In this document: positions 1-64,000 of the stretch, piece after piece | How positions within the stretch are numbered: position 1 is the stretch's first letter | Layout of the letters: every line of letters begins with the position of its first letter | Translations under genes and position numbers: made by a program | The notes under the pieces: model-generated | The model's input: only the letters and a program-made list of their open reading frames with translations | What the model was told of the DNA's origin: nothing | The model's database searches: none | IMG/VR virus record: IMGVR_UViG_3300026519_000001 | Span: 30,262-94,261 of that record | Length of the DNA: 64,000 nucleotides | Reading direction: 5' to 3' (one strand) | From: a virus

Positions 1-3000
1 TGGATTTCCCAACTCCGCTAATGTAAGAGAATCTTCTCCAAAGTTAAGAACTCCTTTATTATAATATAATTGTGTAGCAGGATTATTTAATGTGTTAGTG
101 CCATTAAATATTAAATGGTCTAATACTTCACTAACTTTAACATTCTCTCCTAAAAATGCTTTATCTATTTGAGGCAATAAATCATAAAGTTCTGATGATT
201 CACTCATTAGGCTATCTTTATAATTAACCTTCCCTGGTGTAGCAGGGCTAATTATATTAGTATATATACCAATTATTAAAGCAGTTTCATTTTTTGATAA
301 TTTTCTAAGGTTAAGTTTTATAGGTATCTTAGAACCATTAGGGGATTTAACTTCTGTAAACAAAGCCCCAGCCCAAGGAATATTAGCTTTTTTAACATTA
401 ATTACACTATTATAGTCTGTATTAATATCTTTAGTATCAGCATCATATAAATGACCTTCTTTATTAACATACATTAATTTTACATCAGAAGCTGATTCGA
501 ATCCACTTATTTCTAATACATTTTTAGAGATGCCATCTGATTTAAAAATACCTGAATATTGGTATTTAATTTTACCTTTGGGCTTCTTACCATCTCTTAA
601 AGCATCTATAATTTGACCTCTAAGTTGCCTTTCGGCTTTACCTCCTGTACCCCATTGACCATTACTTTGTTTTCTAGGTTTAAATAAATAAGTGTACATT
701 TCGGAATCGCCATTAATTACTACTTTAATAGCTAATTCATTAAGTACTTCTTCAGTTTTTTTACCTTCTTTATAAGCTCTTAATACATCGAAATTAGTTA
801 TATCTTCATCAACTACAAATTCAATAGGAATATTTGTTTTATCATTATTACTAGCCAAAAACTCCATGAATTTAGGAGACTTTGGATTATTAAAAGAAAT
901 TTTAACATCAGTTTCTGTATTTGTTTTTGAATTGGATGACTGACTATTCTTAATAATAGTTTTAGCCATTGTATCAAGACTGTCATCATTCCAATTTTGA
1001 AGATTGGTTATATCTTCATTCGTGCTTGCTGCTTCGTTAACTTCAACTTTTTTATTGGAGAATACAGGCTTAACTCCTTGTTCAATAGCATCTTCCTGAT
1101 CCTTATCAGTTATATCTCTTTTAAATTGTTCTGCTTCATTTTGTGACAATAAACCATCTCGAACTTTATTATCAAATATCCCATTTATTTGATCTTCTGG
1201 AAGCACACCCATCATGCTTTTATTAACAAAATCCTCTATTTGTTGATTTGTCATATCAACTTCTTTTGGTATATTTTGTATATCAGAAGGATTACCTATT
1301 TTCGGACCAGTATCTGGTATTTGTGCTTCTATAGGAGGCTGTGGGTTCACACCTTCATCTTTTGCTTGTTCAAATTGAGCTAATGGATTTTCATCTTGAA
1401 TAGTTGGAGTTGGTGTTACATTTGAAGGAGCTCCTGGTTTCTTCGATTTAATATTATCCTCTTTAACTTTTTTAATTATTTTATCAACTCCACCTTTTTC
1501 TTCTATTCCTTCATTATCAACTACATTATTAAGTTCAGATTCTAAAGTTTTTATTTTTATATTTAAATTATCTTTAATATGATCTCCTTTAAGTTTTGTT
1601 CTAGCAAGTCTAAGCAACTTAATTTTATCTTCTGTTAAAATAGAAGGAGACATTACATTTTCCTTAATGTACTCCATTACACTTTGATTATTTTTATTTT
1701 TAAATTGATCTGTAGCTCTATCAATTTCCATTAAGGTCTTATCAAAATCTTTTATATCAAAGTTGATGTTTTTATATTCTTGAACAATTTCAGATTCATA
1801 CATAAATTCCACAAAATGATCTGAAAGTTCTTTGTCTTTATTATTTAAATATTCATCAAATGTAAATTGAGTTTCAAAAATATTATTATAACTTGTTATT
1901 CTTTTTGATATTTCTGATAAAAGTTTTGATTGACCCTTTTCTAATATATTTTTTCCAGAATCATTAAGTTTCCTTTCTATAGAAAGTGCCATTAATTCAT
2001 CACTGGTACTATATTTTCGTAAATTTAAATATTCTTTCTCTAGTGCATCTAATTTACTAATTTGTTTATCAATATTTTTGATTACTTCTGGAGTTACTCT
2101 CTCTGCTTCTTTAAGCTCATTAATTTGTTCTCTAAGATTTTGAGTAGTACCCATTGAAAAATTCCTTACAGCAATCATTGCAAAAGAATAATCATTAGTT
2201 ATTTCATTAGCTTCATTTGCTGTTATTTCATTTACATCTTCTAAACTTTCCTCTGTTAATTTTTTAAATATACTTTTATATAGTGTTTGGTCTATATAAT
2301 CTTTATTTTTAACAAATTCCTGTTGTTGCGAAGTAAAATGCTCCATTCGAGACTTGTTAATCTTTTTCTGAAAAGGAGCTTGTGTAATAGCATATTGCAC
2401 TGGTCCACCAAACATTCCCATAGCACCTTCTAAAAGTGCTTGCTCTGACATGGCAAATTCAGTAAACCTTTCACTTAAAGTCATATCTTCTAATCTCTTA
2501 TCAGATGTAACGTATCCTTTTGAAGCTAGGGATTTTCTAGTTTGAAATATACCCTCCATTTGAATTACATTTTGACCAATTTCTTCAAATGCTTCTTTAG
2601 GGGCATTAAGTGCTTGAGATTTAGCAAAAGCTCCGAAACTAGGCTTTTTTACTAATTTATTAGTTATACCTAAACCAGTAGCTTTAAACATACTATTTAA
2701 CTGCATATAATCAGTTCCAATGAATAGTTTATTTCTAAGCATAAAAGCATTAGCTTGTTTTCCAGCATTTACCTTAGCTTGAAATTCAAATTCTTTTAAC
2801 TCTTCTGCAGAAGGAGTATCAGTTTCATTAAGTCCTAATTCAAAATCAGCTTTGTATTTATCTAAATATAATTGATAATTCTCTTTTGTTGCCTTTTCAT
2901 ATAACTCCAAACCCATCATCTTACCCTCACCAAAATTAGTGATATAAGCAGTAGTTAATCTGCCTGCAACTCCACTTTCTAATCCCTTAGCAGTAGCATT

Positions 3001-3642
3001 TACAGCTCTACCTATCATATTAGTATAAGCTCCAAGTCTACTTAATCTTAAGGCACTACCCACAGCTTTAACAGCAGCACCAGCTCCCATTCCAGTTAAG
3101 CCAAATCCAGTTGCACTATCAACTACACCTCTAAATGATTCCCAATAGAAAGCACTATCATTAAAATCAATTATTTTACTTGGATCTTTTCTATAAATAG
3201 GTAGATATTCATTAAGTAATTTCTCTTTTGATTCTTTGAAAAAAGTTGCTGCTGCACTAGATTCCATTACATTAAGATTGTCATCTTTAGAAAAGTAAGT
3301 TGAAGCTGTTTTAATATTTTCAGGAATATCTAATATATTGCTTATTGTTTCACCTGCTGTTAGTAATCCACTAGCAAGACCACCAAGTATTGCATTGGAA
3401 GCTTGATGTAACCAAGGTTGCCTTTCGGATCTGATTTTAGCTAAATTATCCACTAATGCTAATGGCACTCCCACATCGAATTGGGAATCACCAATACCTG
3501 TGATACCTACATTAAATCTCCCTCCTATTTTAGACTTATCATAGTTTCTTCTTATAGGTGACATCTGTGGAATTACAGGTCCATTACCATTTACTGGATT
3601 AGAACTCCTAATAGGAGATATTTTTTTTATTGGCGCTCCCAT
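1..3642 (-). CDS. Large virion 'cargo' protein candidate, C-terminus cut by window edge
   Basis: This minus-strand frame is open from an ATG at 3642 to base 1, so at least 1,213 residues are visible and the stop lies outside the window. The start MGAPIKKISPIR sits two bases after the stop of the upstream gene, in the same tightly packed operon. Residues about 150-190 are rich in Gly and Ala (TGFGLTGMGAGAAVKAVG) and could insert in a membrane. Residues about 730-770 form a Pro/Gln-rich linker, and the rest looks alpha-helical and charged. No enzymatic motif was recognised. Position after the muzzle-like gene and beside other large helical proteins suggests a protein packed in the capsid or tail and ejected at infection. 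That role is inferred from crAss-like gene order. Confidence 0.7.
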   Translation of the reverse strand, partial: MGAPIKKISPIRSSNPVNGNGPVIPQMSPIRRNYDKSKIGGRFNVGITGIGDSQFDVGVPLALVDNLAKIRSERQPWLHQASNAILGGLASGLLTAGETISNILDIPENIKTASTYFSKDDNLNVMESSAAATFFKESKEKLLNEYLPIYRKDPSKIIDFNDSAFYWESFRGVVDSATGFGLTGMGAGAAVKAVGSALRLSRLGAYTNMIGRAVNATAKGLESGVAGRLTTAYITNFGEGKMMGLELYEKATKENYQLYLDKYKADFELGLNETDTPSAEELKEFEFQAKVNAGKQANAFMLRNKLFIGTDYMQLNSMFKATGLGITNKLVKKPSFGAFAKSQALNAPKEAFEEIGQNVIQMEGIFQTRKSLASKGYVTSDKRLEDMTLSERFTEFAMSEQALLEGAMGMFGGPVQYAITQAPFQKKINKSRMEHFTSQQQEFVKNKDYIDQTLYKSIFKKLTEESLEDVNEITANEANEITNDYSFAMIAVRNFSMGTTQNLREQINELKEAERVTPEVIKNIDKQISKLDALEKEYLNLRKYSTSDELMALSIERKLNDSGKNILEKGQSKLLSEISKRITSYNNIFETQFTFDEYLNNKDKELSDHFVEFMYESEIVQEYKNINFDIKDFDKTLMEIDRATDQFKNKNNQSVMEYIKENVMSPSILTEDKIKLLRLARTKLKGDHIKDNLNIKIKTLESELNNVVDNEGIEEKGGVDKIIKKVKEDNIKSKKPGAPSNVTPTPTIQDENPLAQFEQAKDEGVNPQPPIEAQIPDTGPKIGNPSDIQNIPKEVDMTNQQIEDFVNKSMMGVLPEDQINGIFDNKVRDGLLSQNEAEQFKRDITDKDQEDAIEQGVKPVFSNKKVEVNEAASTNEDITNLQNWNDDSLDTMAKTIIKNSQSSNSKTNTETDVKISFNNPKSPKFMEFLASNNDKTNIPIEFVVDEDITNFDVLRAYKEGKKTEEVLNELAIKVVINGDSEMYTYLFKPRKQSNGQWGTGGKAERQLRGQIIDALRDGKKPKGKIKYQYSGIFKSDGISKNVLEISGFESASDVKLMYVNKEGHLYDADTKDINTDYNSVINVKKANIPWAGALFTEVKSPNGSKIPIKLNLRKLSKNETALIIGIYTNIISPATPGKVNYKDSLMSESSELYDLLPQIDKAFLGENVKVSEVLDHLIFNGTNTLNNPATQLYYNKGVLNFGEDSLTLAELGNP

Positions 3643-3644
3643 TT

Positions 3645-5687
3645 TTAATTTGCTTTCCCTTCCAATTCAAATAAATTTTTCCACTGATTATTTGCATCTC
3701 TATCTTCAAGTCTTAATAGCTCTTGTAAGTCATATTGACCTAGCACCTCGCCTGTTTTTGCATCTCTACTTTGAAGAAAAACTTTACCTGCTTGAAAATC
3801 AGGAACAACATATTCATCTACAACTCTGCCAGCTAATTTACCTTGTTCTTCTCCTAATGTTATATTTTCTTCAAGTTTTTTATTGAAATCTCCAGATGCC
3901 AATATATTATCTACCCTAGCAGATTTTTCCGTGTCAACAGTTATTTCTGCAGGTGATTCAACAAATATACCACGTTCCTTACCTTTTTTATCTTTATATC
4001 CTACCTCTACCATATTCCCATGCCCGAACACATTCCTAGTTACAGAAGGGTCAAAAGTATCATAAAATTCTTCTGCTGTTAAGTTCTCGTTTTCTAAAAA
4101 TTGTTCAAATGTTAGTACCCCTTTCTCAGGGTCAACTATTTTAAAACGACTCATTTTACCATGATAAAGATTTTTCGCTTCTTTAGCCACATCAGATGGC
4201 AATACCAAGCCCATATTATAGTTAGAACCTATATTTTCATAAAAATCATTTACTTGTTTAACTACCTCTTTATATATTTCTTCTCTAGCTTTTTCTCCTC
4301 TATTAGATATTTCTCTAGAAACATAATCTTTTAAGTGTTGATTATCATTTATAAATTTTTGAACTTTAGGATTTGTAGAAGGATTTTCCAACATCTTCTC
4401 TTTTTGTTTTATTAATTTATTTACATGCGAATCAAGTACTCTAAATTTTGTTCCGTCTTCCTTAGTAGCAAATACATATCTACCGATTTGCTCCAAATCA
4501 TTTTCTTCGAGCACTTGTGTTCTAAGAGCATCTTCTTTCCCAAGCAAAGCATCTAAAATCCCATGTTTTTCTTGTCCGAACCTTTCACCATACAAAGGAG
4601 ATAAAGTCTCAGTATTCATTTTTATACCTGGAATAGAAGGAGATATAGTCTGCATTGATTTATCTAAACTTCTATTATAGGCAGCAAAACTACTTTTATC
4701 AAATATAGTAGATAATTTAGTTTCATCAGTTTGATATGCTAATGCCCCCGAACTTAATTGTATTCTATTATTTCTTTGCAATTTAGCATACAAATCAACT
4801 GCACTTAATTCTTTTATACTATCTATTTGTTTTTTAGTATTTTCAGGTGTTGCACCCTCTTGTGCTTCTAATCTTTTCTCAATTTCAGATAACTGCTGTG
4901 TTTTCCACTCATTATCTATATTAGGATTAATACCTAATCCACTATTAATAGCTTGTTGCTTATAGGAATTAGTTATATCTTGCCCCATTATAGATTCTAA
5001 TCTTGCTTGTATTCTACCAGGGTCAATTCCTTTTGTTTTATTTTCTCGTAGAAGCCTATAAAAATGAGGTAAGTTTTTTATTGTACCAACTTCAGCTCCT
5101 GCAAAATGACCTTCTGCCTCTAATGTTTTAAAGGCATCATTTTCTAATTTTGCTAGTTCTTCGGAAGACATTACCTTAGAGAAAAATGAATTGGGAACTC
5201 CTGCTACATTTAATTCTCCATTTTCATCTAAAGAAGAAGCTCCTTGCTCTGCTAAGTTTTTTTGTAATAAAGCTATGGAAGCCCTATATGATTCAGGATC
5301 ATCTTTAAAAAATTCTTTTCTTCTTTCAACTTCTTTCTGAAATGAAGATTTTCTAGCTTCAAGTTTTGATATTTTATCTCTTTCAAGTCTTTTCTTTTGC
5401 CCCAACAACTTGATTACTTCTCCTTTTATATCTTGTGAAAATCCACTTTTAGAAAGTTTATCTATACTATCATTAAAATTCTTTTCAACAGGTGCATATA
5501 ATTCTTGTGCTAATGCTGAATCTTGTTCTAATACATTAGCTTGGTTAATAGCATTTTCAGAAGCTACATTAGCAGTTTGATCATGCAGTTGTCTCATTTG
5601 TTGAGGTACAAATGCTAATTCTTGAAAATTAATAGGATCAATTCTATTAATTTGTCTCGGATTATAAAATCTATTAACTACTGCCAT
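3645..5687 (-). CDS. Virion-associated helical protein, cargo candidate (680 aa)
   Basis: The 680-residue product starts MAVVNRFYNPRQINRIDPINF. It is charged and mostly helical, with a likely coiled-coil stretch at about residues 50-125 (KSGFSQDIKGEVIKLL, then RLERDKISKLEARK). There is no signal peptide, membrane helix or catalytic motif. It sits one base from the next gene upstream and two bases from the next downstream, so it is co-transcribed with them. I do not recognise a family. The location between the muzzle-like gene and the giant partial gene matches where crAss-like phages carry proteins ejected with the genome, so a virion-internal role is the best guess. Confidence 0.65.
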   Translation of the reverse strand: MAVVNRFYNPRQINRIDPINFQELAFVPQQMRQLHDQTANVASENAINQANVLEQDSALAQELYAPVEKNFNDSIDKLSKSGFSQDIKGEVIKLLGQKKRLERDKISKLEARKSSFQKEVERRKEFFKDDPESYRASIALLQKNLAEQGASSLDENGELNVAGVPNSFFSKVMSSEELAKLENDAFKTLEAEGHFAGAEVGTIKNLPHFYRLLRENKTKGIDPGRIQARLESIMGQDITNSYKQQAINSGLGINPNIDNEWKTQQLSEIEKRLEAQEGATPENTKKQIDSIKELSAVDLYAKLQRNNRIQLSSGALAYQTDETKLSTIFDKSSFAAYNRSLDKSMQTISPSIPGIKMNTETLSPLYGERFGQEKHGILDALLGKEDALRTQVLEENDLEQIGRYVFATKEDGTKFRVLDSHVNKLIKQKEKMLENPSTNPKVQKFINDNQHLKDYVSREISNRGEKAREEIYKEVVKQVNDFYENIGSNYNMGLVLPSDVAKEAKNLYHGKMSRFKIVDPEKGVLTFEQFLENENLTAEEFYDTFDPSVTRNVFGHGNMVEVGYKDKKGKERGIFVESPAEITVDTEKSARVDNILASGDFNKKLEENITLGEEQGKLAGRVVDEYVVPDFQAGKVFLQSRDAKTGEVLGQYDLQELLRLEDRDANNQWKNLFELEGKAN

Positions 5688-5688
5688 T

Positions 5689-6888
5689 TTATTTATTTTT
5701 TCTAACCCCTTTTAATATATCGGATGTTAATTTTAATTCTTTACTAAAATCCCTTAGATTAACCTCTTTATCTTCTTTAGCCTGCTGTTCAAGTATTGCA
5801 ATTGCTTCTTCTTCACTAACCCCTGAAAGTTCCATCATTGTAGAGATAGACTTTGATTTTTGCTCAGGAGTTCCATTTTTATAATTGCCTAGTATGTCAT
5901 ATCCATATAACTTAGATATTCTAGCATTATCAAATATTGTTTTACCTATTGTTCCTAGATTATTACCTATACTAGATTGTAAATCAGCCCTAGCAGATTC
6001 AAATGCAGCAAGATTAGCAGCATCTGCATCATCAGCTCTTGTATTAATTTGAGAGTTAATTCTAGCTTTGTTCAAGTCTAATCTAGCTATTGAAGTATTT
6101 TTGCGTAAATTTAATGCATCTCCCCTAGCTTTTTCGGAAGCATTTAATTGAGCAGTTTTTCTATCTTCTACTTGTGCCGCCATTCGAGCTTGCCCTATTG
6201 ATGAAGCTAAATTAGCTGAATTAGCCAATTGATTAGCAACAAATGAACCTGCATTACCTCTGGAAGCATTTATATTATTCTGAGCAAATCTAGCAGAAGA
6301 TTCTATCATTCCTCTTTCAATATTATTAATATCTATATTTTTAAAATTAGTTTCCCTAGGTTTAAACTTTGATAAAGCTCCTGTTATATCTGCATTAATA
6401 GTACGCCTTGGAGTTGGGGCAGCTCGTTCTAATTGTCCTAATTGTAATCCATCTATAAGTAATGGCGCAGCCTGTAAGCCTAAGCCTAAAATACCACCAC
6501 CATTACCAAACATATTACCACCATCAGCAAATTTTTCATTGTAAGTAGAAGAAGCTGCTCTATTAAAAGTATCTTGCTGTTCAGTAGGTTGGAATCCTAC
6601 ACCTTCATTTCCTGCAGTTGGTGGGGCAGCTTGAAAATTATCTTGTTGCTGTGGAATATCACTTTGGAATTGTTGTTGCTGCTTTTCTTGAACTTGCTGT
6701 CTAGTAGCTTCTAAGTTAGTTTGTATCTCATTTTTTTGTTTAATATACTCCTGAGCCTCTTCTAGTGATTTCATTTCACTATTAAGTGCCCTAATAGATA
6801 TAGGATCAAATCTATCTTTATATGTTTTATTTATTTCTTCTGCTATTTTAGCAAAAGACATTCCTTTATATTTTTCTTGTAATGCCAT
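5689..6888 (-). CDS. Ala/Gln/Asn-rich virion protein candidate (399 aa)
   Basis: The 399-residue protein has a helical N-terminus, then a Gln-rich segment at about residues 55-85 (QQVQEKQQQQFQ), then a Gly-rich patch (GGNMFGNGGGILGLG) near residues 124-137. A long Ala/Asn/Arg helix rich in ASSIGQARMAAQ-type sequence follows. Low complexity of this kind is common in phage internal virion proteins. It lies directly between two other large candidates, one base away on each side, so it probably belongs to the same particle component. No domain was recognised and the function is unknown. Confidence 0.6.
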   Translation of the reverse strand: MALQEKYKGMSFAKIAEEINKTYKDRFDPISIRALNSEMKSLEEAQEYIKQKNEIQTNLEATRQQVQEKQQQQFQSDIPQQQDNFQAAPPTAGNEGVGFQPTEQQDTFNRAASSTYNEKFADGGNMFGNGGGILGLGLQAAPLLIDGLQLGQLERAAPTPRRTINADITGALSKFKPRETNFKNIDINNIERGMIESSARFAQNNINASRGNAGSFVANQLANSANLASSIGQARMAAQVEDRKTAQLNASEKARGDALNLRKNTSIARLDLNKARINSQINTRADDADAANLAAFESARADLQSSIGNNLGTIGKTIFDNARISKLYGYDILGNYKNGTPEQKSKSISTMMELSGVSEEEAIAILEQQAKEDKEVNLRDFSKELKLTSDILKGVRKNK

Positions 6889-6889
6889 A

Positions 6890-7591
6890 TTATTCGAATA
6901 TTAATCTATTAGAAAATACATATGCACTTCCCTTACCTGTTTTTATTTTCACCTCTTCTTCTTCAACCTTATTAATCTTACCGTTAGGACCAACTCCTTG
7001 TGGAATACCTCCATTGGGATTAGTTTCATGTAATCCACCTGTATTAAATTCTGTTATATCAGTAGAATTAATTTCACCTTCTTCATTATTGCCCATATAA
7101 CCCCCATAAGCAAATCCCGCCTCTATAGGATTAATTGGAGCATTTACAACCTCATTAAATGCTTGTGCTCTTATTTCAGGCATTTGTGTGTCTAAAGCAT
7201 CTTGCTTAGCCTCTAATTGCAATCTTTTCCTCTCGTCTTCTGCTTCCTGTTCTTTTTTTTGTTTTCTTTTAGATGTAAAGAAACTAACAGCTCCCCCAAC
7301 GACTGCCCCTATGGCTGCTCCTATTGGTGTAAACGCAGCCCCTGCTGCAGCTCCTGATAAAGCTCCCTTGGCTACCGAGCCTGCTATTTCTTTACCACCA
7401 GATACGTTAAGCTCTTTATCATATTCCGTATCAAGATTAACAACTCCTTTCTTATTAGGGCTTGGGTTTACAAATGAGCCTACTTCTGTTCTGCTACCTG
7501 AAAAAGCCTGATCTGCCAAACCAGAAGCAAGATTTAAAGTGCTTCCAAAATTATCAGATTTTAAAAATTTACCAAATTTAGTATTAGACAT
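6890..7591 (-). CDS. Glycine-zipper virion protein with conserved GGxHExNPxGGIPQG motif
   Basis: The 233-residue protein has a Gly/Ala zipper at about residues 68-102 (GSVAKGALSGAAAGAAF, AIGAVVGGAVSFF). It is followed by a Lys-rich stop and a charged helix (KRKQKKEQEAEDERKR). Such zippers pack membrane-inserting helices, so the protein could help form a DNA-entry channel; this is inference. The C-terminal part has GGLHETNPNGGIPQGVGPNG near residue 185. From memory this type of motif recurs in Bacteroidota phage virion proteins, but no search was run. The gene opens the last block of the structural operon, after a 71-base gap from the muzzle-like gene. Confidence 0.6.
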   Translation of the reverse strand: MSNTKFGKFLKSDNFGSTLNLASGLADQAFSGSRTEVGSFVNPSPNKKGVVNLDTEYDKELNVSGGKEIAGSVAKGALSGAAAGAAFTPIGAAIGAVVGGAVSFFTSKRKQKKEQEAEDERKRLQLEAKQDALDTQMPEIRAQAFNEVVNAPINPIEAGFAYGGYMGNNEEGEINSTDITEFNTGGLHETNPNGGIPQGVGPNGKINKVEEEEVKIKTGKGSAYVFSNRLIFE

Positions 7592-7662
7592 GCGTTTTGT
7601 TATTATATCAAAGAAAGTGATAAATAATTATATATCATCACCAAAATTGAATTATTTTATCA

Positions 7663-10600
7663 TTAATTTATTGTATATGAGAAGGTGATGTCATAAAGAG
7701 TAAATTTATAATCCTCTTCTGAGTGATTAAATTCTAATTCTATTAAAGCCCATGGTGCTCTAATTCTATTTCTAGTACTTTCTTCTCTAGGTAATGTTAT
7801 ATTAAATTCCCTAAATTTCCTTCTAACATTACTTCCATATATTAATTCTTTATTCCCAGATGTTTGATAAGAAGTATCAACTTTTATATTGTTAAATGTA
7901 ATATTAAATTTATCTACGTTATCAGAAATTAATTTAGTATCAGTAATATAATTTATGTTGTCTATTATTTTATCACTAGAAGGCTTGTCATTCATTAATA
8001 ATTTAATCTTAGAAGAATAATATACATCATAAAAAGTATTATAAAATCCTTTATCATGCTCCCATATATCATCAGTAAATTGACCATGATTTGCAGTAAA
8101 CATTTTACTATTGATATTAAAATAAATATAGGGTTTAAAATCATAAAAAGAAGTAAAGCCATCTGCTATTAAATTGTAGGATACTGTGAATGAATCATCA
8201 TCAGTTAAGAAGCTAAAATAAATATCTTTAAATCTATTATCATAATAAGATACTACATTATTAAAATTTAATGTAGAAACCCCTTCTACACCTTTAAGTA
8301 AGTTATTGTAATTATTATTTGTATACTCTTTTGTATAATTATACAACCCCTTAGTTAAACTAATTTCTTCGTTTTGACTAGCGATTCTATTAATACTATT
8401 ATTAAGTATGTCAAAATAAAAAACACCAGATTCAACAGAAGTTATACTTTTTGGATGTAACGTTCCTGAATTTGTAGAAATATAATCATATCTTTGCAGC
8501 AACTCTCCTGAGCCTAATAAAATTGGAACATTATCACTTGTGGATAATTGCACCCTAGGATTAATAGAAAGATAAGAAACAGCACTTCTTTGAAATGCAA
8601 ACATTACATTTCTAAGTTTAACTAATCCAGTAATTTCTCCATGCTCTGTTTCAAGAGTTATTTTATCATTAACAGAAATACTAGTCCAATTATCAATTTG
8701 TTCTCCTAAAAGTTTAATAGGACTAGCAATTATTTCATCACTAAAAACATTTTGCGAAGTAAAATTAAAAGGCTTACTAATAGCTTTGTTTATGATATTT
8801 TGTTGTTCATATACAGAATTATAGCCATAGGCATTATTTTCATCTAAAGCCTCACCTGTATTTTTAGATTCTAATATATCATACCTCATGTTAGAATTAA
8901 CAGAAGATTCACATACAAAATCAACAATTTCACTTATAGTAGCTTCAACTTCAGAAGACCCAGCATTATTTTCAAAAATTCTTAATAATGGAGATTCCTG
9001 AATAAATGTATCACCAAATTTTCCATTAATATTTGAAACACTAACTAGTTCTAATTCTGAATAAGGAACATAAACATTTCTTTGCCTATCCGCATAAGTG
9101 TTTCCACCATATTGTGGTATATCATCATTATAAAATTCAACTATTAAAGCATAATCATCATCAGGAGTGCTTACATCTTCCCATAAGGCTAAAGAGTTAT
9201 CCCATAAATCTTCTGATGTAAAAAATAATTGAGAACCACTATAATAAGTAAATTTAGTTTCAAAATCCATATCTACTAATGGAGTGTATATTACAGTAGT
9301 GTCAATTAAAATTTGAGGGTCTGCATCAAAATCTTCTCCTTCTTTAGTTTGAACAGACACATCGGCTTCAATAGGAGGTATAAAAGCAACTGTTTTATCC
9401 GTAGACAAATTACTTACTTCAAATCCATTTCTGCTACTATGTAACAAAACACTGCCGAATTTTCTTTTGTAAAATACTTTTTTAAATTCATATCTATTTA
9501 ACCTAACAGAATCAGAAGCCCTTTCGAAATCATTTCTTATATCTCCCAATAAGAAATATCCGCCACCACCTTCATTTTTAAACCATCTATCAACATTAGC
9601 ATCAGAATCATTTTGAACAGGGTCGTCTACAGTATATTGAAATACCTCTGCATTTTTTGCATCTAATTCGTAAGATTTTCTCAACTCTACTGGCTCATCC
9701 TTATTATTAGAAGCAGAACTATATGCCGTATAAAAATCAGCTTTAGAATACGAATTTGTATTTTTTTGAAACCCAACTACTCTTATTTTATAATCATCTC
9801 CAACAGCTAATTTAGATTGATTAAATATAAACTCTGGACTTATAATATTAAAATGTATTTTACTTGCGTAAGCATTACCTATATACGTGCCAGCACTATC
9901 TATTTCAGGAATTATATCTCCCCTATCAGGATATATAGTCCCAGCTGCAGAGTTTCTATTGAATGCTTGTGGTTTTTGAAATTTTTCTCCCCTATATGTA
10001 TCTGGATATGAAGCTCCAGTAGGACCATCCAATATAGGATTTATTGGATTTGTTGTATTTGGATCAACTCTAAATGTTCTAGTTAAAGGTATACTATATA
10101 ATTTTTCTAAATTAGACCCTACAGGAAAAATTGCTATATCCTTATAATCATTTTGTTGAAAAACACATGGATTAACTAAGCCTTGTCCTTTAACAGTTTT
10201 ATCATATTCCTTTCTTTCAACAATAACTAATCTATAGCTAACTGCCTCTGCTGGCATATTATTAACCTTAACTTCAATATAAGCAAGTTCTGCTTCATTT
10301 GAAGAATTAATAAGATTAAGATATTCTTTTTCATTAGCAGCTGGTATTTTTAGATCAGCTATCCATTTAGCAAATGACTCTTCTCCATTATTATTTTTAA
10401 AAACCAATGCAACTCTATACCTCTCACCTCTTTTTAAAGAGGTATCAGAATTTGATTCAAATATCGTATTTAAACTTTTTTGTTTATATCTAACCCAATA
10501 TTCTACATTTGGACCAATACCACCTATTGCATTCCTAGCTACATCATCAGGTAAATATTGCACTTCTCCAAGTCTATAAACAGCAGATGGATCATCTATA

Positions 10601-11805
10601 ATAGCATCGTGTTCATCTTCAATAGCATTATAAAAATCTTGTAAGGATATAGTATTTGCAGGTGGCATATCATTTAATCCAGTGGAATGAAAAACATTGT
10701 AATCTTGATATGTTGAATTATGATGCTTTACAGTTGTTGTCCATCTATATTGACCTATAGTACCTAAATAAAGTCTGGTAAAACTATATGCTCTTGCATC
10801 GTAATCAACATCAAATTTATTAGTTTTATAATTAGCATAAAATAAATGCCCATCTTTATTAAGAATATGTTTTGGAATAATATTTTGTGTAGCTATTATA
10901 TTAAATTCAGATTGAGCAATTTCCGATATAATAACATTGCTATCAGTAATTTGCAATGTATCAGAATTATTCTCATTCTCATAAATAAGAGATATTCTTG
11001 GTATTTGATCTAAAGAAGAATAAAAAATAGAATAAACTCGAATATAATCAAATTTTTGATCTATCTCATCTATAAGAATTATAGGAGATTTTGATACAGG
11101 ACTATCTAAAGGAGAGCCTTTCAAGTCATTATTAAGAGCTACAAGTTTAGATAATGGTGATACTTTGGTTTGTGCACCATACTTATAATATAAATTATAA
11201 GTATACTGAATCATACCTGCTTGATGTGCTCCTCCTGAACCATAACCTATTATTTGAGGATTCTTTTCTATTACAGAAGGTGTTATTGTTATTTCACTAG
11301 GTGATTTATTTAATAATGAAGGATCTAATATATTAATAACTCTTACCTCATTTTCACCATCAACCCAATATACTTTTTCCGCTTCATTATTTTCCTTTAT
11401 CCCCACAGATTCTATTTGGCTTTCGTACGTAAACCCTAATTCGTCTATATAAGCTAAATTTATTTCATAGAAATTAGAAGATGTTTCTTCCATAACCCAT
11501 ACACAATCTACTTCCTCGTTAGTTGTAAACAATACAACTTTTTTATCAGTAATAATTTCTGAATGAATTATTTTTACATTTATAATTGGAAATGTTACTG
11601 CAGATAATAATTTGTTAGTAGGGTTAACTGTTAAAATGGGTATAGACAATACTAATTCATTTCCTTTTTGATTAGTAACAGTTCCAAATTCTTCATTTGT
11701 TATTACTCTAATATTATTACCTTCCCAATAAAATGTATTAGAATGCTTAGATTTACTAACATCCTGATTCATTTTTTGATAAGTATATGTAGCTCTTTCT
11801 TGCAT
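7663..11805 (-). CDS. Stabilisation/muzzle-like tail protein (1,380 aa)
   Basis: The 1,380-residue product begins MQERATYTYQKMNQDVSKSK, followed by NTFYWEGNNIRVITNEEFGTV and a KGNELV segment. This N-terminal signature (NxDxSxSK, Y/F-W-E-x-x-N-x-R) is the one I associate with the 'stabilization protein' of crAss-like phages, the large subunit at the distal end of the short tail (muzzle). The rest is beta-rich with many Asn, Tyr and Ile residues, as expected for a multi-domain beta tail protein. It follows the ring-protein genes directly, three bases after the 243-aa gene. Family membership is from recalled sequence similarity; a crAss001 virion structure comparison would settle it. Confidence 0.75.
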   Translation of the reverse strand: MQERATYTYQKMNQDVSKSKHSNTFYWEGNNIRVITNEEFGTVTNQKGNELVLSIPILTVNPTNKLLSAVTFPIINVKIIHSEIITDKKVVLFTTNEEVDCVWVMEETSSNFYEINLAYIDELGFTYESQIESVGIKENNEAEKVYWVDGENEVRVINILDPSLLNKSPSEITITPSVIEKNPQIIGYGSGGAHQAGMIQYTYNLYYKYGAQTKVSPLSKLVALNNDLKGSPLDSPVSKSPIILIDEIDQKFDYIRVYSIFYSSLDQIPRISLIYENENNSDTLQITDSNVIISEIAQSEFNIIATQNIIPKHILNKDGHLFYANYKTNKFDVDYDARAYSFTRLYLGTIGQYRWTTTVKHHNSTYQDYNVFHSTGLNDMPPANTISLQDFYNAIEDEHDAIIDDPSAVYRLGEVQYLPDDVARNAIGGIGPNVEYWVRYKQKSLNTIFESNSDTSLKRGERYRVALVFKNNNGEESFAKWIADLKIPAANEKEYLNLINSSNEAELAYIEVKVNNMPAEAVSYRLVIVERKEYDKTVKGQGLVNPCVFQQNDYKDIAIFPVGSNLEKLYSIPLTRTFRVDPNTTNPINPILDGPTGASYPDTYRGEKFQKPQAFNRNSAAGTIYPDRGDIIPEIDSAGTYIGNAYASKIHFNIISPEFIFNQSKLAVGDDYKIRVVGFQKNTNSYSKADFYTAYSSASNNKDEPVELRKSYELDAKNAEVFQYTVDDPVQNDSDANVDRWFKNEGGGGYFLLGDIRNDFERASDSVRLNRYEFKKVFYKRKFGSVLLHSSRNGFEVSNLSTDKTVAFIPPIEADVSVQTKEGEDFDADPQILIDTTVIYTPLVDMDFETKFTYYSGSQLFFTSEDLWDNSLALWEDVSTPDDDYALIVEFYNDDIPQYGGNTYADRQRNVYVPYSELELVSVSNINGKFGDTFIQESPLLRIFENNAGSSEVEATISEIVDFVCESSVNSNMRYDILESKNTGEALDENNAYGYNSVYEQQNIINKAISKPFNFTSQNVFSDEIIASPIKLLGEQIDNWTSISVNDKITLETEHGEITGLVKLRNVMFAFQRSAVSYLSINPRVQLSTSDNVPILLGSGELLQRYDYISTNSGTLHPKSITSVESGVFYFDILNNSINRIASQNEEISLTKGLYNYTKEYTNNNYNNLLKGVEGVSTLNFNNVVSYYDNRFKDIYFSFLTDDDSFTVSYNLIADGFTSFYDFKPYIYFNINSKMFTANHGQFTDDIWEHDKGFYNTFYDVYYSSKIKLLMNDKPSSDKIIDNINYITDTKLISDNVDKFNITFNNIKVDTSYQTSGNKELIYGSNVRRKFREFNITLPREESTRNRIRAPWALIELEFNHSEEDYKFTLYDITFSYTIN

Positions 11806-11807
11806 AA

Positions 11808-12539
11808 CTATATACTGTTTCTACGTAAATACTCTTGAGATCCATGGTTAGTAAAGAAGCTTCCATGTTGTAAAGGTTTTAATATCAATCTACTAAAAGC
11901 ATTGGAAAATGATTCTGCCTCATCTATTGTTTTTAATTGCCCAGCTGTTTGTGCAGCAGCTACATACCAAGCCCACTCTTGCTCAGCGTGATTATATACT
12001 TTATCAGGCAACTTCCCAAGCACCCACATAGTATAATAATGTTGTAACTGTATATAGGCTATACAAGCCTTCTCGAATTTGATATTATCTGGAACTTGCG
12101 GCAAGCCTAAATCATCTAATACTAAACCTCTATATACCATAAAAACCTCACCATCAGATACATCAGCATGAATATAATGGTTATTTAAACTATATGTAAA
12201 TTCACTAATTTGATTAAAATCAGGAGATCCTAATTTGTGGTATTTTGAATGCATAGTACTTGAAGCATATCTCATAGCTACGTAATTAGATTTGCCTTTG
12301 CTATCAACACCTGTTTTCCAAAGAGTTTGGTCGATATAAACTAAATCATTTGGAAGAGTTCCTCTAAAATCTTTTATTTTTATAACACAATCTTTTATTT
12401 CATAAGAATTTGGAGCGCCTATTAATTTTATGGCATCTCCTATATATTGTGCTAAGTCAGATTCATTAATGCTTTGCATTAAAGGATTGATTAATACTCG
12501 ATTAATTATATGCTTAACTGATTTAAATTTTCCATTCAT
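11808..12539 (-). CDS. Neck/tail ring protein candidate (243 aa)
   Basis: The 243-residue protein overlaps the upstream gene by four bases and lies three bases before the muzzle-like gene. It is mainly helical at both ends with a beta middle. Near the C-terminus it carries AGQLKTIDEAESFSNAF and a final FFTNHGSQEYLRR, a pattern I associate with conserved crAss-like tail tubular or ring subunits. Its likely role is one ring of the portal-to-tail connector. It has no enzyme motif. The assignment rests on gene order and recalled motif similarity, not on a search. Confidence 0.6.
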   Translation of the reverse strand: MNGKFKSVKHIINRVLINPLMQSINESDLAQYIGDAIKLIGAPNSYEIKDCVIKIKDFRGTLPNDLVYIDQTLWKTGVDSKGKSNYVAMRYASSTMHSKYHKLGSPDFNQISEFTYSLNNHYIHADVSDGEVFMVYRGLVLDDLGLPQVPDNIKFEKACIAYIQLQHYYTMWVLGKLPDKVYNHAEQEWAWYVAAAQTAGQLKTIDEAESFSNAFSRLILKPLQHGSFFTNHGSQEYLRRNSI

Positions 12540-13063
12540 AATATGTAGGCATCTATGTTATATTCTTTTGTTGCTATATTAATTAACTGCTTTATATTTC
12601 TAATAGGTGTAAATGTATAGACACCTTTATTTTTATAATTAGCAGAAGAAACATTGTATTTTAATACAAAAATATATCCTTTTGTATGCTTGTTTAAATG
12701 ACGAACTAGTATCTTCTTTTTCTTTGCTTCAGGATCTCTTTCCCATAATTCAGCAGTTTTTTTAAAGTCAGGAGGATAATGATTAGTTAATATATTATTA
12801 TGCATCTTTAACCTAGGCTTAAACTTCCGCATAGAAATTACACCAAGTCTATAAGGTAATTTAAATTCAAAATTTTTCATCACTATTTTTTCTCCAATAG
12901 CTGCATTGTAATCATTACATATATTTCTAAATTCAGATCTTGTTACATTATATTTTGTGTTTTTATGATATTCTTTTTTATAGAAATTAAAATAATCTGG
13001 CAACCCAAAACCAGGTCTTATTTTATTTTTTTTATTTTTTCTGCTGTTGTCCATTATTACCAT
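12536..13063 (-). CDS. Conserved crAss-like neck-region protein (175 aa)
   Basis: The product is 175 residues and very basic at its N-terminus. It contains FELKLPYR-type sequence (NFEFKLPYRLGVISMRKFKPR) around residues 64-84. Further on are KTAELWERDPEAKKKKILVRHLN and HTKGYIF. This 'LPxRLGxIxIRKxKP ... KTxELW' layout recurs in crAss-like phages as far as I recall, always between ring-type genes. The gene overlaps both neighbours, by 32 bases upstream and four downstream, which suggests translational coupling. It is probably a small structural or assembly protein of the connector; the molecular role is unknown. Confidence 0.6.
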   Translation of the reverse strand: MVIMDNSRKNKKNKIRPGFGLPDYFNFYKKEYHKNTKYNVTRSEFRNICNDYNAAIGEKIVMKNFEFKLPYRLGVISMRKFKPRLKMHNNILTNHYPPDFKKTAELWERDPEAKKKKILVRHLNKHTKGYIFVLKYNVSSANYKNKGVYTFTPIRNIKQLINIATKEYNIDAYIL

Positions 13064-13745
13064 TTAATATTGTTGCATCATCAGCACTATTATTTTCTTG
13101 ATCTGTTGGCAATATTTTTAAACTAGCTAGCTCTTGAATAATTTCTAAAATAACTATATCAGCAATTTGTTTTTTTAATGGATAATTAAATGTTCTTATA
13201 TTTTGATCTGAATTAACAGAATCATATTTTAATTGATCCATTGGTCTTTCAAACACAGCTGAAAAAGATATTTCATCGTATGCTCTTTCCTCTCCACTAG
13301 AGGATTTTAAATGAAGATACCTATCCCCATCAATCATTCCAAATATTTGGTCCACATCGTAATCACCTGAACCAGAGTAAATGAATCTTTTTCTAGAAAC
13401 TATATTTATTGGTCTTTCAAACTTACCTACTGTTGCAATTCTTTCAATCATATTCCTATGGTCAAGCCCAATAACCATAGGAAGCCTGATGGTTGACCTA
13501 GTAGTATCACTTTCAGATTCGTATTTAGATGGCATATCTGAGCTATCAATTTCTTCTAAAGATAGTATGATAGTTTGTACTAATTGCTCATCCACAGGTC
13601 TTTGAATATTATTATACTCTCTTCTAATATATTTAGTTCTTTTATTATCAACTAAAAACATAAGATAATCATTAGTATACTTAGTATCATCAACATACTC
13701 TTTTAAACCCTCTCTTATTGCAAATATAATTTCTAATCCTGTCAT
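13032..13745 (-). CDS. Head-tail ring protein candidate (237 aa)
   Basis: The N-terminal helices (MTGLEIIFAIREGLKEYVDD, then NDYLMFLVDNKRTKYIRREYN) look like the alpha-helical part of phage adaptor or tail tubular proteins. A beta middle follows with FIYSGSGDYDVDQIFGMIDGDRYLHL. The C-terminal part has FNYPLKKQIADIVILEIIQEL, then PTDQENNSAD. This order matches a conserved crAss-like ring protein. The gene is three bases from the phosphoesterase gene and overlaps the next gene by 32 bases. Ring assignment is inferred from fold-like pattern and position. Confidence 0.6.
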   Translation of the reverse strand: MTGLEIIFAIREGLKEYVDDTKYTNDYLMFLVDNKRTKYIRREYNNIQRPVDEQLVQTIILSLEEIDSSDMPSKYESESDTTRSTIRLPMVIGLDHRNMIERIATVGKFERPINIVSRKRFIYSGSGDYDVDQIFGMIDGDRYLHLKSSSGEERAYDEISFSAVFERPMDQLKYDSVNSDQNIRTFNYPLKKQIADIVILEIIQELASLKILPTDQENNSADDATILNGNNGQQQKK

Positions 13746-13748
13746 GTT

Positions 13749-14924
13749 TTATAAATTTATTATGGATTCGGAAATAATCCCTGTATCTAAATTCAATATT
13801 TCATATGCAGTACCTGCATTAGTCATTTCAAAATTAGTAAGTATCCAATCTGTTGTTCCCATCATGGATGGAACTGTTTTATAACACTCTATATTTTTAC
13901 AAGGTGCTATGCAATATTGATGTAAATCACCTTTAATCATTCTTATCCTAGCATTTCTAGGAATTGATTTTCTCTTTAAAAATGCTTCTATAAATGATTC
14001 TGTTTGGGGATTTGGAAACAAAGGAAAACCTTTAAACCTATTCTCTTTATCTTTACCATGTGACAATACATAATGAATATCTTCGTGCTCAATAGACCCA
14101 ATAAAATCAGGAAAATTAACTACTGACACGTCAGGATATACACCTTCTACATAAGCCATTAATGCCCTTTTACAAACATAACCAAAATCACCATCGTGAT
14201 TTGCATTTGTAACTTCCCACATTTGGTATTTTTCGGCAGCTCCACTATTAAATAAATTATCAAAAAAAATTTTATGCTCTCTAAAGTAAACCTCAAAAGC
14301 CTCTATATTATTCATATTTTGTTTTAACTTATGTGTTCTACTTACAGTAAGGCTATCCATGCCATCTAAAGCATCTCCCAAATCAGCTATTGTAATTGTT
14401 TTAAATGCACCATAGTTACTAACCAAATCATAAATATGATATAATACTTTATTCATCCTCTTAGAAAACTCTTTAGCATTATAAATGTTATCTTGACTTC
14501 CTATGCTTCCTATATGTTTATCAGACATCCACACTTTTAAATCTAAATTATTTGAAGATGTTACTGGTGGTATATCTTTCGTTGAAATTTCAGATTTAAC
14601 TATTTCAGAAAAAATTTCACTATAATTAACAACATTATCTTCCTCCTCAGAAACTTCTGGTTTTAAAGACATTAACCATTCACCACTAGCACTTTGCCAT
14701 TTAGACTTAATTACAAATCCTTCTGGAGCAGTTTTTATAATAACATCATCTATTTGTTTTTTATTTTTTTCTTTTTTTAATAACCTAGCTTCAGCCAATG
14801 CTAACTTACAATCTTCATATTCGACATCTATACCAATCTTATTAAATCTTAAAAGCAATTGTTCTGGGCTCTTCTTTAAATAACCTGGTTTCTTTTTTAA
14901 AAACTCTATTAATGTATTAATCAT
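13749..14924 (-). CDS. Calcineurin-like metallophosphoesterase with N-terminal helical domain
   Basis: All five metallophosphoesterase blocks are present in order: SDKHIG (D135, H137), DLGDALDG (D184), NANHD (N242, H243), LSHGKD (H289) and KGDLHQY (D333, H335). The last block is GDLH instead of the usual GHxH. These residues bind two metal ions and hydrolyse phosphodiesters or phosphomonoesters. Residues 1-60 form an added helical, winged-helix-like segment, and residues about 90-125 are an acidic linker. The gene overlaps the u-spanin candidate by four bases and precedes the ring genes. The substrate is unknown; Mre11/SbcD-like DNA processing is one possibility. Confidence 0.8.
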   Translation of the reverse strand: MINTLIEFLKKKPGYLKKSPEQLLLRFNKIGIDVEYEDCKLALAEARLLKKEKNKKQIDDVIIKTAPEGFVIKSKWQSASGEWLMSLKPEVSEEEDNVVNYSEIFSEIVKSEISTKDIPPVTSSNNLDLKVWMSDKHIGSIGSQDNIYNAKEFSKRMNKVLYHIYDLVSNYGAFKTITIADLGDALDGMDSLTVSRTHKLKQNMNNIEAFEVYFREHKIFFDNLFNSGAAEKYQMWEVTNANHDGDFGYVCKRALMAYVEGVYPDVSVVNFPDFIGSIEHEDIHYVLSHGKDKENRFKGFPLFPNPQTESFIEAFLKRKSIPRNARIRMIKGDLHQYCIAPCKNIECYKTVPSMMGTTDWILTNFEMTNAGTAYEILNLDTGIISESIINL

Positions 14925-15637
14925 ATTCCTCCTGTAATTAATTTTCTTATTAATTTTACTATAAATTGCATTAATCCTTGTATTTTACTTCCTAATAAAT
15001 ATACTAAAGCTATAATAGGAACTACAAATAAAAACCAAAACTTTTTATCTTGCCAAAAGTTTTTTCTAATATTAATTTTATTTGTTGTAATAGATTTCTC
15101 TATAACTATGAAGCCTTCTTTAGTTTTAACATTCATTTGTAATACACCATTTTTAATAGTATATGGAATAATGAATTTATAATTTTCATATATACCTTCT
15201 ATATTTTCAAGATATGATAACTCTGTATATTTTTGAAATAATGTATCTGATTTAATTTTATATTCTTTTACTATTTTTTTTATTTTAGTTAATTGTAACT
15301 TTGTAACGGGATTATCTTTTATAACAATATTTACTATTGAATCTACTTTATTAAAACTTTTTGAAGTGTTATCAATAAGCTCATTATTAATACTGTCTAA
15401 ACTTTTAGTGTCTTGTAATATCAAATTAACTTGCAAGCTATCAGAAGCTATTTGTATTGTATCATATACAATCATAGTAAAAGCATCTGTAACCAATTCA
15501 GGATATTTTTCAATTTGATTATTAATACCCTTATCAAATAAAATAATTTTATTTTCTGCTTTATTAATATTTTTTGCGGTTTTTAAAGAGACGCAAGATG
15601 TAATAAATAACAATAAAATTATTAATACTATTTTCAT
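14921..15637 (-). CDS. Putative unimolecular spanin (lipoprotein with C-terminal membrane helix)
   Basis: The 238-residue protein begins with a lipoprotein signal, MKIVLIILLLFITSC, with lipidated Cys at residue 15. A largely helical, charged domain of about 180 residues follows. A single hydrophobic helix at about residues 200-216 (FWFLFVVPIIALVYLLG) comes next, then a Lys/Arg-rich tail. A lipid anchor for the outer membrane plus a C-terminal inner-membrane helix is the topology of u-spanins such as T1 gp11, which fuse the two membranes at lysis. This one is longer than T1 gp11. It overlaps the holin-like gene by four bases and is two genes beyond the coiled-coil gene that follows the M15 endolysin. 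Confidence 0.7.
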   Translation of the reverse strand: MKIVLIILLLFITSCVSLKTAKNINKAENKIILFDKGINNQIEKYPELVTDAFTMIVYDTIQIASDSLQVNLILQDTKSLDSINNELIDNTSKSFNKVDSIVNIVIKDNPVTKLQLTKIKKIVKEYKIKSDTLFQKYTELSYLENIEGIYENYKFIIPYTIKNGVLQMNVKTKEGFIVIEKSITTNKINIRKNFWQDKKFWFLFVVPIIALVYLLGSKIQGLMQFIVKLIRKLITGGI

Positions 15638-15963
15638 TTAATTTTATGTTTAACTCCCTCTATCATAATTTTTATAAGCTCATATAATCCTTGAAATATT
15701 ATACCTCCAAAAGCACCCTTAATAAAAGAAACAGGAACGGTATAAAGAACTCCAGGTAATACAGTATCATTAGGGGTTATAAATAACAAACCTAATGAAG
15801 AAATAAGTGTAAAAACCCAATCATCCCATGTGAGAGATATATAACGCTTAAAATTAAATTTTTGATGTAATTTATCTGATTTATTTTTATCTTTTTGAAA
15901 CATAAAAAAATTAAAGGTTAACCAACCAAGTATACAGATAATAAAATCAGATATTTGTAACAT
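15634..15963 (-). CDS. Holin-like small membrane protein (109 aa)
   Basis: The 109-residue protein has about three hydrophobic segments: residues 5-22 (SDFIICILGWLTFNFFMF), 48-64 (DDWVFTLISSLGLLFIT) and about 78-98 (SFIKGAFGGIIFQGLYELI). A Lys-rich loop follows the first, and the tail is GVKHKIK. Small size, several membrane helices and position between an endolysin and a spanin candidate fit a holin, which would permeabilise the inner membrane to release or activate the endolysin. Holins have no sequence signature, so this is inferred from context. It overlaps both neighbours. Confidence 0.55.
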   Translation of the reverse strand: MLQISDFIICILGWLTFNFFMFQKDKNKSDKLHQKFNFKRYISLTWDDWVFTLISSLGLLFITPNDTVLPGVLYTVPVSFIKGAFGGIIFQGLYELIKIMIEGVKHKIK

Positions 15964-16375
15964 ATTCTTTTAATTGAATTTGAAGTTTTAAAATTTTTTG
16001 CTCTAATTCTATAATTTGTTTGGATTTATTACCATCAAGTATTCTTAATCTTAAATTTTCATCTTTTAACTCTTCTATTTCTTTAGCTAGACTTTCTCTC
16101 TCCTTGTTATGCTCACCTTCTTTTTTTTGTAATTTTTTTACTTGTAATATTAATTTATCAATTTTATTTTCATGTGCATTAATTGATTTTTGTAAAGCTT
16201 CTACCATTTCTAAGGAAGCCCCAACTAAAATTGATCCCGCTTCTGCGTTGGCTCTATTAGCATCTGCTTTAAATTTTTTTTGCAAAGCCTTAAATGTAAT
16301 AACACCACCTAGCAAACCACTAAAAAGAGGAATCACAAGTTGACCGTATTCAATTAAAGTTGAGTAATCTTCCAT
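15947..16375 (-). CDS. Membrane-anchored coiled-coil protein in lysis cassette
   Basis: The 142-residue protein has one N-terminal hydrophobic helix at about residues 12-30 (LVIPLFSGLLGGVITFKAL). An almost continuous coiled coil follows, from about residue 60 to the end (KIDKLILQVKKLQKKEGEHN...). This is the architecture of i-spanins and of some holin-accessory proteins. It lies between the M15 endolysin and the holin-like gene. If the 238-aa lipoprotein works alone as a u-spanin, this protein is more likely a regulator or an alternative inner-membrane partner. Confidence 0.55.
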   Translation of the reverse strand: MEDYSTLIEYGQLVIPLFSGLLGGVITFKALQKKFKADANRANAEAGSILVGASLEMVEALQKSINAHENKIDKLILQVKKLQKKEGEHNKERESLAKEIEELKDENLRLRILDGNKSKQIIELEQKILKLQIQLKEYVTNI

Positions 16376-16390
16376 AGTATATTATAAATT

Positions 16391-16831
16391 TTATTTATTT
16401 GTTAATTCAAAATGCGGTAAATCTTGTAGATTTTGATCGTACAATAACTCTCCATCACCATCCCAATTTGCACCCCAACGCACTTTGTGTGATATTAATC
16501 CGTCATTTAATAGCTTATTAGCTACCGTGAGAATTACCCCTCCAATGTAAGCTAAGTGCATCTTGTCATAAGCCAATTTAGGTTTGCCAGAAACATAAAC
16601 ATATATATCAAATGCTTTTGAAGGAGAAAAATTATGCTTTCCTTTTTTACTTATACCATCTATTCTACTGTATCCTTTATCATAAAGTTCTTTTTGCCTT
16701 TTTAAAGTTCTATGACCTTCACCAATCCCAAAATCTACAGTACTAATCTTAAGTGATTCATGTGCTATCAACTGCAAATCATCTTCACATGTAGATAATT
16801 TTTTTAAACTATTTTTACCAAATTTAAACAT
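16391..16831 (-). CDS. M15-family peptidase endolysin
   Basis: The 146-residue protein has the M15 (VanY / T5-endolysin-like) arrangement: GEGHRTLKRQKELYDKGYSR, then KHNFSPSKAFDIYVYV with H66 and D75 as zinc ligands. RWGANWDGDGEL then precedes the terminal DLPHFEL with the third ligand H140. Enzymes of this type cut peptide bonds in peptidoglycan stem peptides (L-Ala-D-Glu in related phage endolysins). It has no signal peptide, so it needs a holin for export, consistent with the membrane proteins encoded next to it. The length is normal for a single-domain M15 endolysin. Confidence 0.88.
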   Translation of the reverse strand: MFKFGKNSLKKLSTCEDDLQLIAHESLKISTVDFGIGEGHRTLKRQKELYDKGYSRIDGISKKGKHNFSPSKAFDIYVYVSGKPKLAYDKMHLAYIGGVILTVANKLLNDGLISHKVRWGANWDGDGELLYDQNLQDLPHFELTNK

Positions 16832-17136
16832 TATATTAAATTTTTAATTAATTTTTGATAATTTATTAAATTCTCATCTAAAATAGCATATCTTACATTT
16901 TCTTGAAACTCAACTAGTGCAATGGCTTCTGCATCTTCAAGGTCAACATGATCAACATCTTTTTTAACTTGAGCCTCTTTTACTTTTTTAAGGATAGTCA
17001 TTCTCATCATTTGTGTATTCAAATCTCCTAGTCCATCTTTCCCAGGTGTATTGACTGCCTGTATTATCAAGTCAAAATAAGAAGCTTTTTTATCAATTCC
17101 TTCTAAATCAAATTCTACATTTTTTAAATTTTTCAT
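16831..17136 (-). CDS. Small hypothetical protein heading the lysis operon
   Basis: The 101-residue product is acidic and helical, with no membrane segment or recognised domain. It is the first gene after a clear promoter, and its stop shares a base with the start of the endolysin gene. Similar small proteins with residues like GDLNTQMMRMTILKKVKEAQ occur before endolysins in Bacteroidota phages as far as I recall, but I cannot assign a function. It may regulate the lysis genes or be unrelated to lysis. Confidence 0.65.
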   Translation of the reverse strand: MKNLKNVEFDLEGIDKKASYFDLIIQAVNTPGKDGLGDLNTQMMRMTILKKVKEAQVKKDVDHVDLEDAEAIALVEFQENVRYAILDENLINYQKLIKNLI

Positions 17137-17159
17137 ATTCTTTTTTTTAAATTGTTTTG

Positions 17160-17189
17160 CAAATATAAATATATATATCTATAAAACAA
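17160..17189 (-). promoter_or_regulatory. Bacteroidota-type promoter for the lysis/tail block
   Basis: On the minus strand TTG (17189-17187) is followed by 19 bases and then TATATTTG (17167-17160). This matches the Bacteroidota primary-sigma consensus TTG-N19-21-TAnnTTTG. The site lies in the 83-base gap after the beta-helix fibre gene, 24 bases before the ATG at 17136, so it should drive the lysis genes and the genes beyond them. Confidence 0.75.
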
Positions 17190-17219
17190 GAAAACCTCTA
17201 TTTTTATTATTAAAATATT

Positions 17220-19370
17220 TTAATTATTATTCATCCAAGTCCATACATTAGACTGCTCAGAAGGTAATGTCTCTACTTTCTTTAAGAATGTATATTTTAC
17301 GCTGCCACCATAAGCATTTAAGCTATTTGTTTGTGCGCCTAATCTTCCATTACCTCCACCTGTATTTGACGTTGGTAAGTTAACTACTGTTTCTGCGAGC
17401 AAAACAACATTAGAATCATTTCTTACCTCAATAGTACTTGTAGCTCCATTCAAGTAAAGTCTAATTCTATAAGTTATCCCAGTTGCTAAAGTAATTCCTA
17501 ATCCAACATTAGCCCATCTAAGCTCACCCCCTGATTGTGTCCTTAAGGTAATAGAAGAACTCAACGCAAATATCACTTGAAAATTAGTATTATCTGGTGT
17601 AAATTCCATCCAAAGCTCGTAATCAGTAGTATAAGCATTCCCAGGCATTGTTAATTGTTGCAGGGCTGCTCTGTCAAAATCAACCAAACCTGCATTATAA
17701 GTTGGTATATTTTGTCCAGCTTCACGAGCCAAATTAGCCCCAGTACCTTCATTTGTCCAAAATTCATTTGTAGCCAAATCAACCGCTCCACTAGGTCTAA
17801 TAGCAATGTCCCAAGCAATATCCGTAAATGGGCTAAATGGTGCTGCGGCTATTGCTCCTGTGTAAGGACTAATAGAAGTGCTACCAGTCATTGGAATATC
17901 ATTTACAGGAATAACCTCGCATTGAATAAATTTTGTTTCGTCTTCTGAAACTAAAAGATAAGTTGAAGCAGTTGCGCCAACTATTGCTATCCTGTTTAAT
18001 CCTGCTATATCATCTGATCTAAACCATTGGTAAATCACAGAATCAATAGTTGCGCCTGCTCCTGCATCGCCCCCTATAACATTAGCTGTTAAAATCTCTC
18101 CTTTTTGTTCTGTTCCTGTGATATTAACAGAAGTATAACTAGCCAAGATAGGGTCAAAGCACAAATAGCCGAATCCTCTATTATAATGATAGGCATTATT
18201 AATTCTACCCAAAGAATCAAAAGTTGGATTCATTGCAGGGTGATTAGAAGGAACAAATATATTGCCTCCTCCATCTATTAGACTATATGTTAACTTGTCT
18301 ATTCTGCTGTCTTCAAATAAAGTTAAGTAATTATCTGAAATTATACAGTTTCTAACTTCAATATCACATATATCTAAAAATACTTGCAATAATGATGTTT
18401 GTGTGTTTGTCGTTGCTATTTTAAGTATGCAAGAATCAAATATTTTTTTCTTGTTTCCTTTTATGGTTGAATTTGGATACCAATCTCTTGCCTCTGCATT
18501 TCCTAAGTAAAGATGTTCTTCCGCTTCAAAAAAGCAGTTAAAGTAACTCATCCCGTCTGTATTTTCTAAAAGAGCATAAGCATTCCCGAGTGTTCCAAAA
18601 CTTTGGAACATGGAATTTCTAATTACTCCACTACAATCCTGAATTTGCAATGCTCTATTTTGTGAGAGTTCATCTTCCCAACCTGCATCTAATCCAGTAA
18701 AATGATTAATATCAAGATTTTCACAATGGCTAAACTGCACTGATTCTCTTCCTGAGTGATTCGAAAAAATATGGTGAAGTCTTACATTCCTTAAGTTATG
18801 ATAAACAGTTCCATTTACCTGACCAAAATAAAGGCTCTCACCAATTACATTCGAAAATCGTGAAAAACTAATATCTACGTCATAAGGTGCTACTCCTGCA
18901 TTATTATCCGTTTTACTTCTAAAGCCACTAAATCCATTAATATTATCACCTTCAAAATCAGCGTTCTGAATCTTAACATTTCCGCTAGAAATTTCCCATA
19001 CAAATACGTGGTCTCCGTAAAAATACATATCGTAAAACTCGATATTTTCACTTGTATTACCTCGTAAAGCACCTTGATTAGCTACTGTTCCGTCTCCTAT
19101 TTGTGTTAACTTTGGATTGGATGTTCCCCCTGCTCCTTTAAATCTTATAGGAGTAGGGATGCTGCCGACTAATCCAACTATCATAACTCTAGGTGCGTGT
19201 GTTCCTACTCCTAAAATAACATCAGTATTACCTGCTAAATCAGCAGTTTCTATTTGAGTATCGGTTGGGGTTATTGTGGTAGTAGTTCCAAAAGAAGGTG
19301 CATCAGGGATGGTTTCATAAAGCAAACTTGGTGTTGTTGTATTTAATATATATGGATTTATAATTATCAT
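17220..19370 (-). CDS. Beta-helix tail spike / receptor-binding protein (716 aa)
   Basis: Residues about 60-400 show the short repeats of a right-handed parallel beta-helix (pectate-lyase-like): ITGTEQ-free runs such as IEFYDMYFYGD, VKIQNADFEGD, LDINHFTGLD and VEVRNCII-type strands. An immunoglobulin-like module follows at about 415-500 (GEILTANVIGGDAG ... YQWFRSDD). The C-terminal 200 residues look like a concanavalin/LamG lectin fold (YELWMEFTPDN, ITYRIRLYLNGATS). This build fits a tail spike that binds or degrades surface polysaccharide. Catalytic residues cannot be chosen by eye. It is the last gene of the fibre block, before the lysis promoter. Confidence 0.7.
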   Translation of the reverse strand: MIIINPYILNTTTPSLLYETIPDAPSFGTTTTITPTDTQIETADLAGNTDVILGVGTHAPRVMIVGLVGSIPTPIRFKGAGGTSNPKLTQIGDGTVANQGALRGNTSENIEFYDMYFYGDHVFVWEISSGNVKIQNADFEGDNINGFSGFRSKTDNNAGVAPYDVDISFSRFSNVIGESLYFGQVNGTVYHNLRNVRLHHIFSNHSGRESVQFSHCENLDINHFTGLDAGWEDELSQNRALQIQDCSGVIRNSMFQSFGTLGNAYALLENTDGMSYFNCFFEAEEHLYLGNAEARDWYPNSTIKGNKKKIFDSCILKIATTNTQTSLLQVFLDICDIEVRNCIISDNYLTLFEDSRIDKLTYSLIDGGGNIFVPSNHPAMNPTFDSLGRINNAYHYNRGFGYLCFDPILASYTSVNITGTEQKGEILTANVIGGDAGAGATIDSVIYQWFRSDDIAGLNRIAIVGATASTYLLVSEDETKFIQCEVIPVNDIPMTGSTSISPYTGAIAAAPFSPFTDIAWDIAIRPSGAVDLATNEFWTNEGTGANLAREAGQNIPTYNAGLVDFDRAALQQLTMPGNAYTTDYELWMEFTPDNTNFQVIFALSSSITLRTQSGGELRWANVGLGITLATGITYRIRLYLNGATSTIEVRNDSNVVLLAETVVNLPTSNTGGGNGRLGAQTNSLNAYGGSVKYTFLKKVETLPSEQSNVWTWMNNN

Positions 19371-19373
19371 AGT

Positions 19374-19880
19374 CTAGTTTTTAACTACATATAAAATAAT
19401 TTTAAGCCCAGCACCTGGTATAGTTGACCCAACTTGATCTATATCAATTGTTATTTCGTCATTATCAATAAAAATTGTATCTGATATAACAACTGGTGTT
19501 GAAGCAGTTATAGATGTTTTTTCATTAATATTAATGCTTAATTTAGTAGACAATATTGAAGTTCCATTTTTATTAATATCAACTATTAAATCGCTACCTG
19601 TTGGAGCTGTATTTAGAGATCCTCTAATATTTAATAATTTATACCCATAAGGTAATCTAAATGTAAACTTATTAGTACCTACACTAATATTTGTTGTTTC
19701 ATCACTAACTGCTATTATAAGCTCTTCATTATTTGATAAGACATTCCATGTATCACCATCAAAAAACTTATATGCATTTATAGTGGTATTGAAATATATT
19801 AATCCTGCTTTTTTTATAACTGGATCAATAGATCTTTTTGGTATTGGTAATCCATCTAATGTTGCTCCGTATTGTGCCAT
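19374..19880 (-). CDS. Small fibre-associated protein (168 aa)
   Basis: I place the start at ATG 19880 (MAQYGATLDGLPIPKR), 29 bases after the stop of the preceding fibre gene. A longer frame to 19973 would overlap that gene by 64 bases and adds an odd basic leader. The N-terminal part contains AGLIYFNTTINAYKFFDGDTWN, a motif common to phage tail-fibre tip or trimerisation modules. The rest is beta-rich (LIVDINKNGTSILSTKLSI). It probably decorates or ends a fibre; no enzymatic motif is visible. Confidence 0.6.
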   Translation of the reverse strand: MAQYGATLDGLPIPKRSIDPVIKKAGLIYFNTTINAYKFFDGDTWNVLSNNEELIIAVSDETTNISVGTNKFTFRLPYGYKLLNIRGSLNTAPTGSDLIVDINKNGTSILSTKLSININEKTSITASTPVVISDTIFIDNDEITIDIDQVGSTIPGAGLKIILYVVKN

Positions 19881-19909
19881 ATTTTTTATTTTATTTATTA
19901 TAAATATTT

Positions 19910-22900
19910 TTAAGTAAGCAATCCGTATGCTTGTAAAATTGCTACCAAATCTCCCATTGTATATCCGTTCCATGTAGCTGTATCATTTGATATACCAGAA
20001 GTATTTGCTACAAATGTAGCAGGTGTTTGGGATGTTGGTGTTTGTTTTGTAATAGCTGTCCCTCCAAATAACGAGATTCTTCCACCGACACTCCCAATTA
20101 TTATACCACCTGTTCCTTCATTAGCTAAAATTAAATCAGAATTTCCATTTACTAGATTCTCAGGAATCAATGTTACAGCACCATCAGTAAGAAATACTCC
20201 TAACGATTCTTGTTCCGATGTTCCACCGCCAATTCTTAAAATATTAGCAGCATCAGCAAAAATAGAAATTTTTGTACTATCCGTTAAGATTCCCCCTGTT
20301 GGCGATAGAACTAATGTTCTACCACTAATAAGCATGTTAGTTCCGTTAGCATCTTCAAAACTAAATGAAGAAAGAATCCCTGCCCCTTTAGTTTTAAATC
20401 TCATTCCTAAGTTTGCACTTGCTCCTTTAGCCTCAATTAACCTTGAAGATGGTCCAACTAATGTATCATCTCCTAAAGTTAAACTTCCAGCAGCTTCATT
20501 GATATATACTCTACTATTAACAAACCCTCCTACACCATCGGATGTTTGTATTGCATTGTTTGGTCCTATCGCAGAAGCTACCACTTGAGCAACCCAGCTT
20601 CTAACTCCTACTATCGTACTAGAAAGCACAAAGCCATCTGTAGCAGGATTACCTAAGGATGCTTCGTAAGCAGAATCTACATCAACCCAAGCGGCATCTC
20701 TACGAGCATATCTTACCCCATCAGAAGGGGCATCTGCTATTCCACCACCTCCACTAGGCAAGGCAGCCTGTATTACTTCGCCAGTAGCAGAATTAATACC
20801 TAACATGTGAGTCTCTCCTGTGGTTGGAAGAGCCCCACCAATACCTAAACCAAGTCTAACTTTGGGCATAAAAACTGTAGCAACTGGACCATTAACTGAT
20901 ATGCCATCCCCACCAATAATAACACTATCAGTAGAATTTTGTAGAAATGAGTTTTTTCCTCCAATAATAATTCCGTTAACCAATCCAGATATAGAATGAC
21001 CAGAACCACCTATTATAACTGAATTATATATATCAGTAGTAGTTCCATCGAAAGAATTATTTTCTCCTCCCAAAAGACCGCTATTGATAAGAACAAAAGA
21101 TGAGGTAGATAATATACTAGAATTATCAACACCAATGGCAAAAGCATTTTCAGTAAAAACTGTAGGTATTGGAGACCTTGTTGCCAAAAAAGCATTAGAA
21201 GATAGATTTAAAGCATGCGAAACCCCCTGCAAATAAATATTATTATTAGCATCAGAAGTAAATTCTCCTCCCCCTCCAACTACTGTCTGCCAAGTATTAT
21301 CATCTCTTAAAAACTTAGTTCCGTCAGGAGTTCCAGTGGCAATAGGGTTATAAATACCATTTGCAATATTTCTTGTCAGAATTTCTTGCCATACAGAGCT
21401 TGCTAAAAGTCTTAAATGGTTATCTGTTGAATCGTAAGCAATAACTCCATTAATTGCGGATGTTAAATTAGTATCGGGGTCAGCATTAACTGTAATGCCT
21501 GTGCCGTAAGTTAATCCTACCTTAAAACCTCTATTACCATTCCAATTAAGTTCAAAAGAGTTTGCTAGGGCATTTGTTTGAATAACTGTATTATAACCCA
21601 TCATTATTGCACCTATACCGTCTGTCCTTGAGTTACGTCCAAATGAAGCAGAGCCCTCTTGGTCTGAAAAAGTATTAGCACCTATTGCTATCGTGTAAGC
21701 AGACTCTGCTGTAGAAAAAGCTCCTAAAGCAATCCCATTTAATCCTTGTGTCGAAGAATTTCTCCCGATAGCAACTGCATTCATAGCAAAAGAAACTATC
21801 CCATTCCCTATATTTACAGAATTTACTCCTGATTGTGTACTAGCACCAATAGAAATTCCATCTCCTCCAGCACCAGCACTTCCAATTATTATACTAGCTG
21901 TCGATGAAGCATTAAGGTATGTTCCAATTAATATTGAATTAGCAAAAGCACTAGATGAGTTTGCTCCTATAACAGTAGAGTTAGCTCCAGCTCCTTGTGC
22001 TATTAATCTAATATTGTTTTCATAAGTAAGTCCTGAAGTGCCTTCAATTGTACCATCTCCTGTCCAAACACCTACTTGGTTATTCAAAGGAGTTCCTACT
22101 TTAGTAACATCTCCGCCTCCACCTCCCGTAGAAGCTAGTCTCCAAACCTTTTCATTAGTTCCTGTTGCATAGTCATCAGGTCTTACTGTTTCTGGAAGTG
22201 ATTCTATATCGGCTCCTGCTTCTAATTTATAAACATTAAGTGAATTACTTTGATTAATATTTCTAAATAATAAATAATTATTTAAACTTAGAGAAACTGT
22301 TCCTATAGCTTTTAGGTCGGGTATAGTTTCAACATCATTATTTATAAAAATTGCTTCGTCACTGCCAGGTAAAGAAGTTGTATATTGCAATGTCCATACC
22401 CCAGTTAAATATTTATACATTGCATATTCACCTTGAATATATGCAAATTCATTCTCATTAGGAGAAGGAACATCAATTGCTAGTTGAACTAATGAAGGTG
22501 ATACATAAAGTGTGTATCCTTGAATTGCATTAATTAAACTTATTGTTTCTGCTTTTGTATAATAATTACTTAAATCTACAGGTGGAAATATTATATCTGC
22601 AATCTCTTCTCCTACATAAATTTTAATGGCATTTACAGTAGCTAAAAATAAAGGATTTGTAAGGTCTGTAATTACAGTAGCCACAATAGCATCTGTAAGA
22701 TGCCCACTAAGATCTGGAAAGTCTGTTATGTCTGCTACTGTATGTGTGTGGGGTGAAGAAGGAAATGTAGTAGGCTTTCCTGTTAACGTAGCCCAAGTAA
22801 CGGAAGATGCTCCTGTTGGTACAATATTCCATTTATTAGATTCATATACAAGATAATCACCCACATTTATAGTATAAGCAACTCCCCCAAAAATATTTGG

Positions 22901-23296
22901 GTTAGTGCCTGAGCCTGCAACATCAGCTATATATGTGTCACCTTGCGTTCCAACTGAATCAAGTATTGTTAAAGCACTTCCATTTTCAAATCCAAGCAAT
23001 TGTAATACACCATTAATAGAAGTGCCTAATGGTATTATCTCCCAATAATTATTATCTATTAATTGTGATGGCGTTGGATTTGGTGGTGTGTTTAACCAAT
23101 AAAGACCTGGGCTACCTCCACCAATATCAGCAACTACACATATCATCATCCTAGTCCTTCTCTCAAGTGTAATGGCATTCATTTCAGCAATGCTATCTTT
23201 TGAATGCACACCACCCTTAGTTAAATTACCAAGATGCGTTGCGTATACGTCAGCAGGATTTTTAGTGTCTATATTTCCAGAGATTCTTACAGCCAT
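19910..23296 (-). CDS. Long tail fibre with YadA-like head repeats (1,128 aa)
   Basis: The N-terminal 160 residues hold fibre-base motifs (GLYWLNTPPN, YWEIIPLGTSINGVLQLLGF). Residues near 185 read SSPHTHTVADITDFPDL, a His-x-His fibre motif seen in many phages. Residues about 430-590 carry repeated AIG-type units (SIGASTQSGVNSVNIGNGI, AIGRNSSTQGLNGIALG, AIGANTFSDQEGSASFG), which is the pattern of trimeric autotransporter (YadA) heads. A second related block lies near 700-800. The C-terminus TWNGYTMGDLVAILQAYGLL is a short trimerising helix common in Bacteroidota phage fibres. It is the main candidate for a long host-binding fibre. Confidence 0.75.
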   Translation of the reverse strand: MAVRISGNIDTKNPADVYATHLGNLTKGGVHSKDSIAEMNAITLERRTRMMICVVADIGGGSPGLYWLNTPPNPTPSQLIDNNYWEIIPLGTSINGVLQLLGFENGSALTILDSVGTQGDTYIADVAGSGTNPNIFGGVAYTINVGDYLVYESNKWNIVPTGASSVTWATLTGKPTTFPSSPHTHTVADITDFPDLSGHLTDAIVATVITDLTNPLFLATVNAIKIYVGEEIADIIFPPVDLSNYYTKAETISLINAIQGYTLYVSPSLVQLAIDVPSPNENEFAYIQGEYAMYKYLTGVWTLQYTTSLPGSDEAIFINNDVETIPDLKAIGTVSLSLNNYLLFRNINQSNSLNVYKLEAGADIESLPETVRPDDYATGTNEKVWRLASTGGGGGDVTKVGTPLNNQVGVWTGDGTIEGTSGLTYENNIRLIAQGAGANSTVIGANSSSAFANSILIGTYLNASSTASIIIGSAGAGGDGISIGASTQSGVNSVNIGNGIVSFAMNAVAIGRNSSTQGLNGIALGAFSTAESAYTIAIGANTFSDQEGSASFGRNSRTDGIGAIMMGYNTVIQTNALANSFELNWNGNRGFKVGLTYGTGITVNADPDTNLTSAINGVIAYDSTDNHLRLLASSVWQEILTRNIANGIYNPIATGTPDGTKFLRDDNTWQTVVGGGGEFTSDANNNIYLQGVSHALNLSSNAFLATRSPIPTVFTENAFAIGVDNSSILSTSSFVLINSGLLGGENNSFDGTTTDIYNSVIIGGSGHSISGLVNGIIIGGKNSFLQNSTDSVIIGGDGISVNGPVATVFMPKVRLGLGIGGALPTTGETHMLGINSATGEVIQAALPSGGGGIADAPSDGVRYARRDAAWVDVDSAYEASLGNPATDGFVLSSTIVGVRSWVAQVVASAIGPNNAIQTSDGVGGFVNSRVYINEAAGSLTLGDDTLVGPSSRLIEAKGASANLGMRFKTKGAGILSSFSFEDANGTNMLISGRTLVLSPTGGILTDSTKISIFADAANILRIGGGTSEQESLGVFLTDGAVTLIPENLVNGNSDLILANEGTGGIIIGSVGGRISLFGGTAITKQTPTSQTPATFVANTSGISNDTATWNGYTMGDLVAILQAYGLLT

Positions 23297-23300
23297 AATA

Positions 23301-24266
23301 TTAAAATTCTATTGTTAATGAAGTTGGGGCATTATATAAAAATTCTCCTCTAAATATTTTATAATCATAAGTTGTATTTCCATTATTATAACTTACAGTA
23401 GATGGCAATGAATTATCAAAAACACTTTGTAAATCCATTGAAAAATCTAATCCGTTATCATTATCAATAAATTTAATTCCATTCGTGTTAATAAAACTAG
23501 GAATTAAAATAAAAGGATAACCTATCTGAAAAGAATAACTTCTTGATATGTTATTAGTTAATAATGTATTTGATATTCCATTTACATGTGATTGAGTTAA
23601 TATTTGCCCAGTAGCATTAACTCCATATCTTATATAAGCCATCCAATTAATATTAATTCTTCTCTGTGCTAAAGCTACATTATTTATATCAAAACCATCT
23701 AATGTAAGCGAAATGTTTTGCGGTAAATTATATGTATAGTTAGGAGTTGATGTTAAACTGTAAAGAAAGTCATGTAAGTTTACATTTCCAAGATTAGAGA
23801 AAGCATTTACATCACTACAATTTATTATACCATCAGTATTTGTAGATACATTTTGAGGGTTTGACAAAGTCCAAGCTAGTGAATATGTATTAGCTAAATC
23901 AGTACCTATTTCAATATTAACTTGTGTGGAATTAGAAGTGGTAAATGAAGATATACTAGGACTGACAAAAGGACTTATGATTTTTCTTAAAATACTAGAA
24001 TTTGTATTATTAAAAACACTATCACCAATATTAAGGTCACCAATATTAACTGTAACTAAATCTTGATAAGGATACACATCTAAATTAGAATAAGGTAAAT
24101 TAACCCAGTCTGTAATACCATCTCCTAATTTATTTTTACTACTAACTATTACCCCAAAAGCATCCAGTACAACTTCATGACCTGGTTCACCCCTCCTCAG
24201 TATAGGATTTTTTGTATTCCATTCAGCTTCGGTAGCTACTAATAATTTAAATCTTATGTTTGCCAT
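23301..24266 (-). CDS. Tail fibre base/collar protein (321 aa)
   Basis: The N-terminus has the phage fibre module LRRGEPGHEVVLDAFGV followed by KLGDGITDWVNLPY near residues 22-60. This 'RRGEPG ... KxGDGxTxWxxLPY' module is known from many tail and hyaluronidase-like fibres and usually attaches a fibre or forms a trimeric base. The rest is an Asn/Ser/Ile-rich beta domain with no motif I can name. It sits between the long YadA-like fibre and a small 157-aa gene, all closely spaced. Confidence 0.7.
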   Translation of the reverse strand: MANIRFKLLVATEAEWNTKNPILRRGEPGHEVVLDAFGVIVSSKNKLGDGITDWVNLPYSNLDVYPYQDLVTVNIGDLNIGDSVFNNTNSSILRKIISPFVSPSISSFTTSNSTQVNIEIGTDLANTYSLAWTLSNPQNVSTNTDGIINCSDVNAFSNLGNVNLHDFLYSLTSTPNYTYNLPQNISLTLDGFDINNVALAQRRININWMAYIRYGVNATGQILTQSHVNGISNTLLTNNISRSYSFQIGYPFILIPSFINTNGIKFIDNDNGLDFSMDLQSVFDNSLPSTVSYNNGNTTYDYKIFRGEFLYNAPTSLTIEF

Positions 24267-24268
24267 TT

Positions 24269-24742
24269 CTATAATAAATTAAAATCTGAAAAAAGTTCTG
24301 TTATTTCAACCCATATCAATGTTCCGCTTGCATCTTTTGATAGAAAATAACCCACTCCACCACCTGCGGGCAATGATGTACCTCCACCACCAATAATAGA
24401 ACCATCACTAGTTAATACATAAGAAGTAGTATTCTTAGGAAAATCTAAATATGGAACTGGATCTAATTTATATGTATAAATTACATAGTCAAGAAATTGC
24501 TCTAATTCATTTCCTTCAATCATGGCATAATTAGGATATGGCAACCCTTTTAATACTATAGAATCGTCAGTTTCAAGTAACATATCTATAACCATTGCTA
24601 TTTCTAAAAACTCTACAAAATCATCTGAATCTACATCTGGATTTTTTCTTTTTCCATATATAATTCTTCCAATTTCTGCATGTTTATATATTAACTTGTT
24701 AAGAGTAAAATATAATTTTATAGTTTCTGGACTTGTTAACAT
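24269..24742 (-). CDS. Hypothetical fibre-block protein (157 aa)
   Basis: The first 110 residues are helical and acidic (IIYGKRKNPDVDSDDFVEFLEIAMVIDM), an uncommon composition for this beta-rich block. The end has a Gly-rich linker (GGGGTSLPAGGGVGYFLSK) and a short fibre-tip-like segment with GYFLSKDASGTLIWVEI. It may be an adaptor between fibres or a chaperone-like part. No family was recognised. It is two bases from the downstream fibre gene. Confidence 0.55.
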   Translation of the reverse strand: MLTSPETIKLYFTLNKLIYKHAEIGRIIYGKRKNPDVDSDDFVEFLEIAMVIDMLLETDDSIVLKGLPYPNYAMIEGNELEQFLDYVIYTYKLDPVPYLDFPKNTTSYVLTSDGSIIGGGGTSLPAGGGVGYFLSKDASGTLIWVEITELFSDFNLL

Positions 24743-24753
24743 TTTGTATTAGT

Positions 24754-27700
24754 TTAATTATATTGAACTTGTGAAGATTCATTTTCTATGGAACTATTAG
24801 AAAATGAAACTTGAACTCTCCAACGCATGGAAGCACCATTTGCTATGGCACTTAAATAACTGTAAGAAACAGGAGTTGCTGTATCGTTATTAGTTAGTCT
24901 AGCAACAATATTTTTAAGGCTAAACCAGCTTGCGCCATTATTAACAGAAAGTTGGAATGTACAACTCATCCAGCTATCACTTGAAGAATTTGACCGCATA
25001 GTTCCATTCCAAAAATAATGAATTGCTCTTGTTCTTCCAACATTATTTGTATAGTTAGAAATGTTTCTACCTCCACTCATTGTTATTGGTGGAGAAAAAG
25101 CTAAATCCTGTCCATCCTGTCCATCTATGCCATCTATGCCATCTATTCCTCTTGGTATTCCAAAATTTAAAACAGATGCCTCTGGTGTTCCTGTATTAGT
25201 AACTACAGCACTAGAGCCTGGGGCTAATGTAGTAGTAGTACCAATTGATACGGTTCCAGATGGTCCAGCTATAGTAGAAGCTGTTCCTGTAATTCTTGTT
25301 ACGCCCCAATTAGCATTTGCTTTAGCTGTAAGGATATTTATATCAGACCCATTAAATGTGGTAGATGCTTGATATGTATATGTATTAGCAATTCCATTAG
25401 GGGTTACTAACCATCCATCAGAAAGCATTTCACTTCTACTTGCATCAGATGATACAGGTATAGTAGGGGGTGTTAAACTATTACTACCTTTGAAATATAT
25501 AACTACAAAATCAGGGCTATCTCCTTGTGAGCCTGTTTCGCCTCTGTTTCTATAAGCTGGCTGCCAATTAATAGTATCAACACCTGCAATGTTATTTACA
25601 ATACCTTCAACAATAAAATATGTTTTACTTCCTGACTGTTTATACCAATTAGAGGTTGCTCCACTATTAACAAATGTACTATCAAAATTAGCTGTGGGTA
25701 AATCTGCAGGTAATGTTGGTGTTGCCAATGGCTCATTCCCTGAAACATCAAATGCAGCAGCATAATTATAATATAATCTAAAAGTCTTTGCATCAGTAAT
25801 ATCATCTATACTAACAGGAGTTGATATATATACAACTCCATTATAAGGAATCCTACAAGAAACCCCTAGCGAACCAACCACATCGCCTCTAGTAACAGTT
25901 TTTATAGTATTATTTGTACCAGATAAATTGCTAACTGTTAGTGTGTTGCCAAAATACCAAGTTACATTTCCATCATAGTTTACAGGCGATATAATAGTGC
26001 CATTCGTATCTAATACAGCTTTTAGTGCAATATCACTTCTATTTTCAGGAGTAAATGCTAAAGATTGATTAGCAGATCCTGAATCAATTTGCACAAAAGA
26101 TATTACAGCCCCTGCACTATCTAAATTACTAGATACTGTAAAGTTTTTAACAAAATTTGTTCCTCCTATATTTATAGTAATTGCACAATTTACTTTTCTA
26201 GCTATTATACTAGTCCAAGTAGCGATATATATTTCTCTATCAGTACCATTAATTTGATGCCCAAAACTAACATCAGTTGTATCACTAACTAAGCTCACAA
26301 TAGACCAATCAGTTGTGTAATCTAATTTAGTAGGTCCATCATATATTTTTATTAGAGTTTTAATTCTGCCAGTAGTTCCTATTTCACCTCCCACTGGTAG
26401 AAAAGTAGGTCTATCAAGTATTATTGAATCAACTTCATTAGAAAGTATAATCGAAGTAGAATCTGTTCCAGGTATTCCAGTGCTAGTAGAGGCTAATTTA
26501 GTTATAGTAACTATATCAAAAAATTCATCTATATTTTCAACATCATTGATGTTGTTTGCTGTAGATAGAGCAAATCTAGCAGTTTGCGCAGTTCCATCTT
26601 CAATAAATAAATCTCTAGTATCTATTTGTAAAATTTGATTGCTTAACGTATAAAAATTTTGATTCCAATTGCCAGTAGCATCATCTGCTACAAAGACTAC
26701 TGTTATATCAAATGTATCAATAGTAACATTACTTATTTCAAAATTACCATTATAACTTGTAGTTCCTGTGATATTAACTTGGTCTCCATTGCTTAATCCA
26801 TGTGCTACACTTGTAACAGTTGTTTTAACCCCTGGAGAGGTCGCTGAATCTGCAAATATAGTGATTGCTGCATTTGCAAAAATAGTTAAATCTAACCAAT
26901 TCCCTGCTCCATCATCTCTATACCAATAAAATGTAACAGCATCTAAAAAATTTTGTCTTCCCCTAATATTCACTACAGACACTGGAAAAGATGAACTTGT
27001 TGTGTCATACACTAATGTAGGAGTATCAGTTGCTAGCGTTAATGACTTTGCATCATCTCCATCAGTAATATCTGTAATTGATTCCTCTTCTATAAAAACT
27101 AAATCAGGTTCTGCACCTGCATTTATAAGAGTTATATAACATCTAAATGTTGCTTTTGCAGTAACATAATTTGGAGCAATTACAATATTTTTAGTTGTAG
27201 CAATTGGTGTATCAACATTAGGATTAACTGGTATAATAATTTTATTATTATAAACCTTATACCATTTATAAGTAAGATTTGTAGTCAATTCTTCTGATCC
27301 CCTAAACAAATTAGCAGTTAATGTTATTGCAACTGGGTCTGACAAAGTTCCAGCTGCCGCATCTGCACTAGATGGATATTTAAATGTATTTTGTCCATCA
27401 CTTGATATATAATCAATATATACATCTCTACCTGTAAAAGGCTTAGGTGCAGACCACACAGTCTTTAATGAACCATCAAAGAATTTTCTAGCTTCTGAAT
27501 AACAATTAATTAAACTTGCCTCTTCTGGATATGAAGTATCAGCCCAGCCAATATTAGCTGAATTACCTGCTGTGTTAGAAACTGGATCATTACCAATAGG
27601 TGTATTAGCAGCTATAAAAGTAGGGTCATTAAAATCAGTAGTATCAGAAAATAATTTATATATTTTATCAATATATTCTCCAGACTCTTCAGATATTTTA

Positions 27701-28704
27701 TCAATGCTCCAAGAGGAATAATTTAAAGGTGAATTTTCAGTCCTTAATGCCCTATAATTATGAATAGACGGATCGAAAGTCTTAACCCAACCCGCAGCAA
27801 TTAAAGCTATATCTGCAGGAGATCCAGCAGTAGCTAATGCATTGCTTGGAGATAATGGGTTTGGATTAGGTGTAGACTGTGCATTATACCTGACTAAGTC
27901 TTCATTTTCAGGAATTAAAAATGGACCAATCCAGTCAGTCTTTAAATTACCATATACATCTTTTTGAGCTTTAATTTCATATAATGGGTCTGTTCCTAAT
28001 GGAGGAATATCACTCCAACCCTCAGGAAAATTGTTTATACTACCAAACTTATTATATCTTCCTGGTAAATCAGGTATAACCGCTGCTCTAATAAAAAGAT
28101 TTTGAACATAATCACCACCCTCAAAGTTCCCATTAATAGATCTTGGCACAGTCCAATCAAGATATATGCCTGTACCACTATCAGTAGCATCACTTCTTCT
28201 CTCTCTATACCATTTTGATTCTCCTGCAATATACACTGCGTCCCATAACAATTCCCCACTAGGATTGTCAATATATGGATATGGGGGTTTGATTCCATTG
28301 GCATCATCTCCCGCATATTCTATAGCATAAGTACTTTCATTAACAGGCAATTCAGAATCTACTTGCCAAAAATTTAAATAAAAATTAGCATTTGGTTCTA
28401 ATGGTTGCTTTTCATTTCCTCCTATATCTAATTCATTTGGTGGAATAACTAATGGATAAAAAGATACATCAGGAACAAATAATAATTTCAAGGTTTTTGT
28501 TGAGTATTCACCATCTGTTCTTGGATGGGCATTAATAGTAACACTCATGCCTTTTAACATCTTATCAGGATGCAATAACATTAATTCTTCTAATGTATTA
28601 TATTGATGGTATCCTCCTTTAACGTCATTCTGTTGAGTAATCCATAATCTTGGATTATTATTTCTAGGAACAAATCCTGTCGATATTTCTTGAAAATCAC
28701 TCAT
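24754..28704 (-). CDS. Giant tail/fibre protein with Ig-like modules and collagen-like stretch (1,316 aa)
   Basis: The N-terminal 250 residues hold conserved-looking sequence (LWITQQNDVKGGYHQYNTLE) followed by Trp-rich repeats. Residues about 440-1100 are a series of beta-sandwich modules with Ig-like strands (LTYKWYKVYN, VTFYWYRDDG, VTWYFGNTL). Near residue 1190 is a collagen-like run, GIPRGIDGIDGIDGQDGQD, then a beta C-terminus ending SSQVQYN. Modular Ig repeats plus a collagen-type trimerising segment indicate an extended trimeric fibre or tail-tip protein. It heads the fibre genes, two bases after the 268-aa gene. Confidence 0.7.
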   Translation of the reverse strand: MSDFQEISTGFVPRNNNPRLWITQQNDVKGGYHQYNTLEELMLLHPDKMLKGMSVTINAHPRTDGEYSTKTLKLLFVPDVSFYPLVIPPNELDIGGNEKQPLEPNANFYLNFWQVDSELPVNESTYAIEYAGDDANGIKPPYPYIDNPSGELLWDAVYIAGESKWYRERRSDATDSGTGIYLDWTVPRSINGNFEGGDYVQNLFIRAAVIPDLPGRYNKFGSINNFPEGWSDIPPLGTDPLYEIKAQKDVYGNLKTDWIGPFLIPENEDLVRYNAQSTPNPNPLSPSNALATAGSPADIALIAAGWVKTFDPSIHNYRALRTENSPLNYSSWSIDKISEESGEYIDKIYKLFSDTTDFNDPTFIAANTPIGNDPVSNTAGNSANIGWADTSYPEEASLINCYSEARKFFDGSLKTVWSAPKPFTGRDVYIDYISSDGQNTFKYPSSADAAAGTLSDPVAITLTANLFRGSEELTTNLTYKWYKVYNNKIIIPVNPNVDTPIATTKNIVIAPNYVTAKATFRCYITLINAGAEPDLVFIEEESITDITDGDDAKSLTLATDTPTLVYDTTSSSFPVSVVNIRGRQNFLDAVTFYWYRDDGAGNWLDLTIFANAAITIFADSATSPGVKTTVTSVAHGLSNGDQVNITGTTSYNGNFEISNVTIDTFDITVVFVADDATGNWNQNFYTLSNQILQIDTRDLFIEDGTAQTARFALSTANNINDVENIDEFFDIVTITKLASTSTGIPGTDSTSIILSNEVDSIILDRPTFLPVGGEIGTTGRIKTLIKIYDGPTKLDYTTDWSIVSLVSDTTDVSFGHQINGTDREIYIATWTSIIARKVNCAITINIGGTNFVKNFTVSSNLDSAGAVISFVQIDSGSANQSLAFTPENRSDIALKAVLDTNGTIISPVNYDGNVTWYFGNTLTVSNLSGTNNTIKTVTRGDVVGSLGVSCRIPYNGVVYISTPVSIDDITDAKTFRLYYNYAAAFDVSGNEPLATPTLPADLPTANFDSTFVNSGATSNWYKQSGSKTYFIVEGIVNNIAGVDTINWQPAYRNRGETGSQGDSPDFVVIYFKGSNSLTPPTIPVSSDASRSEMLSDGWLVTPNGIANTYTYQASTTFNGSDINILTAKANANWGVTRITGTASTIAGPSGTVSIGTTTTLAPGSSAVVTNTGTPEASVLNFGIPRGIDGIDGIDGQDGQDLAFSPPITMSGGRNISNYTNNVGRTRAIHYFWNGTMRSNSSSDSWMSCTFQLSVNNGASWFSLKNIVARLTNNDTATPVSYSYLSAIANGASMRWRVQVSFSNSSIENESSQVQYN

Positions 28705-28705
28705 A

Positions 28706-29512
28706 TTATATTATTGAAAACGTTAAAGGATTACCAGCACTACCTGTTCCTGCAGTATTGTCATAGGTTGTTCTCCATACAGTATATTGCTCAGTGTACC
28801 CTTCCGAATTAGTTATGTCTAATGTTTTCACCTGTACAAAACCACCTGGACTAGGATTACCACTATCCTGAAAATTATTCACTATAAATGGAGAATTAGA
28901 AGGTGCTGCAAATATTTGATATTCATTAACTCCTGAATTCGTATATGGAATTGGATTAGCACCCTTTGCATTAACAGCCAAAGTGGAACTTAATAATTTT
29001 ATATCTGCTTCACTAGGGTCGTAACTTCCAGTATCAGTAATTGTTACATTACCTATATATAAAAAATTACCAAACAATATAGAAGTACTAGATTGTACTG
29101 GGATATTAATATCATTTATATCATCATCTGCAATCAATGTGATTGTTAAATTATCGGTTATATTTTGTAAACCTACATTTAGCTGGTATACCAATTGACT
29201 AGTAGTAACAGGGGGTGGAACAAGTCCATTATCTAAAGAATGCTCTGCAACAGGTATATTGTATTCCCAATTTAAAATATAGTCTGTAATTACAGCTCCC
29301 TTAATTTGTAAAGGTATATTAGTTATAAAAGACTGTATTGTTAATGGTGCATAAGGAGTATAGCTTACGTAATAAGTAATATCATTTACAGCCTCAACTG
29401 TATTTACAACTATATTAACATCTCCACTTGCAACAATGACTTTTTTTTCAGGTATTAAAGAAGGGATGTTAAATATACTATCATTACATGAATCACAATT
29501 AGTATTAGCCAT
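28706..29512 (-). CDS. Hypothetical beta-rich virion protein (268 aa)
   Basis: The N-terminus is MANTNCDSCNDSIFN with a CxxC pair. The remainder is a Thr/Asn/Ile-rich beta protein with segments such as SVDI-free strands VEAVNDITYYVSYTPYAPL and FLYIGNVTITDTGSYDPSE. It shares one base with the preceding gene and is probably translated together with it and the giant fibre gene. A structural role in fibre attachment is likely but not shown. Confidence 0.55.
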   Translation of the reverse strand: MANTNCDSCNDSIFNIPSLIPEKKVIVASGDVNIVVNTVEAVNDITYYVSYTPYAPLTIQSFITNIPLQIKGAVITDYILNWEYNIPVAEHSLDNGLVPPPVTTSQLVYQLNVGLQNITDNLTITLIADDDINDINIPVQSSTSILFGNFLYIGNVTITDTGSYDPSEADIKLLSSTLAVNAKGANPIPYTNSGVNEYQIFAAPSNSPFIVNNFQDSGNPSPGGFVQVKTLDITNSEGYTEQYTVWRTTYDNTAGTGSAGNPLTFSII

Positions 29513-30195
29513 TATGTTTTAAATTGTTTAGTCAATCTCTCAATCATTCTTTGAGCTTCTCTTGGAGCAATGCTAAATTGAGATAAAGATGATCTAATAC
29601 CATGGTCTAAATGTTGAATAACTTTCAACTCTTCATCACAACCACATTCAACACATTGCTTACATTCAAAATAATCCTTTGTTAGTTCATTCTTTTTAAT
29701 CCTTAATTTAGTAGCTAATAATTCTTTCACCTGAACTAATTCATAAATATTACTATCAGATAATACAGAAACATCAAATACTGGTTGTAATATTAAACTT
29801 GTGTCATACTGTCTCAAATCAGAAGTTGGTATATTATATACAATTAGATTTTCAACAGGCGCAGGCACATTAGGAGATGTTGTTGTATTAACAAGAGTAT
29901 AAATATAAGTATACCACCCATCAAGATTATAAGCTACCGCAAATGAACTCTCCTCTGTATTAGGGAAAGTATTATTATAATCAATATCAGTTGAAAGAGA
30001 TGTTAATAATTGAGAATCACCTTCATAAGGTTGATAATAAACCTGTAATACACCAGCTAAATCTAATCTTTCAGTATTAGGAGCGCCATAGCCAGCCTCA
30101 TTAAAATTTAAAACATACGCACCTGTATTATCTTTTATTGTAATAGATGATGCATCTGCTTCGTATGTTATACAAAGTTTTGGTGTTATAGGCAT
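29512..30195 (-). CDS. Hypothetical virion protein with Cys cluster (227 aa)
   Basis: Residues 1-150 are a beta-rich domain. Residues about 178-186 contain a dense Cys set (CKQCVECGC) that could bind a metal ion, followed by a helical C-terminus (APREAQRMIERLTKQF). This is the first gene after a strong terminator hairpin, so it may open the fibre transcription unit, though no promoter with both elements was identified. No family was recognised. Confidence 0.55.
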   Translation of the reverse strand: MPITPKLCITYEADASSITIKDNTGAYVLNFNEAGYGAPNTERLDLAGVLQVYYQPYEGDSQLLTSLSTDIDYNNTFPNTEESSFAVAYNLDGWYTYIYTLVNTTTSPNVPAPVENLIVYNIPTSDLRQYDTSLILQPVFDVSVLSDSNIYELVQVKELLATKLRIKKNELTKDYFECKQCVECGCDEELKVIQHLDHGIRSSLSQFSIAPREAQRMIERLTKQFKT

Positions 30196-30221
30196 AATAT
30201 AAAAATTTTTGTAAAAATAAC

Positions 30222-30256
30222 AAAGGGTAGTGATAATTCCTTATCCACTACCCTTT
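30222..30256 (-). terminator. Terminator between virion protein gene and fibre genes
   Basis: The arms aaagggtagtg (30222-30232) and cactacccttt (30246-30256) form an 11-bp perfect stem with a 13-base loop. On the minus strand it is followed by TGTTATTTTTAC, so it should stop leftward transcription after the 318-aa gene. T-rich sequence on the other side means it could also act in the other direction. Confidence 0.75.
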
Positions 30257-30290
30257 ATTTTATCATTAGATTAAATTATATTAATATAAT

Positions 30291-31247
30291 TTATACCAAA
30301 TCAGGAATTGTTTGCGTAATAACAGCTTCTAATTTATTTATAATTGCATTAATTGCAATAACACTAGCACTCATTGGACAAGCAATTGTAACTTCTTTTC
30401 TAGAAGTTGAAACATTGAAGTCTGTATCATGCTTAGAAATAGCTTTCAATTCAATTAACCCATATTCCTCTGATCCAATTGCATTGGTTTTTGTGTCAAC
30501 ACCCCAGTTGTATGGAAAATGTTGGTAACCAAATCCGTCACCTCTATTACCTCTATAGAAATATTCCATTAAGGCAACTTGTTTGCCTGTTCCAACACCA
30601 GGAGAACCACCTGCCGTAGTTACAATATCTGCCATAGAAAGCCCTGAAGAATCTTCATCCACAAAAACATCAAATGGAATTTGTCTTCCTTCATTTTTTC
30701 CTAAAGAATATGGCTGGTCTTTTTCAGTTATAATAAGTGTAGTTGTACCAGTGAATGTAAATGCAGTGTTTGTAGAAGCGGTTGAGCCTTCTTCCCTAGA
30801 AAAGTTTTTATTTAGACTAGTTATTAATCCACTAACAACGTTTGCAGCAGTATCTCCTGTTTGTACAACATACTGTGCATGTTTAGTATAATAGTTTTCA
30901 GCAGATAATGAACCGAAATTCAATATTCTAAGATTTAATACATACTCTTGACCAACAGTAAGATTCGTTGGTGTAACTGTAATTGATCTTAATACTGGGG
31001 CTTCATACCCTTTTGCAAAAGCAGTTTGTACGTCTTCTGATTTATAAGTATCAGATACAACTGTTTTACCATTTACTTTCATTGCCAATAAGAATCCCCC
31101 TACTTTAGATGTGCCATCAGATCCATCTGCATTAAAAATTCCTATTTCCCCATCCGAAGCCGATGCTTCAAATGCATTCAATGTAGTTTCAGCTGCTAAA
31201 GCATCTACTACAAAGATTTCTCTCATTGCGTTTTGTGACTGCGCCAT
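30291..31247 (-). CDS. Conserved virion structural protein (318 aa)
   Basis: The 318-residue product starts MAQSQNAMREIFVVDALAAE. It has beta strands with TVTPTNLTVGQEYVLNLRI near residues 90-108, a helical turn with NVVSGLITSLNKNF, and a C-terminal segment on HDTDFNVSTSRKEVTIA. Composition is balanced, like an abundant virion protein. A gene of this type follows the capsid block in crAss-like phages and is a candidate tail, collar or capsid accessory subunit. It is followed by a strong terminator, which fits a highly expressed single product. Confidence 0.6.
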   Translation of the reverse strand: MAQSQNAMREIFVVDALAAETTLNAFEASASDGEIGIFNADGSDGTSKVGGFLLAMKVNGKTVVSDTYKSEDVQTAFAKGYEAPVLRSITVTPTNLTVGQEYVLNLRILNFGSLSAENYYTKHAQYVVQTGDTAANVVSGLITSLNKNFSREEGSTASTNTAFTFTGTTTLIITEKDQPYSLGKNEGRQIPFDVFVDEDSSGLSMADIVTTAGGSPGVGTGKQVALMEYFYRGNRGDGFGYQHFPYNWGVDTKTNAIGSEEYGLIELKAISKHDTDFNVSTSRKEVTIACPMSASVIAINAIINKLEAVITQTIPDLV

Positions 31248-31271
31248 AATTTATTATTAATTTTAAGTTAC

Positions 31272-32057
31272 TTATTCATTTCTTGAAGACATAATCAAGC
31301 TTGTTTGCAAACTTGCAACCTCAAAAGACTCTTTAGCTAATTCAACTGCCCTATCAACAATTTGCCTGTGAACTAAAGAACTTAATTTACAATCCGTTTC
31401 GTCTGTAATGCCATCAATGCTAAGCCCCATTCCAGTAAAATCTCCCGATGTTAAATCAGTTAATATTATAGGAGTAGGCTTTTCTATGTATCTCATTTGA
31501 TAATTAATCAATGAAAAACCAACTGGCGTAACAATCTCTACCGAATCAGTAAATGTACCCAAAGAGTTATCAACTCTCCATACTCTTTTTGAAACACCAT
31601 CAATATTAGGTTTTCTAAAAGGATTCTCTTCCTGCAGCATAATCTCATCATGAGTAACAGGAATAGTTTTTATTGTATTATATAAAATGTCATTATTATC
31701 TTTTAAATATGATGACTCTTGTATAACAAAAAATACATTACCAGGTATTTTGACAAAATAATTATTGAAATTCTCAAGAGGTATTCCTGATAAATCAGGA
31801 ACATCCTCTATTAATGAATTTTCATTATTAGTATAATAATTTTTAATTAATTTTTCTAAACCCCTTCTTCTTTTTTCCGAGTTTTCAAACCCATCGTTTC
31901 TAATATTAGATTTAGGGTCAAAGTAATTAAAAACTAATTGCTCTTGAGCTTTACTAAGAAATACTGATTGTTCATATAAATCTAATCCAGGAGCACCATT
32001 ACTCCTAATATTATTATATGCAATATCAAATTCATTTATAAACTCAAGTACATTCAT
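31272..32057 (-). CDS. Adaptor/ring-like structural protein (261 aa)
   Basis: The N-terminus (VLEFINEFDIAYNNI ... LDLYEQSVFLSKAQEQLV) matches my memory of a conserved crAss-like structural protein that begins 'EFxxEFD ... LDEYEKSVFLTKAQEE'. The middle is beta with VEIVTPVGFSLINYQMRYIEKPTPIIL, and the end is helical (VHRQIVDRAVELAKESFE). Such a helix-beta-helix layout fits head-tail adaptor or ring proteins. It shares one base with the upstream gene. The exact position in the particle is unknown. Confidence 0.6.
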   Translation of the reverse strand: MNVLEFINEFDIAYNNIRSNGAPGLDLYEQSVFLSKAQEQLVFNYFDPKSNIRNDGFENSEKRRRGLEKLIKNYYTNNENSLIEDVPDLSGIPLENFNNYFVKIPGNVFFVIQESSYLKDNNDILYNTIKTIPVTHDEIMLQEENPFRKPNIDGVSKRVWRVDNSLGTFTDSVEIVTPVGFSLINYQMRYIEKPTPIILTDLTSGDFTGMGLSIDGITDETDCKLSSLVHRQIVDRAVELAKESFEVASLQTSLIMSSRNE

Positions 32058-32923
32058 TAACTATCTAATTTTGCTTTCAATGTCAATTTAAAATCTTGGT
32101 GTGCTTCATTTTCAATAAACTCACACGCGTCTCTTAAAGAACTTGCAAAAGAAGTAGGCTCACCTTTAATATGATATTTACCAGATACCTTAGTAATCAA
32201 TCCTTTATTGTGACATTTTGACACTAAAAGTTTTGCTTCAAATAATGGATCTTTAGCAACCTCTATAAATAATGCTTTGTCTTCTTCAACCACTTCTGAT
32301 AATTGATTACTTAAAAATTCAATATCATTTTCAGATTCCGATAAATTTTTAAACCTAGAGTATTTTGGATATGATTCTCCATACACACGTAAAAAATCCA
32401 CTATTTTACCCTTATCATTAGCTATTGCACCAAAGGCTCTCCAAGCATCTATATTAATTTTACCTTTTTGTGTTTTAATTGCACTAACCTCTTTTGGTCT
32501 TTCAATATAAAACTTATAAGTTGCTCTATCTCGTACATTATTGATAGATGGAGCGACTAAATCTTTATTGTGCATTAATATTTTATACTCAATATAATCA
32601 TTTGGATCGGATAAATCCAACCTCTTAGTGTCTTTGGTTAACGTTACAGTTTTAGATTCCCAAAAATTATCATTCTTTTTATAAACAGATAATTCATCAT
32701 TTTTCATGTGCAATAAAGATTCCAAGGTAAGCTTCTCTTCTTTTGTAAGAATATTAGTAATACCTCCTGTTCTTTTTAACGGAGCCATGATTCTAAATGA
32801 TGTTCCCTCCATAAGGAAAAAAGCCCTATGATTCTTATTTTTAATCCAGCCAGGATTATTGTAATTTGGCTTTACAAATACTATTTCATCAGGTAATTCA
32901 AAAGCCTTTTCATTTTTCTCCAT
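32057..32923 (-). CDS. Conserved virion/assembly protein downstream of MCP (288 aa)
   Basis: The 288-residue protein has an N-terminal beta portion (IVFVKPNYNNPGWIKNKNHRAFF) and a mostly helical remainder with DNVRD-type sequence (NVRDRATYKFYIERPKEV). An ending of SFASSLRDACEFIENEAHQDF follows. It is the gene directly after the capsid gene in a typical crAss-like order, which suggests capsid decoration or neck assembly. I recognise no catalytic or known fold motif. Confidence 0.55.
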   Translation of the reverse strand: MEKNEKAFELPDEIVFVKPNYNNPGWIKNKNHRAFFLMEGTSFRIMAPLKRTGGITNILTKEEKLTLESLLHMKNDELSVYKKNDNFWESKTVTLTKDTKRLDLSDPNDYIEYKILMHNKDLVAPSINNVRDRATYKFYIERPKEVSAIKTQKGKINIDAWRAFGAIANDKGKIVDFLRVYGESYPKYSRFKNLSESENDIEFLSNQLSEVVEEDKALFIEVAKDPLFEAKLLVSKCHNKGLITKVSGKYHIKGEPTSFASSLRDACEFIENEAHQDFKLTLKAKLDS

Positions 32924-32996
32924 AATAATCTTCTTTTATTTCTTCTCTATACACTTTAGAACGTGTCGAGTAATAAGTGTAATTACTCTTTTGTTA

Positions 32997-33022
32997 ATAA
33001 AGAGGCAATTAAACCTCTTTAT
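32997..33022 (-). terminator. Hairpin after the major capsid gene
   Basis: Arms ataaagagg (32997-33005) and cctctttat (33014-33022) make a 9-bp perfect stem with an 8-base loop, nine bases past the capsid stop. On the minus strand it is followed by TAACAAAAG rather than a long T run, so it may be a partial terminator or an mRNA 3'-end stabiliser that raises capsid mRNA levels. Confidence 0.6.
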
Positions 33023-33030
33023 CAATATTT

Positions 33031-34554
33031 TTAGACATCTAATATGTCTGGTATTAAACTTGCAGTTCTAGAAGGGTCTCTTACGATTGCCCCTATTCCC
33101 ATTGAAGCTCTATGATAAACAGAACCATCAACAGCATTACTCATTAATTCAGTAGAAGGTGCTCCTGTAAAAGGGTTTCTTAAACCAGCTTCCCAGCCTC
33201 TAATATCACAAGTTCCTGTAACTTCTGCTTTTTGAATGTTAGGTTCGCCATCAATAGTGCCAATATCTAATATGTCATATCTGTAAGATTCAGCTACCCC
33301 ACCATTTGGATGTAACAATTTGTTTCTTACTTTATCATCATACATAGAATCAACTTCTATAGTTACCTTGATATTGTTAGGTGCAAGATATTCTGTGAAT
33401 TGGAAGCCAGCACTATAAGCATTTGAATGCAATTGGCTAGATACCTTTTGAATAGAGCTTGTATTTGTATTATCAAATCCAACAGCGGCAGCAACAGATT
33501 GCCATCCTGAACCATCCAAAGAGATAGCTTCATGAAATTGAGTTGCCCCTCTTTCACCAGTTCTAAGAACAAAATGCCTTTCATCCATAGATAATTTGCC
33601 TTCTGATAATTCTGTTAACATATTAGTTAACATCTTTAAAGAAAACTTATTATAAAATAATGTATTTGATACTTGCATTTGTTCTCTAATACCAGAACCT
33701 TGTTTAATAACATTTCCAGACTTACCAATATTATGATAATCTCCATCTGCATCTCGATTAGTAGTTGCAAACATCAATACTGTATTTTTTTCTTTTAAAA
33801 ATTGTTGTTCAAAAGTCCATTCAACATGTTGCATCCAAGTTTCTTGCGTTACTAGACCACCAGTTTTACTATCAATAGTCTGAAATGGCATAGCCACACG
33901 TCTATCTTTCATATTACCAGGAGCTTTATGCTTCATTCGAATACTTGAAAATTCGTTTCTTAAAGCTATTGGAGAAGTAAAACTAATATCACCACCATCT
34001 ACAGAAAGAGTGTCTTCAACAGGAGAGAAGTCCTTGGAAAATCTTTTTCCTGACACCAACTCAGAACCAGGCATACCATTCAAAACAGTTCCCATTAACT
34101 CACAAGTGTAAGCGTAATTAGTTCCCTCTGCAACAGGCTCTTCTTTAATCCTAATTGGATAAACTTCATTTTTTTCACCAACAATCATATGAACATCAGA
34201 GAATGCTCTTTCAGCAAATACTAATACAAATTCTGCTCGCCCAGCACCAACTCCTGTATCCCCTGCGGTTACTACAGTTCCACCTTCACGCCTAGCTTCT
34301 ACTAGTGGATAATTTCTTTCACTAGACCCAATCAGATCCCAAGTGAACTCGTCATCATTATCAAAGTATTTCGTTGGAAACTTTGATAGTAATGAATCAA
34401 GATTTGCTCCATAAGAACTAGCTAAAAGTCTAGTTACTACTGCACTAGCTTTTTGTGGACTAATTCTATATATGGATTTTAAGTGATTCGCTGTAGTTAA
34501 ACCACTCCAAGATTGGGGTTCGTATACTTTGAATTTTCCTTGTTGTAAAGCCAT
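33031..34554 (-). CDS. Major capsid protein, crAss-like
   Basis: The 507-residue protein starts MALQQGKFKVYEPQSWSGL. It contains AFSDVHMIVGEKNEVYPIRI, a GNMKDRRVAMPFQTID segment and FVLRTGERGATQFHEAISL, which I associate with the crAss-like HK97-fold capsid protein. Length is normal for that family. Order also fits: TerL, portal, scaffold-like gene, then this. It assembles into the icosahedral head. A hairpin follows the stop, consistent with abundant, separately terminated mRNA. Confidence 0.9.
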   Translation of the reverse strand: MALQQGKFKVYEPQSWSGLTTANHLKSIYRISPQKASAVVTRLLASSYGANLDSLLSKFPTKYFDNDDEFTWDLIGSSERNYPLVEARREGGTVVTAGDTGVGAGRAEFVLVFAERAFSDVHMIVGEKNEVYPIRIKEEPVAEGTNYAYTCELMGTVLNGMPGSELVSGKRFSKDFSPVEDTLSVDGGDISFTSPIALRNEFSSIRMKHKAPGNMKDRRVAMPFQTIDSKTGGLVTQETWMQHVEWTFEQQFLKEKNTVLMFATTNRDADGDYHNIGKSGNVIKQGSGIREQMQVSNTLFYNKFSLKMLTNMLTELSEGKLSMDERHFVLRTGERGATQFHEAISLDGSGWQSVAAAVGFDNTNTSSIQKVSSQLHSNAYSAGFQFTEYLAPNNIKVTIEVDSMYDDKVRNKLLHPNGGVAESYRYDILDIGTIDGEPNIQKAEVTGTCDIRGWEAGLRNPFTGAPSTELMSNAVDGSVYHRASMGIGAIVRDPSRTASLIPDILDV

Positions 34555-34599
34555 AATACAATTTTAAATTTATAGTTAAAAATATTTTTGTTGTTTTTT

Positions 34600-35760
34600 T
34601 TATGCTAGTTCTCCAATTTTTTCGAATATATTTTCTTCATTTGATGATATAGATGTATCAATAATCCCAGCCCCATGTCCACTAGCTCCACTTGACAATA
34701 AAACTTTTTCCAGTTCTTTTGTTGCGGCACTTTTTGCACTGGTAACTAATTTACTGAAATCCTCAAATCCATTTGTTATTTGAAATAAGTAATTCATTTT
34801 AATTTCAAATTCCATTGGATCTTCAGCCCTCTTCTTCTGAACAGCATTTACTAATTTTCCATCTATTTGTCCAACTGCTTTTGTCATTTGATTATAAAGT
34901 TTTGTTTTTACAACCTCTGACATTTTCATTGAAGGAATAATTTCCTTTTTACTAGTAATTTCCTTTTTAAGATTAGAAAGTTTCCTTTCTTTTTCTTTAA
35001 TATTATCTTTAGTTTGCTTATCAGCTAATGCCATTTTTGCATCAAATTCAGCTTTACTTGCAATTTTTAAATCTTTATGTGCTTCAATAGCATCAGCTAT
35101 ATCGTCACCAGTATCTACCGATCTTTTAGCTAATAAAGCTGCCCTTTCAGGTGTCATACCTTTCATTTGAAAATCCTGTCTAATTAATGCAATACGTAAA
35201 TCTTGATTGCTATCAATTTCATCATTCGTAATACTATCAAGTTGACTAGTTACATTTTGATATTCTTTAATATCAATTTCAGGTATTCCCTTCCTAAGTG
35301 CTATAAGATATTCCTTTTGATTATCATTTAATTCTGCAAATTCTCTATTCGAAACTTCTTTATTAAGTATATCAATTAAATCACCTGCACTTTCAATTTT
35401 AATATCAGAATCCAGGGAGGAGATAATGCCCTCTTCATGGAGGACACTAGCAAAAGAAGAATATGAATTAGGAGAAGTACTCCTCCCTTTATCATCTGAT
35501 ATTTCTTTTTCTTTAGCTACTCTCTCTGCCTCTATTTCTTCTGGAGTTTTACCAATAGTATCAGGCTCACTAACTTGTTCTTTTTTTGTTTTTGCTGCAA
35601 TTTCTTCAGGACTTAATCCCTCGTTTGCTTTAGCTTTATCTTCAACTTCTATCGCAATCTCTTCAGGAGACTTCTCTTCCTGTGTTGATGTTTTGACTGC
35701 AAATGCAGCCATGTCATATTGCTCATCTGATGAAAAATCAACTATATCTTCTACTTCCAT
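34600..35760 (-). CDS. Scaffolding protein candidate (386 aa)
   Basis: The protein is strongly acidic at its start and mainly helical. The N-terminal 85 residues have three copies of a PEEIA/PEEIE motif (KSPEEIAIEVE, LSPEEIAAKTK, KTPEEIEAERV). The middle is coiled coil (KEKERKLSNLKKEITSKKE) and the C-terminus is helical then Ser/Gly-rich. Position between portal and capsid genes, high charge and coiled coil are typical of procapsid scaffolding proteins, which are removed on maturation. No protease was identified beside it. Confidence 0.65.
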   Translation of the reverse strand: MEVEDIVDFSSDEQYDMAAFAVKTSTQEEKSPEEIAIEVEDKAKANEGLSPEEIAAKTKKEQVSEPDTIGKTPEEIEAERVAKEKEISDDKGRSTSPNSYSSFASVLHEEGIISSLDSDIKIESAGDLIDILNKEVSNREFAELNDNQKEYLIALRKGIPEIDIKEYQNVTSQLDSITNDEIDSNQDLRIALIRQDFQMKGMTPERAALLAKRSVDTGDDIADAIEAHKDLKIASKAEFDAKMALADKQTKDNIKEKERKLSNLKKEITSKKEIIPSMKMSEVVKTKLYNQMTKAVGQIDGKLVNAVQKKRAEDPMEFEIKMNYLFQITNGFEDFSKLVTSAKSAATKELEKVLLSSGASGHGAGIIDTSISSNEENIFEKIGELA

Positions 35761-35891
35761 AATTATTTCCTCTTCTTAATATTCCAAATATAATTATTAA
35801 TAAATACAATATCCTATTGTTTTTAACAAAAACTATAATTAAACCTAGCTATTGTATAACACTTACACTTTTCTAGTTACACTTCTATTAT

Positions 35892-38246
35892 TCATTTTTT
35901 TATAGCAAGGTCTTCTCTTTTAATTTTATTGTCCTCCGCATGATGCTTGTCTTTTTGAGCCAACTCTTTCATTTTAAAGTTTATTTCTTCTTTATGTTTG
36001 AGCAATTCCTCATCTGTAACTAATCCATCATCTCCAATGCTTTCTTTCTTTAAAGAATTTTCCATACCAAGTATTAATTTAGTATTATTATCTCTAATAT
36101 TTATTCTTTCCTTTAAATCTCTTTCGTCTTGAGCCACCTCTTCGTTAGAAGCTATTTGATCTTGAAATTGCTTTGCTTGAGCCTTACCAGCCTCTACTTC
36201 TCTTTGAATTTTTTCCTCCTCTTTAAGCTCAATAGCTCTTCTGGTTTCAGATAAACTGTTAGACATGTATATCTGCATAAGAGTACTAAAATCCATTTTG
36301 TCGTTTTGTATACCTGCTTGAGCAAGTTCTTTCATTACATTTTCTAATTGTTGATACTTATCATTAAAACTAATTAAAATGTCATAAGAGCCATCGGCAA
36401 AAGAATCATTCACTTCTAAATATTGAATACTCTCATCTCCTAAAATAAATTGTAATTTCTTATTTCCTGTTTTTAATGAAGTTTTAGCAACCTCTAAAAA
36501 TGCTTCCAATGCCTTTCCTTTAAACAATTCATGTTTAGCAAATATTTGTTCTGTGATATGAGAAGATTGATTAACAGCCCTTTCAACACCACCTACGGTT
36601 TCTCTATTAGTAACAGCACCCTCTCTTTGTGGTGAAATGCCTATAATAGATGCCATGTCAATTTTTATATATTCAAGAAATTCTATTTGATTCTGAATAT
36701 AATTACCCATTTGTAGATTTAATACACCAGATGAATTTCCAGTATAGCTACCAGCTAATTTGCCTGTTGCCGCACCTTTATTCCCTTCTTTAAATGAATC
36801 CTTAACAGCCAATCCATTAGCGTGTGCAAAATGTAACCACTTATCCATCTCCCAGTTTTCTGGAACAGTAGCTAAGTCAAGCTCCAACAATGGACCAAGA
36901 TGTTTTGCCATAGCTTTGTTTAACCTGTCTTTACTTGCATCATACAAATATTGAGATTGTTTCATTCTATCCATTATACAAACAGATTGAAATTGATTAG
37001 TATTATGAGTTAGACCAATTATGCCAGCATGGCATTTAGAAGGATTATTTATGTCATTAAATTGAACTGGCATAGGTCTTAACTGGATATAGATACTATC
37101 AGCTATTTGTGTGCCTTCCCACATTTCATTAATCCACATTATTTTTGCTTCTTCCCCTTTATCTTCATCAATTTTATAATTCTCTGGGAAAAAATCATAT
37201 TGTGTGTCTCCATTCTCATCATAGTATTTTACCTTTAATACCTTTCTGAAACTTCTCCAATACACTCTTAATACTCTTATATTCCCATTAGTATCAAAAT
37301 AATTTCCATATCCCATAGTTGTTTCAGCTAATGAAATTAAATCACTAACAGCATTTCCTCCCCCTGCATTAGCCGTAGGGTCTACATATAACACAGGATC
37401 AGAATGTATATTACCCCTATGTTTATTATCTGCAGATTGCCCAGTACTATAGCTTTCAATTATTTTTATTTCTTTACTTTTTAAATCTTCAAAAAAAGTA
37501 TCTATAATTCTGCCTGGATTCCAATAATCTTCTATAACAATTATATCACTATCTTGTATCCATTCACTACCTCCAGACCTTACAGTACTTATATTGAGAG
37601 GATTTAATTTTCTCATATATGGTTCATTTGATATAATCTCAACTTGTACTATTTCATCTCCTGATAATAATGCATCTTTAAAACATTCATTAAAAATATT
37701 CTTAAAATTTTGTTTTTCAGAATAATGCCTAAGAATACTACTAGCAGTCATTTCCTTAATATCTTGCCATTCAAATTTTAAATACTTATCATATTTTTCT
37801 AATATATTTTTTGCTTCTTCTTCTTCTTTGTCTTGAATAAGTAAATTAATTAATTGCTTTCTCCATAATTCAGCTTTAGATCTCTCTTTTTCTGAAATTG
37901 CTTCTGGATTAGATACTATTACTTTATATTCAAATCTCCTATTAAGCTCTTCACCAACTAACAAATCAATCTTTGGAGCAGCAATTGGATAATGAGGTAA
38001 ACTATCAGGAATAAAAGAACCAATTGTTTTATATGGGTTAACTGTAAGCTCTAAATCAGTCATATCTATATATCCATTATATAGTCTATAATTAATATAT
38101 TTTTCTCTACGAGATTTCCTTACTCCTTGGTTAAAAATACTAGATTGTGTATTAGCATAGTCAACACATTGCATTGCCCATTCTTTTGTTTTTTGTGATT
38201 TGGTTTTCTTCTGAGAAGGAAATCCATTTGGTCCTGTATTAGACAT
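35892..38246 (-). CDS. Portal protein, crAss-like
   Basis: The 784-residue protein starts MSNTGPNGFPSQKKTKSQKTKEWAMQCVDYANTQ-type sequence, with YRLYNGYIDMTDLE and APKIDLLVGEELNR near residues 100-120. SIIGISPQREGAVTNRETVGGVERAV near residues 530-560 is a conserved portal-type feature. The last 130 residues are a long charged helix or coiled coil (REVEAGKAQAKQFQDQIA). Twelve copies would form the DNA channel at one head vertex. It abuts TerL by one shared base, the usual arrangement. Confidence 0.88.
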   Translation of the reverse strand: MSNTGPNGFPSQKKTKSQKTKEWAMQCVDYANTQSSIFNQGVRKSRREKYINYRLYNGYIDMTDLELTVNPYKTIGSFIPDSLPHYPIAAPKIDLLVGEELNRRFEYKVIVSNPEAISEKERSKAELWRKQLINLLIQDKEEEEAKNILEKYDKYLKFEWQDIKEMTASSILRHYSEKQNFKNIFNECFKDALLSGDEIVQVEIISNEPYMRKLNPLNISTVRSGGSEWIQDSDIIVIEDYWNPGRIIDTFFEDLKSKEIKIIESYSTGQSADNKHRGNIHSDPVLYVDPTANAGGGNAVSDLISLAETTMGYGNYFDTNGNIRVLRVYWRSFRKVLKVKYYDENGDTQYDFFPENYKIDEDKGEEAKIMWINEMWEGTQIADSIYIQLRPMPVQFNDINNPSKCHAGIIGLTHNTNQFQSVCIMDRMKQSQYLYDASKDRLNKAMAKHLGPLLELDLATVPENWEMDKWLHFAHANGLAVKDSFKEGNKGAATGKLAGSYTGNSSGVLNLQMGNYIQNQIEFLEYIKIDMASIIGISPQREGAVTNRETVGGVERAVNQSSHITEQIFAKHELFKGKALEAFLEVAKTSLKTGNKKLQFILGDESIQYLEVNDSFADGSYDILISFNDKYQQLENVMKELAQAGIQNDKMDFSTLMQIYMSNSLSETRRAIELKEEEKIQREVEAGKAQAKQFQDQIASNEEVAQDERDLKERINIRDNNTKLILGMENSLKKESIGDDGLVTDEELLKHKEEINFKMKELAQKDKHHAEDNKIKREDLAIKK

Positions 38247-40540
38247 TATACTATTTCTGTTAAATTAAGTTTTTTACTAAGTTTTTCATCGTATCTTTCA
38301 ATTTCAGACTCTGAGATTCCTTGATGTGTGAAATTAATATTAAAAAATGGGTCTTGTGCAAGACCAGGTTTGAAATCATTTTTATATTCATCTTTTATAT
38401 GATAAACATACTTTTTATATTCCTCTCTTAATATAAAAAGCATACCAGCAGATGATACTCTATCAAAGTTACCATCTTCATTATATCCAATTGCTTCTTT
38501 TAAATAAGCTATACTCCTTATTCTTTGCAATTGAATTATCCCCTCATCTTGCCTTTCTTCTACAGGTGATAACATCCAATCAGCTTGCAATCTCCTTCCC
38601 CAAGCATTTACTTTTTTATTCGAATTAACTCCTTTTAATTTATTTCCAGAAAGATTTATGCCTTTAATCATATCCAAATCTTTAAGTATTTCTGGTACGT
38701 CACACAAATAACTTAAAGCATGTCTATGTGCAAAATATGCATATAAACCTTTCTTGTCATTTTCATAATTACCTATAGCATTATAAAATTTAAGCATTTT
38801 AAAACATATATCATAAAATGCAGCAGCTGTTTTTGGTCTGCCTGTAAATTCGGCTACTATTTCATCAGTTAACATATCCATTATTTGAATAGATCCTAAT
38901 GAGTTGGTACTTGATTCATCATCATCATACGTATCAATTCCTGCTATATACCTAAATCTTGGTATTTCACCTTTATAATTACGCACAGGAAGACGATACA
39001 TTTCTATTGCTCCATTTTTATTTTTATTATCTTTTATAGGAAATTCTCTAATTACAATAGCATCCGCATTTGGTTTAAAAACAACATCTCCACTTGCATT
39101 TATAGTTAAATCTCCTATATAATGCTCTGACACAAATGAATCATATCTAGGACTTATATCTTCTAAGTGAGATTTAAGGTCAGCTACAGGGAATATGCTC
39201 CCTTCCATTCTAATTATAGCTTCTTGAGGTGTATTAGGTCTCTCTGCTTTTTCTTGAGTTAATGCATTGCTATTAGTAGCATTCATTCTAATTAAATTTC
39301 TTTTAGTTAATAGTTGAATTAATGCTTTCACTGGATTAGAATTGCCATTTTCATCATAACATCCTTTTCTATTCATATATTCAGGTATAAACATTGCGCA
39401 TTTTCCCTCACCCTTAACCTTATCAAAAACATTTCGCAACATCTTAACCCCATATCCGTCTCCATGATAAAAAAGTTCTTCTAAACCCTCAAAATTAGCC
39501 CCAGCCGTTCCGCCAGTGCCAAATGCTAACATAAATCCAAATACAGAATCGCCATCTTCTAATGAAGCTCTAGCAATTCCCCAAGTCTTTAAAAGATGTG
39601 GGAATATACCCCCCTCTTCATATAATAATAATTTACCACGCTTACCCCTACCCTTTTCGGGATTCCCACCTGTTAAAACACCAATAATTTGAGATTTAAA
39701 TCCCTTCTTTTTCTTATCTACAGGATCAGTATATCCAGATAATTTCTTTAATATCTTATCAGTAAGTCTTCCTTTAGACCATGCAGTATTTAAATCTACA
39801 AAATCTAACATGTTCCAAGTCTTGTTATCTAATAACCCATCATCTTCCAAATACTCACTATCAGATGCAAATGCAAATGATTTTGAACTAGGAATTAAAA
39901 AATAATTTCTTGACAACATTGCAGCAGCTTTAAAACTATATCCTCTCCCACGTGTTTTAAGTAATGAACCAAATTCATTAGCCACTTCTGCTTGTTCAAC
40001 ATAATGAAAATACATATAATCACTATCCCATACTTTAGGAAATTCTACAACCCTATCAGTTCTTATTTTTTTCCCATCTGTATTATATATATCATGTGTT
40101 ATATCAATTTTAGTATAATTTAAATACCAATAATAATACCCAGGAATCCATTCACCATCACTAGCTCTAGTGCAACCATTTAAACATTTTTCTTTTTCAG
40201 CCCTCCAAAATTTTTTATAGTCAGAATTTGGATGTCTATTAGGGTATAAATTAGTATATTTACCATGATTCTCAAAATGAATAGCAGACTTACGAAAATA
40301 ATTCATATCTTCTAATACATGAGGCTTTACTATATCCACTTCAATTCTGCCTTCACTATCCCTTTTTTTATCCTTAGCATAGCCTCTTTTTTCATCAGGC
40401 AACATTAACCAATGAAGCAACTCAATGCTTTCATTTAGTTCAAACAATTCTGCCCTTATAGAGGAATCGGTATTCTGAATATCTTCCCAATGTTTAGAAT
40501 CAATATTTAAATCATTTAATATGGTCTCATATTCATTCAT
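38246..40540 (-). CDS. Terminase large subunit (TerL), crAss-like
   Basis: The 764-residue protein has an ATPase half and a nuclease half. The Walker A-like segment is LLKTRGRGYSFKAA at about residues 193-206; GRGYS replaces the usual GKS. Walker B is KLLLYEEGG near residues 303-311. The RNase H-like nuclease begins with YIAGIDTYDDDE near residues 531-542. TerL pumps DNA into the head and cuts the concatemer. Length and the unusual Walker A agree with crAss-like terminases as I recall them. It shares a base with both neighbouring genes. Confidence 0.92.
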   Translation of the reverse strand: MNEYETILNDLNIDSKHWEDIQNTDSSIRAELFELNESIELLHWLMLPDEKRGYAKDKKRDSEGRIEVDIVKPHVLEDMNYFRKSAIHFENHGKYTNLYPNRHPNSDYKKFWRAEKEKCLNGCTRASDGEWIPGYYYWYLNYTKIDITHDIYNTDGKKIRTDRVVEFPKVWDSDYMYFHYVEQAEVANEFGSLLKTRGRGYSFKAAAMLSRNYFLIPSSKSFAFASDSEYLEDDGLLDNKTWNMLDFVDLNTAWSKGRLTDKILKKLSGYTDPVDKKKKGFKSQIIGVLTGGNPEKGRGKRGKLLLYEEGGIFPHLLKTWGIARASLEDGDSVFGFMLAFGTGGTAGANFEGLEELFYHGDGYGVKMLRNVFDKVKGEGKCAMFIPEYMNRKGCYDENGNSNPVKALIQLLTKRNLIRMNATNSNALTQEKAERPNTPQEAIIRMEGSIFPVADLKSHLEDISPRYDSFVSEHYIGDLTINASGDVVFKPNADAIVIREFPIKDNKNKNGAIEMYRLPVRNYKGEIPRFRYIAGIDTYDDDESSTNSLGSIQIMDMLTDEIVAEFTGRPKTAAAFYDICFKMLKFYNAIGNYENDKKGLYAYFAHRHALSYLCDVPEILKDLDMIKGINLSGNKLKGVNSNKKVNAWGRRLQADWMLSPVEERQDEGIIQLQRIRSIAYLKEAIGYNEDGNFDRVSSAGMLFILREEYKKYVYHIKDEYKNDFKPGLAQDPFFNINFTHQGISESEIERYDEKLSKKLNLTEIV

Positions 40541-41097
40541 TAATCTTCTGCATCTTCAAACATACCCTTTTCTCTTCCTCCAACCATCATATTAGAGGCA
40601 TCAATATCTTGTTTTACCTGTTGAGTTAGCTCATTAATACTCTTCATAATAGTAGACAATGAAACTAAATTAGTTTTTAATTTAGCAGCATCATATAATA
40701 AACCCCCCTTATCATTAACTTCAGTTAGGTCAACTACTCTAAAATAAGCCCTTAAAGCTTCCACCCCCATCTTAGCATCTTCTAACACACCAACAGAAAA
40801 TGGAATGTCCTTTTTATATAATTCTATTGCTTCCTTTAGTACTTTATCAGGAGCAAAATCCTTTTTATCTGGAAACACCATTTTAACAACTTCTCTATGC
40901 TTATCTTTTTCATCAGGAATATCACTAAAATATGATTTATAATCATTCATATAGTACATATATCCTAATTCTGCTAAAGCATTAGATTTAGATTTACTTT
41001 TATCTCTATCCCATATTTTTCTATAAACAGAAATCCCATACGCAGCAGGGTCAATAACAATAGTTCCTTTTGCATCTATGGTAAATAATGCTCTCAT
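40540..41097 (-). CDS. Conserved protein upstream of TerL, small terminase candidate
   Basis: The 185-residue protein starts MRALFTIDAKGTIVIDPAAYGI. It has a helical core (LAELGYMYYMNDYKSYF, VLKEAIELYKKDIPF) and a C-terminal coiled region ending MFEDAED. It overlaps the upstream gene by four bases and touches TerL. The position, size and C-terminal helices are compatible with a small terminase subunit, but there is no helix-turn-helix I can point to, so this is only a positional guess. Confidence 0.5.
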   Translation of the reverse strand: MRALFTIDAKGTIVIDPAAYGISVYRKIWDRDKSKSKSNALAELGYMYYMNDYKSYFSDIPDEKDKHREVVKMVFPDKKDFAPDKVLKEAIELYKKDIPFSVGVLEDAKMGVEALRAYFRVVDLTEVNDKGGLLYDAAKLKTNLVSLSTIMKSINELTQQVKQDIDASNMMVGGREKGMFEDAED

Positions 41098-41540
41098 TTA
41101 GGAAGCACCATTAAAATTTCCCTATCACTAATCATTATATAATTTTCAGTATCCTCCTCATTAATTTCATTCACATTTTCAGAAGTTATCAAATCCCCTG
41201 TATTTTTATCAAATTGAAAATTGATTAATCTTGTTTGTCCTCCACCAACTCTTTTTGCTTGCAACAATTGCGTGTCTATTAAAACCTTATCCCCAGGCTG
41301 CATACTACACTCAACACCATCTTTGTTAGTGTACAATCCAGCTGTTGGTCCAGCAGCTATAATTGTTTGAACTTCACTTAATAATGATTTATTCACCCTC
41401 CCTGTTACATCTGTAATAATATTACTATTGCTACCAACATAATTTGTAGTAACTATAATATGATTAAATTGTATTCTCCCTATCTTTGGCAGTTTTGTTT
41501 TTTTTTGAATGTTTTTTTTATTACTTTTTACAATGTTCAT
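41094..41540 (-). CDS. GroES-fold-like small protein (148 aa)
   Basis: A basic N-terminus leads into a beta domain: IQFNHIIVTTNYVG, then VQTIIAAGPTAGLY and MQPGDKVLID at about residues 57-92. The order 'V..IIAAGP..... GDKVLID' resembles the co-chaperonin GroES barrel, as in phage GroES-like proteins such as T4 gp31. If so it could help the host GroEL fold the capsid protein. The similarity is by eye only. An unrelated beta protein is possible. Confidence 0.5.
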   Translation of the reverse strand: MNIVKSNKKNIQKKTKLPKIGRIQFNHIIVTTNYVGSNSNIITDVTGRVNKSLLSEVQTIIAAGPTAGLYTNKDGVECSMQPGDKVLIDTQLLQAKRVGGGQTRLINFQFDKNTGDLITSENVNEINEEDTENYIMISDREILMVLPK

Positions 41541-41580
41541 TTTCTTCTTTTTTTTATTTAAAATATCAATATTATAAAAT

Positions 41581-41922
41581 TCAATCTAATAAGGCATCTA
41601 ATTCTTTAATAACTTTATCATCATATTTTATTATATATGAACCCTGACCTGTTTTAGAAAAGTCAATAAGCAATAATATTACCTTTCCAGCTGATTCATA
41701 ACCAACAATATGCTCCTTCCTAAAATTGCATTTTACGAAACCAGTTTTTGGTTTCGGAGCAATTGGCTCTTCTATTAAAGTATCGCCATTTTGTATACTA
41801 TATAAACTATCATTCTCCATTTTTGCTTTATGCTGTTCGTATTCAGCATATTCTTTATGATAAAGTCTTACCTTTTCTTCTAGGTCTTCTGTGTGTAGTG
41901 TTGCCTTACAATGAAATATCAT
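41581..41922 (-). CDS. Hypothetical protein (113 aa)
   Basis: The product is a charged protein with helical first half (EDLEEKVRLYHKEYAEYEQHKAKM) and beta second half (KVILLLIDFSKTGQGSYIIKYDD). It follows the 88-aa gene in the leftward operon with a 17-base overlap. There is no recognised domain, signal or membrane segment. Confidence 0.5.
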   Translation of the reverse strand: MIFHCKATLHTEDLEEKVRLYHKEYAEYEQHKAKMENDSLYSIQNGDTLIEEPIAPKPKTGFVKCNFRKEHIVGYESAGKVILLLIDFSKTGQGSYIIKYDDKVIKELDALLD

Positions 41923-42172
41923 TTTTTTTTCTTATGTTTTTTTTAATAGCCTTTAATTTTTTTATATTAATATGAATACTTCCAAGCCCCATAAATCTAA
42001 AAGTTGTTTTGTGATTTTCTAGATCTTCTTTCTCATTAATATTAGGAATATCTACTTTTTTTATTTCTTTCCTTGTAAATTCAAACTGCGATTCTATTAC
42101 TGCTTTAATAACATTGCAAGGTTTATTGTATCTTTTAGATAATTTATTTATAATAGAGTCTTCTACAGTCAT
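41906..42172 (-). CDS. Small basic hypothetical protein (88 aa)
   Basis: The 88-residue protein is rich in Lys and Ile. It has an N-terminal helix pattern (DSIINKLSKRYNKPCNVIKAVIE) that resembles the start of some phage HTH proteins, and a basic C-terminus (KKLKAIKKNIRKKND). It overlaps the upstream gene by four bases. The sequence suggests nucleic-acid binding, but no family is recognised. Confidence 0.5.
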   Translation of the reverse strand: MTVEDSIINKLSKRYNKPCNVIKAVIESQFEFTRKEIKKVDIPNINEKEDLENHKTTFRFMGLGSIHINIKKLKAIKKNIRKKNDISL

Positions 42173-42564
42173 CTTTTTAAGTTAAATCTCAACACCATTT
42201 CAAATACATCTGTATCAGCTTCTATAACAGGATTAAATCTATTTTCTACGGTATTATTTTTACTAATAACTTTCATTTTCCTTAAAGTAGATAGGTGATT
42301 ATTAAATGTAGCATCAGTCATATCTTTACCATTCTTTTTACCAAGTAAAATTCTCATTTTTACTCTGTTCTCGTAACTGAATACATCATCCCACTTATCT
42401 CTATCCTCTTCTTTATCAGATATATGGTATAAATAAAGAATAACGCACAAAACCTCTATACCTTGATTTTTAATCTTGTGTAGAGGTTGTGTCAATAACA
42501 AATACATTCTCAGAGTCTGAAATAGATTTGTATTGAAGATAGCCATCTTCTTACTTATCTTCAT
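42169..42564 (-). CDS. Possible winged-helix protein (131 aa)
   Basis: The 131-residue protein is helical with a C-terminal segment TFNNHLSTLRKMKVISKNNTVENRF that looks like a recognition helix and wing (residues about 92-116). It could therefore be a small DNA-binding regulator or a structural packaging protein. It overlaps the following gene by four bases and the preceding 57-aa gene by 14 bases. No search was run. Confidence 0.5.
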   Translation of the reverse strand: MKISKKMAIFNTNLFQTLRMYLLLTQPLHKIKNQGIEVLCVILYLYHISDKEEDRDKWDDVFSYENRVKMRILLGKKNGKDMTDATFNNHLSTLRKMKVISKNNTVENRFNPVIEADTDVFEMVLRFNLKR

Positions 42565-42724
42565 CTAATAATAGTAAATTTTCAGGTTGATATGATAATT
42601 CTCCACTATAGGAAGTTCCATTCATTAAAATATGCATTTTGTTGCCTTCTTCTTCTTCTTTAATCGTTTTTTTAATTAATTCTGGCTGAACATCATCAGC
42701 ATCATCTTGATTGTGTTGATTCAT
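42551..42724 (-). CDS. Short acidic protein (57 aa)
   Basis: A start at 42724 gives MNQHNQDDADDVQPELIKK and ends LLLLDEDK at a TAA (42551-42553). The product is acidic and has no membrane segment. It overlaps the next gene's start by 14 bases and lies 10 bases from the upstream zinc-finger gene, matching the dense packing of the block. It was found by manual translation because it is short. Confidence 0.5.
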   Translation of the reverse strand: MNQHNQDDADDVQPELIKKTIKEEEEGNKMHILMNGTSYSGELSYQPENLLLLDEDK

Positions 42725-42734
42725 ATTATTAATT

Positions 42735-42974
42735 TTAATTTTTCCACTTGCCTTTTGGGCATCTTGAATTTTTACTTCTTATTTTTGCTTTTAGTGGGCA
42801 TCCACAATTATTACATTTTGGTCCTAATAAACCATTCTCATTATAAAATCTACAATGAGGTTCTAATCCATCATGTGTAAGACATATTTTTATTCTATCT
42901 TTAGCTACCTCCTCTATATCCTCATTTGGAAAAAAAGTATTAAACCACCCATTTGCTATTTCATTAGCTATCAC
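42735..42974 (-). CDS. Zinc-ribbon protein, GTG start (79 aa)
   Basis: I choose GTG at 42974 as the start (VIANEIANGWFNTFF). The longer ATG frame from 43097 would overlap the next gene by 134 bases and adds a spurious hydrophobic leader. The C-terminal part has CLTHDGLEPHC, then CNNCGCPLKAKIRS and CPKGKW. This is the Cys pattern I recall from a small phage zinc-binding family (DUF6171-like). It may bind zinc and nucleic acid. The start is the uncertain part. Confidence 0.55.
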   Translation of the reverse strand: MIANEIANGWFNTFFPNEDIEEVAKDRIKICLTHDGLEPHCRFYNENGLLGPKCNNCGCPLKAKIRSKNSRCPKGKWKN

Positions 42975-43185
42975 AAGTAATATAATAAGGATAATTTGGT
43001 ATATAAGGCTCGGTATTAGGTATAGTAATAGGATATATACTATCATCTCTATTATATGGATTATATCTATAATGAGATTTATGTTCTTCAACTTCATTTA
43101 TAGAATTATACAATATAATAAATTCATCTGTTGTAATATGACTATCACTTAACAACCTTGATATAATTTTCAAACTTTCCTTCAT
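42964..43185 (-). CDS. Hypothetical Tyr/Pro-rich protein (73 aa)
   Basis: The first 35 residues are helical (KESLKIISRLLSDSHITTDEF). The tail is rich in Tyr, Pro and Asn (YNPYNRDDSIYPITIPN) and ends YYITCDS, as in several small phage proteins of unknown function. It overlaps the zinc-ribbon gene by about 11 bases if that gene starts at GTG, and the upstream zinc-ribbon gene by four. Confidence 0.5.
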   Translation of the reverse strand: MKESLKIISRLLSDSHITTDEFIILYNSINEVEEHKSHYRYNPYNRDDSIYPITIPNTEPYIPNYPYYITCDS

Positions 43186-43385
43186 GCCACTTTTCCGTTT
43201 TCAAATGTCTCATACTCGTCTTCTGCTATAATTCTTGTATAATTAACAACTCCACAGTTTTCACACATATCTAAAGATGCCTGATCCTCACCAATTACTT
43301 CCATAATCGCAAGTGAATTGCAATTTTTACAGACGATAAGCAGTTCTAGATCTTCTAATTCATTATTATTTGGCTTTTGTATCAT
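43182..43385 (-). CDS. Two-CxxC zinc-ribbon protein (67 aa)
   Basis: The 67-residue protein contains CKNC (residues 19-22) and CENC (41-44), a classic zinc ribbon. An acidic tail follows. Such small ribbons often bind nucleic acid or act as transcription modulators in phages. It overlaps the next gene by four bases on each side. The target is unknown. Confidence 0.6.
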   Translation of the reverse strand: MIQKPNNNELEDLELLIVCKNCNSLAIMEVIGEDQASLDMCENCGVVNYTRIIAEDEYETFENGKVA

Positions 43386-43573
43386 AATATTTTTAATCTG
43401 TTGTCAAGAATTAACAAATATGTATTCATTAAACTATGTTGTATATTTGATAACGCTTCCTGAGCACTCCCAACTTTCGATATTATATTAGGCTGCTCCA
43501 AAAATAATTCTAACTTTTCAATCTTTTCTTGTAATTTGTCTCTTTCTTCTAATAATCTTTCTCCAAATCCCAT
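43382..43573 (-). CDS. Small coiled-coil protein (63 aa)
   Basis: The 63-residue product is one helical heptad-type stretch (LLEERDKLQEKIEKLELFLEQ) followed by a second helix. No domain is recognised. It overlaps the upstream 44-aa ORF by 25 bases and the downstream zinc-ribbon gene by four. Confidence 0.5.
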   Translation of the reverse strand: MGFGERLLEERDKLQEKIEKLELFLEQPNIISKVGSAQEALSNIQHSLMNTYLLILDNRLKIL

Positions 43574-43683
43574 TTTTCAATTATTTTACTTTTTCGTTTA
43601 TATTTCTTTTTATCTATTTCTGAGAAAATTTTACTTAATTTATTATTCTTTTTTTCATCTTCTCTATTCCTTCTGTATCCCAT
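43549..43683 (-). CDS. Short basic protein (44 aa)
   Basis: ATG at 43683 gives MGYRRNREDEKNNKLSKIF and ends WDLEKDY at a TAG (43549-43551). It is strongly Lys/Arg-rich and has no membrane segment. It fills an otherwise empty stretch in the operon and overlaps the next gene by 25 bases. Manual translation only, so moderate confidence. Confidence 0.4.
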   Translation of the reverse strand: MGYRRNREDEKKNNKLSKIFSEIDKKKYKRKSKIIEKWDLEKDY

Positions 43684-43721
43684 CACTAATTATTTTAGCC
43701 CTAATATTACCAAACTTTATA

Positions 43722-44021
43722 TTAAAATTCAGCGGTTTCATCTGCTTGTCTTAATAGTTTTGAAAATACATCTACAAACTTTTCATTCCTTGACAATTCA
43801 GCTTCATTCATAGTATTTAAAATCATGTGAGTTCTTTCGTGATACCAAGTATCCAAAATTTTACCTTTACTAAGCTTCTCAGAACCATCCTCTTTTGAGA
43901 GTGTTATTCTGCTTTTTCCATACTCAGACAACCCAAAAGCTTTCATGTTATCCATCTTCATTTCATCCCAAATAACATTAATAGTTGTTCCGAATAATTT
44001 AAATTTCTTTGGTATATTCAT
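43722..44021 (-). CDS. HExxH metallopeptidase-like protein (99 aa)
   Basis: The 99-residue protein has WYHERTHMILNTM with the zinc-protease signature HERTH at residues 61-65, and ENKFV-like helix after it (RNEKFVDVFSKLLRQ) with a possible third ligand. This matches the small SprT/ImmA-type phage metallopeptidases. Possible roles are cleavage of a host regulator or of a phage protein. It is one of the first leftward genes, just after the two minus-strand tRNAs. Activity is not proven by sequence. Confidence 0.65.
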   Translation of the reverse strand: MNIPKKFKLFGTTINVIWDEMKMDNMKAFGLSEYGKSRITLSKEDGSEKLSKGKILDTWYHERTHMILNTMNEAELSRNEKFVDVFSKLLRQADETAEF

Positions 44022-44035
44022 TCTTATTTATTTTG

Positions 44036-44109
44036 TAGCGAGACCAGGATTTGAACCTGGGTCTTCAGCTTATGAGACTGACGAGTTAACCATCTTCTAC
44101 TATCTCGCT
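44036..44109 (-). tRNA. tRNA-Met (CAT)
   Basis: Read on the minus strand, the acceptor arms AGCGAGA and TCTCGCT pair over 7 bp with discriminator A. The anticodon arm is TCAGT-CTCATAA-GCTGA with anticodon CAT, and the T arm is CCAGG-TTCAAAT-CCTGG. The D stem is weak. CCA is not encoded. Anticodon CAT could also be a lysidine-modified Ile tRNA, so amino-acid identity is not certain. Confidence 0.85.
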
Positions 44110-44118
44110 ATTTTATCG

Positions 44119-44201
44119 TGTCCTTGGCAGGGTTTGAACCTGCAAACTTTAAAAGCACTAGATTCTAAATTTAGCATGTGTACCGATTCCATCACAAAGA
44201 C
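44119..44201 (-). tRNA. tRNA-Leu (TAG), class II
   Basis: On the minus strand, acceptor arms GTCTTTG and CAAGGAC pair over 7 bp, with discriminator A. The T arm is GCAGG-TTCAAAC-CCTGC. The anticodon loop TTTAGAA gives TAG, in a stem with one A-C mismatch. An extra-long variable arm (TGCTTTTAAAGTT) fits a leucine tRNA. It lies nine bases from tRNA-Met and 14 bases downstream of the 55-aa gene, so all may be cut from one transcript. Confidence 0.8.
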
Positions 44202-44214
44202 ATTACTATTTTTA

Positions 44215-44382
44215 TTAAGTTTCACTTTCTATTGGCTTGTTTAATATTTCTTTAAGACCTTCTTCAATATCCTTATAGGTTATATTATTATAAAACTTGT
44301 TATTCATACTATGTAAAGATTCAGCCTCTTCAACTAGAGCCTTAGCCTTATTTATCCTAATCCTTATCTCTTTATTATTCAT
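44215..44382 (-). CDS. First gene of the leftward arm, short helical protein (55 aa)
   Basis: ATG at 44382 gives MNNKEIRIRINKAKALVEEA and ends KPIESET. It is helical and charged. A promoter (44387-44417) lies directly upstream, and the leader is only a few bases, so this is the first protein of the late arm. No family is recognised. It was found by manual translation. Confidence 0.6.
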   Translation of the reverse strand: MNNKEIRIRINKAKALVEEAESLHSMNNKFYNNITYKDIEEGLKEILNKPIESET

Positions 44383-44386
44383 ACTG

Positions 44387-44417
44387 CAAGTATAATATTA
44401 TAATATATAAAAAACAA
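44387..44417 (-). promoter_or_regulatory. Promoter of the leftward arm
   Basis: On the minus strand TTG (44417-44415) is followed by 20 bases and TATACTTG (44394-44387), one mismatch from the Bacteroidota TAnnTTTG box. It sits immediately upstream of the 55-aa gene and the tRNA-Leu/Met pair, the correct place to start the long leftward operon. Confidence 0.6.
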
Positions 44418-44522
44418 GTGATAACGTATATTTATTTCTAATTATAAAATAAATAGAAAATAAATTGACAAATCATTGCATTTGTGAAAATTAAAGTGTA
44501 GCTTTGAGCACAAAGTCGTAGA

Positions 44523-44583
44523 CTAATGACAAACCTACCCCAATAATGTGGTGGCTTCCTCTTGGAATCTCGTCATAGATTAA
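44523..44583 (+). ncRNA. Possible structured RNA in the divergent region
   Basis: The sequence TAATGAC near the left end and GTCAT then ATTA at the right can close a stem around a 40-base interior that includes a C/G-rich portion (CCTACCCCAATAATGTGG). The surrounding 44,420-44,660 has no convincing gene. No known RNA family is recognised and the stem is short, so this is a weak call. Confidence 0.25.
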
Positions 44584-44659
44584 TTAAACTTTACCAAGAT
44601 AAGGAGTAACTATTATTTGGGTTGCCCCCTTTGTAGGCATATTTAAAAGCTAAAATAAC

Positions 44660-44764
44660 ATGAAAAAAAAGAAAAATAATAAAGTAAAAAAGGTAAGAAT
44701 AATACAAAGCAAGATTGAAAATAAAATTATACGAAAAAAAACATTAAAAAAAAGAACTAAATAA
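44660..44764 (+). CDS. Possible very basic micropeptide (34 aa)
   Basis: ATG at 44660 encodes 34 residues starting MKKKKNNKVKKV and ending KKRTK. Lys and Arg dominate, which AT/A-rich DNA can produce by chance. It precedes a perfect hairpin and the tRNA cluster, with no overlap of other genes. A real nucleic-acid-binding peptide is possible but not supported beyond the open frame. Confidence 0.3.
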   Translation: MKKKKNNKVKKVRIIQSKIENKIIRKKTLKKRTK

Positions 44765-44884
44765 TTAGGAATTAACAGAATAAAATATTAATATTGCACA
44801 ATGATTAAAATATACCAACATAATACACCTGAACATAGCCCTGCGAATAGCAAGGATGACTTTATGTGTGGGTGATGTTTTACC

Positions 44885-44941
44885 ATTATTCATAAAAAAA
44901 TCCTTTCTAGATTGAATAGAAAGGATTTTTTTATGAATAAT
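44885..44941. terminator. 25-bp perfect hairpin, bidirectional terminator candidate
   Basis: Bases 44885-44909 and 44917-44941 are perfectly complementary over 25 bp with a 7-base loop. The inner part reads AAAAAAATCC...GGATTTTTTT, which would give a T-run after the stem in either direction. The stem ends directly before tRNA-Pro. It may end transcription entering from the left, or protect or release the 5' end of the tRNA transcript. Confidence 0.65.
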
Positions 44942-44943
44942 AT

Positions 44944-45017
44944 CTAGGTACGATCCATTGGTGTGGTTGCCTCACTTGGAATGAGGATTATTAAAGGTTC
45001 GAATCCTTTTACTTAGA
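44944..45017 (+). tRNA. tRNA-Pro (TGG)
   Basis: The acceptor stem CTAGGTA/TACTTAG pairs over 7 bp (one G-T), with discriminator A. The anticodon arm CCTCA-CTTGGAA-TGAGG gives TGG, and the T arm is AAAGG-TTCGAAT-CCTTT. CCA is not encoded. It is the first of four closely spaced plus-strand tRNAs. Confidence 0.88.
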
Positions 45018-45023
45018 CTAAAT

Positions 45024-45095
45024 GTTCCCATCGTCTAATGGTTAGGACGTTAGCTTTTCAAGCTAAAGATCAGAGTTCAATCCTCTGTGGGAATA
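45024..45095 (+). tRNA. tRNA-Glu (TTC)
   Basis: Acceptor GTTCCCA/TGGGAAT pairs with one G-T at the first position; discriminator is A. The anticodon arm TTAGC-TTTTCAA-GCTAA gives TTC, and the T arm is CAGAG-TTCAATC-CTCTG. It lies six bases after tRNA-Pro. Confidence 0.9.
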
Positions 45096-45101
45096 CTATA
45101 A

Positions 45102-45174
45102 TGAGGAATAGCACAACTGGTAGTGCATCAGATTTTGATTCTGAAGATTGTAAGTTCGAATCTTGCTTCCTCAT
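45102..45174 (+). tRNA. tRNA-Gln (TTG)
   Basis: Acceptor TGAGGAA/TTCCTCA is a perfect 7-bp stem, with discriminator T. The anticodon arm TCAGA-TTTTGAT-TCTGA gives TTG, and the T arm is GTAAG-TTCGAAT-CTTGC. It lies six bases after tRNA-Glu. Confidence 0.88.
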
Positions 45175-45180
45175 CACATC

Positions 45181-45251
45181 CCTCCTATAGTTCAATGGTA
45201 GAATATCTGCTTGTGATGCAGAAGATGTGGATTCGAATTCCACTAGGTTGA
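45181..45251 (+). tRNA. tRNA-His (GTG) with imperfect acceptor stem
   Basis: The anticodon arm TCTGC-TTGTGAT-GCAGA gives GTG, the T arm is GTGGA-TTCGAAT-TCCAC, and the D arm is normal. The acceptor arms CCTCCTA and TAGGTTG pair at only five of seven positions, with C-T and T-T mismatches at positions 2 and 3. Either it is repaired or tolerated, or the gene is decaying. Confidence 0.75.
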
Positions 45252-45258
45252 CATTGAA

Positions 45259-45291
45259 ACATTAAACTATTTACTATTAATAGTTTAATGT
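45259..45291 (+). terminator. Hairpin ending the tRNA cluster
   Basis: acattaaactatt (45259-45271) and aatagtttaatgt (45279-45291) form a 13-bp perfect stem with a 7-base loop, eight bases after tRNA-His. No strong T-run follows, so it may mark the processed 3' end or a weak terminator of the tRNA transcript. Confidence 0.55.
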
Positions 45292-45814
45292 CTTATCGGT
45301 CTTTTCGCAATTGCAATAATAACATCTCTCACAATATATACTACCATAGAACATTGTATTAATGTTGCAAGTATATAAGATAAAGACTTTATAGTATACA
45401 TTATTATATTATATATATGTGTATCCATCGTTTTTATATGCAATATAATCAAATAATTGCCAAAAACAAATTTTACTGGCGTATTTTTGAAACATTAATA
45501 ATAATTATAAATAATTGCCTTTAATACATACCAATATAAAATTTTTGCTATTTTTTTAAAAACTTTTTGTAAGCAAAGTGTAATTAGTTATTCTAAAATT
45601 GCCACCCCCCCCAACCCCCCACATTCATATAATATGTTTATTTTACTTTATTCTATTTAAAAAAAATTACTGCGTGTAAGGTAGGGTGTAGGAACTATAT
45701 AAACACCCCCACCCCTTTCCAAAATTGGGATATACCCCCTCTTGTTAATCAATCAGTTTATTCCAAATAATATTGCAATATTCAATCTAAGATCAAGCAG
45801 TTTATACAAAGCTT
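45292..45814. other. 523-base gene-free region, possible origin or control region
   Basis: No plausible gene was found on either strand. The left part is extremely AT-rich with TATAT runs. A TATTTTTG box at 45482-45489 has a TTG 22 bases upstream, slightly too far for a good promoter. Around 45603-45621 are two C runs of eight and six (ACCCCCCCCAACCCCCCAC), and more C/G runs follow near 45700-45740. An AT-rich stretch beside C-tracts between the two genome arms could be an origin or the early promoter region, but nothing proves it. Confidence 0.4.
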
Positions 45815-46249
45815 ATGAATAATACACAAATCAATCTCACAAAACCTCTTGTATTACTTTACAAAGAATACACAAATTCATTACTTAAAACCTCTTGTGT
45901 TACCGTACAGTACACAAATTCATTATCTAACCATAGTATTGGTGGTAATATTGCCACATCATCTCAATTAATTATTATGAACAAGAATTCAATAATCAAA
46001 ATATCTGTAATCAAAGAAGCAACTGAGAAGGGGTTTCAAACATTACAGTGTAGTGTGTCTAATGGATTTGCTGTTAATAGCAAGCCTACATACATACTAT
46101 CAACACCAGAAGCTATTAAAGCTGCGGAATTAGTAGAAGGTATGGACATATCTGAAATGGTTCACAAAATGGACATGAAAGAAACTACTACTAAAAGCAT
46201 TGATACTTCAACTGGCGAGGAGTTTGAATTTAACTGGTTAACAGTTTAG
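45815..46249 (+). CDS. First protein gene of the rightward arm, unknown (144 aa)
   Basis: The 144-residue protein is Ser/Thr/Asn-rich and beta-like at first (VTVQYTNSLSNHS, SSQLIIMNKNSIIKISVI) and acidic-helical at the end (EAIKAAELVEGMDISEMVHKMDMKETT). It has no signal or membrane segment and no recognised family. Being the first gene of the early arm, it could act early against the host, but this is positional inference only. A terminator-like RNA element overlaps its stop. Confidence 0.65.
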   Translation: MNNTQINLTKPLVLLYKEYTNSLLKTSCVTVQYTNSLSNHSIGGNIATSSQLIIMNKNSIIKISVIKEATEKGFQTLQCSVSNGFAVNSKPTYILSTPEAIKAAELVEGMDISEMVHKMDMKETTTKSIDTSTGEEFEFNWLTV

Positions 46250-46305
46250 TTAGCAAGGGGAGAAATCCTCTTGTTTTCATTTGTTTTATTTTAAATAAGC
46301 TAACT
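46248..46305 (+). ncRNA. Nested-stem RNA element / terminator after first early gene
   Basis: An inner hairpin pairs CAAGGGGA (46254-46261) with TCCTCTTG (46266-46273), one G-T, with a GAAA-type loop, and is followed by a T-rich stretch, so it looks like an intrinsic terminator. An outer stem AGTTAGC (46248-46254) with GCTAACT (46299-46305) can enclose it. The inner and outer stems share one base, so they are partly alternative. Confidence 0.5.
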
Positions 46306-46340
46306 TTATATAAAGAAGTTGTAATTATTAATTAATTATC

Positions 46341-46514
46341 ATGACTAAAAAGAAATTCATTAATCAGATGTTAAGATTAGGTATTGAGTTATCATCAACA
46401 ACTAATGTAGTTGAGAATGATATTATTATTGAGGCTGCTAAAATACTTCATAATAACTATATTAGAAATCTCACTATTTCTGATTTGGCTAAGTATCATA
46501 AAGAAGAACTTTAA
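46341..46514 (+). CDS. Short helical protein (57 aa)
   Basis: ATG at 46341 encodes MTKKKFINQMLRLGIELSS and ends DLAKYHKEEL. It is helical and charged and lacks a membrane segment. The start is preceded by an AT-rich leader (TTAATTATC), the usual context here. No family is recognised. It was too short for automatic listing and was translated by hand. Confidence 0.6.
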   Translation: MTKKKFINQMLRLGIELSSTTNVVENDIIIEAAKILHNNYIRNLTISDLAKYHKEEL

Positions 46515-46526
46515 TAACTTAATATT

Positions 46527-46619
46527 ATGAAAAAATTAATTGAACCAGTAATGCTATTCATTGGAATAGTATTACTATTATTGTATGTTATTAGTATTGC
46601 GCAACTTATATTAATGTAA
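46527..46619 (+). CDS. Single-helix membrane micropeptide (30 aa)
   Basis: ATG at 46527 gives MKKLIEPVMLFIGIVLLLL followed by YVISIAQLILM. Almost the whole peptide is one membrane helix with a charged start. It lies 12 bases after the previous gene. Micropeptides of this kind recur in this region; some phages use them to alter the host membrane. Function unknown. Confidence 0.5.
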   Translation: MKKLIEPVMLFIGIVLLLLYVISIAQLILM

Positions 46620-46662
46620 GTTGTTCCTTATATATAGGAGTAATAAACTTAAATTTAACATT

Positions 46663-46764
46663 ATGGATGATGAAACAGCTTTTTTAAAAAAACTAATTAG
46701 AAATGCAATACTGTTTATTGTATGGATTTATTTATGCACTCAAATTAGTGGATGTAGATTATAG
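46663..46764 (+). CDS. Small membrane peptide with terminal Cys (33 aa)
   Basis: ATG at 46663 gives MDDETAFLKKLIRNAILFIV, then WIYLCTQISGCRL. One hydrophobic helix covers about residues 13-25. It precedes an RNA-like element. The call rests on the open frame and the similar peptides nearby. Confidence 0.45.
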   Translation: MDDETAFLKKLIRNAILFIVWIYLCTQISGCRL

Positions 46765-46781
46765 TAATGACTTTTTTATAT

Positions 46782-46877
46782 CTAATTTAGTATTTGCAAT
46801 CTGTAAATATATAATTTTGAAAGACTATGGTCTGATTAGCCATTGACTATTTAAAATTAATGACAAATACTAATTAG
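46782..46877 (+). ncRNA. Structured RNA element with long closing stem (96 nt)
   Basis: CTAATTTAGTATTTG (46782-46796) pairs with CAAATACTAATTAG (46864-46877) over 14 bp with a single bulge. The 67-base interior has no good ORF and can make a smaller hairpin around ATGGTCTGATTAGCCAT. It lies between two micro-genes, 17 bases after the 33-aa ORF and 35 bases before the 45-aa ORF. No known RNA family was recognised. Confidence 0.5.
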
Positions 46878-46912
46878 GTATAAAGAAGTGTTTACTATTA
46901 ATACTTAAAAAT

Positions 46913-47050
46913 ATGGAAGAATCAAATAAATTATCTTATGAAGAATGGTATGCACTCTTTGAAGATGAAATAAATATAGAACTTGCAGAAATAGGTGCAA
47001 CTAGAGAATTAGAATTTGAATTGAGATATGAAAAGTATTTAGATATATAA
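46913..47050 (+). CDS. Short acidic protein (45 aa)
   Basis: ATG at 46913 gives MEESNKLSYEEWYALFEDE and ends RYEKYLDI. It is strongly acidic and helical, unlike the membrane peptides beside it. It lies between two RNA-like elements. No family is recognised. Confidence 0.55.
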   Translation: MEESNKLSYEEWYALFEDEINIELAEIGATRELEFELRYEKYLDI

Positions 47051-47059
47051 GTCTAACAT

Positions 47060-47222
47060 CTAGCAAATACAAAATAAATAACAGGTAATTCTTATACCAA
47101 CAAAATAGTAAAGGTTTTTTTACTAACGTATTTAATATAAAATCCTTAAAGTTCTGTTATTTTAATTGTTAAACATATTCTATATTAATACCATGGAAAA
47201 TTATATATAACTTATTTGCTAG
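47060..47222 (+). ncRNA. Structured RNA element with nested stems (163 nt)
   Basis: The ends CTAGCAAATA (47060-47069) and TATTTGCTAG (47213-47222) are perfectly complementary over 10 bp. Inside, AAATAACAG (47076-47084) pairs perfectly with CTGTTATTT (47154-47162), and TAGTAAA...TTTACTA forms a third hairpin. Nested perfect stems over 160 bases without a gene point to a folded transcript. It begins nine bases after the 45-aa ORF. Confidence 0.55.
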
Positions 47223-47271
47223 CAATAAAAGTTGACTCTAATATTGTCGTAAATAAGGTATTATATTAATT

Positions 47272-47357
47272 AAATAATAAATAAAGTTTCTAAGCCTCTT
47301 TGTATAAGAGCAGCATTAAAAACCAAACTGGATAGGGAGGTTCTTTATTTATTATTT
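47272..47357 (+). ncRNA. Structured RNA element with 15-bp perfect closing stem (86 nt)
   Basis: AAATAATAAATAAAG (47272-47286) is perfectly complementary to CTTTATTTATTATTT (47343-47357). The 56-base interior contains a CTCTT-TGTAT-AAGAG hairpin and a GGGAGGTT that can pair imperfectly with AAGCCTC, giving a compact multi-helix shape. No ORF fits. The shape recalls a tRNA-sized junction RNA but there is no T-arm. Confidence 0.55.
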
Positions 47358-47391
47358 TTACTAATTATAAGTTATTAACATTGTGGATAAC

Positions 47392-47400
47392 TTGTTGGTA
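47392..47400 (-). promoter_or_regulatory. Single DnaA-box-like site
   Basis: TGTGGATAA is an exact match to the complement of the DnaA consensus TTATCCACA. It lies in the 176-base gap before the 77-aa gene, next to TTGGTAACTT. One isolated 9-mer can occur by chance, so origin function is weakly supported. Confidence 0.3.
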
Positions 47401-47533
47401 ACTTAGTAAATGTGTTGTTTAGAGTTAATTGAGTGGGTTTATTAGGGGTTAGGTATCAACATCCCACACCTTCAACCTCAACAAAATTATCAATTTCAAC
47501 CACATATCATTAAAAACTATAACACTAAACACT

Positions 47534-47767
47534 ATGAAAGGAACATTAAAAAAATGTATTATAGCAAAATACGATAAAACAATTAAAGAGCCACCATACT
47601 TAACTATCAAAATTAACGAAATAGAAGTATTAGAGCCTAAAGAAGATGATTTAGGTAGTTTATTTGCTAAAATATTAAAGCAAGCCTGTATAGATAAGGG
47701 ATATATTTTTAAATTCTATACTTTAAGTAGAGAAAAGAATTTTGATTATGAAATTGTAGTTTATTAA
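47534..47767 (+). CDS. Hypothetical protein (77 aa)
   Basis: The 77-residue product has a beta start (KCIIAKYDKTIKEPPYLTIKINEIEVL), an acidic turn, and a helix (LFAKILKQACIDKGY). The preceding 70 bases are C/A-rich (AACATCCCACACCTTCAACC), unusual in this genome. It lies 12 bases before the KH-domain gene and may be co-expressed with it. No family recognised. Confidence 0.6.
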   Translation: MKGTLKKCIIAKYDKTIKEPPYLTIKINEIEVLEPKEDDLGSLFAKILKQACIDKGYIFKFYTLSREKNFDYEIVVY

Positions 47768-47779
47768 CATTAAAATATC

Positions 47780-48034
47780 ATGAAACAAACAAAAGCTAAC
47801 ACTATAAAATCATTATTTGAAACTTATTTTGATGGATGTTATGGAATAGAGTCACAACCAAATACATCAAATACTTATACAATGGGAGTTTGCAAATTAA
47901 CTTTTAATAAAGATATATTAACAGTATATCTTAGAAGACCTGGATTATTAATAGGCAAGGGTGGAGAAATTATTAATGATTTAAGAAAATATTTAGGATG
48001 TAAAGTTCATATAACTGAAATAAAAAAACTTTAA
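47780..48034 (+). CDS. Small KH-domain (type II) RNA-binding protein
   Basis: The 84-residue product contains YLRRPGLLIGKGGEIINDLRK-type sequence (residues 50-70) with the GKGG loop at residues 59-62, followed by YLGCKVHITEI. The order RPGxLIGKGGxxIxxL plus a beta strand is that of the type II KH domain of ribosomal protein S3. KH domains hold single-stranded RNA or DNA in the groove by the GxxG loop. The N-terminal 45 residues are a helix and two strands, so this is essentially a stand-alone domain. It is encoded between RNA-like elements, which suggests a role with them. Confidence 0.75.
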   Translation: MKQTKANTIKSLFETYFDGCYGIESQPNTSNTYTMGVCKLTFNKDILTVYLRRPGLLIGKGGEIINDLRKYLGCKVHITEIKKL

Positions 48035-48071
48035 AGAAACTTACTTTAATAAAATAATAAATCACTTAAAC

Positions 48072-48160
48072 ACCTTGGAAATTAAATAACTGTGTAAATT
48101 GCAATAATAGTTGTTATATTTACATAGAAGAATTCACGTTCTTATATAACGTGCCAAGGT
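48072..48160 (+). ncRNA. Three-way-junction-like RNA (89 nt)
   Basis: A closing stem ACCTTGG (48072-48078) pairs with CCAAGGT (48154-48160), extended outside by AATAAAT/ATTTATT after a bulge. Inside are two hairpins: CTGTGTAAAT/ATTTACATAG (48090-48099, 48118-48127; one G-T) and CACGTT/AACGTG (48135-48140, 48148-48153), the latter stacked on the closing stem. Three coherent stems in 89 bases strongly suggest a folded RNA. It follows the KH gene by 37 bases. Confidence 0.65.
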
Positions 48161-48183
48161 ATTTATTTATTAAAAAAATCATT

Positions 48184-48270
48184 ATGGAAAGAATATCGAA
48201 AGAAGAATTTACAGGAATATTATTATTAGGAATAATAATAATATTATCATTTGTATTAATAATAACTTAA
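48184..48270 (+). CDS. Single-helix membrane micropeptide (28 aa)
   Basis: ATG at 48184 gives MERISKEEFTGILLLGIII followed by ILSFVLIIT. A charged start is followed by one membrane helix. It lies between two RNA-like elements, in the recurring pattern of this region. Function unknown. Confidence 0.5.
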   Translation: MERISKEEFTGILLLGIIIILSFVLIIT

Positions 48271-48285
48271 AATTAAGATACTAAT

Positions 48286-48335
48286 CATATAATCACTAAT
48301 GATATATTAGTAAAGAAGGAAGCTTTGATTATATG
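48286..48335 (+). ncRNA. Compact hairpin RNA element (50 nt)
   Basis: CATATAATCA (48286-48295) and TGATTATATG (48326-48335) pair perfectly over 10 bp. The interior contains a CTAAT-GATAT-ATTAG hairpin. It ends one base before the next, larger element, so they may be parts of one transcript. Confidence 0.45.
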
Positions 48336-48336
48336 T

Positions 48337-48472
48337 AAAAAACCCCCTAAAGCACGGCATATATATGAGGTGAAGAGCTTAGACACCATACTGCTTGTTA
48401 ATTATGATGATTAAAGTAATTATCTAAGAAAATTAATAGGGAATGTAAAACAAAGATCATTGGGGGTTTTTT
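48337..48472 (+). ncRNA. Structured RNA closed by A6C5/G5T6 stem (136 nt)
   Basis: AAAAAACCCCC (48337-48347) pairs with GGGGGTTTTTT (48462-48472) over 11 bp. The interior holds AGCA...TGCT-type pairing, a GGTG...CACC hairpin around AAGAGCTTAGA, and a CATATATATG palindrome. The G5T8 end could also serve as a terminator arm. No ORF occupies the stretch. This is one of the most convincing RNA candidates here. Confidence 0.6.
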
Positions 48473-48498
48473 TTAACTATAACATTAAACACTTAATC

Positions 48499-48603
48499 AT
48501 GACAATAATAACAACTATAATTTTAGTAACATTTATAATAATGTGTATATATAATATTTTAAATGATAACGATAATGATGATGATAAATTAACTTTTTAT
48601 TAA
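48499..48603 (+). CDS. Membrane micropeptide with acidic tail (34 aa)
   Basis: ATG at 48499 gives MTIITTIILVTFIIMCIYNI, then an acidic tail with DNDNDDDK and a short end. One membrane helix is predicted by eye. It sits between the A6C5-closed RNA and the next element. Confidence 0.45.
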   Translation: MTIITTIILVTFIIMCIYNILNDNDNDDDKLTFY

Positions 48604-48622
48604 TCAAAATATAAAACATTTA

Positions 48623-48798
48623 AATAATATAATATCTTCAAAGTATAACTTCAAATTAGCGAGTGAAACAGATTTGTAATAATTGGAAGTAATTACCATT
48701 TATGTCACAAATAGAATACAGATACCCTGCTCTTTAGTGCACTAAAACAGGTCATGCTTAATTAACATGAGTTAAAATATCAGAGATATAATATTATT
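48623..48798 (+). ncRNA. Large structured RNA candidate (176 nt)
   Basis: AATAATATAATATCT (48623-48637) pairs with AGATATAATATTATT (48784-48798) at 14 of 15 positions. The interior contains the CATGCTTAATTAACATG palindrome and CTGC..GCA-like short stems. No gene fits. AT-rich stems can arise by chance, so the length of the match is the main support. Confidence 0.45.
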
Positions 48799-48871
48799 TA
48801 TTTAAGTATCAAATAATGCTTTAAAATTTACTACTAAGCAGAGAAGTTTTTAAAGATGTAATCAAATAAAT

Positions 48872-48967
48872 AATAAGGTGCTTGATACGTAGAGCTGAAG
48901 TATAATGATTAATTATCTACGTTGTAGAAAGCAAGCTAAGTGTACAGTTTTAACAGTCAGCCTTATT
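48872..48967 (+). ncRNA. Nested-helix RNA element (96 nt)
   Basis: Three nested perfect stems are visible: AATAAGG/CCTTATT (48872-48878, 48961-48967), GCTTG/CAAGC (48880-48884, 48932-48936) and ACGTAG/CTACGT (48887-48892, 48917-48922). The order and spacing are consistent with one folded transcript. Mixed-composition stems make chance less likely than for pure AT stems. Confidence 0.55.
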
Positions 48968-49024
48968 TTAAAACAACTCCAAAACATTGAGGAGTATAAA
49001 GAATATACTAATAGAAATATTAGA

Positions 49025-49100
49025 TGTGTTATAGCCTTGAGAAAGCTATGCAAGGTGAAATTAATAAATTAAGTTAACTAGACTTGCTTATCATAACACA
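49025..49100 (+). ncRNA. Nested-helix RNA element (76 nt)
   Basis: TGTGTTAT (49025-49032) pairs with ATAACACA (49093-49100), enclosing CCTTG/CAAGG (49035-49039, 49051-49055). The rest of the interior is AT-rich. The element lies in the gene-free stretch 48,604-49,270 together with its neighbours. Confidence 0.45.
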
Positions 49101-49129
49101 AATTAGTTCTCAGCAAGTACTAAATTTAG

Positions 49130-49167
49130 CATATAATTACAAAAGAAGAAATGACTTCAATTATATG
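49130..49167 (+). ncRNA. Hairpin element (38 nt)
   Basis: CATATAATT (49130-49138) and AATTATATG (49159-49167) pair over 9 bp around an inner GAAG-AAATGA-CTTC hairpin. A further hairpin TCTAG-TCTAAG-CTAGA follows at about 49192-49207. The remaining bases to 49,270 hold no gene. Confidence 0.4.
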
Positions 49168-49270
49168 AAACTAATCATTTGATATTCTAGTCTAAGCTAG
49201 ATATAATAAGTGACCTTAATAGATAAAGCTAAAGGTGCTAATAACAATTAAACAATTAAACTAAAATAAT

Positions 49271-49504
49271 ATGAAAAAAATTAAATTATTATTTATAATG
49301 TTATTATTAATAATATCTATTGGATGTAAAGTAAGAAGTATAGGATTTAAAAACAAGTATAAATTTACTATTCGAGTAGATAATATGAGATTTCATACAA
49401 ATAATTTAAAAGTTGAAGAATCAGTTTTACACTTTATTGACAAATCTGGAAAAAGTTATCATATTCCAACTGTTAATATTGAATATATTAAAGAAAATTA
49501 TTAA
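49271..49504 (+). CDS. Small lipoprotein (77 aa)
   Basis: The N-terminus MKKIKLLFIMLLLIISIGC is a lipoprotein signal with the lipidated Cys at residue 19. The mature part of about 58 residues is basic then beta-like (YKFTIRVDNMRF, YHIPTVNIEYI). It could sit in the inner or outer membrane and may affect superinfection. It lies at the end of the RNA-rich zone. Confidence 0.65.
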   Translation: MKKIKLLFIMLLLIISIGCKVRSIGFKNKYKFTIRVDNMRFHTNNLKVEESVLHFIDKSGKSYHIPTVNIEYIKENY

Positions 49505-49615
49505 ATGAAAAATAAAAAAACATATAATATAGGGAGATGGTTAAATTATGGAATAGTATTATTAATAATAATTTTAATAATATTTTTAACTCATTTTATA
49601 ATTACAATTATATAA
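49505..49615 (+). CDS. Membrane micropeptide (36 aa)
   Basis: ATG at 49505 directly follows the stop of the lipoprotein gene and gives MKNKKTYNIGRWLNYGIVLL, then a hydrophobic stretch of Ile and Leu. One membrane helix with a basic N-terminus is visible. Tight spacing to the lipoprotein suggests co-translation. Confidence 0.5.
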   Translation: MKNKKTYNIGRWLNYGIVLLIIILIIFLTHFIITII

Positions 49616-49643
49616 TATTTATTACAATTTAAACAATAAAATT

Positions 49644-49721
49644 ATGACACCATTTTATATAGTGATAACAATAGCAATAGTTGGAGTAATGAGAATTATT
49701 CAAACTGCATTAAAAAGATGA
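49644..49721 (+). CDS. Membrane micropeptide (25 aa)
   Basis: ATG at 49644 encodes MTPFYIVITIAIVGVMRII and ends QTALKR. It is one hydrophobic helix with a basic end. A hairpin (49735-49757) follows the stop. Confidence 0.4.
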   Translation: MTPFYIVITIAIVGVMRIIQTALKR

Positions 49722-49734
49722 TTTTTCATAATGT

Positions 49735-49757
49735 AATAAAAGAAACTTTCTTTTATT
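49735..49757 (+). terminator. Terminator-like hairpin
   Basis: AATAAAAGA (49735-49743) pairs perfectly with TCTTTTATT (49749-49757) around a 5-base loop, with T-rich sequence after it. It likely separates the micropeptide genes from the HD-domain gene. Confidence 0.55.
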
Positions 49758-49781
49758 AATTTTAAAATTATTCTTTCTTTT

Positions 49782-49813
49782 ATTTTAACATTTTAACATT
49801 TTAACATTTTAAC
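49782..49813 (+). repeat. Four tandem ATTTTAAC repeats
   Basis: The 8-mer ATTTTAAC occurs four times without a break (49782-49813), ten bases before the ATG of the HD-domain gene. It could be a protein-binding or translation-control tract, or simple slippage. Copy number may vary between isolates. Confidence 0.8.
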
Positions 49814-49822
49814 ATTGAAATT

Positions 49823-50329
49823 ATGAACATTGTAGAAAAATCTAAAAAATATGCATGTGAATCCCATGCCAATACTAATCATTATTATGATTTTGATAAG
49901 CCATATAGTACACATTTAAATATGGTATATAATATAGCTAAACACTTTATATCGTTAGTTAATGATGAAGACCAAGATAATGTATTGGCAGCTTGTTGGA
50001 CACACGATATTATTGAAGATGCAAGACAAACATATGATGATGTTTTAAAAAATACTAATAAAACAATAGCTGATATTACTTATGCTCTTACTAATGAAAA
50101 AGGTAAGAATAGAAAAGAAAGAGCTAATAATAAATATTTTGAAGGCATTAGAAATATACCAAATTCTTCTTTTGTTAAATTGTGTGATAGAATAGCTAAT
50201 GTTACTTATTCTAAAAAAAATAAATCACCAATGTTTATTAAATATAAAAAAGAAAATAGTATATTTGTAAAGTCTATAGATCAATTTGGATTAAAACCAA
50301 TGATACAATATTTAGATGACATTAGTTAA
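49823..50329 (+). CDS. HD-domain protein, SpoT/MESH1-like
   Basis: The 168-residue protein has the HD ligand set of (p)ppGpp hydrolases: H31 in YSTHLNMV, H61-D62 in CWTHDIIED with E65-D66, and D122 in VKLCDRIANV. VTYALTNEKGKNRKER-type sequence (residues 85-100) matches the conserved T-x-E-x-G-x-x-R-x-E/K stretch of that family. The size equals a stand-alone small alarmone hydrolase. It could remove (p)ppGpp or another pyrophosphate-containing nucleotide during infection. The gene ends seven bases before the tmRNA. Confidence 0.75.
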   Translation: MNIVEKSKKYACESHANTNHYYDFDKPYSTHLNMVYNIAKHFISLVNDEDQDNVLAACWTHDIIEDARQTYDDVLKNTNKTIADITYALTNEKGKNRKERANNKYFEGIRNIPNSSFVKLCDRIANVTYSKKNKSPMFIKYKKENSIFVKSIDQFGLKPMIQYLDDIS

Positions 50330-50336
50330 TAAATAT

Positions 50337-50686
50337 GGGGCTGACTGATATTGACAGGATGATATTGATAATATATGCAAGCACGTGATGATATGAGACA
50401 CGTATGAAACGTATCAACTTAATAATTAACAAGAATGAAAATTCTGCTGAAGACATACAAGGTATGGAATCAGCTTTAGCTGAAGCTAAAGTAATCTTAA
50501 TGACTCCTGTAAAGGAAGAAAGAATGCTAATTGCAGCTTAATCGTTTAATTGTATTTGATAAAGGTTTATTAATTCCTTAAAAATTAAATAATGCGAATA
50601 TATAATTAGTAATAATTATTAAAAGCTTGTAATATCATATATTATTTATACATAGCTGGACCAGAGTTTGATTCTCTGCAGCTCCA
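50337..50686 (+). ncRNA. ssrA: Phage-encoded tmRNA
   Basis: The 5' end GGGGCTGACTGATATTGACAGG and 3' end GACCAGAGTTTGATTCTCTG plus CAGCTCCA match the tRNA-like domain of bacterial tmRNA. Acceptor GGGGCTG pairs with CAGCTCC, and the T arm is CAGAG-TTTGATT-CTCTG. CCA is not encoded. The length of 350 nt is normal. tmRNA rescues stalled ribosomes by acting as tRNA-Ala then mRNA. The reading frame that ends at TAA (about 50539-50541) codes for a tag ending KEERMLIAA and stays open back past 50408. The tag is therefore long, possibly more than 30 residues, and ends LIAA instead of LAA. Resume codon and pseudoknots are not resolved by eye. Confidence 0.9.
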
Positions 50687-50692
50687 CTTAAC

Positions 50693-50740
50693 CAAATATG
50701 GTACTCAGTCTGTAAAAGGGTAGCTGAGTTACTATATTTG
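50693..50740 (+). ncRNA. Hairpin directly after tmRNA
   Basis: CAAATATGGTACTCAG (50693-50708) pairs almost fully with CTGAGTTACTATATTTG (50724-50740), with one extra base and one mismatch. It begins six bases after the tmRNA 3' end. It may be the terminator or 3' processing signal of the tmRNA, although no T-run follows. Confidence 0.5.
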
Positions 50741-50770
50741 AATTTTATATTTAAATTAAACAAAAGTAAA

Positions 50771-51343
50771 ATGAAAAAAATATTAATTTTAATAACTTTA
50801 ATAGGATTTGTGAGTTGTAATTCATTTAAAGTTGATCCAATTACAGCATACATAATTGATGAAGGTCAACATAATTCATATTCATATAATTTTAATAATA
50901 AACGTAAAAAAAATCCTATTGCACCTATTTTAATACGTGGTAATAGATTAGAATTTAATTTTATGTTTACATCTCAACATATTTACAATTATAATATTAA
51001 AGATGGTGATGATATTAATAAATTATATGGGATAACATCTACTAAGATACATCAAAATTCAGCACGTTTTGGGTGGAGGTATATTGGCAATAATAAGTTT
51101 GAAATATTTGCATATTATTATGTAAAAGGAATTAGAGATTGGTATAGTCTATTAATAGTTAAAATTAACGAAACTGTTAAATATTCTATTGATGTAAGTA
51201 ATAAACAATATACTTTTGGTGCTAATAATAATTGGCATCATGTATATAATACAAAAAATATAATGGCATTTAGATCATATCCTTGGTTTGGTGGCAATAA
51301 TACTGCACCACATAAAATGATATTTAAAATAATAGAATTATAG
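50771..51343 (+). CDS. Putative lipoprotein (190 aa)
   Basis: I choose ATG 50771 because MKKILILITLIGFVSC gives a standard lipoprotein signal with Cys at residue 16. The longer frame from 50738 adds 11 residues and starts inside the hairpin. The mature part is Tyr/Asn-rich and beta-like (NRLEFNFMFTSQHIYNYNI, NNKFEIFAYYYVKGIRDWY). It is probably membrane-anchored. No family recognised. Confidence 0.65.
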   Translation: MKKILILITLIGFVSCNSFKVDPITAYIIDEGQHNSYSYNFNNKRKKNPIAPILIRGNRLEFNFMFTSQHIYNYNIKDGDDINKLYGITSTKIHQNSARFGWRYIGNNKFEIFAYYYVKGIRDWYSLLIVKINETVKYSIDVSNKQYTFGANNNWHHVYNTKNIMAFRSYPWFGGNNTAPHKMIFKIIEL

Positions 51344-51495
51344 AATACTGGCTCTAAAGTATAGGATTACTTAGAGGGATTTCAGAAACAGCCTATAGTT
51401 TCGTGGAAAGGGAGCTAGATAAAGGAGTCGTAACTAGTAAGATAGTAAGTCAGGTGGGAAAGGCTATCATTTTTTTTAATTTAAATTTATATAAT
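51344..51495 (+). other. Intergenic stretch with possible structured RNA
   Basis: There is a hairpin CTCTA-(A)AGT...ACT-TAGAG at about 51352-51376. Further right, AGCCT and AGGCT (about 51388 and 51465) could close a second fold, and the stretch ends in CTATCA followed by eight T. Base composition is richer in G than its neighbours. It resembles the other RNA-like elements but the structure is less clear. A frame open through it (from 51403) has a better start at 51496. Confidence 0.35.
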
Positions 51496-51639
51496 ATGAA
51501 AGACCCAAAAGAAAGAGAAGATGTTGAAGATTATACTCCTACAGAAGAAGAAAAAAATGAGATGAAAGAATATGAAGAAAAAATAGAATGGTTTACAGAA
51601 AGAAGTAGGGGATGCAATTCTAAGAGAAGATGTAAATAG
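51496..51639 (+). CDS. Short charged protein (47 aa)
   Basis: ATG at 51496 gives MKDPKEREDVEDYTPTEEEK and ends with GCNSKRRCK. It is almost entirely Glu/Lys and helical with two Cys near the end. It follows an A-rich leader (TTTATATAAT). No family recognised. It is the last gene before the cassette-like block. Confidence 0.55.
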   Translation: MKDPKEREDVEDYTPTEEEKNEMKEYEEKIEWFTERSRGCNSKRRCK

Positions 51640-51720
51640 ATTTCTTTAATTATTTTCAATTGTTTAAATATAGTTAGATTTTTAACACAATTGAATATAA
51701 TGATAAATTTTATCCTAATG

Positions 51721-51782
51721 GTTTGTAACGGCTATTGTATGAAGCGGCACGATTTTACCGCACGAATTTTAAACAATAACTA
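51721..51782 (+). repeat. Cassette spacer 1 with TAACGGCTATTGTATG motif
   Basis: The spacer contains GTAACGGCTATTGTATGAAG, then GCGG...CCGC that can form a hairpin, then ATTTTAAACAATAAC up to the next ATG. The motif recurs at 54525 with 19 of 22 identical bases. Integron attC sites and Bacteroidota intergenic repeats have this look. Confidence 0.5.
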
Positions 51783-52232
51783 ATGACTGAAAACAAAACA
51801 ATACTTCGATTAAAAGACAATGTAAGTGCTGATTTATATACATTGTTAACTACTGGGCGGATTTTATTTATGACGCTTAATAGAAAATGGTACACCAAAA
51901 TTGCGTGTGGAGAAAAGAAGGAAGAATATAGAATCATTAAGCCTTATTGGATTAGACGATTTATAAACTGGATGAGCGAACCAAACTGGGGAATGAACGA
52001 CTTTGTGAGAGAATTTGAATATCACGGCAATGAATTAGGCTTTATTGAAAAGCACGGAAAAGAATTTGACTTAATTGTATTTGTTAATGGATACGGAAAT
52101 GCACCAACTACAATAGTAGAGCATAAAGGGCTTGAAATAAAGACTGGTAGAGAAGATTGGGGAGCGGTGGCAGAGCAATTTTATTTAACTATTAAACTTG
52201 GCAAAGTGCTATACACCGAGCCTTGTAGTTAA
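51783..52232 (+). CDS. ASCH-domain-like protein (149 aa)
   Basis: The core from residue 30 (MTLNRKWYTKIACGEKKEEY) has the ASCH pattern: N/K-x-x-W/Y-x-x-I-x-x-G-x-K-x-x-E-Y-R. It is followed by FDLIVFVNGYGNAPTTIVEH and a C-terminal LTIKLGKVL. ASCH domains resemble PUA folds and probably bind RNA or process modified nucleosides. The first 29 residues are an uncertain extension; ATG at 51870 is an alternative start. Codons are visibly more GC-rich than in neighbours. Confidence 0.6.
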   Translation: MTENKTILRLKDNVSADLYTLLTTGRILFMTLNRKWYTKIACGEKKEEYRIIKPYWIRRFINWMSEPNWGMNDFVREFEYHGNELGFIEKHGKEFDLIVFVNGYGNAPTTIVEHKGLEIKTGREDWGAVAEQFYLTIKLGKVLYTEPCS

Positions 52233-52385
52233 CGGTTTGTATATGATTTTGTAGGCATAGACAAGCACGAACTTTGGATTAGATACCTACTTAAATAGAA
52301 AGAATTAAACATTGAATTATTAACCAACTGCCTATAAATTATATACTTTGTTATATATCTGGGCGGTTTTAAAAACAAAAAGATT
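52229..52385 (+). repeat. Cassette spacer 2
   Basis: The stop is followed by AGTTAACGGTTTGTATATGA, then a gene-free stretch of 153 bases. Near its end, AACTGCCTATA-type and TATATCTGGGCGGTT sequences form an imperfect long hairpin (about 52325-52371), just before the next gene's leader. No ORF was found. Confidence 0.45.
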
Positions 52386-52676
52386 ATGACTAAAGAAGAA
52401 TTTAAAAACAAGTACTTAAAAAACGCTTTCTTTTGGATAAATGAAGAGAACCATATTAAAATACAAGAAGTGATGCAAGAGTTTGGCATTCGATGTGTTA
52501 CTGGAAGTGGATTTATAAACTGGCACGAAGGATTTAAAAACTTATGTACTTTCCCGCCAAACGGTTTTACAGGACACGAATTTTACCAAAAAGTAGATGT
52601 GTGGACACCAAACGCAAGATATGGAGAACCTAAAAATATTGAGCGTTTTTTTGTTGATTATAAAGCACTAACGTAG
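52386..52676 (+). CDS. Hypothetical cassette protein (96 aa)
   Basis: The 96-residue protein has a helical start (TKEEFKNKYLKNAFFWINEENH) and a Trp/Pro-rich remainder (CTFPPNGFTGHEFYQKVDVW). It resembles small conserved proteins of unknown function in Bacteroidota genomes and mobile elements. The stop TAG overlaps the AACGTAG of the next spacer, a feature of integron cassettes. Confidence 0.55.
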   Translation: MTKEEFKNKYLKNAFFWINEENHIKIQEVMQEFGIRCVTGSGFINWHEGFKNLCTFPPNGFTGHEFYQKVDVWTPNARYGEPKNIERFFVDYKALT

Positions 52677-52739
52677 CCTTGTATATAACTTTAAAGAGTA
52701 TGATTTGTAGCGGTTAAATAACTAAAAATAATATTTAAA
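52672..52739 (+). repeat. Cassette spacer 3
   Basis: It reads AACGTAGCCTTGTATATAAC then GAGTATGATTTGTAGCGGTT, so the TAACG/TGTATA and GCGGTT parts of the other spacers are present. It ends at the ATG of a broken gene. Confidence 0.45.
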
Positions 52740-52900
52740 ATGAAAACAATAATAGATAATTTAAATGAATTAAAGGAACTAAATATTTAAAGTGTGGAAA
52801 AAAATATATTGTAACCAAAGATTGCCTAGGTTATTTTATAAATGTAAGAAACGATAATGAAGTGATACAAGCTACAAACTCATCCTTTTTTAAAAAATAA
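52740..52900 (+). pseudogene. Frameshifted small gene
   Basis: ATG at 52740 gives MKTIIDNLNELKELNI and stops. A second frame continues immediately with LKCGKKYIVTKDCLGYF and ends NSSFFKK at a TAA (52898-52900). Together they form about 52 residues of one plausible protein, so a single-base shift at the ATATTTAAAG run has broken it. It could be a sequencing error instead. Confidence 0.55.
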
Positions 52901-52944
52901 TTACTTACAACTGAATAGTATAACAAATTTTAAATTTAAACATT

Positions 52945-53169
52945 ATGACAGGAGAAGAATATAGTAAAAAGTACGATTTAGCTATCAATTTTAAAATAAT
53001 GGCTAAAGAAGCATTTAATGAAGGATTAAAACAAGGTCGTTCAGAAAATGAAACCAAACGTTTTAACAAACTTAAAAGGGAAGTAATAAAATTAAGGGAA
53101 GAAAATAAATGGATGAATGGTGTACTTAACGATCCTGAAAAGTTAGCGGATTGGATTGGTGGAATTTAA
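52945..53169 (+). CDS. Hypothetical coiled-coil protein (74 aa)
   Basis: The product is helical and charged (KIMAKEAFNEGLKQGRSENE, then KLKREVIKLREENKWMNG). It has the look of a short regulatory or structural helix protein. It is followed by TTGTTATACATAGTTAATAG, part of the next spacer. Confidence 0.5.
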   Translation: MTGEEYSKKYDLAINFKIMAKEAFNEGLKQGRSENETKRFNKLKREVIKLREENKWMNGVLNDPEKLADWIGGI

Positions 53170-53361
53170 TTTTTGTTATACATAGTTAATAGCTTTTTTA
53201 GGTAAGTTTACGCAGAATAAAATTAACACAAAAATAAGTGAACAGAATACAAAAAGTATCGCAAGAATTACGTAATATGCTAAAATTGCATACTAACGTA
53301 GCGGTTATGGCTTGTGCGGTTAAGAAGTTGAATTTTAAAATAACAATTAAATAATATTGAA
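53170..53361 (+). repeat. Cassette spacer 4
   Basis: The 192-base stretch starts near TTGTTATACATAGTTAAT. About 53293 it has TAACGTAGCGGTTATGG, then TGTGCGGTTAAGAAG. These share the TAACG and GCGGTT parts of the other spacers. No ORF was found. Confidence 0.45.
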
Positions 53362-53763
53362 ATGGAAGCAAAAAATTTAAGAATTGGAAATTATTACTAT
53401 CAAGATGGTTTTTATAGAATTGAAAGAAATAAACCAAGAATATATATACCAACTAGGAATTTTATATTAAATAAAGAAACTTTAATTTGGCTACTTACAG
53501 AAGGCGAATTAGATTATATTAAGCCTATAAAATTAACAGAAGAATGGTTAATAAATTTTGGATTAATTGAAACACATTATGGCGAATATATTTTAACTAA
53601 TAATTATTGGGGTATCTATTTTTATTATGATAAAGATGAAGAATATTGGTTTGTAAATGCTAATAATGAATATGCAATATGCAAATTTAAATACGTACAC
53701 GAATTACAAAATTTATTTTTTGCTTTAACTGGAAACGAACTAGAATTTAAGCATAAGTTATAA
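53362..53763 (+). CDS. Conserved Bacteroidota cassette/phage protein (133 aa)
   Basis: The protein begins MEAKNLRIGNYYYQDGFYRI and contains PIKLTEEWLINFGLIETHYGEY and KFKYVHELQNLFFALTGNEL. The 'LRIGN ... PIxLTEEWLxxFG ... VHxLQNLxFALTGxEL' layout is a familiar conserved protein in Bacteroidota phages and mobile elements, with no known function. It is an AT-rich gene, so this cassette fits the phage composition better than its neighbours. Confidence 0.65.
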   Translation: MEAKNLRIGNYYYQDGFYRIERNKPRIYIPTRNFILNKETLIWLLTEGELDYIKPIKLTEEWLINFGLIETHYGEYILTNNYWGIYFYYDKDEEYWFVNANNEYAICKFKYVHELQNLFFALTGNELEFKHKL

Positions 53764-53914
53764 CCTTAGTTGGTATTTGTTTTGGAACTGGTAAAAGCAC
53801 TTAGCAAATAAACGCCAAAATAAGAAATTATTGGCAAACTTTTGTAGATACATAAAAACAACCAATATAAACTGCAACGGAATACAGCTATGAAGCGTTG
53901 CCGACTAAAACATT
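53764..53914 (+). repeat. Cassette spacer 5
   Basis: After CCTTAGTTGGTATTTG the stretch has GCCAAAATAAGAAATTATTGGC, a hairpin with 6-bp arms GCCAA/TTGGC. GCAACGGAATACAGCTATGAAG and CGTTGCCG follow before the next ATG. GCAACG/CGTTGC can pair. It holds no ORF. Confidence 0.4.
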
Positions 53915-54250
53915 ATGCAAGTAGGAGAAAAATTTGATTTTAAAAAATTGTCAATTAGAAATGTAGATGCAAATTATATCCTAAAAATATTACGTTCTAA
54001 TATGTCAATATTCTGGTCGTGGGGTGCACGTGCATTCGTTGACCTTAATGGCAAAGGTTTACGACTTACAGTTAGTGGACACCATCACAAAGGTCATTTG
54101 TACATTGTTCTAAATGGTGCAGACTTATTTGACATATACTACTGCTCTAATCGTGGCACTATCAAAGATGTACATACCGATATATTCTTTGACCAATTGG
54201 TTGAGGTTATTGACAACAAAATTGAACGTATAGCAGACTATACGTATTAA
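53915..54250 (+). CDS. Hypothetical protein with GC-rich codons (111 aa)
   Basis: The 111-residue product has SIRNVDANYILKILRSN and a beta core GKGLRLTVSGHHHKGHLYIVL, with a His cluster near residues 75-80. It ends IERIADYTY. Codon use (CGT, GGT, CAC, GAC) is richer in GC than the phage average, which suggests recent import. A strong terminator follows. No family recognised with confidence. Confidence 0.55.
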   Translation: MQVGEKFDFKKLSIRNVDANYILKILRSNMSIFWSWGARAFVDLNGKGLRLTVSGHHHKGHLYIVLNGADLFDIYYCSNRGTIKDVHTDIFFDQLVEVIDNKIERIADYTY

Positions 54251-54283
54251 GATAAGCGAGTCCGTCAAATCTGAACGGAAACT

Positions 54284-54313
54284 AGGTAAGGGGGTTAAAT
54301 TCCCTTACCTTTT
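54284..54313 (+). terminator. Intrinsic terminator
   Basis: AGGTAAGGG (54284-54292) pairs with CCCTTACCT (54302-54310) over 9 bp around a 9-base loop, followed by TTTTAATTTCC. It is a standard GC-rich-stem terminator, about 34 bases after the 111-aa gene. Confidence 0.85.
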
Positions 54314-54344
54314 AATTTCCCTAAGTATTAGGATATTAAGATAG

Positions 54345-54527
54345 AACAATGTACATTTGTTAAACACTAAAGCAAAAGAAGCTAAAGAGTTTGTGAAAAT
54401 AGAATACGAACAGTACCAATATGACACCTTAGTAACTAAGGACAGTAATGGCAAGGAAGAATCTACAAGTATTAACTATAAAGAAATGGTTAATTGGATT
54501 ATACGCACTAAACCTAATGGTGCGTAA
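54345..54527 (+). pseudogene. 3' fragment of a gene without a start
   Basis: The frame is open from a stop at 54342-54344 to TAA at 54525-54527 and encodes NTKAKEAKEFVKIEYEQYQ, then DSNGKEESTSINYKEMVNWI. It has no ATG; only a TTG at 54357 could start it. The coding quality is good, so this is probably the C-terminal remnant of a truncated gene. Its stop falls inside the next spacer motif. Confidence 0.5.
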
Positions 54528-54564
54528 CGCCTATTGTATGGTGCGTTATAAAGCTAAAATTGAT
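54520..54564 (+). repeat. Cassette spacer 6 with TAACGCCTATTGTATG motif
   Basis: GTGCGTAACGCCTATTGTAT followed by GGTGCGTTATAAAGC matches spacer 1 closely (GTAACGSCTATTGTATG then GCG). GCGTAACGC and GCGTTAT could pair with each other, as the outer boxes of an attC site do. Confidence 0.55.
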
Positions 54565-54828
54565 ATGAAAACACAACCTAAAAGTACAAGAGAAAAAGTA
54601 ACTATGGAAGAAGTAAATAAGGCACTATACAAATTGTTAGGTGCTGTTGGTTCTTCTGTTGAATTTACTTACAAAGGGGACAAAAAGGTAAAAGGAATAC
54701 TTCTTGTACCTATTGAGGAAGGTATTTTGCTTGAAATGCAATCGGACTACATAGCTAATGAAGAATGGTTTGCAGGTGAAAAGAAGTATTTCGAGAATAG
54801 GACGGTGTATAATTACAATTGCACCTAA
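54565..54828 (+). CDS. Small beta-domain protein (87 aa)
   Basis: I choose ATG 54565 (MKTQPKSTREKVTMEEVNK), just after the spacer motif. A longer frame from 54448 would read through the spacer and overlap the gene fragment. Residues 30-70 form a small beta module (SSVEFTYKGDKKVKGILLVP). The function is unknown. Confidence 0.5.
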   Translation: MKTQPKSTREKVTMEEVNKALYKLLGAVGSSVEFTYKGDKKVKGILLVPIEEGILLEMQSDYIANEEWFAGEKKYFENRTVYNYNCT

Positions 54829-54921
54829 TGGCAAAGAGAGTAGTATGGAGGGGTGGAAATGTTGCGGTTAATATAGGCTAAACGCATTGCGTTTATATTA
54901 AAATCAATAAAATAATATAAT
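54829..54921 (+). repeat. Right edge of the cassette-like block
   Basis: It contains TTGCGGTTAATATAGG and the hairpin TAAACGC-ATT-GCGTTTA (54890-54906), then AT-rich leader sequence typical of the phage. This is the last place where the GCGGTT-type motif was seen, so it probably marks the end of the imported stretch. Confidence 0.4.
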
Positions 54922-55089
54922 ATGAATGAAACATTATATCCAATTCAAGTTGTTGCTCAAATGATTGGAGCATATATTTATGCAAAAACACAAGTTAAAA
55001 TAATTGTAGAAATACCTAAAGATGATACTAAACAAATGGAGCTGTTCCTTAAAGCAGCAAATGTGGCTATGACATATCATGGCATTTAA
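54922..55089 (+). CDS. Short hypothetical protein (55 aa)
   Basis: ATG at 54922 gives MNETLYPIQVVAQMIGAYIY and ends NVAMTYHGI. It is helical with a short beta segment (KIIVEIPKDD). It has phage-like AT-rich codons and lies 33 bases before the 180-aa gene. Found by manual translation. Confidence 0.6.
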   Translation: MNETLYPIQVVAQMIGAYIYAKTQVKIIVEIPKDDTKQMELFLKAANVAMTYHGI

Positions 55090-55122
55090 TAAATTAAGAA
55101 AATAAATTAAATTATAATAAAG

Positions 55123-55665
55123 ATGGGAAAAGAAAATCAAACTTCAGATGCTTTAAAGCCTGAAATTGTAGTTGTTAGAATAATGAATAACAACAAAGAT
55201 GCTGCAAGTCCAAATAAGACATTGCAATTACGTTGGAAGACACAAAAAATTGGTGGTAATGATGGCGTACTTAATATGTTTCTTAAAGGAGGTATTGAAG
55301 CTGTTGAAAATAGAGTTGCCTTACAGGTGATGCATCAAGAACATATTGATGAATATGGTCTTAAAGAAGATTCATTACTTAATGATTTATTACCTACACC
55401 AGTTAGGTTAACTATTAAAGAAATAAACGCAGTTGAATATCACGAAATTTTAAATTCTGAGAATCCTGAAGCTGCTAAAGCTTATAGCATTAAGCAAAAT
55501 CCTGAAAAGGGAACTTATATGTTAGATGCTGATGGTGATTATATTTACAGAACAGTAAGTGTAACATCAGTAGATGTACAAGACAAGTATCTTGCTAATG
55601 TTCAAGAAACATTAGAAGCTCCAGAAGGAGTTACCAATGAAATAATTGAAAATTTGCAAGCTTAA
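55123..55665 (+). CDS. Hypothetical early protein (180 aa)
   Basis: The 180-residue protein is acidic with a beta-like middle (IVVVRIMNNNKDAASPNK ... LRWKTQKIGG) and an ordered second half (PTPVRLTIKEINAVEYHEIL). A single-stranded DNA-binding OB fold is possible but no diagnostic motif is visible. It is followed by a good terminator, so it may be expressed at high level. Confidence 0.6.
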   Translation: MGKENQTSDALKPEIVVVRIMNNNKDAASPNKTLQLRWKTQKIGGNDGVLNMFLKGGIEAVENRVALQVMHQEHIDEYGLKEDSLLNDLLPTPVRLTIKEINAVEYHEILNSENPEAAKAYSIKQNPEKGTYMLDADGDYIYRTVSVTSVDVQDKYLANVQETLEAPEGVTNEIIENLQA

Positions 55666-55686
55666 TTAGTGAGATGATTAAGTAAA

Positions 55687-55714
55687 AGGTGTAGCTTTAT
55701 AGCTATACCTTTTT
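55687..55714 (+). terminator. Intrinsic terminator
   Basis: AGGTGTAGC (55687-55695) pairs with GCTATACCT (55702-55710) with one G-T, around TTTATA, followed by TTTTTG. It ends transcription after the 180-aa gene. Confidence 0.8.
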
Positions 55715-55742
55715 GTATTTAAAATAAACTAAAATTAAAATT

Positions 55743-55910
55743 ATGTTATATATATTATTAAGCATATCATTATTTTTAAGTATAATATCATTGTATGGAA
55801 TAGTTAAAGTGTTAAATAATGATAATTTTAACAATTTGAGTATTAATCAAATTATATTTGTTTGGCTTTTAATGAGTATTTCTTGGGGAATTTATAGTTA
55901 TTTATTATGA
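55743..55910 (+). CDS. Two-helix membrane protein (55 aa)
   Basis: ATG at 55743 gives MLYILLSISLFLSIISLYG and a second helix near the end (IIFVWLLMSISWGIYSYLL). Two membrane helices make a small hairpin protein. The stop overlaps the next ATG (ATGA), indicating translational coupling. Confidence 0.6.
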   Translation: MLYILLSISLFLSIISLYGIVKVLNNDNFNNLSINQIIFVWLLMSISWGIYSYLL

Positions 55911-56863
55911 TGAAATCAGAAGAAAAATTACTATCAATAAATGAATTAGAAATAGGGAGATATTATCATTGTAGTTGGAATAGTTACCATAATGTAGCTA
56001 TTACTTATATTAAAGAGCCAATAATAAAAAAAAATACTAATTTTACATTGTTCTATAAACAAAAATTATTTAAAAATAATGGAGAATTAACATCATTGTC
56101 TAATAAATTCAGACCAGCTACATTATCTGAAATAAAATGGTTTGATAAATGTAAAAAAGCTGGTAAATTTGTACCAAAAAATTATGCTCCTAAAAGTAAT
56201 ATTCCAAATGAGCTGTTAGATAATGTTATTTATACTTATTTTAACGGAGATATTGTTAGGTGGGGAGCTCAAGCTCATTTAGGTAATGGTTGTAAAGATT
56301 TTTTTAAAAGAGGTAGCAATATTAATAATATACCATCTAATTACACATTTTCAACTCAAAGTGAACGTGAATGGTTAATTACTTGTGAAGAAGCAGGTAA
56401 GTTTATTAAATTTGAGGATAGATATAATATGAAATTATCTATAAAGAGAACTTTATTAACTAAAGAAGATTTTAGAAATACTAAAATTTTATTAAATGGA
56501 GATGAAGAAAAATCTAAGAAATTTCAAGATTTAATATTTTCACTTGATATTGAATGGTTTCATAGTAGAAAAAATTATACTCATTTAAAAGCAACATATT
56601 TAATTATTAATAATAATTACAATTTATTTTATGGAGTTGACAAAACAGAATTTAAAACAGAAGAAGGAAATGAAATATTTTATAATGATTTATTTTCTAT
56701 AATTAATCCTAAATTTAGAATACAAGAAGAAAATAACTTATTAAAAAGATCAAATGAAGTAATCAATAAAATTGAATTATACATTAAGCCTCAATATAAA
56801 GTTATTGAACAAGCACAACAAGTTAAATTAAAATTAAAACAAATTAAATTAATAAAATTATGA
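55907..56863 (+). CDS. Hypothetical protein with repeated KAGKF motif (318 aa)
   Basis: Two copies of a unit are visible: RPATLSEIKWFDKCKKAGKFV (about residues 70-90) and FSTQSEREWLITCEEAGKFI (about 150-168). The unit 'R/xAT..E..WL..C..AGKF' is a common module of unknown function in phages. The remainder is charged and alpha-beta. It overlaps the upstream gene by four bases and the next by four. Confidence 0.6.
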   Translation: MMKSEEKLLSINELEIGRYYHCSWNSYHNVAITYIKEPIIKKNTNFTLFYKQKLFKNNGELTSLSNKFRPATLSEIKWFDKCKKAGKFVPKNYAPKSNIPNELLDNVIYTYFNGDIVRWGAQAHLGNGCKDFFKRGSNINNIPSNYTFSTQSEREWLITCEEAGKFIKFEDRYNMKLSIKRTLLTKEDFRNTKILLNGDEEKSKKFQDLIFSLDIEWFHSRKNYTHLKATYLIINNNYNLFYGVDKTEFKTEEGNEIFYNDLFSIINPKFRIQEENNLLKRSNEVINKIELYIKPQYKVIEQAQQVKLKLKQIKLIKL

Positions 56864-57255
56864 CAAAAGTAAAAATAAATGCATTTGTAAAAACTGCTAC
56901 AGAAGGAATTAATAAAACAGAAACAGAATTAGTAGTTGAAAAAGTAAATGAATTTTTAGATGAAGCTCGTACTGAAATTACAGTTCAATTAGCACAAGCT
57001 AATGCAGAAGTAATTAGGTCTAAAGCTTTTCTTAGTAAAGAAAAAGCTCATTTAGTTAAAGCTAAGAAAGAATTTGAAGTAAGTCGTACTACTACTCCTG
57101 CTTCTGGCACATTAGCAGAATACATTAGTAATCGTCAGGCTGCTGAATTTAATTTAAATTTTAGAAAAGCTGAATTATCTCAAGCTGAATTAAATGTAAA
57201 ATCAAATGAGCTTGTAGTAATTCAATATCAAGATATTGAAAAAGATTTAGCTTAA
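56860..57255 (+). CDS. Coiled-coil protein (131 aa)
   Basis: The product is a long helix rich in Ala, Glu and Lys (LVVEKVNEFLDEARTEITVQ, SKEKAHLVKAKKEFEVSRT). No domain recognised. It may be a structural or DNA-organising protein of the replication block. Confidence 0.55.
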   Translation: MTKVKINAFVKTATEGINKTETELVVEKVNEFLDEARTEITVQLAQANAEVIRSKAFLSKEKAHLVKAKKEFEVSRTTTPASGTLAEYISNRQAAEFNLNFRKAELSQAELNVKSNELVVIQYQDIEKDLA

Positions 57256-57290
57256 TTAATATAAAATTTGGTAATATTTATTATATTTGT

Positions 57291-57806
57291 ATGATAGAAA
57301 TTTGGAAAGATATAGAAGGTTATGAAAATCATTATCAAGTATCTAATTTAAATAATTATAGGTCAATAAAAAAAGGAAAAATAAGAAATTTAAAATTAGG
57401 AAACACAAATGGGAGACCAACTTTAAATTTATCAAAAGATGGTGTTGTAGAAAAAGTATATTTCAATAAAAAATATCGTAGTAAAAATGAAAATTACACA
57501 AAAGGAGATAAAATAAAAAATATGAAATTTATCTCATATACTGATAGGATAGGTGGTAAATTTGAAATAGCTATATTTGAATGTCCAATATGTCGTAAAC
57601 ATTATAAAACTACTTTTATTACTGTTTTTAACGGAACTAAATCTTGTGGTTGCATTAGAAAATCTAAAAGAAAAATAACACCTGAAAAAGTATTAAAAAT
57701 ATTAAAAATAAATCCTTTTATAAAAACAAATGAATTGACTAAAATATTTAATATAAGTAAATCTTGGGCTTTAAAAAATAAAACATTAGCATTTAAATTA
57801 ATGTAA
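57291..57806 (+). CDS. NUMOD4-containing homing-endonuclease relative without HNH core
   Basis: Residues 2-20 are a NUMOD4 module (EIWKDIEGYENHYQVSNL), a DNA-binding unit usually attached to HNH nucleases. No HNH His-His-Asn core follows. Instead there is a zinc-ribbon-like segment with C98-x-x-C101 (FECPICRKHYKTTF) and SCGC near residue 120, then a basic region and a C-terminal helix-turn-helix (TNELTKIFNISKSWALKN). It may be a degraded mobile endonuclease or a DNA-binding derivative. The stop overlaps the following tRNA-like element. Confidence 0.65.
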   Translation: MIEIWKDIEGYENHYQVSNLNNYRSIKKGKIRNLKLGNTNGRPTLNLSKDGVVEKVYFNKKYRSKNENYTKGDKIKNMKFISYTDRIGGKFEIAIFECPICRKHYKTTFITVFNGTKSCGCIRKSKRKITPEKVLKILKINPFIKTNELTKIFNISKSWALKNKTLAFKLM

Positions 57807-57894
57807 AGGCATGGCTAACAAATAAACAAACGAGGATTTGGTATCCAAGCACGGTAATTTATCGTGTAGCTTAAGTTCGAATCTTACCTTTATA
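57803..57894 (+). tRNA. Degenerate class II tRNA-like element
   Basis: The ends GTAAAGG and CCTTTAT pair over 7 bp (one G-T), and a T arm TTAAG-TTCGAAT-CTTAC is present with one mismatch. A variable arm CACG...CGTG gives a class II size of 92 nt. The D arm lacks the normal GG and the anticodon stem is unclear (TTTGGTA loop would be TGG). It is either a strongly altered tRNA or a decaying one. Confidence 0.45.
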
Positions 57895-57898
57895 TTTT

Positions 57899-58040
57899 AA
57901 TTACAAAGTATTTACTGTTAAATCTGGAAAGTAAACTAAGTTATTCCAGAACCACTGAGCAACATTTGACATTAATTTGTAGAATGGTTGGTGAGATCCA
58001 AAATGTTGTAGATAGAAGGGATAAACAAAGCTTTGTAATT
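57899..58040 (+). ncRNA. Structured RNA element with 10-bp closing stem (142 nt)
   Basis: AATTACAAAG (57899-57908) and CTTTGTAATT (58031-58040) pair perfectly. The interior holds CTGGAA/TTCCAG and CAACATTT/AAATGTTG stems, giving a junction-like fold. No ORF fits. It resembles the elements at 46.8-49.2 kb and lies five bases after the tRNA-like sequence. Confidence 0.6.
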
Positions 58041-58071
58041 TTTAAATAAAATAAAACATTAATATAAATTT

Positions 58072-58287
58072 ATGGACGAAGAATTTACAAAATATTATAT
58101 TAAAAAATTTAGAGCTAATAAAGAAAATTATAAGATTGCTGCTTATGAATATCTATATCTTAATAAAAAAAAGAGAATTGGAAAAGTAATAAATCATTTT
58201 AGTGAAGGTGTAAATAAATATTTACAAGGAGATAAATATGTAGAAAATCTTAAGTTTACAATTAAAGAAATAATATCACAATTTTAA
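58072..58287 (+). CDS. Basic hypothetical protein (71 aa)
   Basis: The product is Lys/Asn/Tyr-rich and helical (YYIKKFRANKENYKIAAYEY). No membrane segment or family recognised. It follows the RNA element by 31 bases. Confidence 0.55.
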   Translation: MDEEFTKYYIKKFRANKENYKIAAYEYLYLNKKKRIGKVINHFSEGVNKYLQGDKYVENLKFTIKEIISQF

Positions 58288-58299
58288 AAAAAATAAATT

Positions 58300-58515
58300 A
58301 TGCTAAGAAATATATGGAATTTTATTAAATTGTTAATATCATTTATATTATTATTTATGATGATAGTATTACCAATAATAATATTCTTTAGTCCTATTTG
58401 GTTAATGTTTATATATAATTGGACTACTGGATTTTTATTTATTATAAGTTGGATTCCTGCAATAAGTGTAGGTGTGATAATAAGTAATTTAATAAATATA
58501 TTAAGAAAAATTTAA
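58300..58515 (+). CDS. Membrane protein (71 aa)
   Basis: Two or three hydrophobic segments are present (IKLLISFILLFMMIVLPIIIF, then PIWLMFIYNW and FIISWIPAISVGVIISNL). It shares one base with the helicase gene start, a translational-coupling pattern. Function unknown; a membrane anchor for replication is only a guess. Confidence 0.6.
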   Translation: MLRNIWNFIKLLISFILLFMMIVLPIIIFFSPIWLMFIYNWTTGFLFIISWIPAISVGVIISNLINILRKI

Positions 58516-59618
58516 TGAATAGAGAAGAACAGCAAAAAAAAATAATTGATGAATATATACCTGGAACATCAGGCATATATTTGTTATCACCTCGATTTGG
58601 AAAAACTTTACTTGCAATAAATATTATTAAAAAGATTAAGGCTAAAAAAATTTTATGGGTTACAGATAGTATTAAATTACGTGATGTAGATGTACCAGAA
58701 GAATTTATTAAGTGGAAAGCTAAATCATATATTAATAAAACTACAATAATTACATATTCTTCATTAACTAAAATTAAAGGTGAATTTGATATAATTATTT
58801 TAGATGAAATACAAAGAATAACTATTAACAATACAAAAAATTTTTTTAATAGAACAATTAAAGGAAAAGTTGCCATAGGGTTAACAGGTACTATGCCCGA
58901 ACATGAAGAAAAGTTAAATATTATCAAAAGGCTTGGACTAAAAATAATTAAATCAATAACTATTGATGAAGCTGTTAAGCAAGAATTTATAGCAGATTAT
59001 GAAATTAATGTAATTGAATGTAATTTAAATAATAATGATGCAATTATTAATGCTGGTAATAAAACTAAAAGATTTAAAACAACTGAATATAAACAATATT
59101 CATATTTAGATAATAACGTTAGAAAAGCCATGTTTAGTAGAAATCAAGCTATGATAAAATTTGCTATACTTAATAGAATGAGAGCCATATACAACTCTAA
59201 AACTAAAGAAGATGTAGGGCATTTATTAATGAAAACTTTAACTGGTAGAAAATTAATATTTTCAGGAAGCATTAAACAAGCAGAGAGGTTTAGCAAAAAT
59301 ACATACCATAGTAAAACAAATAATATTAAATTAAATAGATTTTTAGATGGCAATTTAAATGAATTAGCATGTGTTAATGCAGGTGGTACAGGCTTCACTT
59401 ATAAAGGAGTAGATCATTTTATAATAGTTCAATCTAATAGTAATAAAAATGGTAACTTTGTGCAAAAATTAAGTAGGTCAATGTTAAAACAAGATAATTA
59501 CAAAGCTCAAATATGGGTTGTATGCTTACTTAATACTAAAGATGAAGAATGGGTTAAAAATGCATTAAAGAATTTTGACTCTAAGAAAATAAAATATATT
59601 AACTTTAAAAATTTATAA
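58515..59618 (+). CDS. SF2 DNA/RNA helicase
   Basis: The 367-residue protein has motif I LSPRFGKTL (residues 24-32), motif II ILDEIQ (95-100, Asp97-Glu98), motif III GLTGT (122-126) and the C-terminal VQKLSRSML near residue 320 as motif VI. This is a compact superfamily 2 helicase with a DEIQ box, like small phage helicases that act in replication or recombination. RecG- or UvsW-like roles cannot be separated from the sequence. Confidence 0.85.
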   Translation: MNREEQQKKIIDEYIPGTSGIYLLSPRFGKTLLAINIIKKIKAKKILWVTDSIKLRDVDVPEEFIKWKAKSYINKTTIITYSSLTKIKGEFDIIILDEIQRITINNTKNFFNRTIKGKVAIGLTGTMPEHEEKLNIIKRLGLKIIKSITIDEAVKQEFIADYEINVIECNLNNNDAIINAGNKTKRFKTTEYKQYSYLDNNVRKAMFSRNQAMIKFAILNRMRAIYNSKTKEDVGHLLMKTLTGRKLIFSGSIKQAERFSKNTYHSKTNNIKLNRFLDGNLNELACVNAGGTGFTYKGVDHFIIVQSNSNKNGNFVQKLSRSMLKQDNYKAQIWVVCLLNTKDEEWVKNALKNFDSKKIKYINFKNL

Positions 59619-59702
59619 TTATGAAGTAGGAAGAACTTTTTTAGTATAGAAAAAAATATATAAAATAAGTAAATGTATTTATTGATTTAAGTATATTATA
59701 AA

Positions 59703-59945
59703 ATGAAAAAAACAAAAACTTACATTATAAAAAATTGTTTAGATTGTCCATTTAGTTATACAGAATATGATGATTATGCTTTAAATTTAGACACAATGGA
59801 AATATGTAATTTAGCAGTAAATTTAAATATAAATGACCATTTTATAAATGTGTATAATAGAATAGATGAAGAGAATATAAAACATAAAATACCTAAATGG
59901 TGTCCATTAAAGAAAGAATCATTATTATTAAAATTAAAAAATTAA
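59703..59945 (+). CDS. Small Cys-rich protein (80 aa)
   Basis: It contains NCLDCPFSY (C12, C15), MEICNL (C37) and KWCPLKK (C66). Four spaced Cys residues suggest a zinc- or iron-sulphur-binding fold. It overlaps none of its neighbours and lies five bases before the next zinc-finger gene. Function unknown. Confidence 0.6.
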   Translation: MKKTKTYIIKNCLDCPFSYTEYDDYALNLDTMEICNLAVNLNINDHFINVYNRIDEENIKHKIPKWCPLKKESLLLKLKN

Positions 59946-59949
59946 ATCA

Positions 59950-60150
59950 ATGAAAAAAAAACAAAATATAAAAGAACAAAGTATGTGTCCTAAATGTTTA
60001 GGAACTAAGGAGGTATTTAATTTTGTAGATGATGTAATGGAAAAATGCACTTTTTGTTTTGGAAAAGGCAATGTAGAAGCTGATAGAGCTGATAAATATG
60101 ACCCAATAGATATAGAAAATTATATGTATAAAGAAGAAGAAAATGAGTAA
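59950..60150 (+). CDS. DnaJ-type zinc-finger protein (66 aa)
   Basis: It has MCPKCLGTKE (C13, C16) and CTFCFGKGNV (C33, C36), the paired CxxCxG pattern of a single DnaJ cysteine-rich repeat, without a J domain. The tail is acidic. Small proteins of this type occur in many phages and their role is unknown. It overlaps the next gene by eight bases. Confidence 0.7.
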   Translation: MKKKQNIKEQSMCPKCLGTKEVFNFVDDVMEKCTFCFGKGNVEADRADKYDPIDIENYMYKEEENE

Positions 60151-60724
60151 ATTATTAATTAAAACATGTAATGAAAACAATATTTCTCCAAATGAATTAA
60201 TAGAGTTATATACATTAATATTCCCTATTGTTAGTAATAATGTTTTATCTATTAATAATTTATACGATAAACAATTAGTAGATATTAATCATTTGCCTAC
60301 TGAAAAAGGAAAGAGACTAATTGCAGATTATTCTAATGCTTTATCTATATTAGAAGGAAGAAGAAAAACTAATAGTAAACAAGTAGATTCAGCTATATTA
60401 GAGACAGAAATAAATAATTGGATAGATGATTATAGAAAGTTATTTAAAGGTTTTAAAATGGGTGCTATGGGTGATAAAAAAGCTTGCACTACAAAAATGA
60501 TAACTTTTTTTAAAGAATATCCAGAATATGCTAACAAAGAAATAATCTTTAAAGCAGTAAAAATGTATATTAATTCTGTAAACGATACTAGATATTTAAT
60601 GAGAGCAGATTATTTTATTTTTAAAAATGATCAAAATTCTAATAGAGTATCTAATTTAGCTATTCATGCAGAAGAGGTTGATTTAGAGAAAGAAGAATTA
60701 ACACACAACATAATGATGATTTAA
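60143..60724 (+). CDS. Hypothetical helical protein (193 aa)
   Basis: The 193-residue product is mostly helical, with GFKMGAMGDKKACTTKMITFF near the middle and an acidic C-terminus. It precedes the DnaB-like gene by two short steps, so it may be a replication accessory such as a helicase loader, but no motif proves this. Confidence 0.55.
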   Translation: MSKLLIKTCNENNISPNELIELYTLIFPIVSNNVLSINNLYDKQLVDINHLPTEKGKRLIADYSNALSILEGRRKTNSKQVDSAILETEINNWIDDYRKLFKGFKMGAMGDKKACTTKMITFFKEYPEYANKEIIFKAVKMYINSVNDTRYLMRADYFIFKNDQNSNRVSNLAIHAEEVDLEKEELTHNIMMI

Positions 60725-60734
60725 ATATAAAATT

Positions 60735-60923
60735 ATGAGTAAGGAAGTAAAATTAATAATTAGTTTTAATATAACTAATGAATCTTTTAACAGTGATACA
60801 TACAAAAAGTTTGTTAAAGATTTCTATATGTATGGAAAAGAATTAATAAAACATATTAATTTTTTCAAAGAACTACCAGGATGTAGTGATGCCAAAGTCG
60901 AAGTAATAGCTTTAAATCAATGA
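60735..60923 (+). CDS. Small hypothetical protein (62 aa)
   Basis: The product has a beta start (KLIISFNITNESFN) and helix (FVKDFYMYGKELIKHI) and ends with KVEVIALNQ. It overlaps the DnaB-like gene by four bases and so is translationally coupled to it. No family recognised. Confidence 0.55.
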   Translation: MSKEVKLIISFNITNESFNSDTYKKFVKDFYMYGKELIKHINFFKELPGCSDAKVEVIALNQ

Positions 60924-62128
60924 ATTTATTCGATAGTACAATTGCCTCTATTGAAAAAAATAAAAAAAATAGCGAAGAAGGCAAAGCTAACTGTATACCA
61001 TTTAGTAAATTCAAAAGATTAAGCCAAAAACTACCTGGTATTATAAAAGGAACAAACTGGAATATTTCAGCAAGTAGTGGAATTGGAAAGACACAATTTG
61101 TAAAATCTGCATTTGTTTTAGAGCCGTTTAGGTGGGTTAAAGCTAATCCTAATAAGGGGATTAAACTAAAAATAATATATTTTGCACTTGAAGAAAGTAA
61201 AGAAGAATTTGCATATTCAATGATTTCAAATAAACTTAAAGAAGAGTTTAATATCATAATTGATCCTTTGGAATTATCTTCTATGTACGAAAATAATTGC
61301 ATAACTGAAGATATATTGGAAGCTATAAAATCACTTAAAGATTATTTTATAGAATTTTTTGAAACAGTAGATATTATTGATAGCACAGCAAATCCTTATG
61401 GAATATATAAATATATTAGATGGTATTCTAAAGAACATGGAACGCATTATTATTATAATTTTAAAACTGATAAAGAAAAAAAGTTTACTATAACAGAAGA
61501 AGAATATAATAAATTAAATGGAGTTACTTCAGGTAAAAATACTAATAATCCTATTTATGGTCAAGATGCTTTTGCTTATAGTCATTATACACCAAACGAT
61601 CCTGATGAATATGTTATTTGTATAGTTGATCATGTTTCACTTTTGCATCCTGAAAATGGCACAACACTTCATCAAGCAATGAATGATATGAGTGCTACTT
61701 ATGGGAGGAAGCAAATAACTAAACATTTTAATTATATATTTGTAGAGGTTCAACAACAAAGTGCTGCAACTGAACAAAATGTATATACAAATGCAGGAGA
61801 TAAAATTATAGAAAAGCTAAAGCCTACATTAGCTGGATTAGCTGACAATAAATTAACTGCTCGTAATGCTCATGTATGTTTAGGGTTATTTGCACCAAAT
61901 AGATATGATATATCTGAATATAAAGGTTATAATATTAAAAAATTACAGGATCAATATAGAAGTCTAATTGTAATGAAGAATAGAATAGGTAGAGGGAATA
62001 TAGAAATTCCAATGTTCTTTAATGGAGCAGTAACACAATTTTCTGAATTAAAACAAAAGCTTGATTTGTCAGATTATGATTATATTGATAAAATTCAAAA
62101 TAAAATGAGATCAAATAAAAAAACATAA
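60920..62128 (+). CDS. DnaB-like replicative helicase ATPase
   Basis: The 402-residue protein is RecA/DnaB-like. Walker A is ASSGIGKT at residues 51-58. KIIYFALEESKEEF (about 90-103) is the conserved DnaB 'FSLEM'-type strand, with Glu. Walker B is YVICIVDHVSLL near 229-240. VEVQQQSAATE near 272-283 matches the switch Gln region. There is no recognisable N-terminal DnaB collar domain, which fits the short crAss-like version. It probably unwinds DNA at the fork. Confidence 0.8.
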   Translation: MNLFDSTIASIEKNKKNSEEGKANCIPFSKFKRLSQKLPGIIKGTNWNISASSGIGKTQFVKSAFVLEPFRWVKANPNKGIKLKIIYFALEESKEEFAYSMISNKLKEEFNIIIDPLELSSMYENNCITEDILEAIKSLKDYFIEFFETVDIIDSTANPYGIYKYIRWYSKEHGTHYYYNFKTDKEKKFTITEEEYNKLNGVTSGKNTNNPIYGQDAFAYSHYTPNDPDEYVICIVDHVSLLHPENGTTLHQAMNDMSATYGRKQITKHFNYIFVEVQQQSAATEQNVYTNAGDKIIEKLKPTLAGLADNKLTARNAHVCLGLFAPNRYDISEYKGYNIKKLQDQYRSLIVMKNRIGRGNIEIPMFFNGAVTQFSELKQKLDLSDYDYIDKIQNKMRSNKKT

Positions 62129-62140
62129 ACAATAAGAAAA

Positions 62141-62518
62141 ATGAAAAAAGTAAAAGTTGATGAATTAACAATTGATGGAACTGTTTACATTCCAAAATGT
62201 TCTGTTTTTGAAAAAGCAGAGTTAAAAAATGGTATGCCATTTGTAATGGTAAGAACAGAAAGTGCTGGTGTTCATTGTGGATATATGAAAAGCAGAAATG
62301 AATCAGAAGTAGTTTTATTAGAATCTATTAGAATTTGGAGTTGGTCAGGTGCTGCTTCATTATCTCAGTTAGCAATGGAGGGAACAAAAAATCCAGAAAC
62401 TTGCAAATTTGCAATGCCAATAAAAACAAGTTTGATTTTATTAAATTCTATTGAAATAATTGAAATAACAGAAGAAGCTAAAATTTCAATCCAAAATGTA
62501 AAATCATGGAAAAAATAA
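62141..62518 (+). CDS. DUF6948-like protein (125 aa)
   Basis: It contains VRTESAGVHCGYMKSRN and RIWSWSGAASLSQLAMEG, which I recognise as the conserved pattern of a phage family listed as DUF6948, and ends SIQNVKSWKK. Its function is unknown. A Gly-X repeat ORF overlaps its end by 13 bases; related genes are often followed by such repeats. Confidence 0.7.
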   Translation: MKKVKVDELTIDGTVYIPKCSVFEKAELKNGMPFVMVRTESAGVHCGYMKSRNESEVVLLESIRIWSWSGAASLSQLAMEGTKNPETCKFAMPIKTSLILLNSIEIIEITEEAKISIQNVKSWKK

Positions 62519-62772
62519 ATTCTGGCTCTGGCTCTGGTACTGGTAATGGTGATGGTAATGGTGATGGTGATGGTTCTGGTTATGGTGATGGTTCTGGTTA
62601 TGGTTCTGGTTCTGGTTATGGTGATGGTACTGGTTATGGTGATGGTTCTGGTTATGGTTCTGGTTATGGTTCTGGTAATGGTTCTGGTAATGGTGATGGT
62701 AATGGTGATGGTTCTGGTTCTGGTTATGGTGATGGTACTGGTTCTGGTTCTGGTTATGACAGAATATATTAA
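62506..62772 (+). CDS. Gly-X dipeptide-repeat ORF (88 aa)
   Basis: After MEKIN the frame is an uninterrupted alternation of Gly with Ser, Asp, Asn, Tyr or Thr, ending GYDRIY. At DNA level it is GGT plus one of TCT, GAT, AAT, TAT or ACT. It overlaps the DUF6948-like gene's end. The strict pattern suggests either a real flexible Gly-rich protein or a repeat expanded by slippage. The other frames (Met-Val and Trp-Leu type) are less plausible. Confidence 0.65.
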   Translation: MEKINSGSGSGTGNGDGNGDGDGSGYGDGSGYGSGSGYGDGTGYGDGSGYGSGYGSGNGSGNGDGNGDGSGSGYGDGTGSGSGYDRIY

Positions 62773-62796
62773 CAAAATAATAACTTTAAAAAAAAC

Positions 62797-62982
62797 ATGA
62801 GCAACAAAACAGGATTTGGGTGGGAGAATTTTAATTCTCACCTATTAAAACATGGCATGATATTAATGATTGATGAAGTTAATATTGCATACGTAGTAGA
62901 AAACACATTTAGTGGTAAAAATGGAAATATATTACGTAAAATTACAGGGGTTAGTGATACTGGCTGGATGAATGAACTATAA
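62797..62982 (+). CDS. Small hypothetical protein (61 aa)
   Basis: The product has a compact alpha-beta look (GWENFNSHLLKHGMILMIDE, then VNIAYVVENTFSG) and ends GVSDTGWMNEL. It lies 17 bases before the Sak4-like gene. No family recognised. Confidence 0.55.
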   Translation: MSNKTGFGWENFNSHLLKHGMILMIDEVNIAYVVENTFSGKNGNILRKITGVSDTGWMNEL

Positions 62983-62999
62983 ATTGAATAAAAATAAAA

Positions 63000-63785
63000 A
63001 TGGAATTACCAAATAAAAAAAATGAAGTAGTAGAAATAAATCCTAGTAGTATGATTTTATTTTCGCCACCAAAAATGGGAAAAACAACTTTAGTAGCAGA
63101 ATTAGAAGACTCTTTAATTATTGATTTAGAAAAAGGAGCTAAATTTGTTAAAGCAATGAAAGTTGAAATCAACACTTGGGATGAAATGATTGATTTAATT
63201 CAATCATTACAGAAAAAGAAAGAAGAAGATAAAAGAGGATACGCATATACATATGGAGTATTAGATACTACTACTAAATTAGAGGAACTAATACTTCCAT
63301 TTGCGGGAAGTATGTATCGGAAAACTAGCCAAGGAAAAGCTTGGGGATATATTAAAGATGCCAATGGTGTAAATACAAAAAATATTGATTCCAAAGCTGA
63401 TATTACTACATTACCGAATGGAGCTGGTTATTTGTGGACTAGAAAAGCAATGAATTCTGTATCTAATGCTTTAGAATCTGTATTTAAACATGTGATTTTT
63501 GTATGTCATGTTAAAGAAAAAAGCATTAACAAAGATGGTACAGAAATAACAACTATGGATATTGCCTTGACTGGAAAAATGGCTCAAATATTGCCATCTA
63601 ATGTAGATGCTGTTGCATTTTTACATAGAGATAGAAAAGGAAATCAATTTTTAAATTTTCAATCAAGTGATGAATTAGTGGCAGGAGCTAGACCATCTCA
63701 TTTGTTTGGAAAAGATATTGAAATTGTATCCAATAAAGATGGTGTATTAAATTACCATTGGGATAAAATATTTTTACCAGAATAA
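63000..63785 (+). CDS. Sak4-like / AAA_24 RecA-fold ATPase
   Basis: The 261-residue protein has Walker A LFSPPKMGKTT (residues 20-30), a following SLIIDLEKGAK strand, and VIFVCHVKEKSI as a sensor-type strand near residue 165. Phage proteins of this class (Sak4/AAA_24) help single-strand annealing recombination and replication. It is followed by a further early gene that runs off the window. Length agrees with the family. Confidence 0.8.
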   Translation: MELPNKKNEVVEINPSSMILFSPPKMGKTTLVAELEDSLIIDLEKGAKFVKAMKVEINTWDEMIDLIQSLQKKKEEDKRGYAYTYGVLDTTTKLEELILPFAGSMYRKTSQGKAWGYIKDANGVNTKNIDSKADITTLPNGAGYLWTRKAMNSVSNALESVFKHVIFVCHVKEKSINKDGTEITTMDIALTGKMAQILPSNVDAVAFLHRDRKGNQFLNFQSSDELVAGARPSHLFGKDIEIVSNKDGVLNYHWDKIFLPE

Positions 63786-63858
63786 TAGGAATATATAAAA
63801 AACAATATTAAATTTGTAAAAAAAAATCAATTAAATTAATTTAAAAACAAAAAGAAGA

Positions 63859-64000
63859 ATGAGTAATTTATTTTCAACAAAGGGCATCAAAGAAACGACA
63901 AGTAGCAATCAAAAATACATCTATGGTGGTGTATATCATGATGTTGTTATAAGTAATGTCGCAGCTGGACTTAGTAGTCAAAAACAAACTCCTTATGTAG
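63859..64000 (+). CDS. Partial gene at the right edge
   Basis: ATG at 63859 encodes MSNLFSTKGIKETTSSNQKY and continues without a stop to base 64000, giving 47 residues. The beginning is polar and then beta-like (YGGVYHDVVISNVAAG). In crAss-like phages a gene beside the Sak4-like ATPase is often a replication or single-strand DNA-binding protein, but this is positional only. Confidence 0.6.
   Translation, partial: MSNLFSTKGIKETTSSNQKYIYGGVYHDVVISNVAAGLSSQKQTPYV

Follow-up and report, generated by a model that had tools for sequence, protein, structure and literature searches.

We found that the 64,000-nt stretch of DNA analysed here (the window), which comes from a 94-kb crAss-like phage, contains at positions 48621-48800 of the + strand a diverged homologue, about 180 nt long, of the extended freshwater-1 family of phage RNAs. 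This identification, made at the level of sequence, is confirmed through homology plus covariation within the family. Taking the results as a whole, it is rather likely that this element is a genuine noncoding RNA, that further structured RNAs accompany it and that it acts by dimerisation. The early operon of the phage would thus carry at least one noncoding RNA of the trans-acting type between micro-genes; another two or three structured RNAs, or else processed segments of mRNA, are probable.

The early operon, between 46 and 49 kb, consists of genes of 28-84 aa in turn with gaps of 90-670 nt devoid of open reading frames (ORFs), and the alternation described in an earlier note on this DNA is real. 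The micro-genes, all on the + strand, encode products of 57 aa (46341-46514, codon score +0.18), 45 aa (46913-47050, +0.40) and 77 aa (47534-47767, +0.22), two hydrophobic peptides of 28 aa (48184-48270, +0.19) and 34 aa (48499-48603, +0.18) and, within the array, a putative RNA-binding KH-domain protein of 84 aa (47780-48034; Pfam KH_1, E 1.2e-5; KH_2, E 1e-4), with relatives at 60-61% identity in L087 and L088. A cluster of tRNA genes (Pro, Glu, Gln and His; 44944-45252, +; ARAGORN and Rfam) stands at the head of the operon's strand. Downstream, still within the early operon, there is a diverged phage tmRNA (50337-50689, +): its match spans the whole RF00023 model (positions 1-374) with 36.4 bits (E 4e-12), below the Rfam gathering cut-off of 47 bits, and the tRNA-like ends are present, with 5'-GGGGCU paired with AGCUCC-3'. 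The nucleotide search did not match the array in phage records, and no close relative with the same array was found using the TerL, HD, KH and 45815 proteins as baits; the nearest TerL stands at 66-67%, and its contigs end before the array region.

The 3' domain of the confirmed element (48724-48776, +) matches the Rfam freshwater-1 model (RF02979) with 36.6 bits (E 1e-5 to 3e-5), about half the gathering cut-off of 72 bits; because the score lies under this cut-off, we name the element a diverged homologue and not a member at the Rfam threshold. The freshwater-1 core CCUGCUCU / AACAGG is present there with two adjacent hairpins, and the window copy shares with freshwater-1 the arrangement ACCCUGCUCU-hairpin-AACAGGU and the same 3' hairpins, strand and order. 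Furthermore, R1, a 189-position covariance model obtained from 35 phage copies that excluded the window sequence, and hence an independent full-length model, matched the window at 48634-48787 over model positions 1-189 (46.2 bits, E 5e-8 over 474 kb; E 1.6e-9 with filters off). All the 33 inner family pairs are standard in the window sequence, and the inner helices can form, several of them with changed bases (GUAU/AUAC, AUUUG/CAAAU, GAUA/UAUC and UUAG/CUAA). The closing stem, which joins 48621-48638 with 48783-48800, is present in the fold. The stability of this fold is only moderate (z -2.1), and the family fold lies 5.7 kcal/mol above the minimum free energy. The element, placed by the earlier note at 48623, was confirmed by homology and covariation despite its moderate stability, whereas the statement that no described family was known proved wrong for it, as it is a relative of RF02979. 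The low score, the cost of the family fold and the setting weigh against the explanation preferred below: unlike most family members, this copy is set among micro-genes, and the tRNAs of its strand lie 3.4 kb upstream.

The Rfam model, 62 nt long, covers just the 3' third of the conserved phage RNA. The complete RNA measures about 175-190 nt; it has a 5' domain and a closing stem, and many copies carry an additional 3' hairpin. The scanned phage copies scored 54-86 bits against RF02979. In the family fold, 96.2% of cells were paired (at most 44% when slid; 0/500 shuffles), and 37 of the 48 pairs changed on both sides, which are the compensatory changes in homologues that the earlier note had proposed as a check. 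The closing stem occurs with many different sequences and 8/9 of its pairs changed on both sides; this stem, variable in sequence, is the hallmark of the extended family. The hosts are crAss-like and T4-like phages, in which the RNA lies nearly always in tRNA arrays, at times beside GOLLD or tmRNA. Indeed, a same-strand tRNA was found at most 300 nt away in 97/110 family loci, the tRNAs per locus numbered 8.4 on the same strand and 0.04 on the opposite one, and GOLLD scored above its cut-off in 7/41 carriers of the family. These arrays also hold other untranslated families that are conserved but match nothing in Rfam, and in two of them the closing stem covaries; none of these further families was detected in the window, and FAM3 and FAM6 (models R2 and R3) are absent from it. 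Thus, chains of closing-stem RNAs do exist in phages, with several such families in the tRNA arrays of large phages, both related and unrelated, where the separators are mostly tRNAs, while in the window they are micro-genes.

At the nucleotide level, the family was absent from cultured phage records. Some matches were rejected: an R1 match in L104 (9829-9956), located inside an open coding region of a structural operon; weak R1 and RF02979 matches within a predicted gene of Kolpuevirus OQ198718; and two contigs from bacteria, which show the core pattern but no R1 match. The name "freshwater-1 RNA" was not found in use in the literature searched, which did not cover NAR 2017, gkx699, presumably the original paper.

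The 3' hairpin of the window element contains the fully palindromic hairpin UUAGUGCACUAA (48734-48745, +), whose GUGCAC (48737-48742) we propose as the kissing loop. Across the family, the loop is self-complementary in about 111/113 copies despite its sequence changes: the loop-free scan found GUGCAC 94 times, UGGCCA 14 times, GUCGAC, AUGCAU and AGCGCU once each, and, as the remaining variants, one GUGCAU (wobble) and one non-palindrome. Self-complementarity that is kept while the loop sequence changes indicates a homodimer, and the family RNA probably pairs with itself through kissing loops. The same palindrome reasoning supported the L9.3 loop of OLE and the L21a loop of GOLLD, kissing loops seen by cryo-EM (PMC12286853). 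The variants are palindromic in DNA as well, as they would be if the loop were a DNA-level site targeted by a protein or a nuclease; we hold this improbable, considering that the hexamer invariably caps an RNA hairpin that covaries and that GOLLD, which accompanies the family in some arrays, has kissing loops that are palindromic (PMC12286853). The palindromes of the P5 loop (UAGCUA, UAAUUA and UCAUGA) were discarded as evidence, since UCGCAA is frequent there too.

The proposed dimer finds parallels in GOLLD (RF02032) and ROOL, whose symmetric kissing loops build homo-oligomers (PMC12286853). Both are phage-encoded and near tRNA islands like the freshwater-1 family, and GOLLD shares arrays or contigs with it, but they are unrelated to it in sequence and structure and much longer (about 660 to over 800 nt versus 190); the GOLLD covariance model was unmatched in G000, this phage. 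A GUGCAC palindromic loop on a hairpin also forms the HIV-1 dimerisation initiation site (subtype A/Mal), with no homology to the family, the convergence regarding the loop sequence only. The phi29 pRNA, likewise small and from a phage, functions as an oligomer joined by loop-loop contacts; it belongs to different phages, has no Rfam match in the window and no packaging link was seen.

Then, we evaluated the rest of the array, for which nine or more folded elements had been listed, by folding the entire ORF-less gaps, with no boundary choice, against shuffled controls. On the + strand, the z values were -2.5 (gap 46250-46340), -5.4 (46765-46912), -1.8 (47051-47533), -3.9 (48035-48183), -2.2 (48271-48498) and -1.5 (48604-49270); the best gaps fold more strongly on the + than on the - strand (-2.75 for 46765-46912 and -2.2 for 48035-48183 on the latter). 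A second test, based on the best single stem per gap, gave p = 0.003 for gap 46765, 0.03 for 48035 and 0.007 for 48271, with p = 0.0014 for the gaps combined, while the other three gaps, including 48604-49270, were not significant. Each of the three gaps exceeding the shuffles hosts a structured untranslated element on the + strand. The first (46770-46889) fills the gap between two micro-genes and has an 18-bp closing stem (46770-46787/46872-46889) with two G-U pairs, and inner hairpins too; in the second (48047-48174), the closing stem is made of several parts, CCUUGG/CCAAGG among them, and encloses two hairpins; the third (48337-48472) is closed by AAAAAACCCCC/GGGGGTTTTTT. The homologue search found none for the first two, and a second R1 match at 48338-48471 (13.7 bits, E 0.03) is not claimed as a homologue.

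Among the other listed elements, the one at 47272 (47272-47357, +) is a possible case: its 15-bp closing stem is perfect and z is -3.0 with the boundaries trimmed to it, but the surrounding gap is not significant (z -1.8, stem p 0.22). Similarly, 49130-49215 reached z -3.9 with trimmed boundaries, its gap being non-significant, and those at 48872 (z -0.8) and 49025 (z -1.0) were at chance level against the shuffled controls. We give an even chance to the explanation that the majority of the listed stems arise from chance pairing in 75% A+T DNA, picked via the choice of boundaries. Coherently with it, the large gap 48604-49270 is at chance for stems, and there is almost no enrichment in fixed 120-nt windows (9.4% below z -2.5 in the array, 6.2% in the 33-kb control and 8-9.5% in the flanking early DNA); against it stand the three gaps that exceed shuffles and the homologues of 48621-48800. 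Overall, the picture of a set of small folded RNAs is fair for at least one element, has an energy excess with no homologue for two or three more, and neither for roughly half.

Falling just short of an even chance, the stems could act in cis within polycistronic mRNAs, as terminators, processing sites or 3' end stabilisers that set the expression of adjacent micro-genes, with no separate RNAs. Indeed, the element listed at 46248 is mostly a clear terminator-like hairpin after gene 45815-46249 (46252-46275, +; 10-bp stem, GAAA loop, T-rich tail), that is, a G+C-bearing hairpin followed by a T-rich stretch as in intrinsic terminators, in a gap whose stem was not significant. Terminator-like sites were four, with 0.9 expected, and 48337-48472 ends in G5T8. 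Strong stems were also found in gaps further along the operon (combined p 0.005), so the stem excess is not unique to the 46-49 kb stretch. On the other hand, loops that span 56-130 nt and hold ordered hairpins do not resemble terminators, and the family of 48621-48800 is conserved across unrelated phages and differing gene contexts. The array directly follows the tRNA cluster, as remnants of tRNAs or mobile introns might; this origin is very improbable, given that tRNA and intron families had zero matches even at E 10 within 46200-50750, the tmRNA excepted.

In the explanation that we prefer, 48621-48800 is a diverged member of a 175-190-nt phage RNA lineage of which freshwater-1 is the 3' part. 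The RNA may be transcribed within a long tRNA-array or early transcript, as its same-strand position suggests, and may be cut out at or beside the closing stem, whose pairing is kept while its sequence is free. The stable RNA would then dimerise via the palindromic loop of the 3' hairpin, as palindrome covariation suggests. Judging from its company of tRNAs, tmRNA and GOLLD-type RNAs, we speculate, as an unlikely but conceivable role, that the homodimer serves with them the phage translation or takeover programme. Somewhat less doubtful, and still tentative, is the idea that the early operon is a dedicated factory of several unrelated dimerising or scaffold RNAs, bounded by closing stems and separated by micro-genes, with a KH-domain partner among the proteins that these encode; it would exemplify a broader strategy of phages, whose tRNA arrays would serve as a store for structured RNAs such as freshwater-1, GOLLD and the unnamed families.

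These results assign a widespread but neglected Rfam motif of unclear provenance to the tRNA arrays of large phages, and supply its full length and fold. Freshwater-1 RNA also gains a testable assembly mechanism, the putative kissing-loop dimer, and is tied to GOLLD. For crAss-like phages, which are common in the guts of animals, specific untranslated DNA is singled out. More generally, phage tRNA arrays, usually seen as a codon supply, hold several conserved untranslated RNA families missed by annotation.

The window, positions 30262-94261 of the 94,261-base virus record, belongs to a crAss-like phage. Its capsid protein falls in PHROG 11589 (E 5e-120) and its terminase, assigned to PHROG 6681, shares about 40% identity with crAss-like phages of Steigviridae. 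The minus strand carries the structural genes, and the plus strand a tRNA cluster (44944-45252) with early genes after it, where ORF-less gaps are interleaved with micro-genes that encode 28-84 aa and show coding-like codon use. The 30-aa gene at 46527-46619 contains a 13-bp hairpin (46547-46576). The leader AACTATAAnACTAAAnACTATGAAA lies immediately 5' of start codons both in the window (47514-47539) and in L014, a crAss-like relative (1876-1901 and 2074-2099), and is likely a translation or promoter signal of the phage. A low-complexity gene at 62506-62772 encodes a Gly/Ser/Asp/Tyr repeat protein (GSGYGDGSGYGS...).

An Rfam search with permissive thresholds matched freshwater-1 (RF02979) at 48724-48776 (E 1e-5), within one of the stem-closed stretches of the earlier note, that at 48623. 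When the freshwater-1 core was used as a pattern with free spacers, 95 IMG/VR stretches matched, while we estimate about one match by chance. A longer conserved RNA lies between tRNA genes in these contigs, and the core makes up just its 3' part. The alignment of 35 distinct copies gave a fold made up of a closing stem, a 5'-half domain of P2, P3 and P4, an arm named P6 that bears the core hairpin, and a hairpin P7; many copies have an additional hairpin, P8. In this fold 96.2% of cells were paired, against at most 44% when it was slid, and 37 of the 48 pairs changed on both sides, a value reached in none of 500 shuffles. Nearly every copy has a closing-stem sequence of its own, with pairing kept. 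R1, the 189-position covariance model of this RNA, was made without the window sequence and matched 48634-48787 with 46.2 bits (E 5e-8; R1 E-values are rough owing to short calibration). The window sequence allows standard pairs throughout every inner helix of the family, several of them with altered bases, and an unconstrained fold shows a 17-pair closing stem. Covariation, which the earlier note had proposed as a check, was thus found for this element: sequence comparison shows that 48621-48800 (+) shares homology and a conserved fold with the freshwater-1 family.

Since GUGCAC had been a set part of the loop in the initial search, we rescanned with the loop free and obtained 114 stretches, one of which (L222) was rejected as a chance hit. 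Among the remaining 113, the loop hexamer was GUGCAC in 94, UGGCCA in 14, and GUCGAC, AUGCAU and AGCGCU in one each; one further stretch had GUGCAU, self-pairing via G-U, and one the non-palindromic GUACAC. Four of the five distinct inner tetranucleotides are palindromic (p about 7e-5 by our own arithmetic, with the loop closing pair alone constrained and each tetranucleotide palindromic with probability 1/16). At the loop hairpin the window copy reads UUAGUGCACUAA. Palindrome switching of this kind has served as the argument that OLE and GOLLD, both of known structure, pair between molecules (PMC12286853).

Regarding the carriers of the RNA, the crAss-like capsid family was present in 15/80 tested contigs (the window's own record excluded), and the T4-type capsid Gp23 in 25 of 33 that were mostly chosen among those without a crAss-like capsid; the 25 include some that are 195-310 kb long. 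At 97/110 loci of the RNA a tRNA on the same strand is no more than 300 nt away, opposite-strand tRNAs being nearly absent. GOLLD exceeded the cut-off in 7/41 carriers and was below it in one crAss-like carrier. No copy of the RNA was found by nucleotide search of deposited phages, nor by exact-core search of one genome per bacterial species. Among 42 crAss-like and related records, R1 recovered it in the window and in G071 only; this patchy spread suggests exchange between phages. The copy in G071, a carrier that is itself crAss-like, likewise has small genes on either side and a tRNA about 0.9 kb away. Inside the window's array of micro-genes and gaps there is a KH-domain gene, whose product is a plausible partner of the RNA; relatives of this protein (60%) sit in contigs without the RNA. 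Several arrays holding the RNA also contain a tmRNA. The window has a diverged one at 50337-50689 (5' GGGGCUGA, 3' CAGCUCCA), missed by ARAGORN; a frame overlapping it (50404-50541) ends in ...LIAA and resembles a tag peptide of unusual length.

With tRNAs, ORFs and the freshwater-1-type RNA masked, further conserved untranslated blocks were recovered from the carrier arrays; some were tRNA pieces or leaders and were left out of the family tally. Two families have covarying closing stems: FAM3, of about 93 nt, with 10/20 pairs in which both partners changed (L159_1396_1913, numbered as offsets from the freshwater-1 core; L130, about 8740-8844), and FAM6, of about 127 nt, with 7/20 such pairs and an A-rich/U-rich stem (L130, about 9231-9362). 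FAM1, of about 210 nt (L109, about 5722-5933, minus strand; L101, 8064-8260, plus strand; also in the crAss-like contig G024), and FAM7, of about 220 nt, from tRNA arrays (L107, about 260-480 nt upstream of the freshwater-1 core), are sequence-conserved and untranslated. The Rfam search gave no match over these four families. None of them was found in the window, and therefore its other elements have no assigned family.

The earlier note had described at least nine closing-stem RNA elements alternating with micro-genes at 46248-49210. Folding each gap whole, so that boundaries were not hand-chosen, gave a clear excess over shuffled controls at 46765-46912 (z -5.4) and 48035-48183 (z -3.9), a moderate one at 46250-46340 (z -2.5) and 48271-48498 (z -2.2), and a weak one in both large gaps. 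G-U pairs make the plus strand fold more stably than the minus in the best gaps, which is what RNA would be expected to show. Best stems were significant in 3/6 gaps (300 shuffles per gap), fixed-window folding of the stretch found no enrichment, and strong stems are present in other early gaps of the phage too; the chain was for these reasons an overstatement, with about half of the elements beating chance and the rest not. The elements without an assigned family may be cis-acting parts of mRNAs, or may be chance stems. Separately, the early gap at 53764-53914 has a 10-bp closing stem (p 0.03; z -2.1, plus strand only). On the minus strand of L014, untranslated gaps at 3530-2996 (535 nt) and 715-471 (245 nt; z -2.1 on the coding strand) adjoin micro-genes of the early operon.

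Coming back to the freshwater-1-type RNA, it has a variable closing stem, a location in tRNA arrays and a loop that switches between palindromes. We propose that it would be transcribed, excised at the closing stem and would then dimerise, and that it may act in the translation or takeover programme of the phage.
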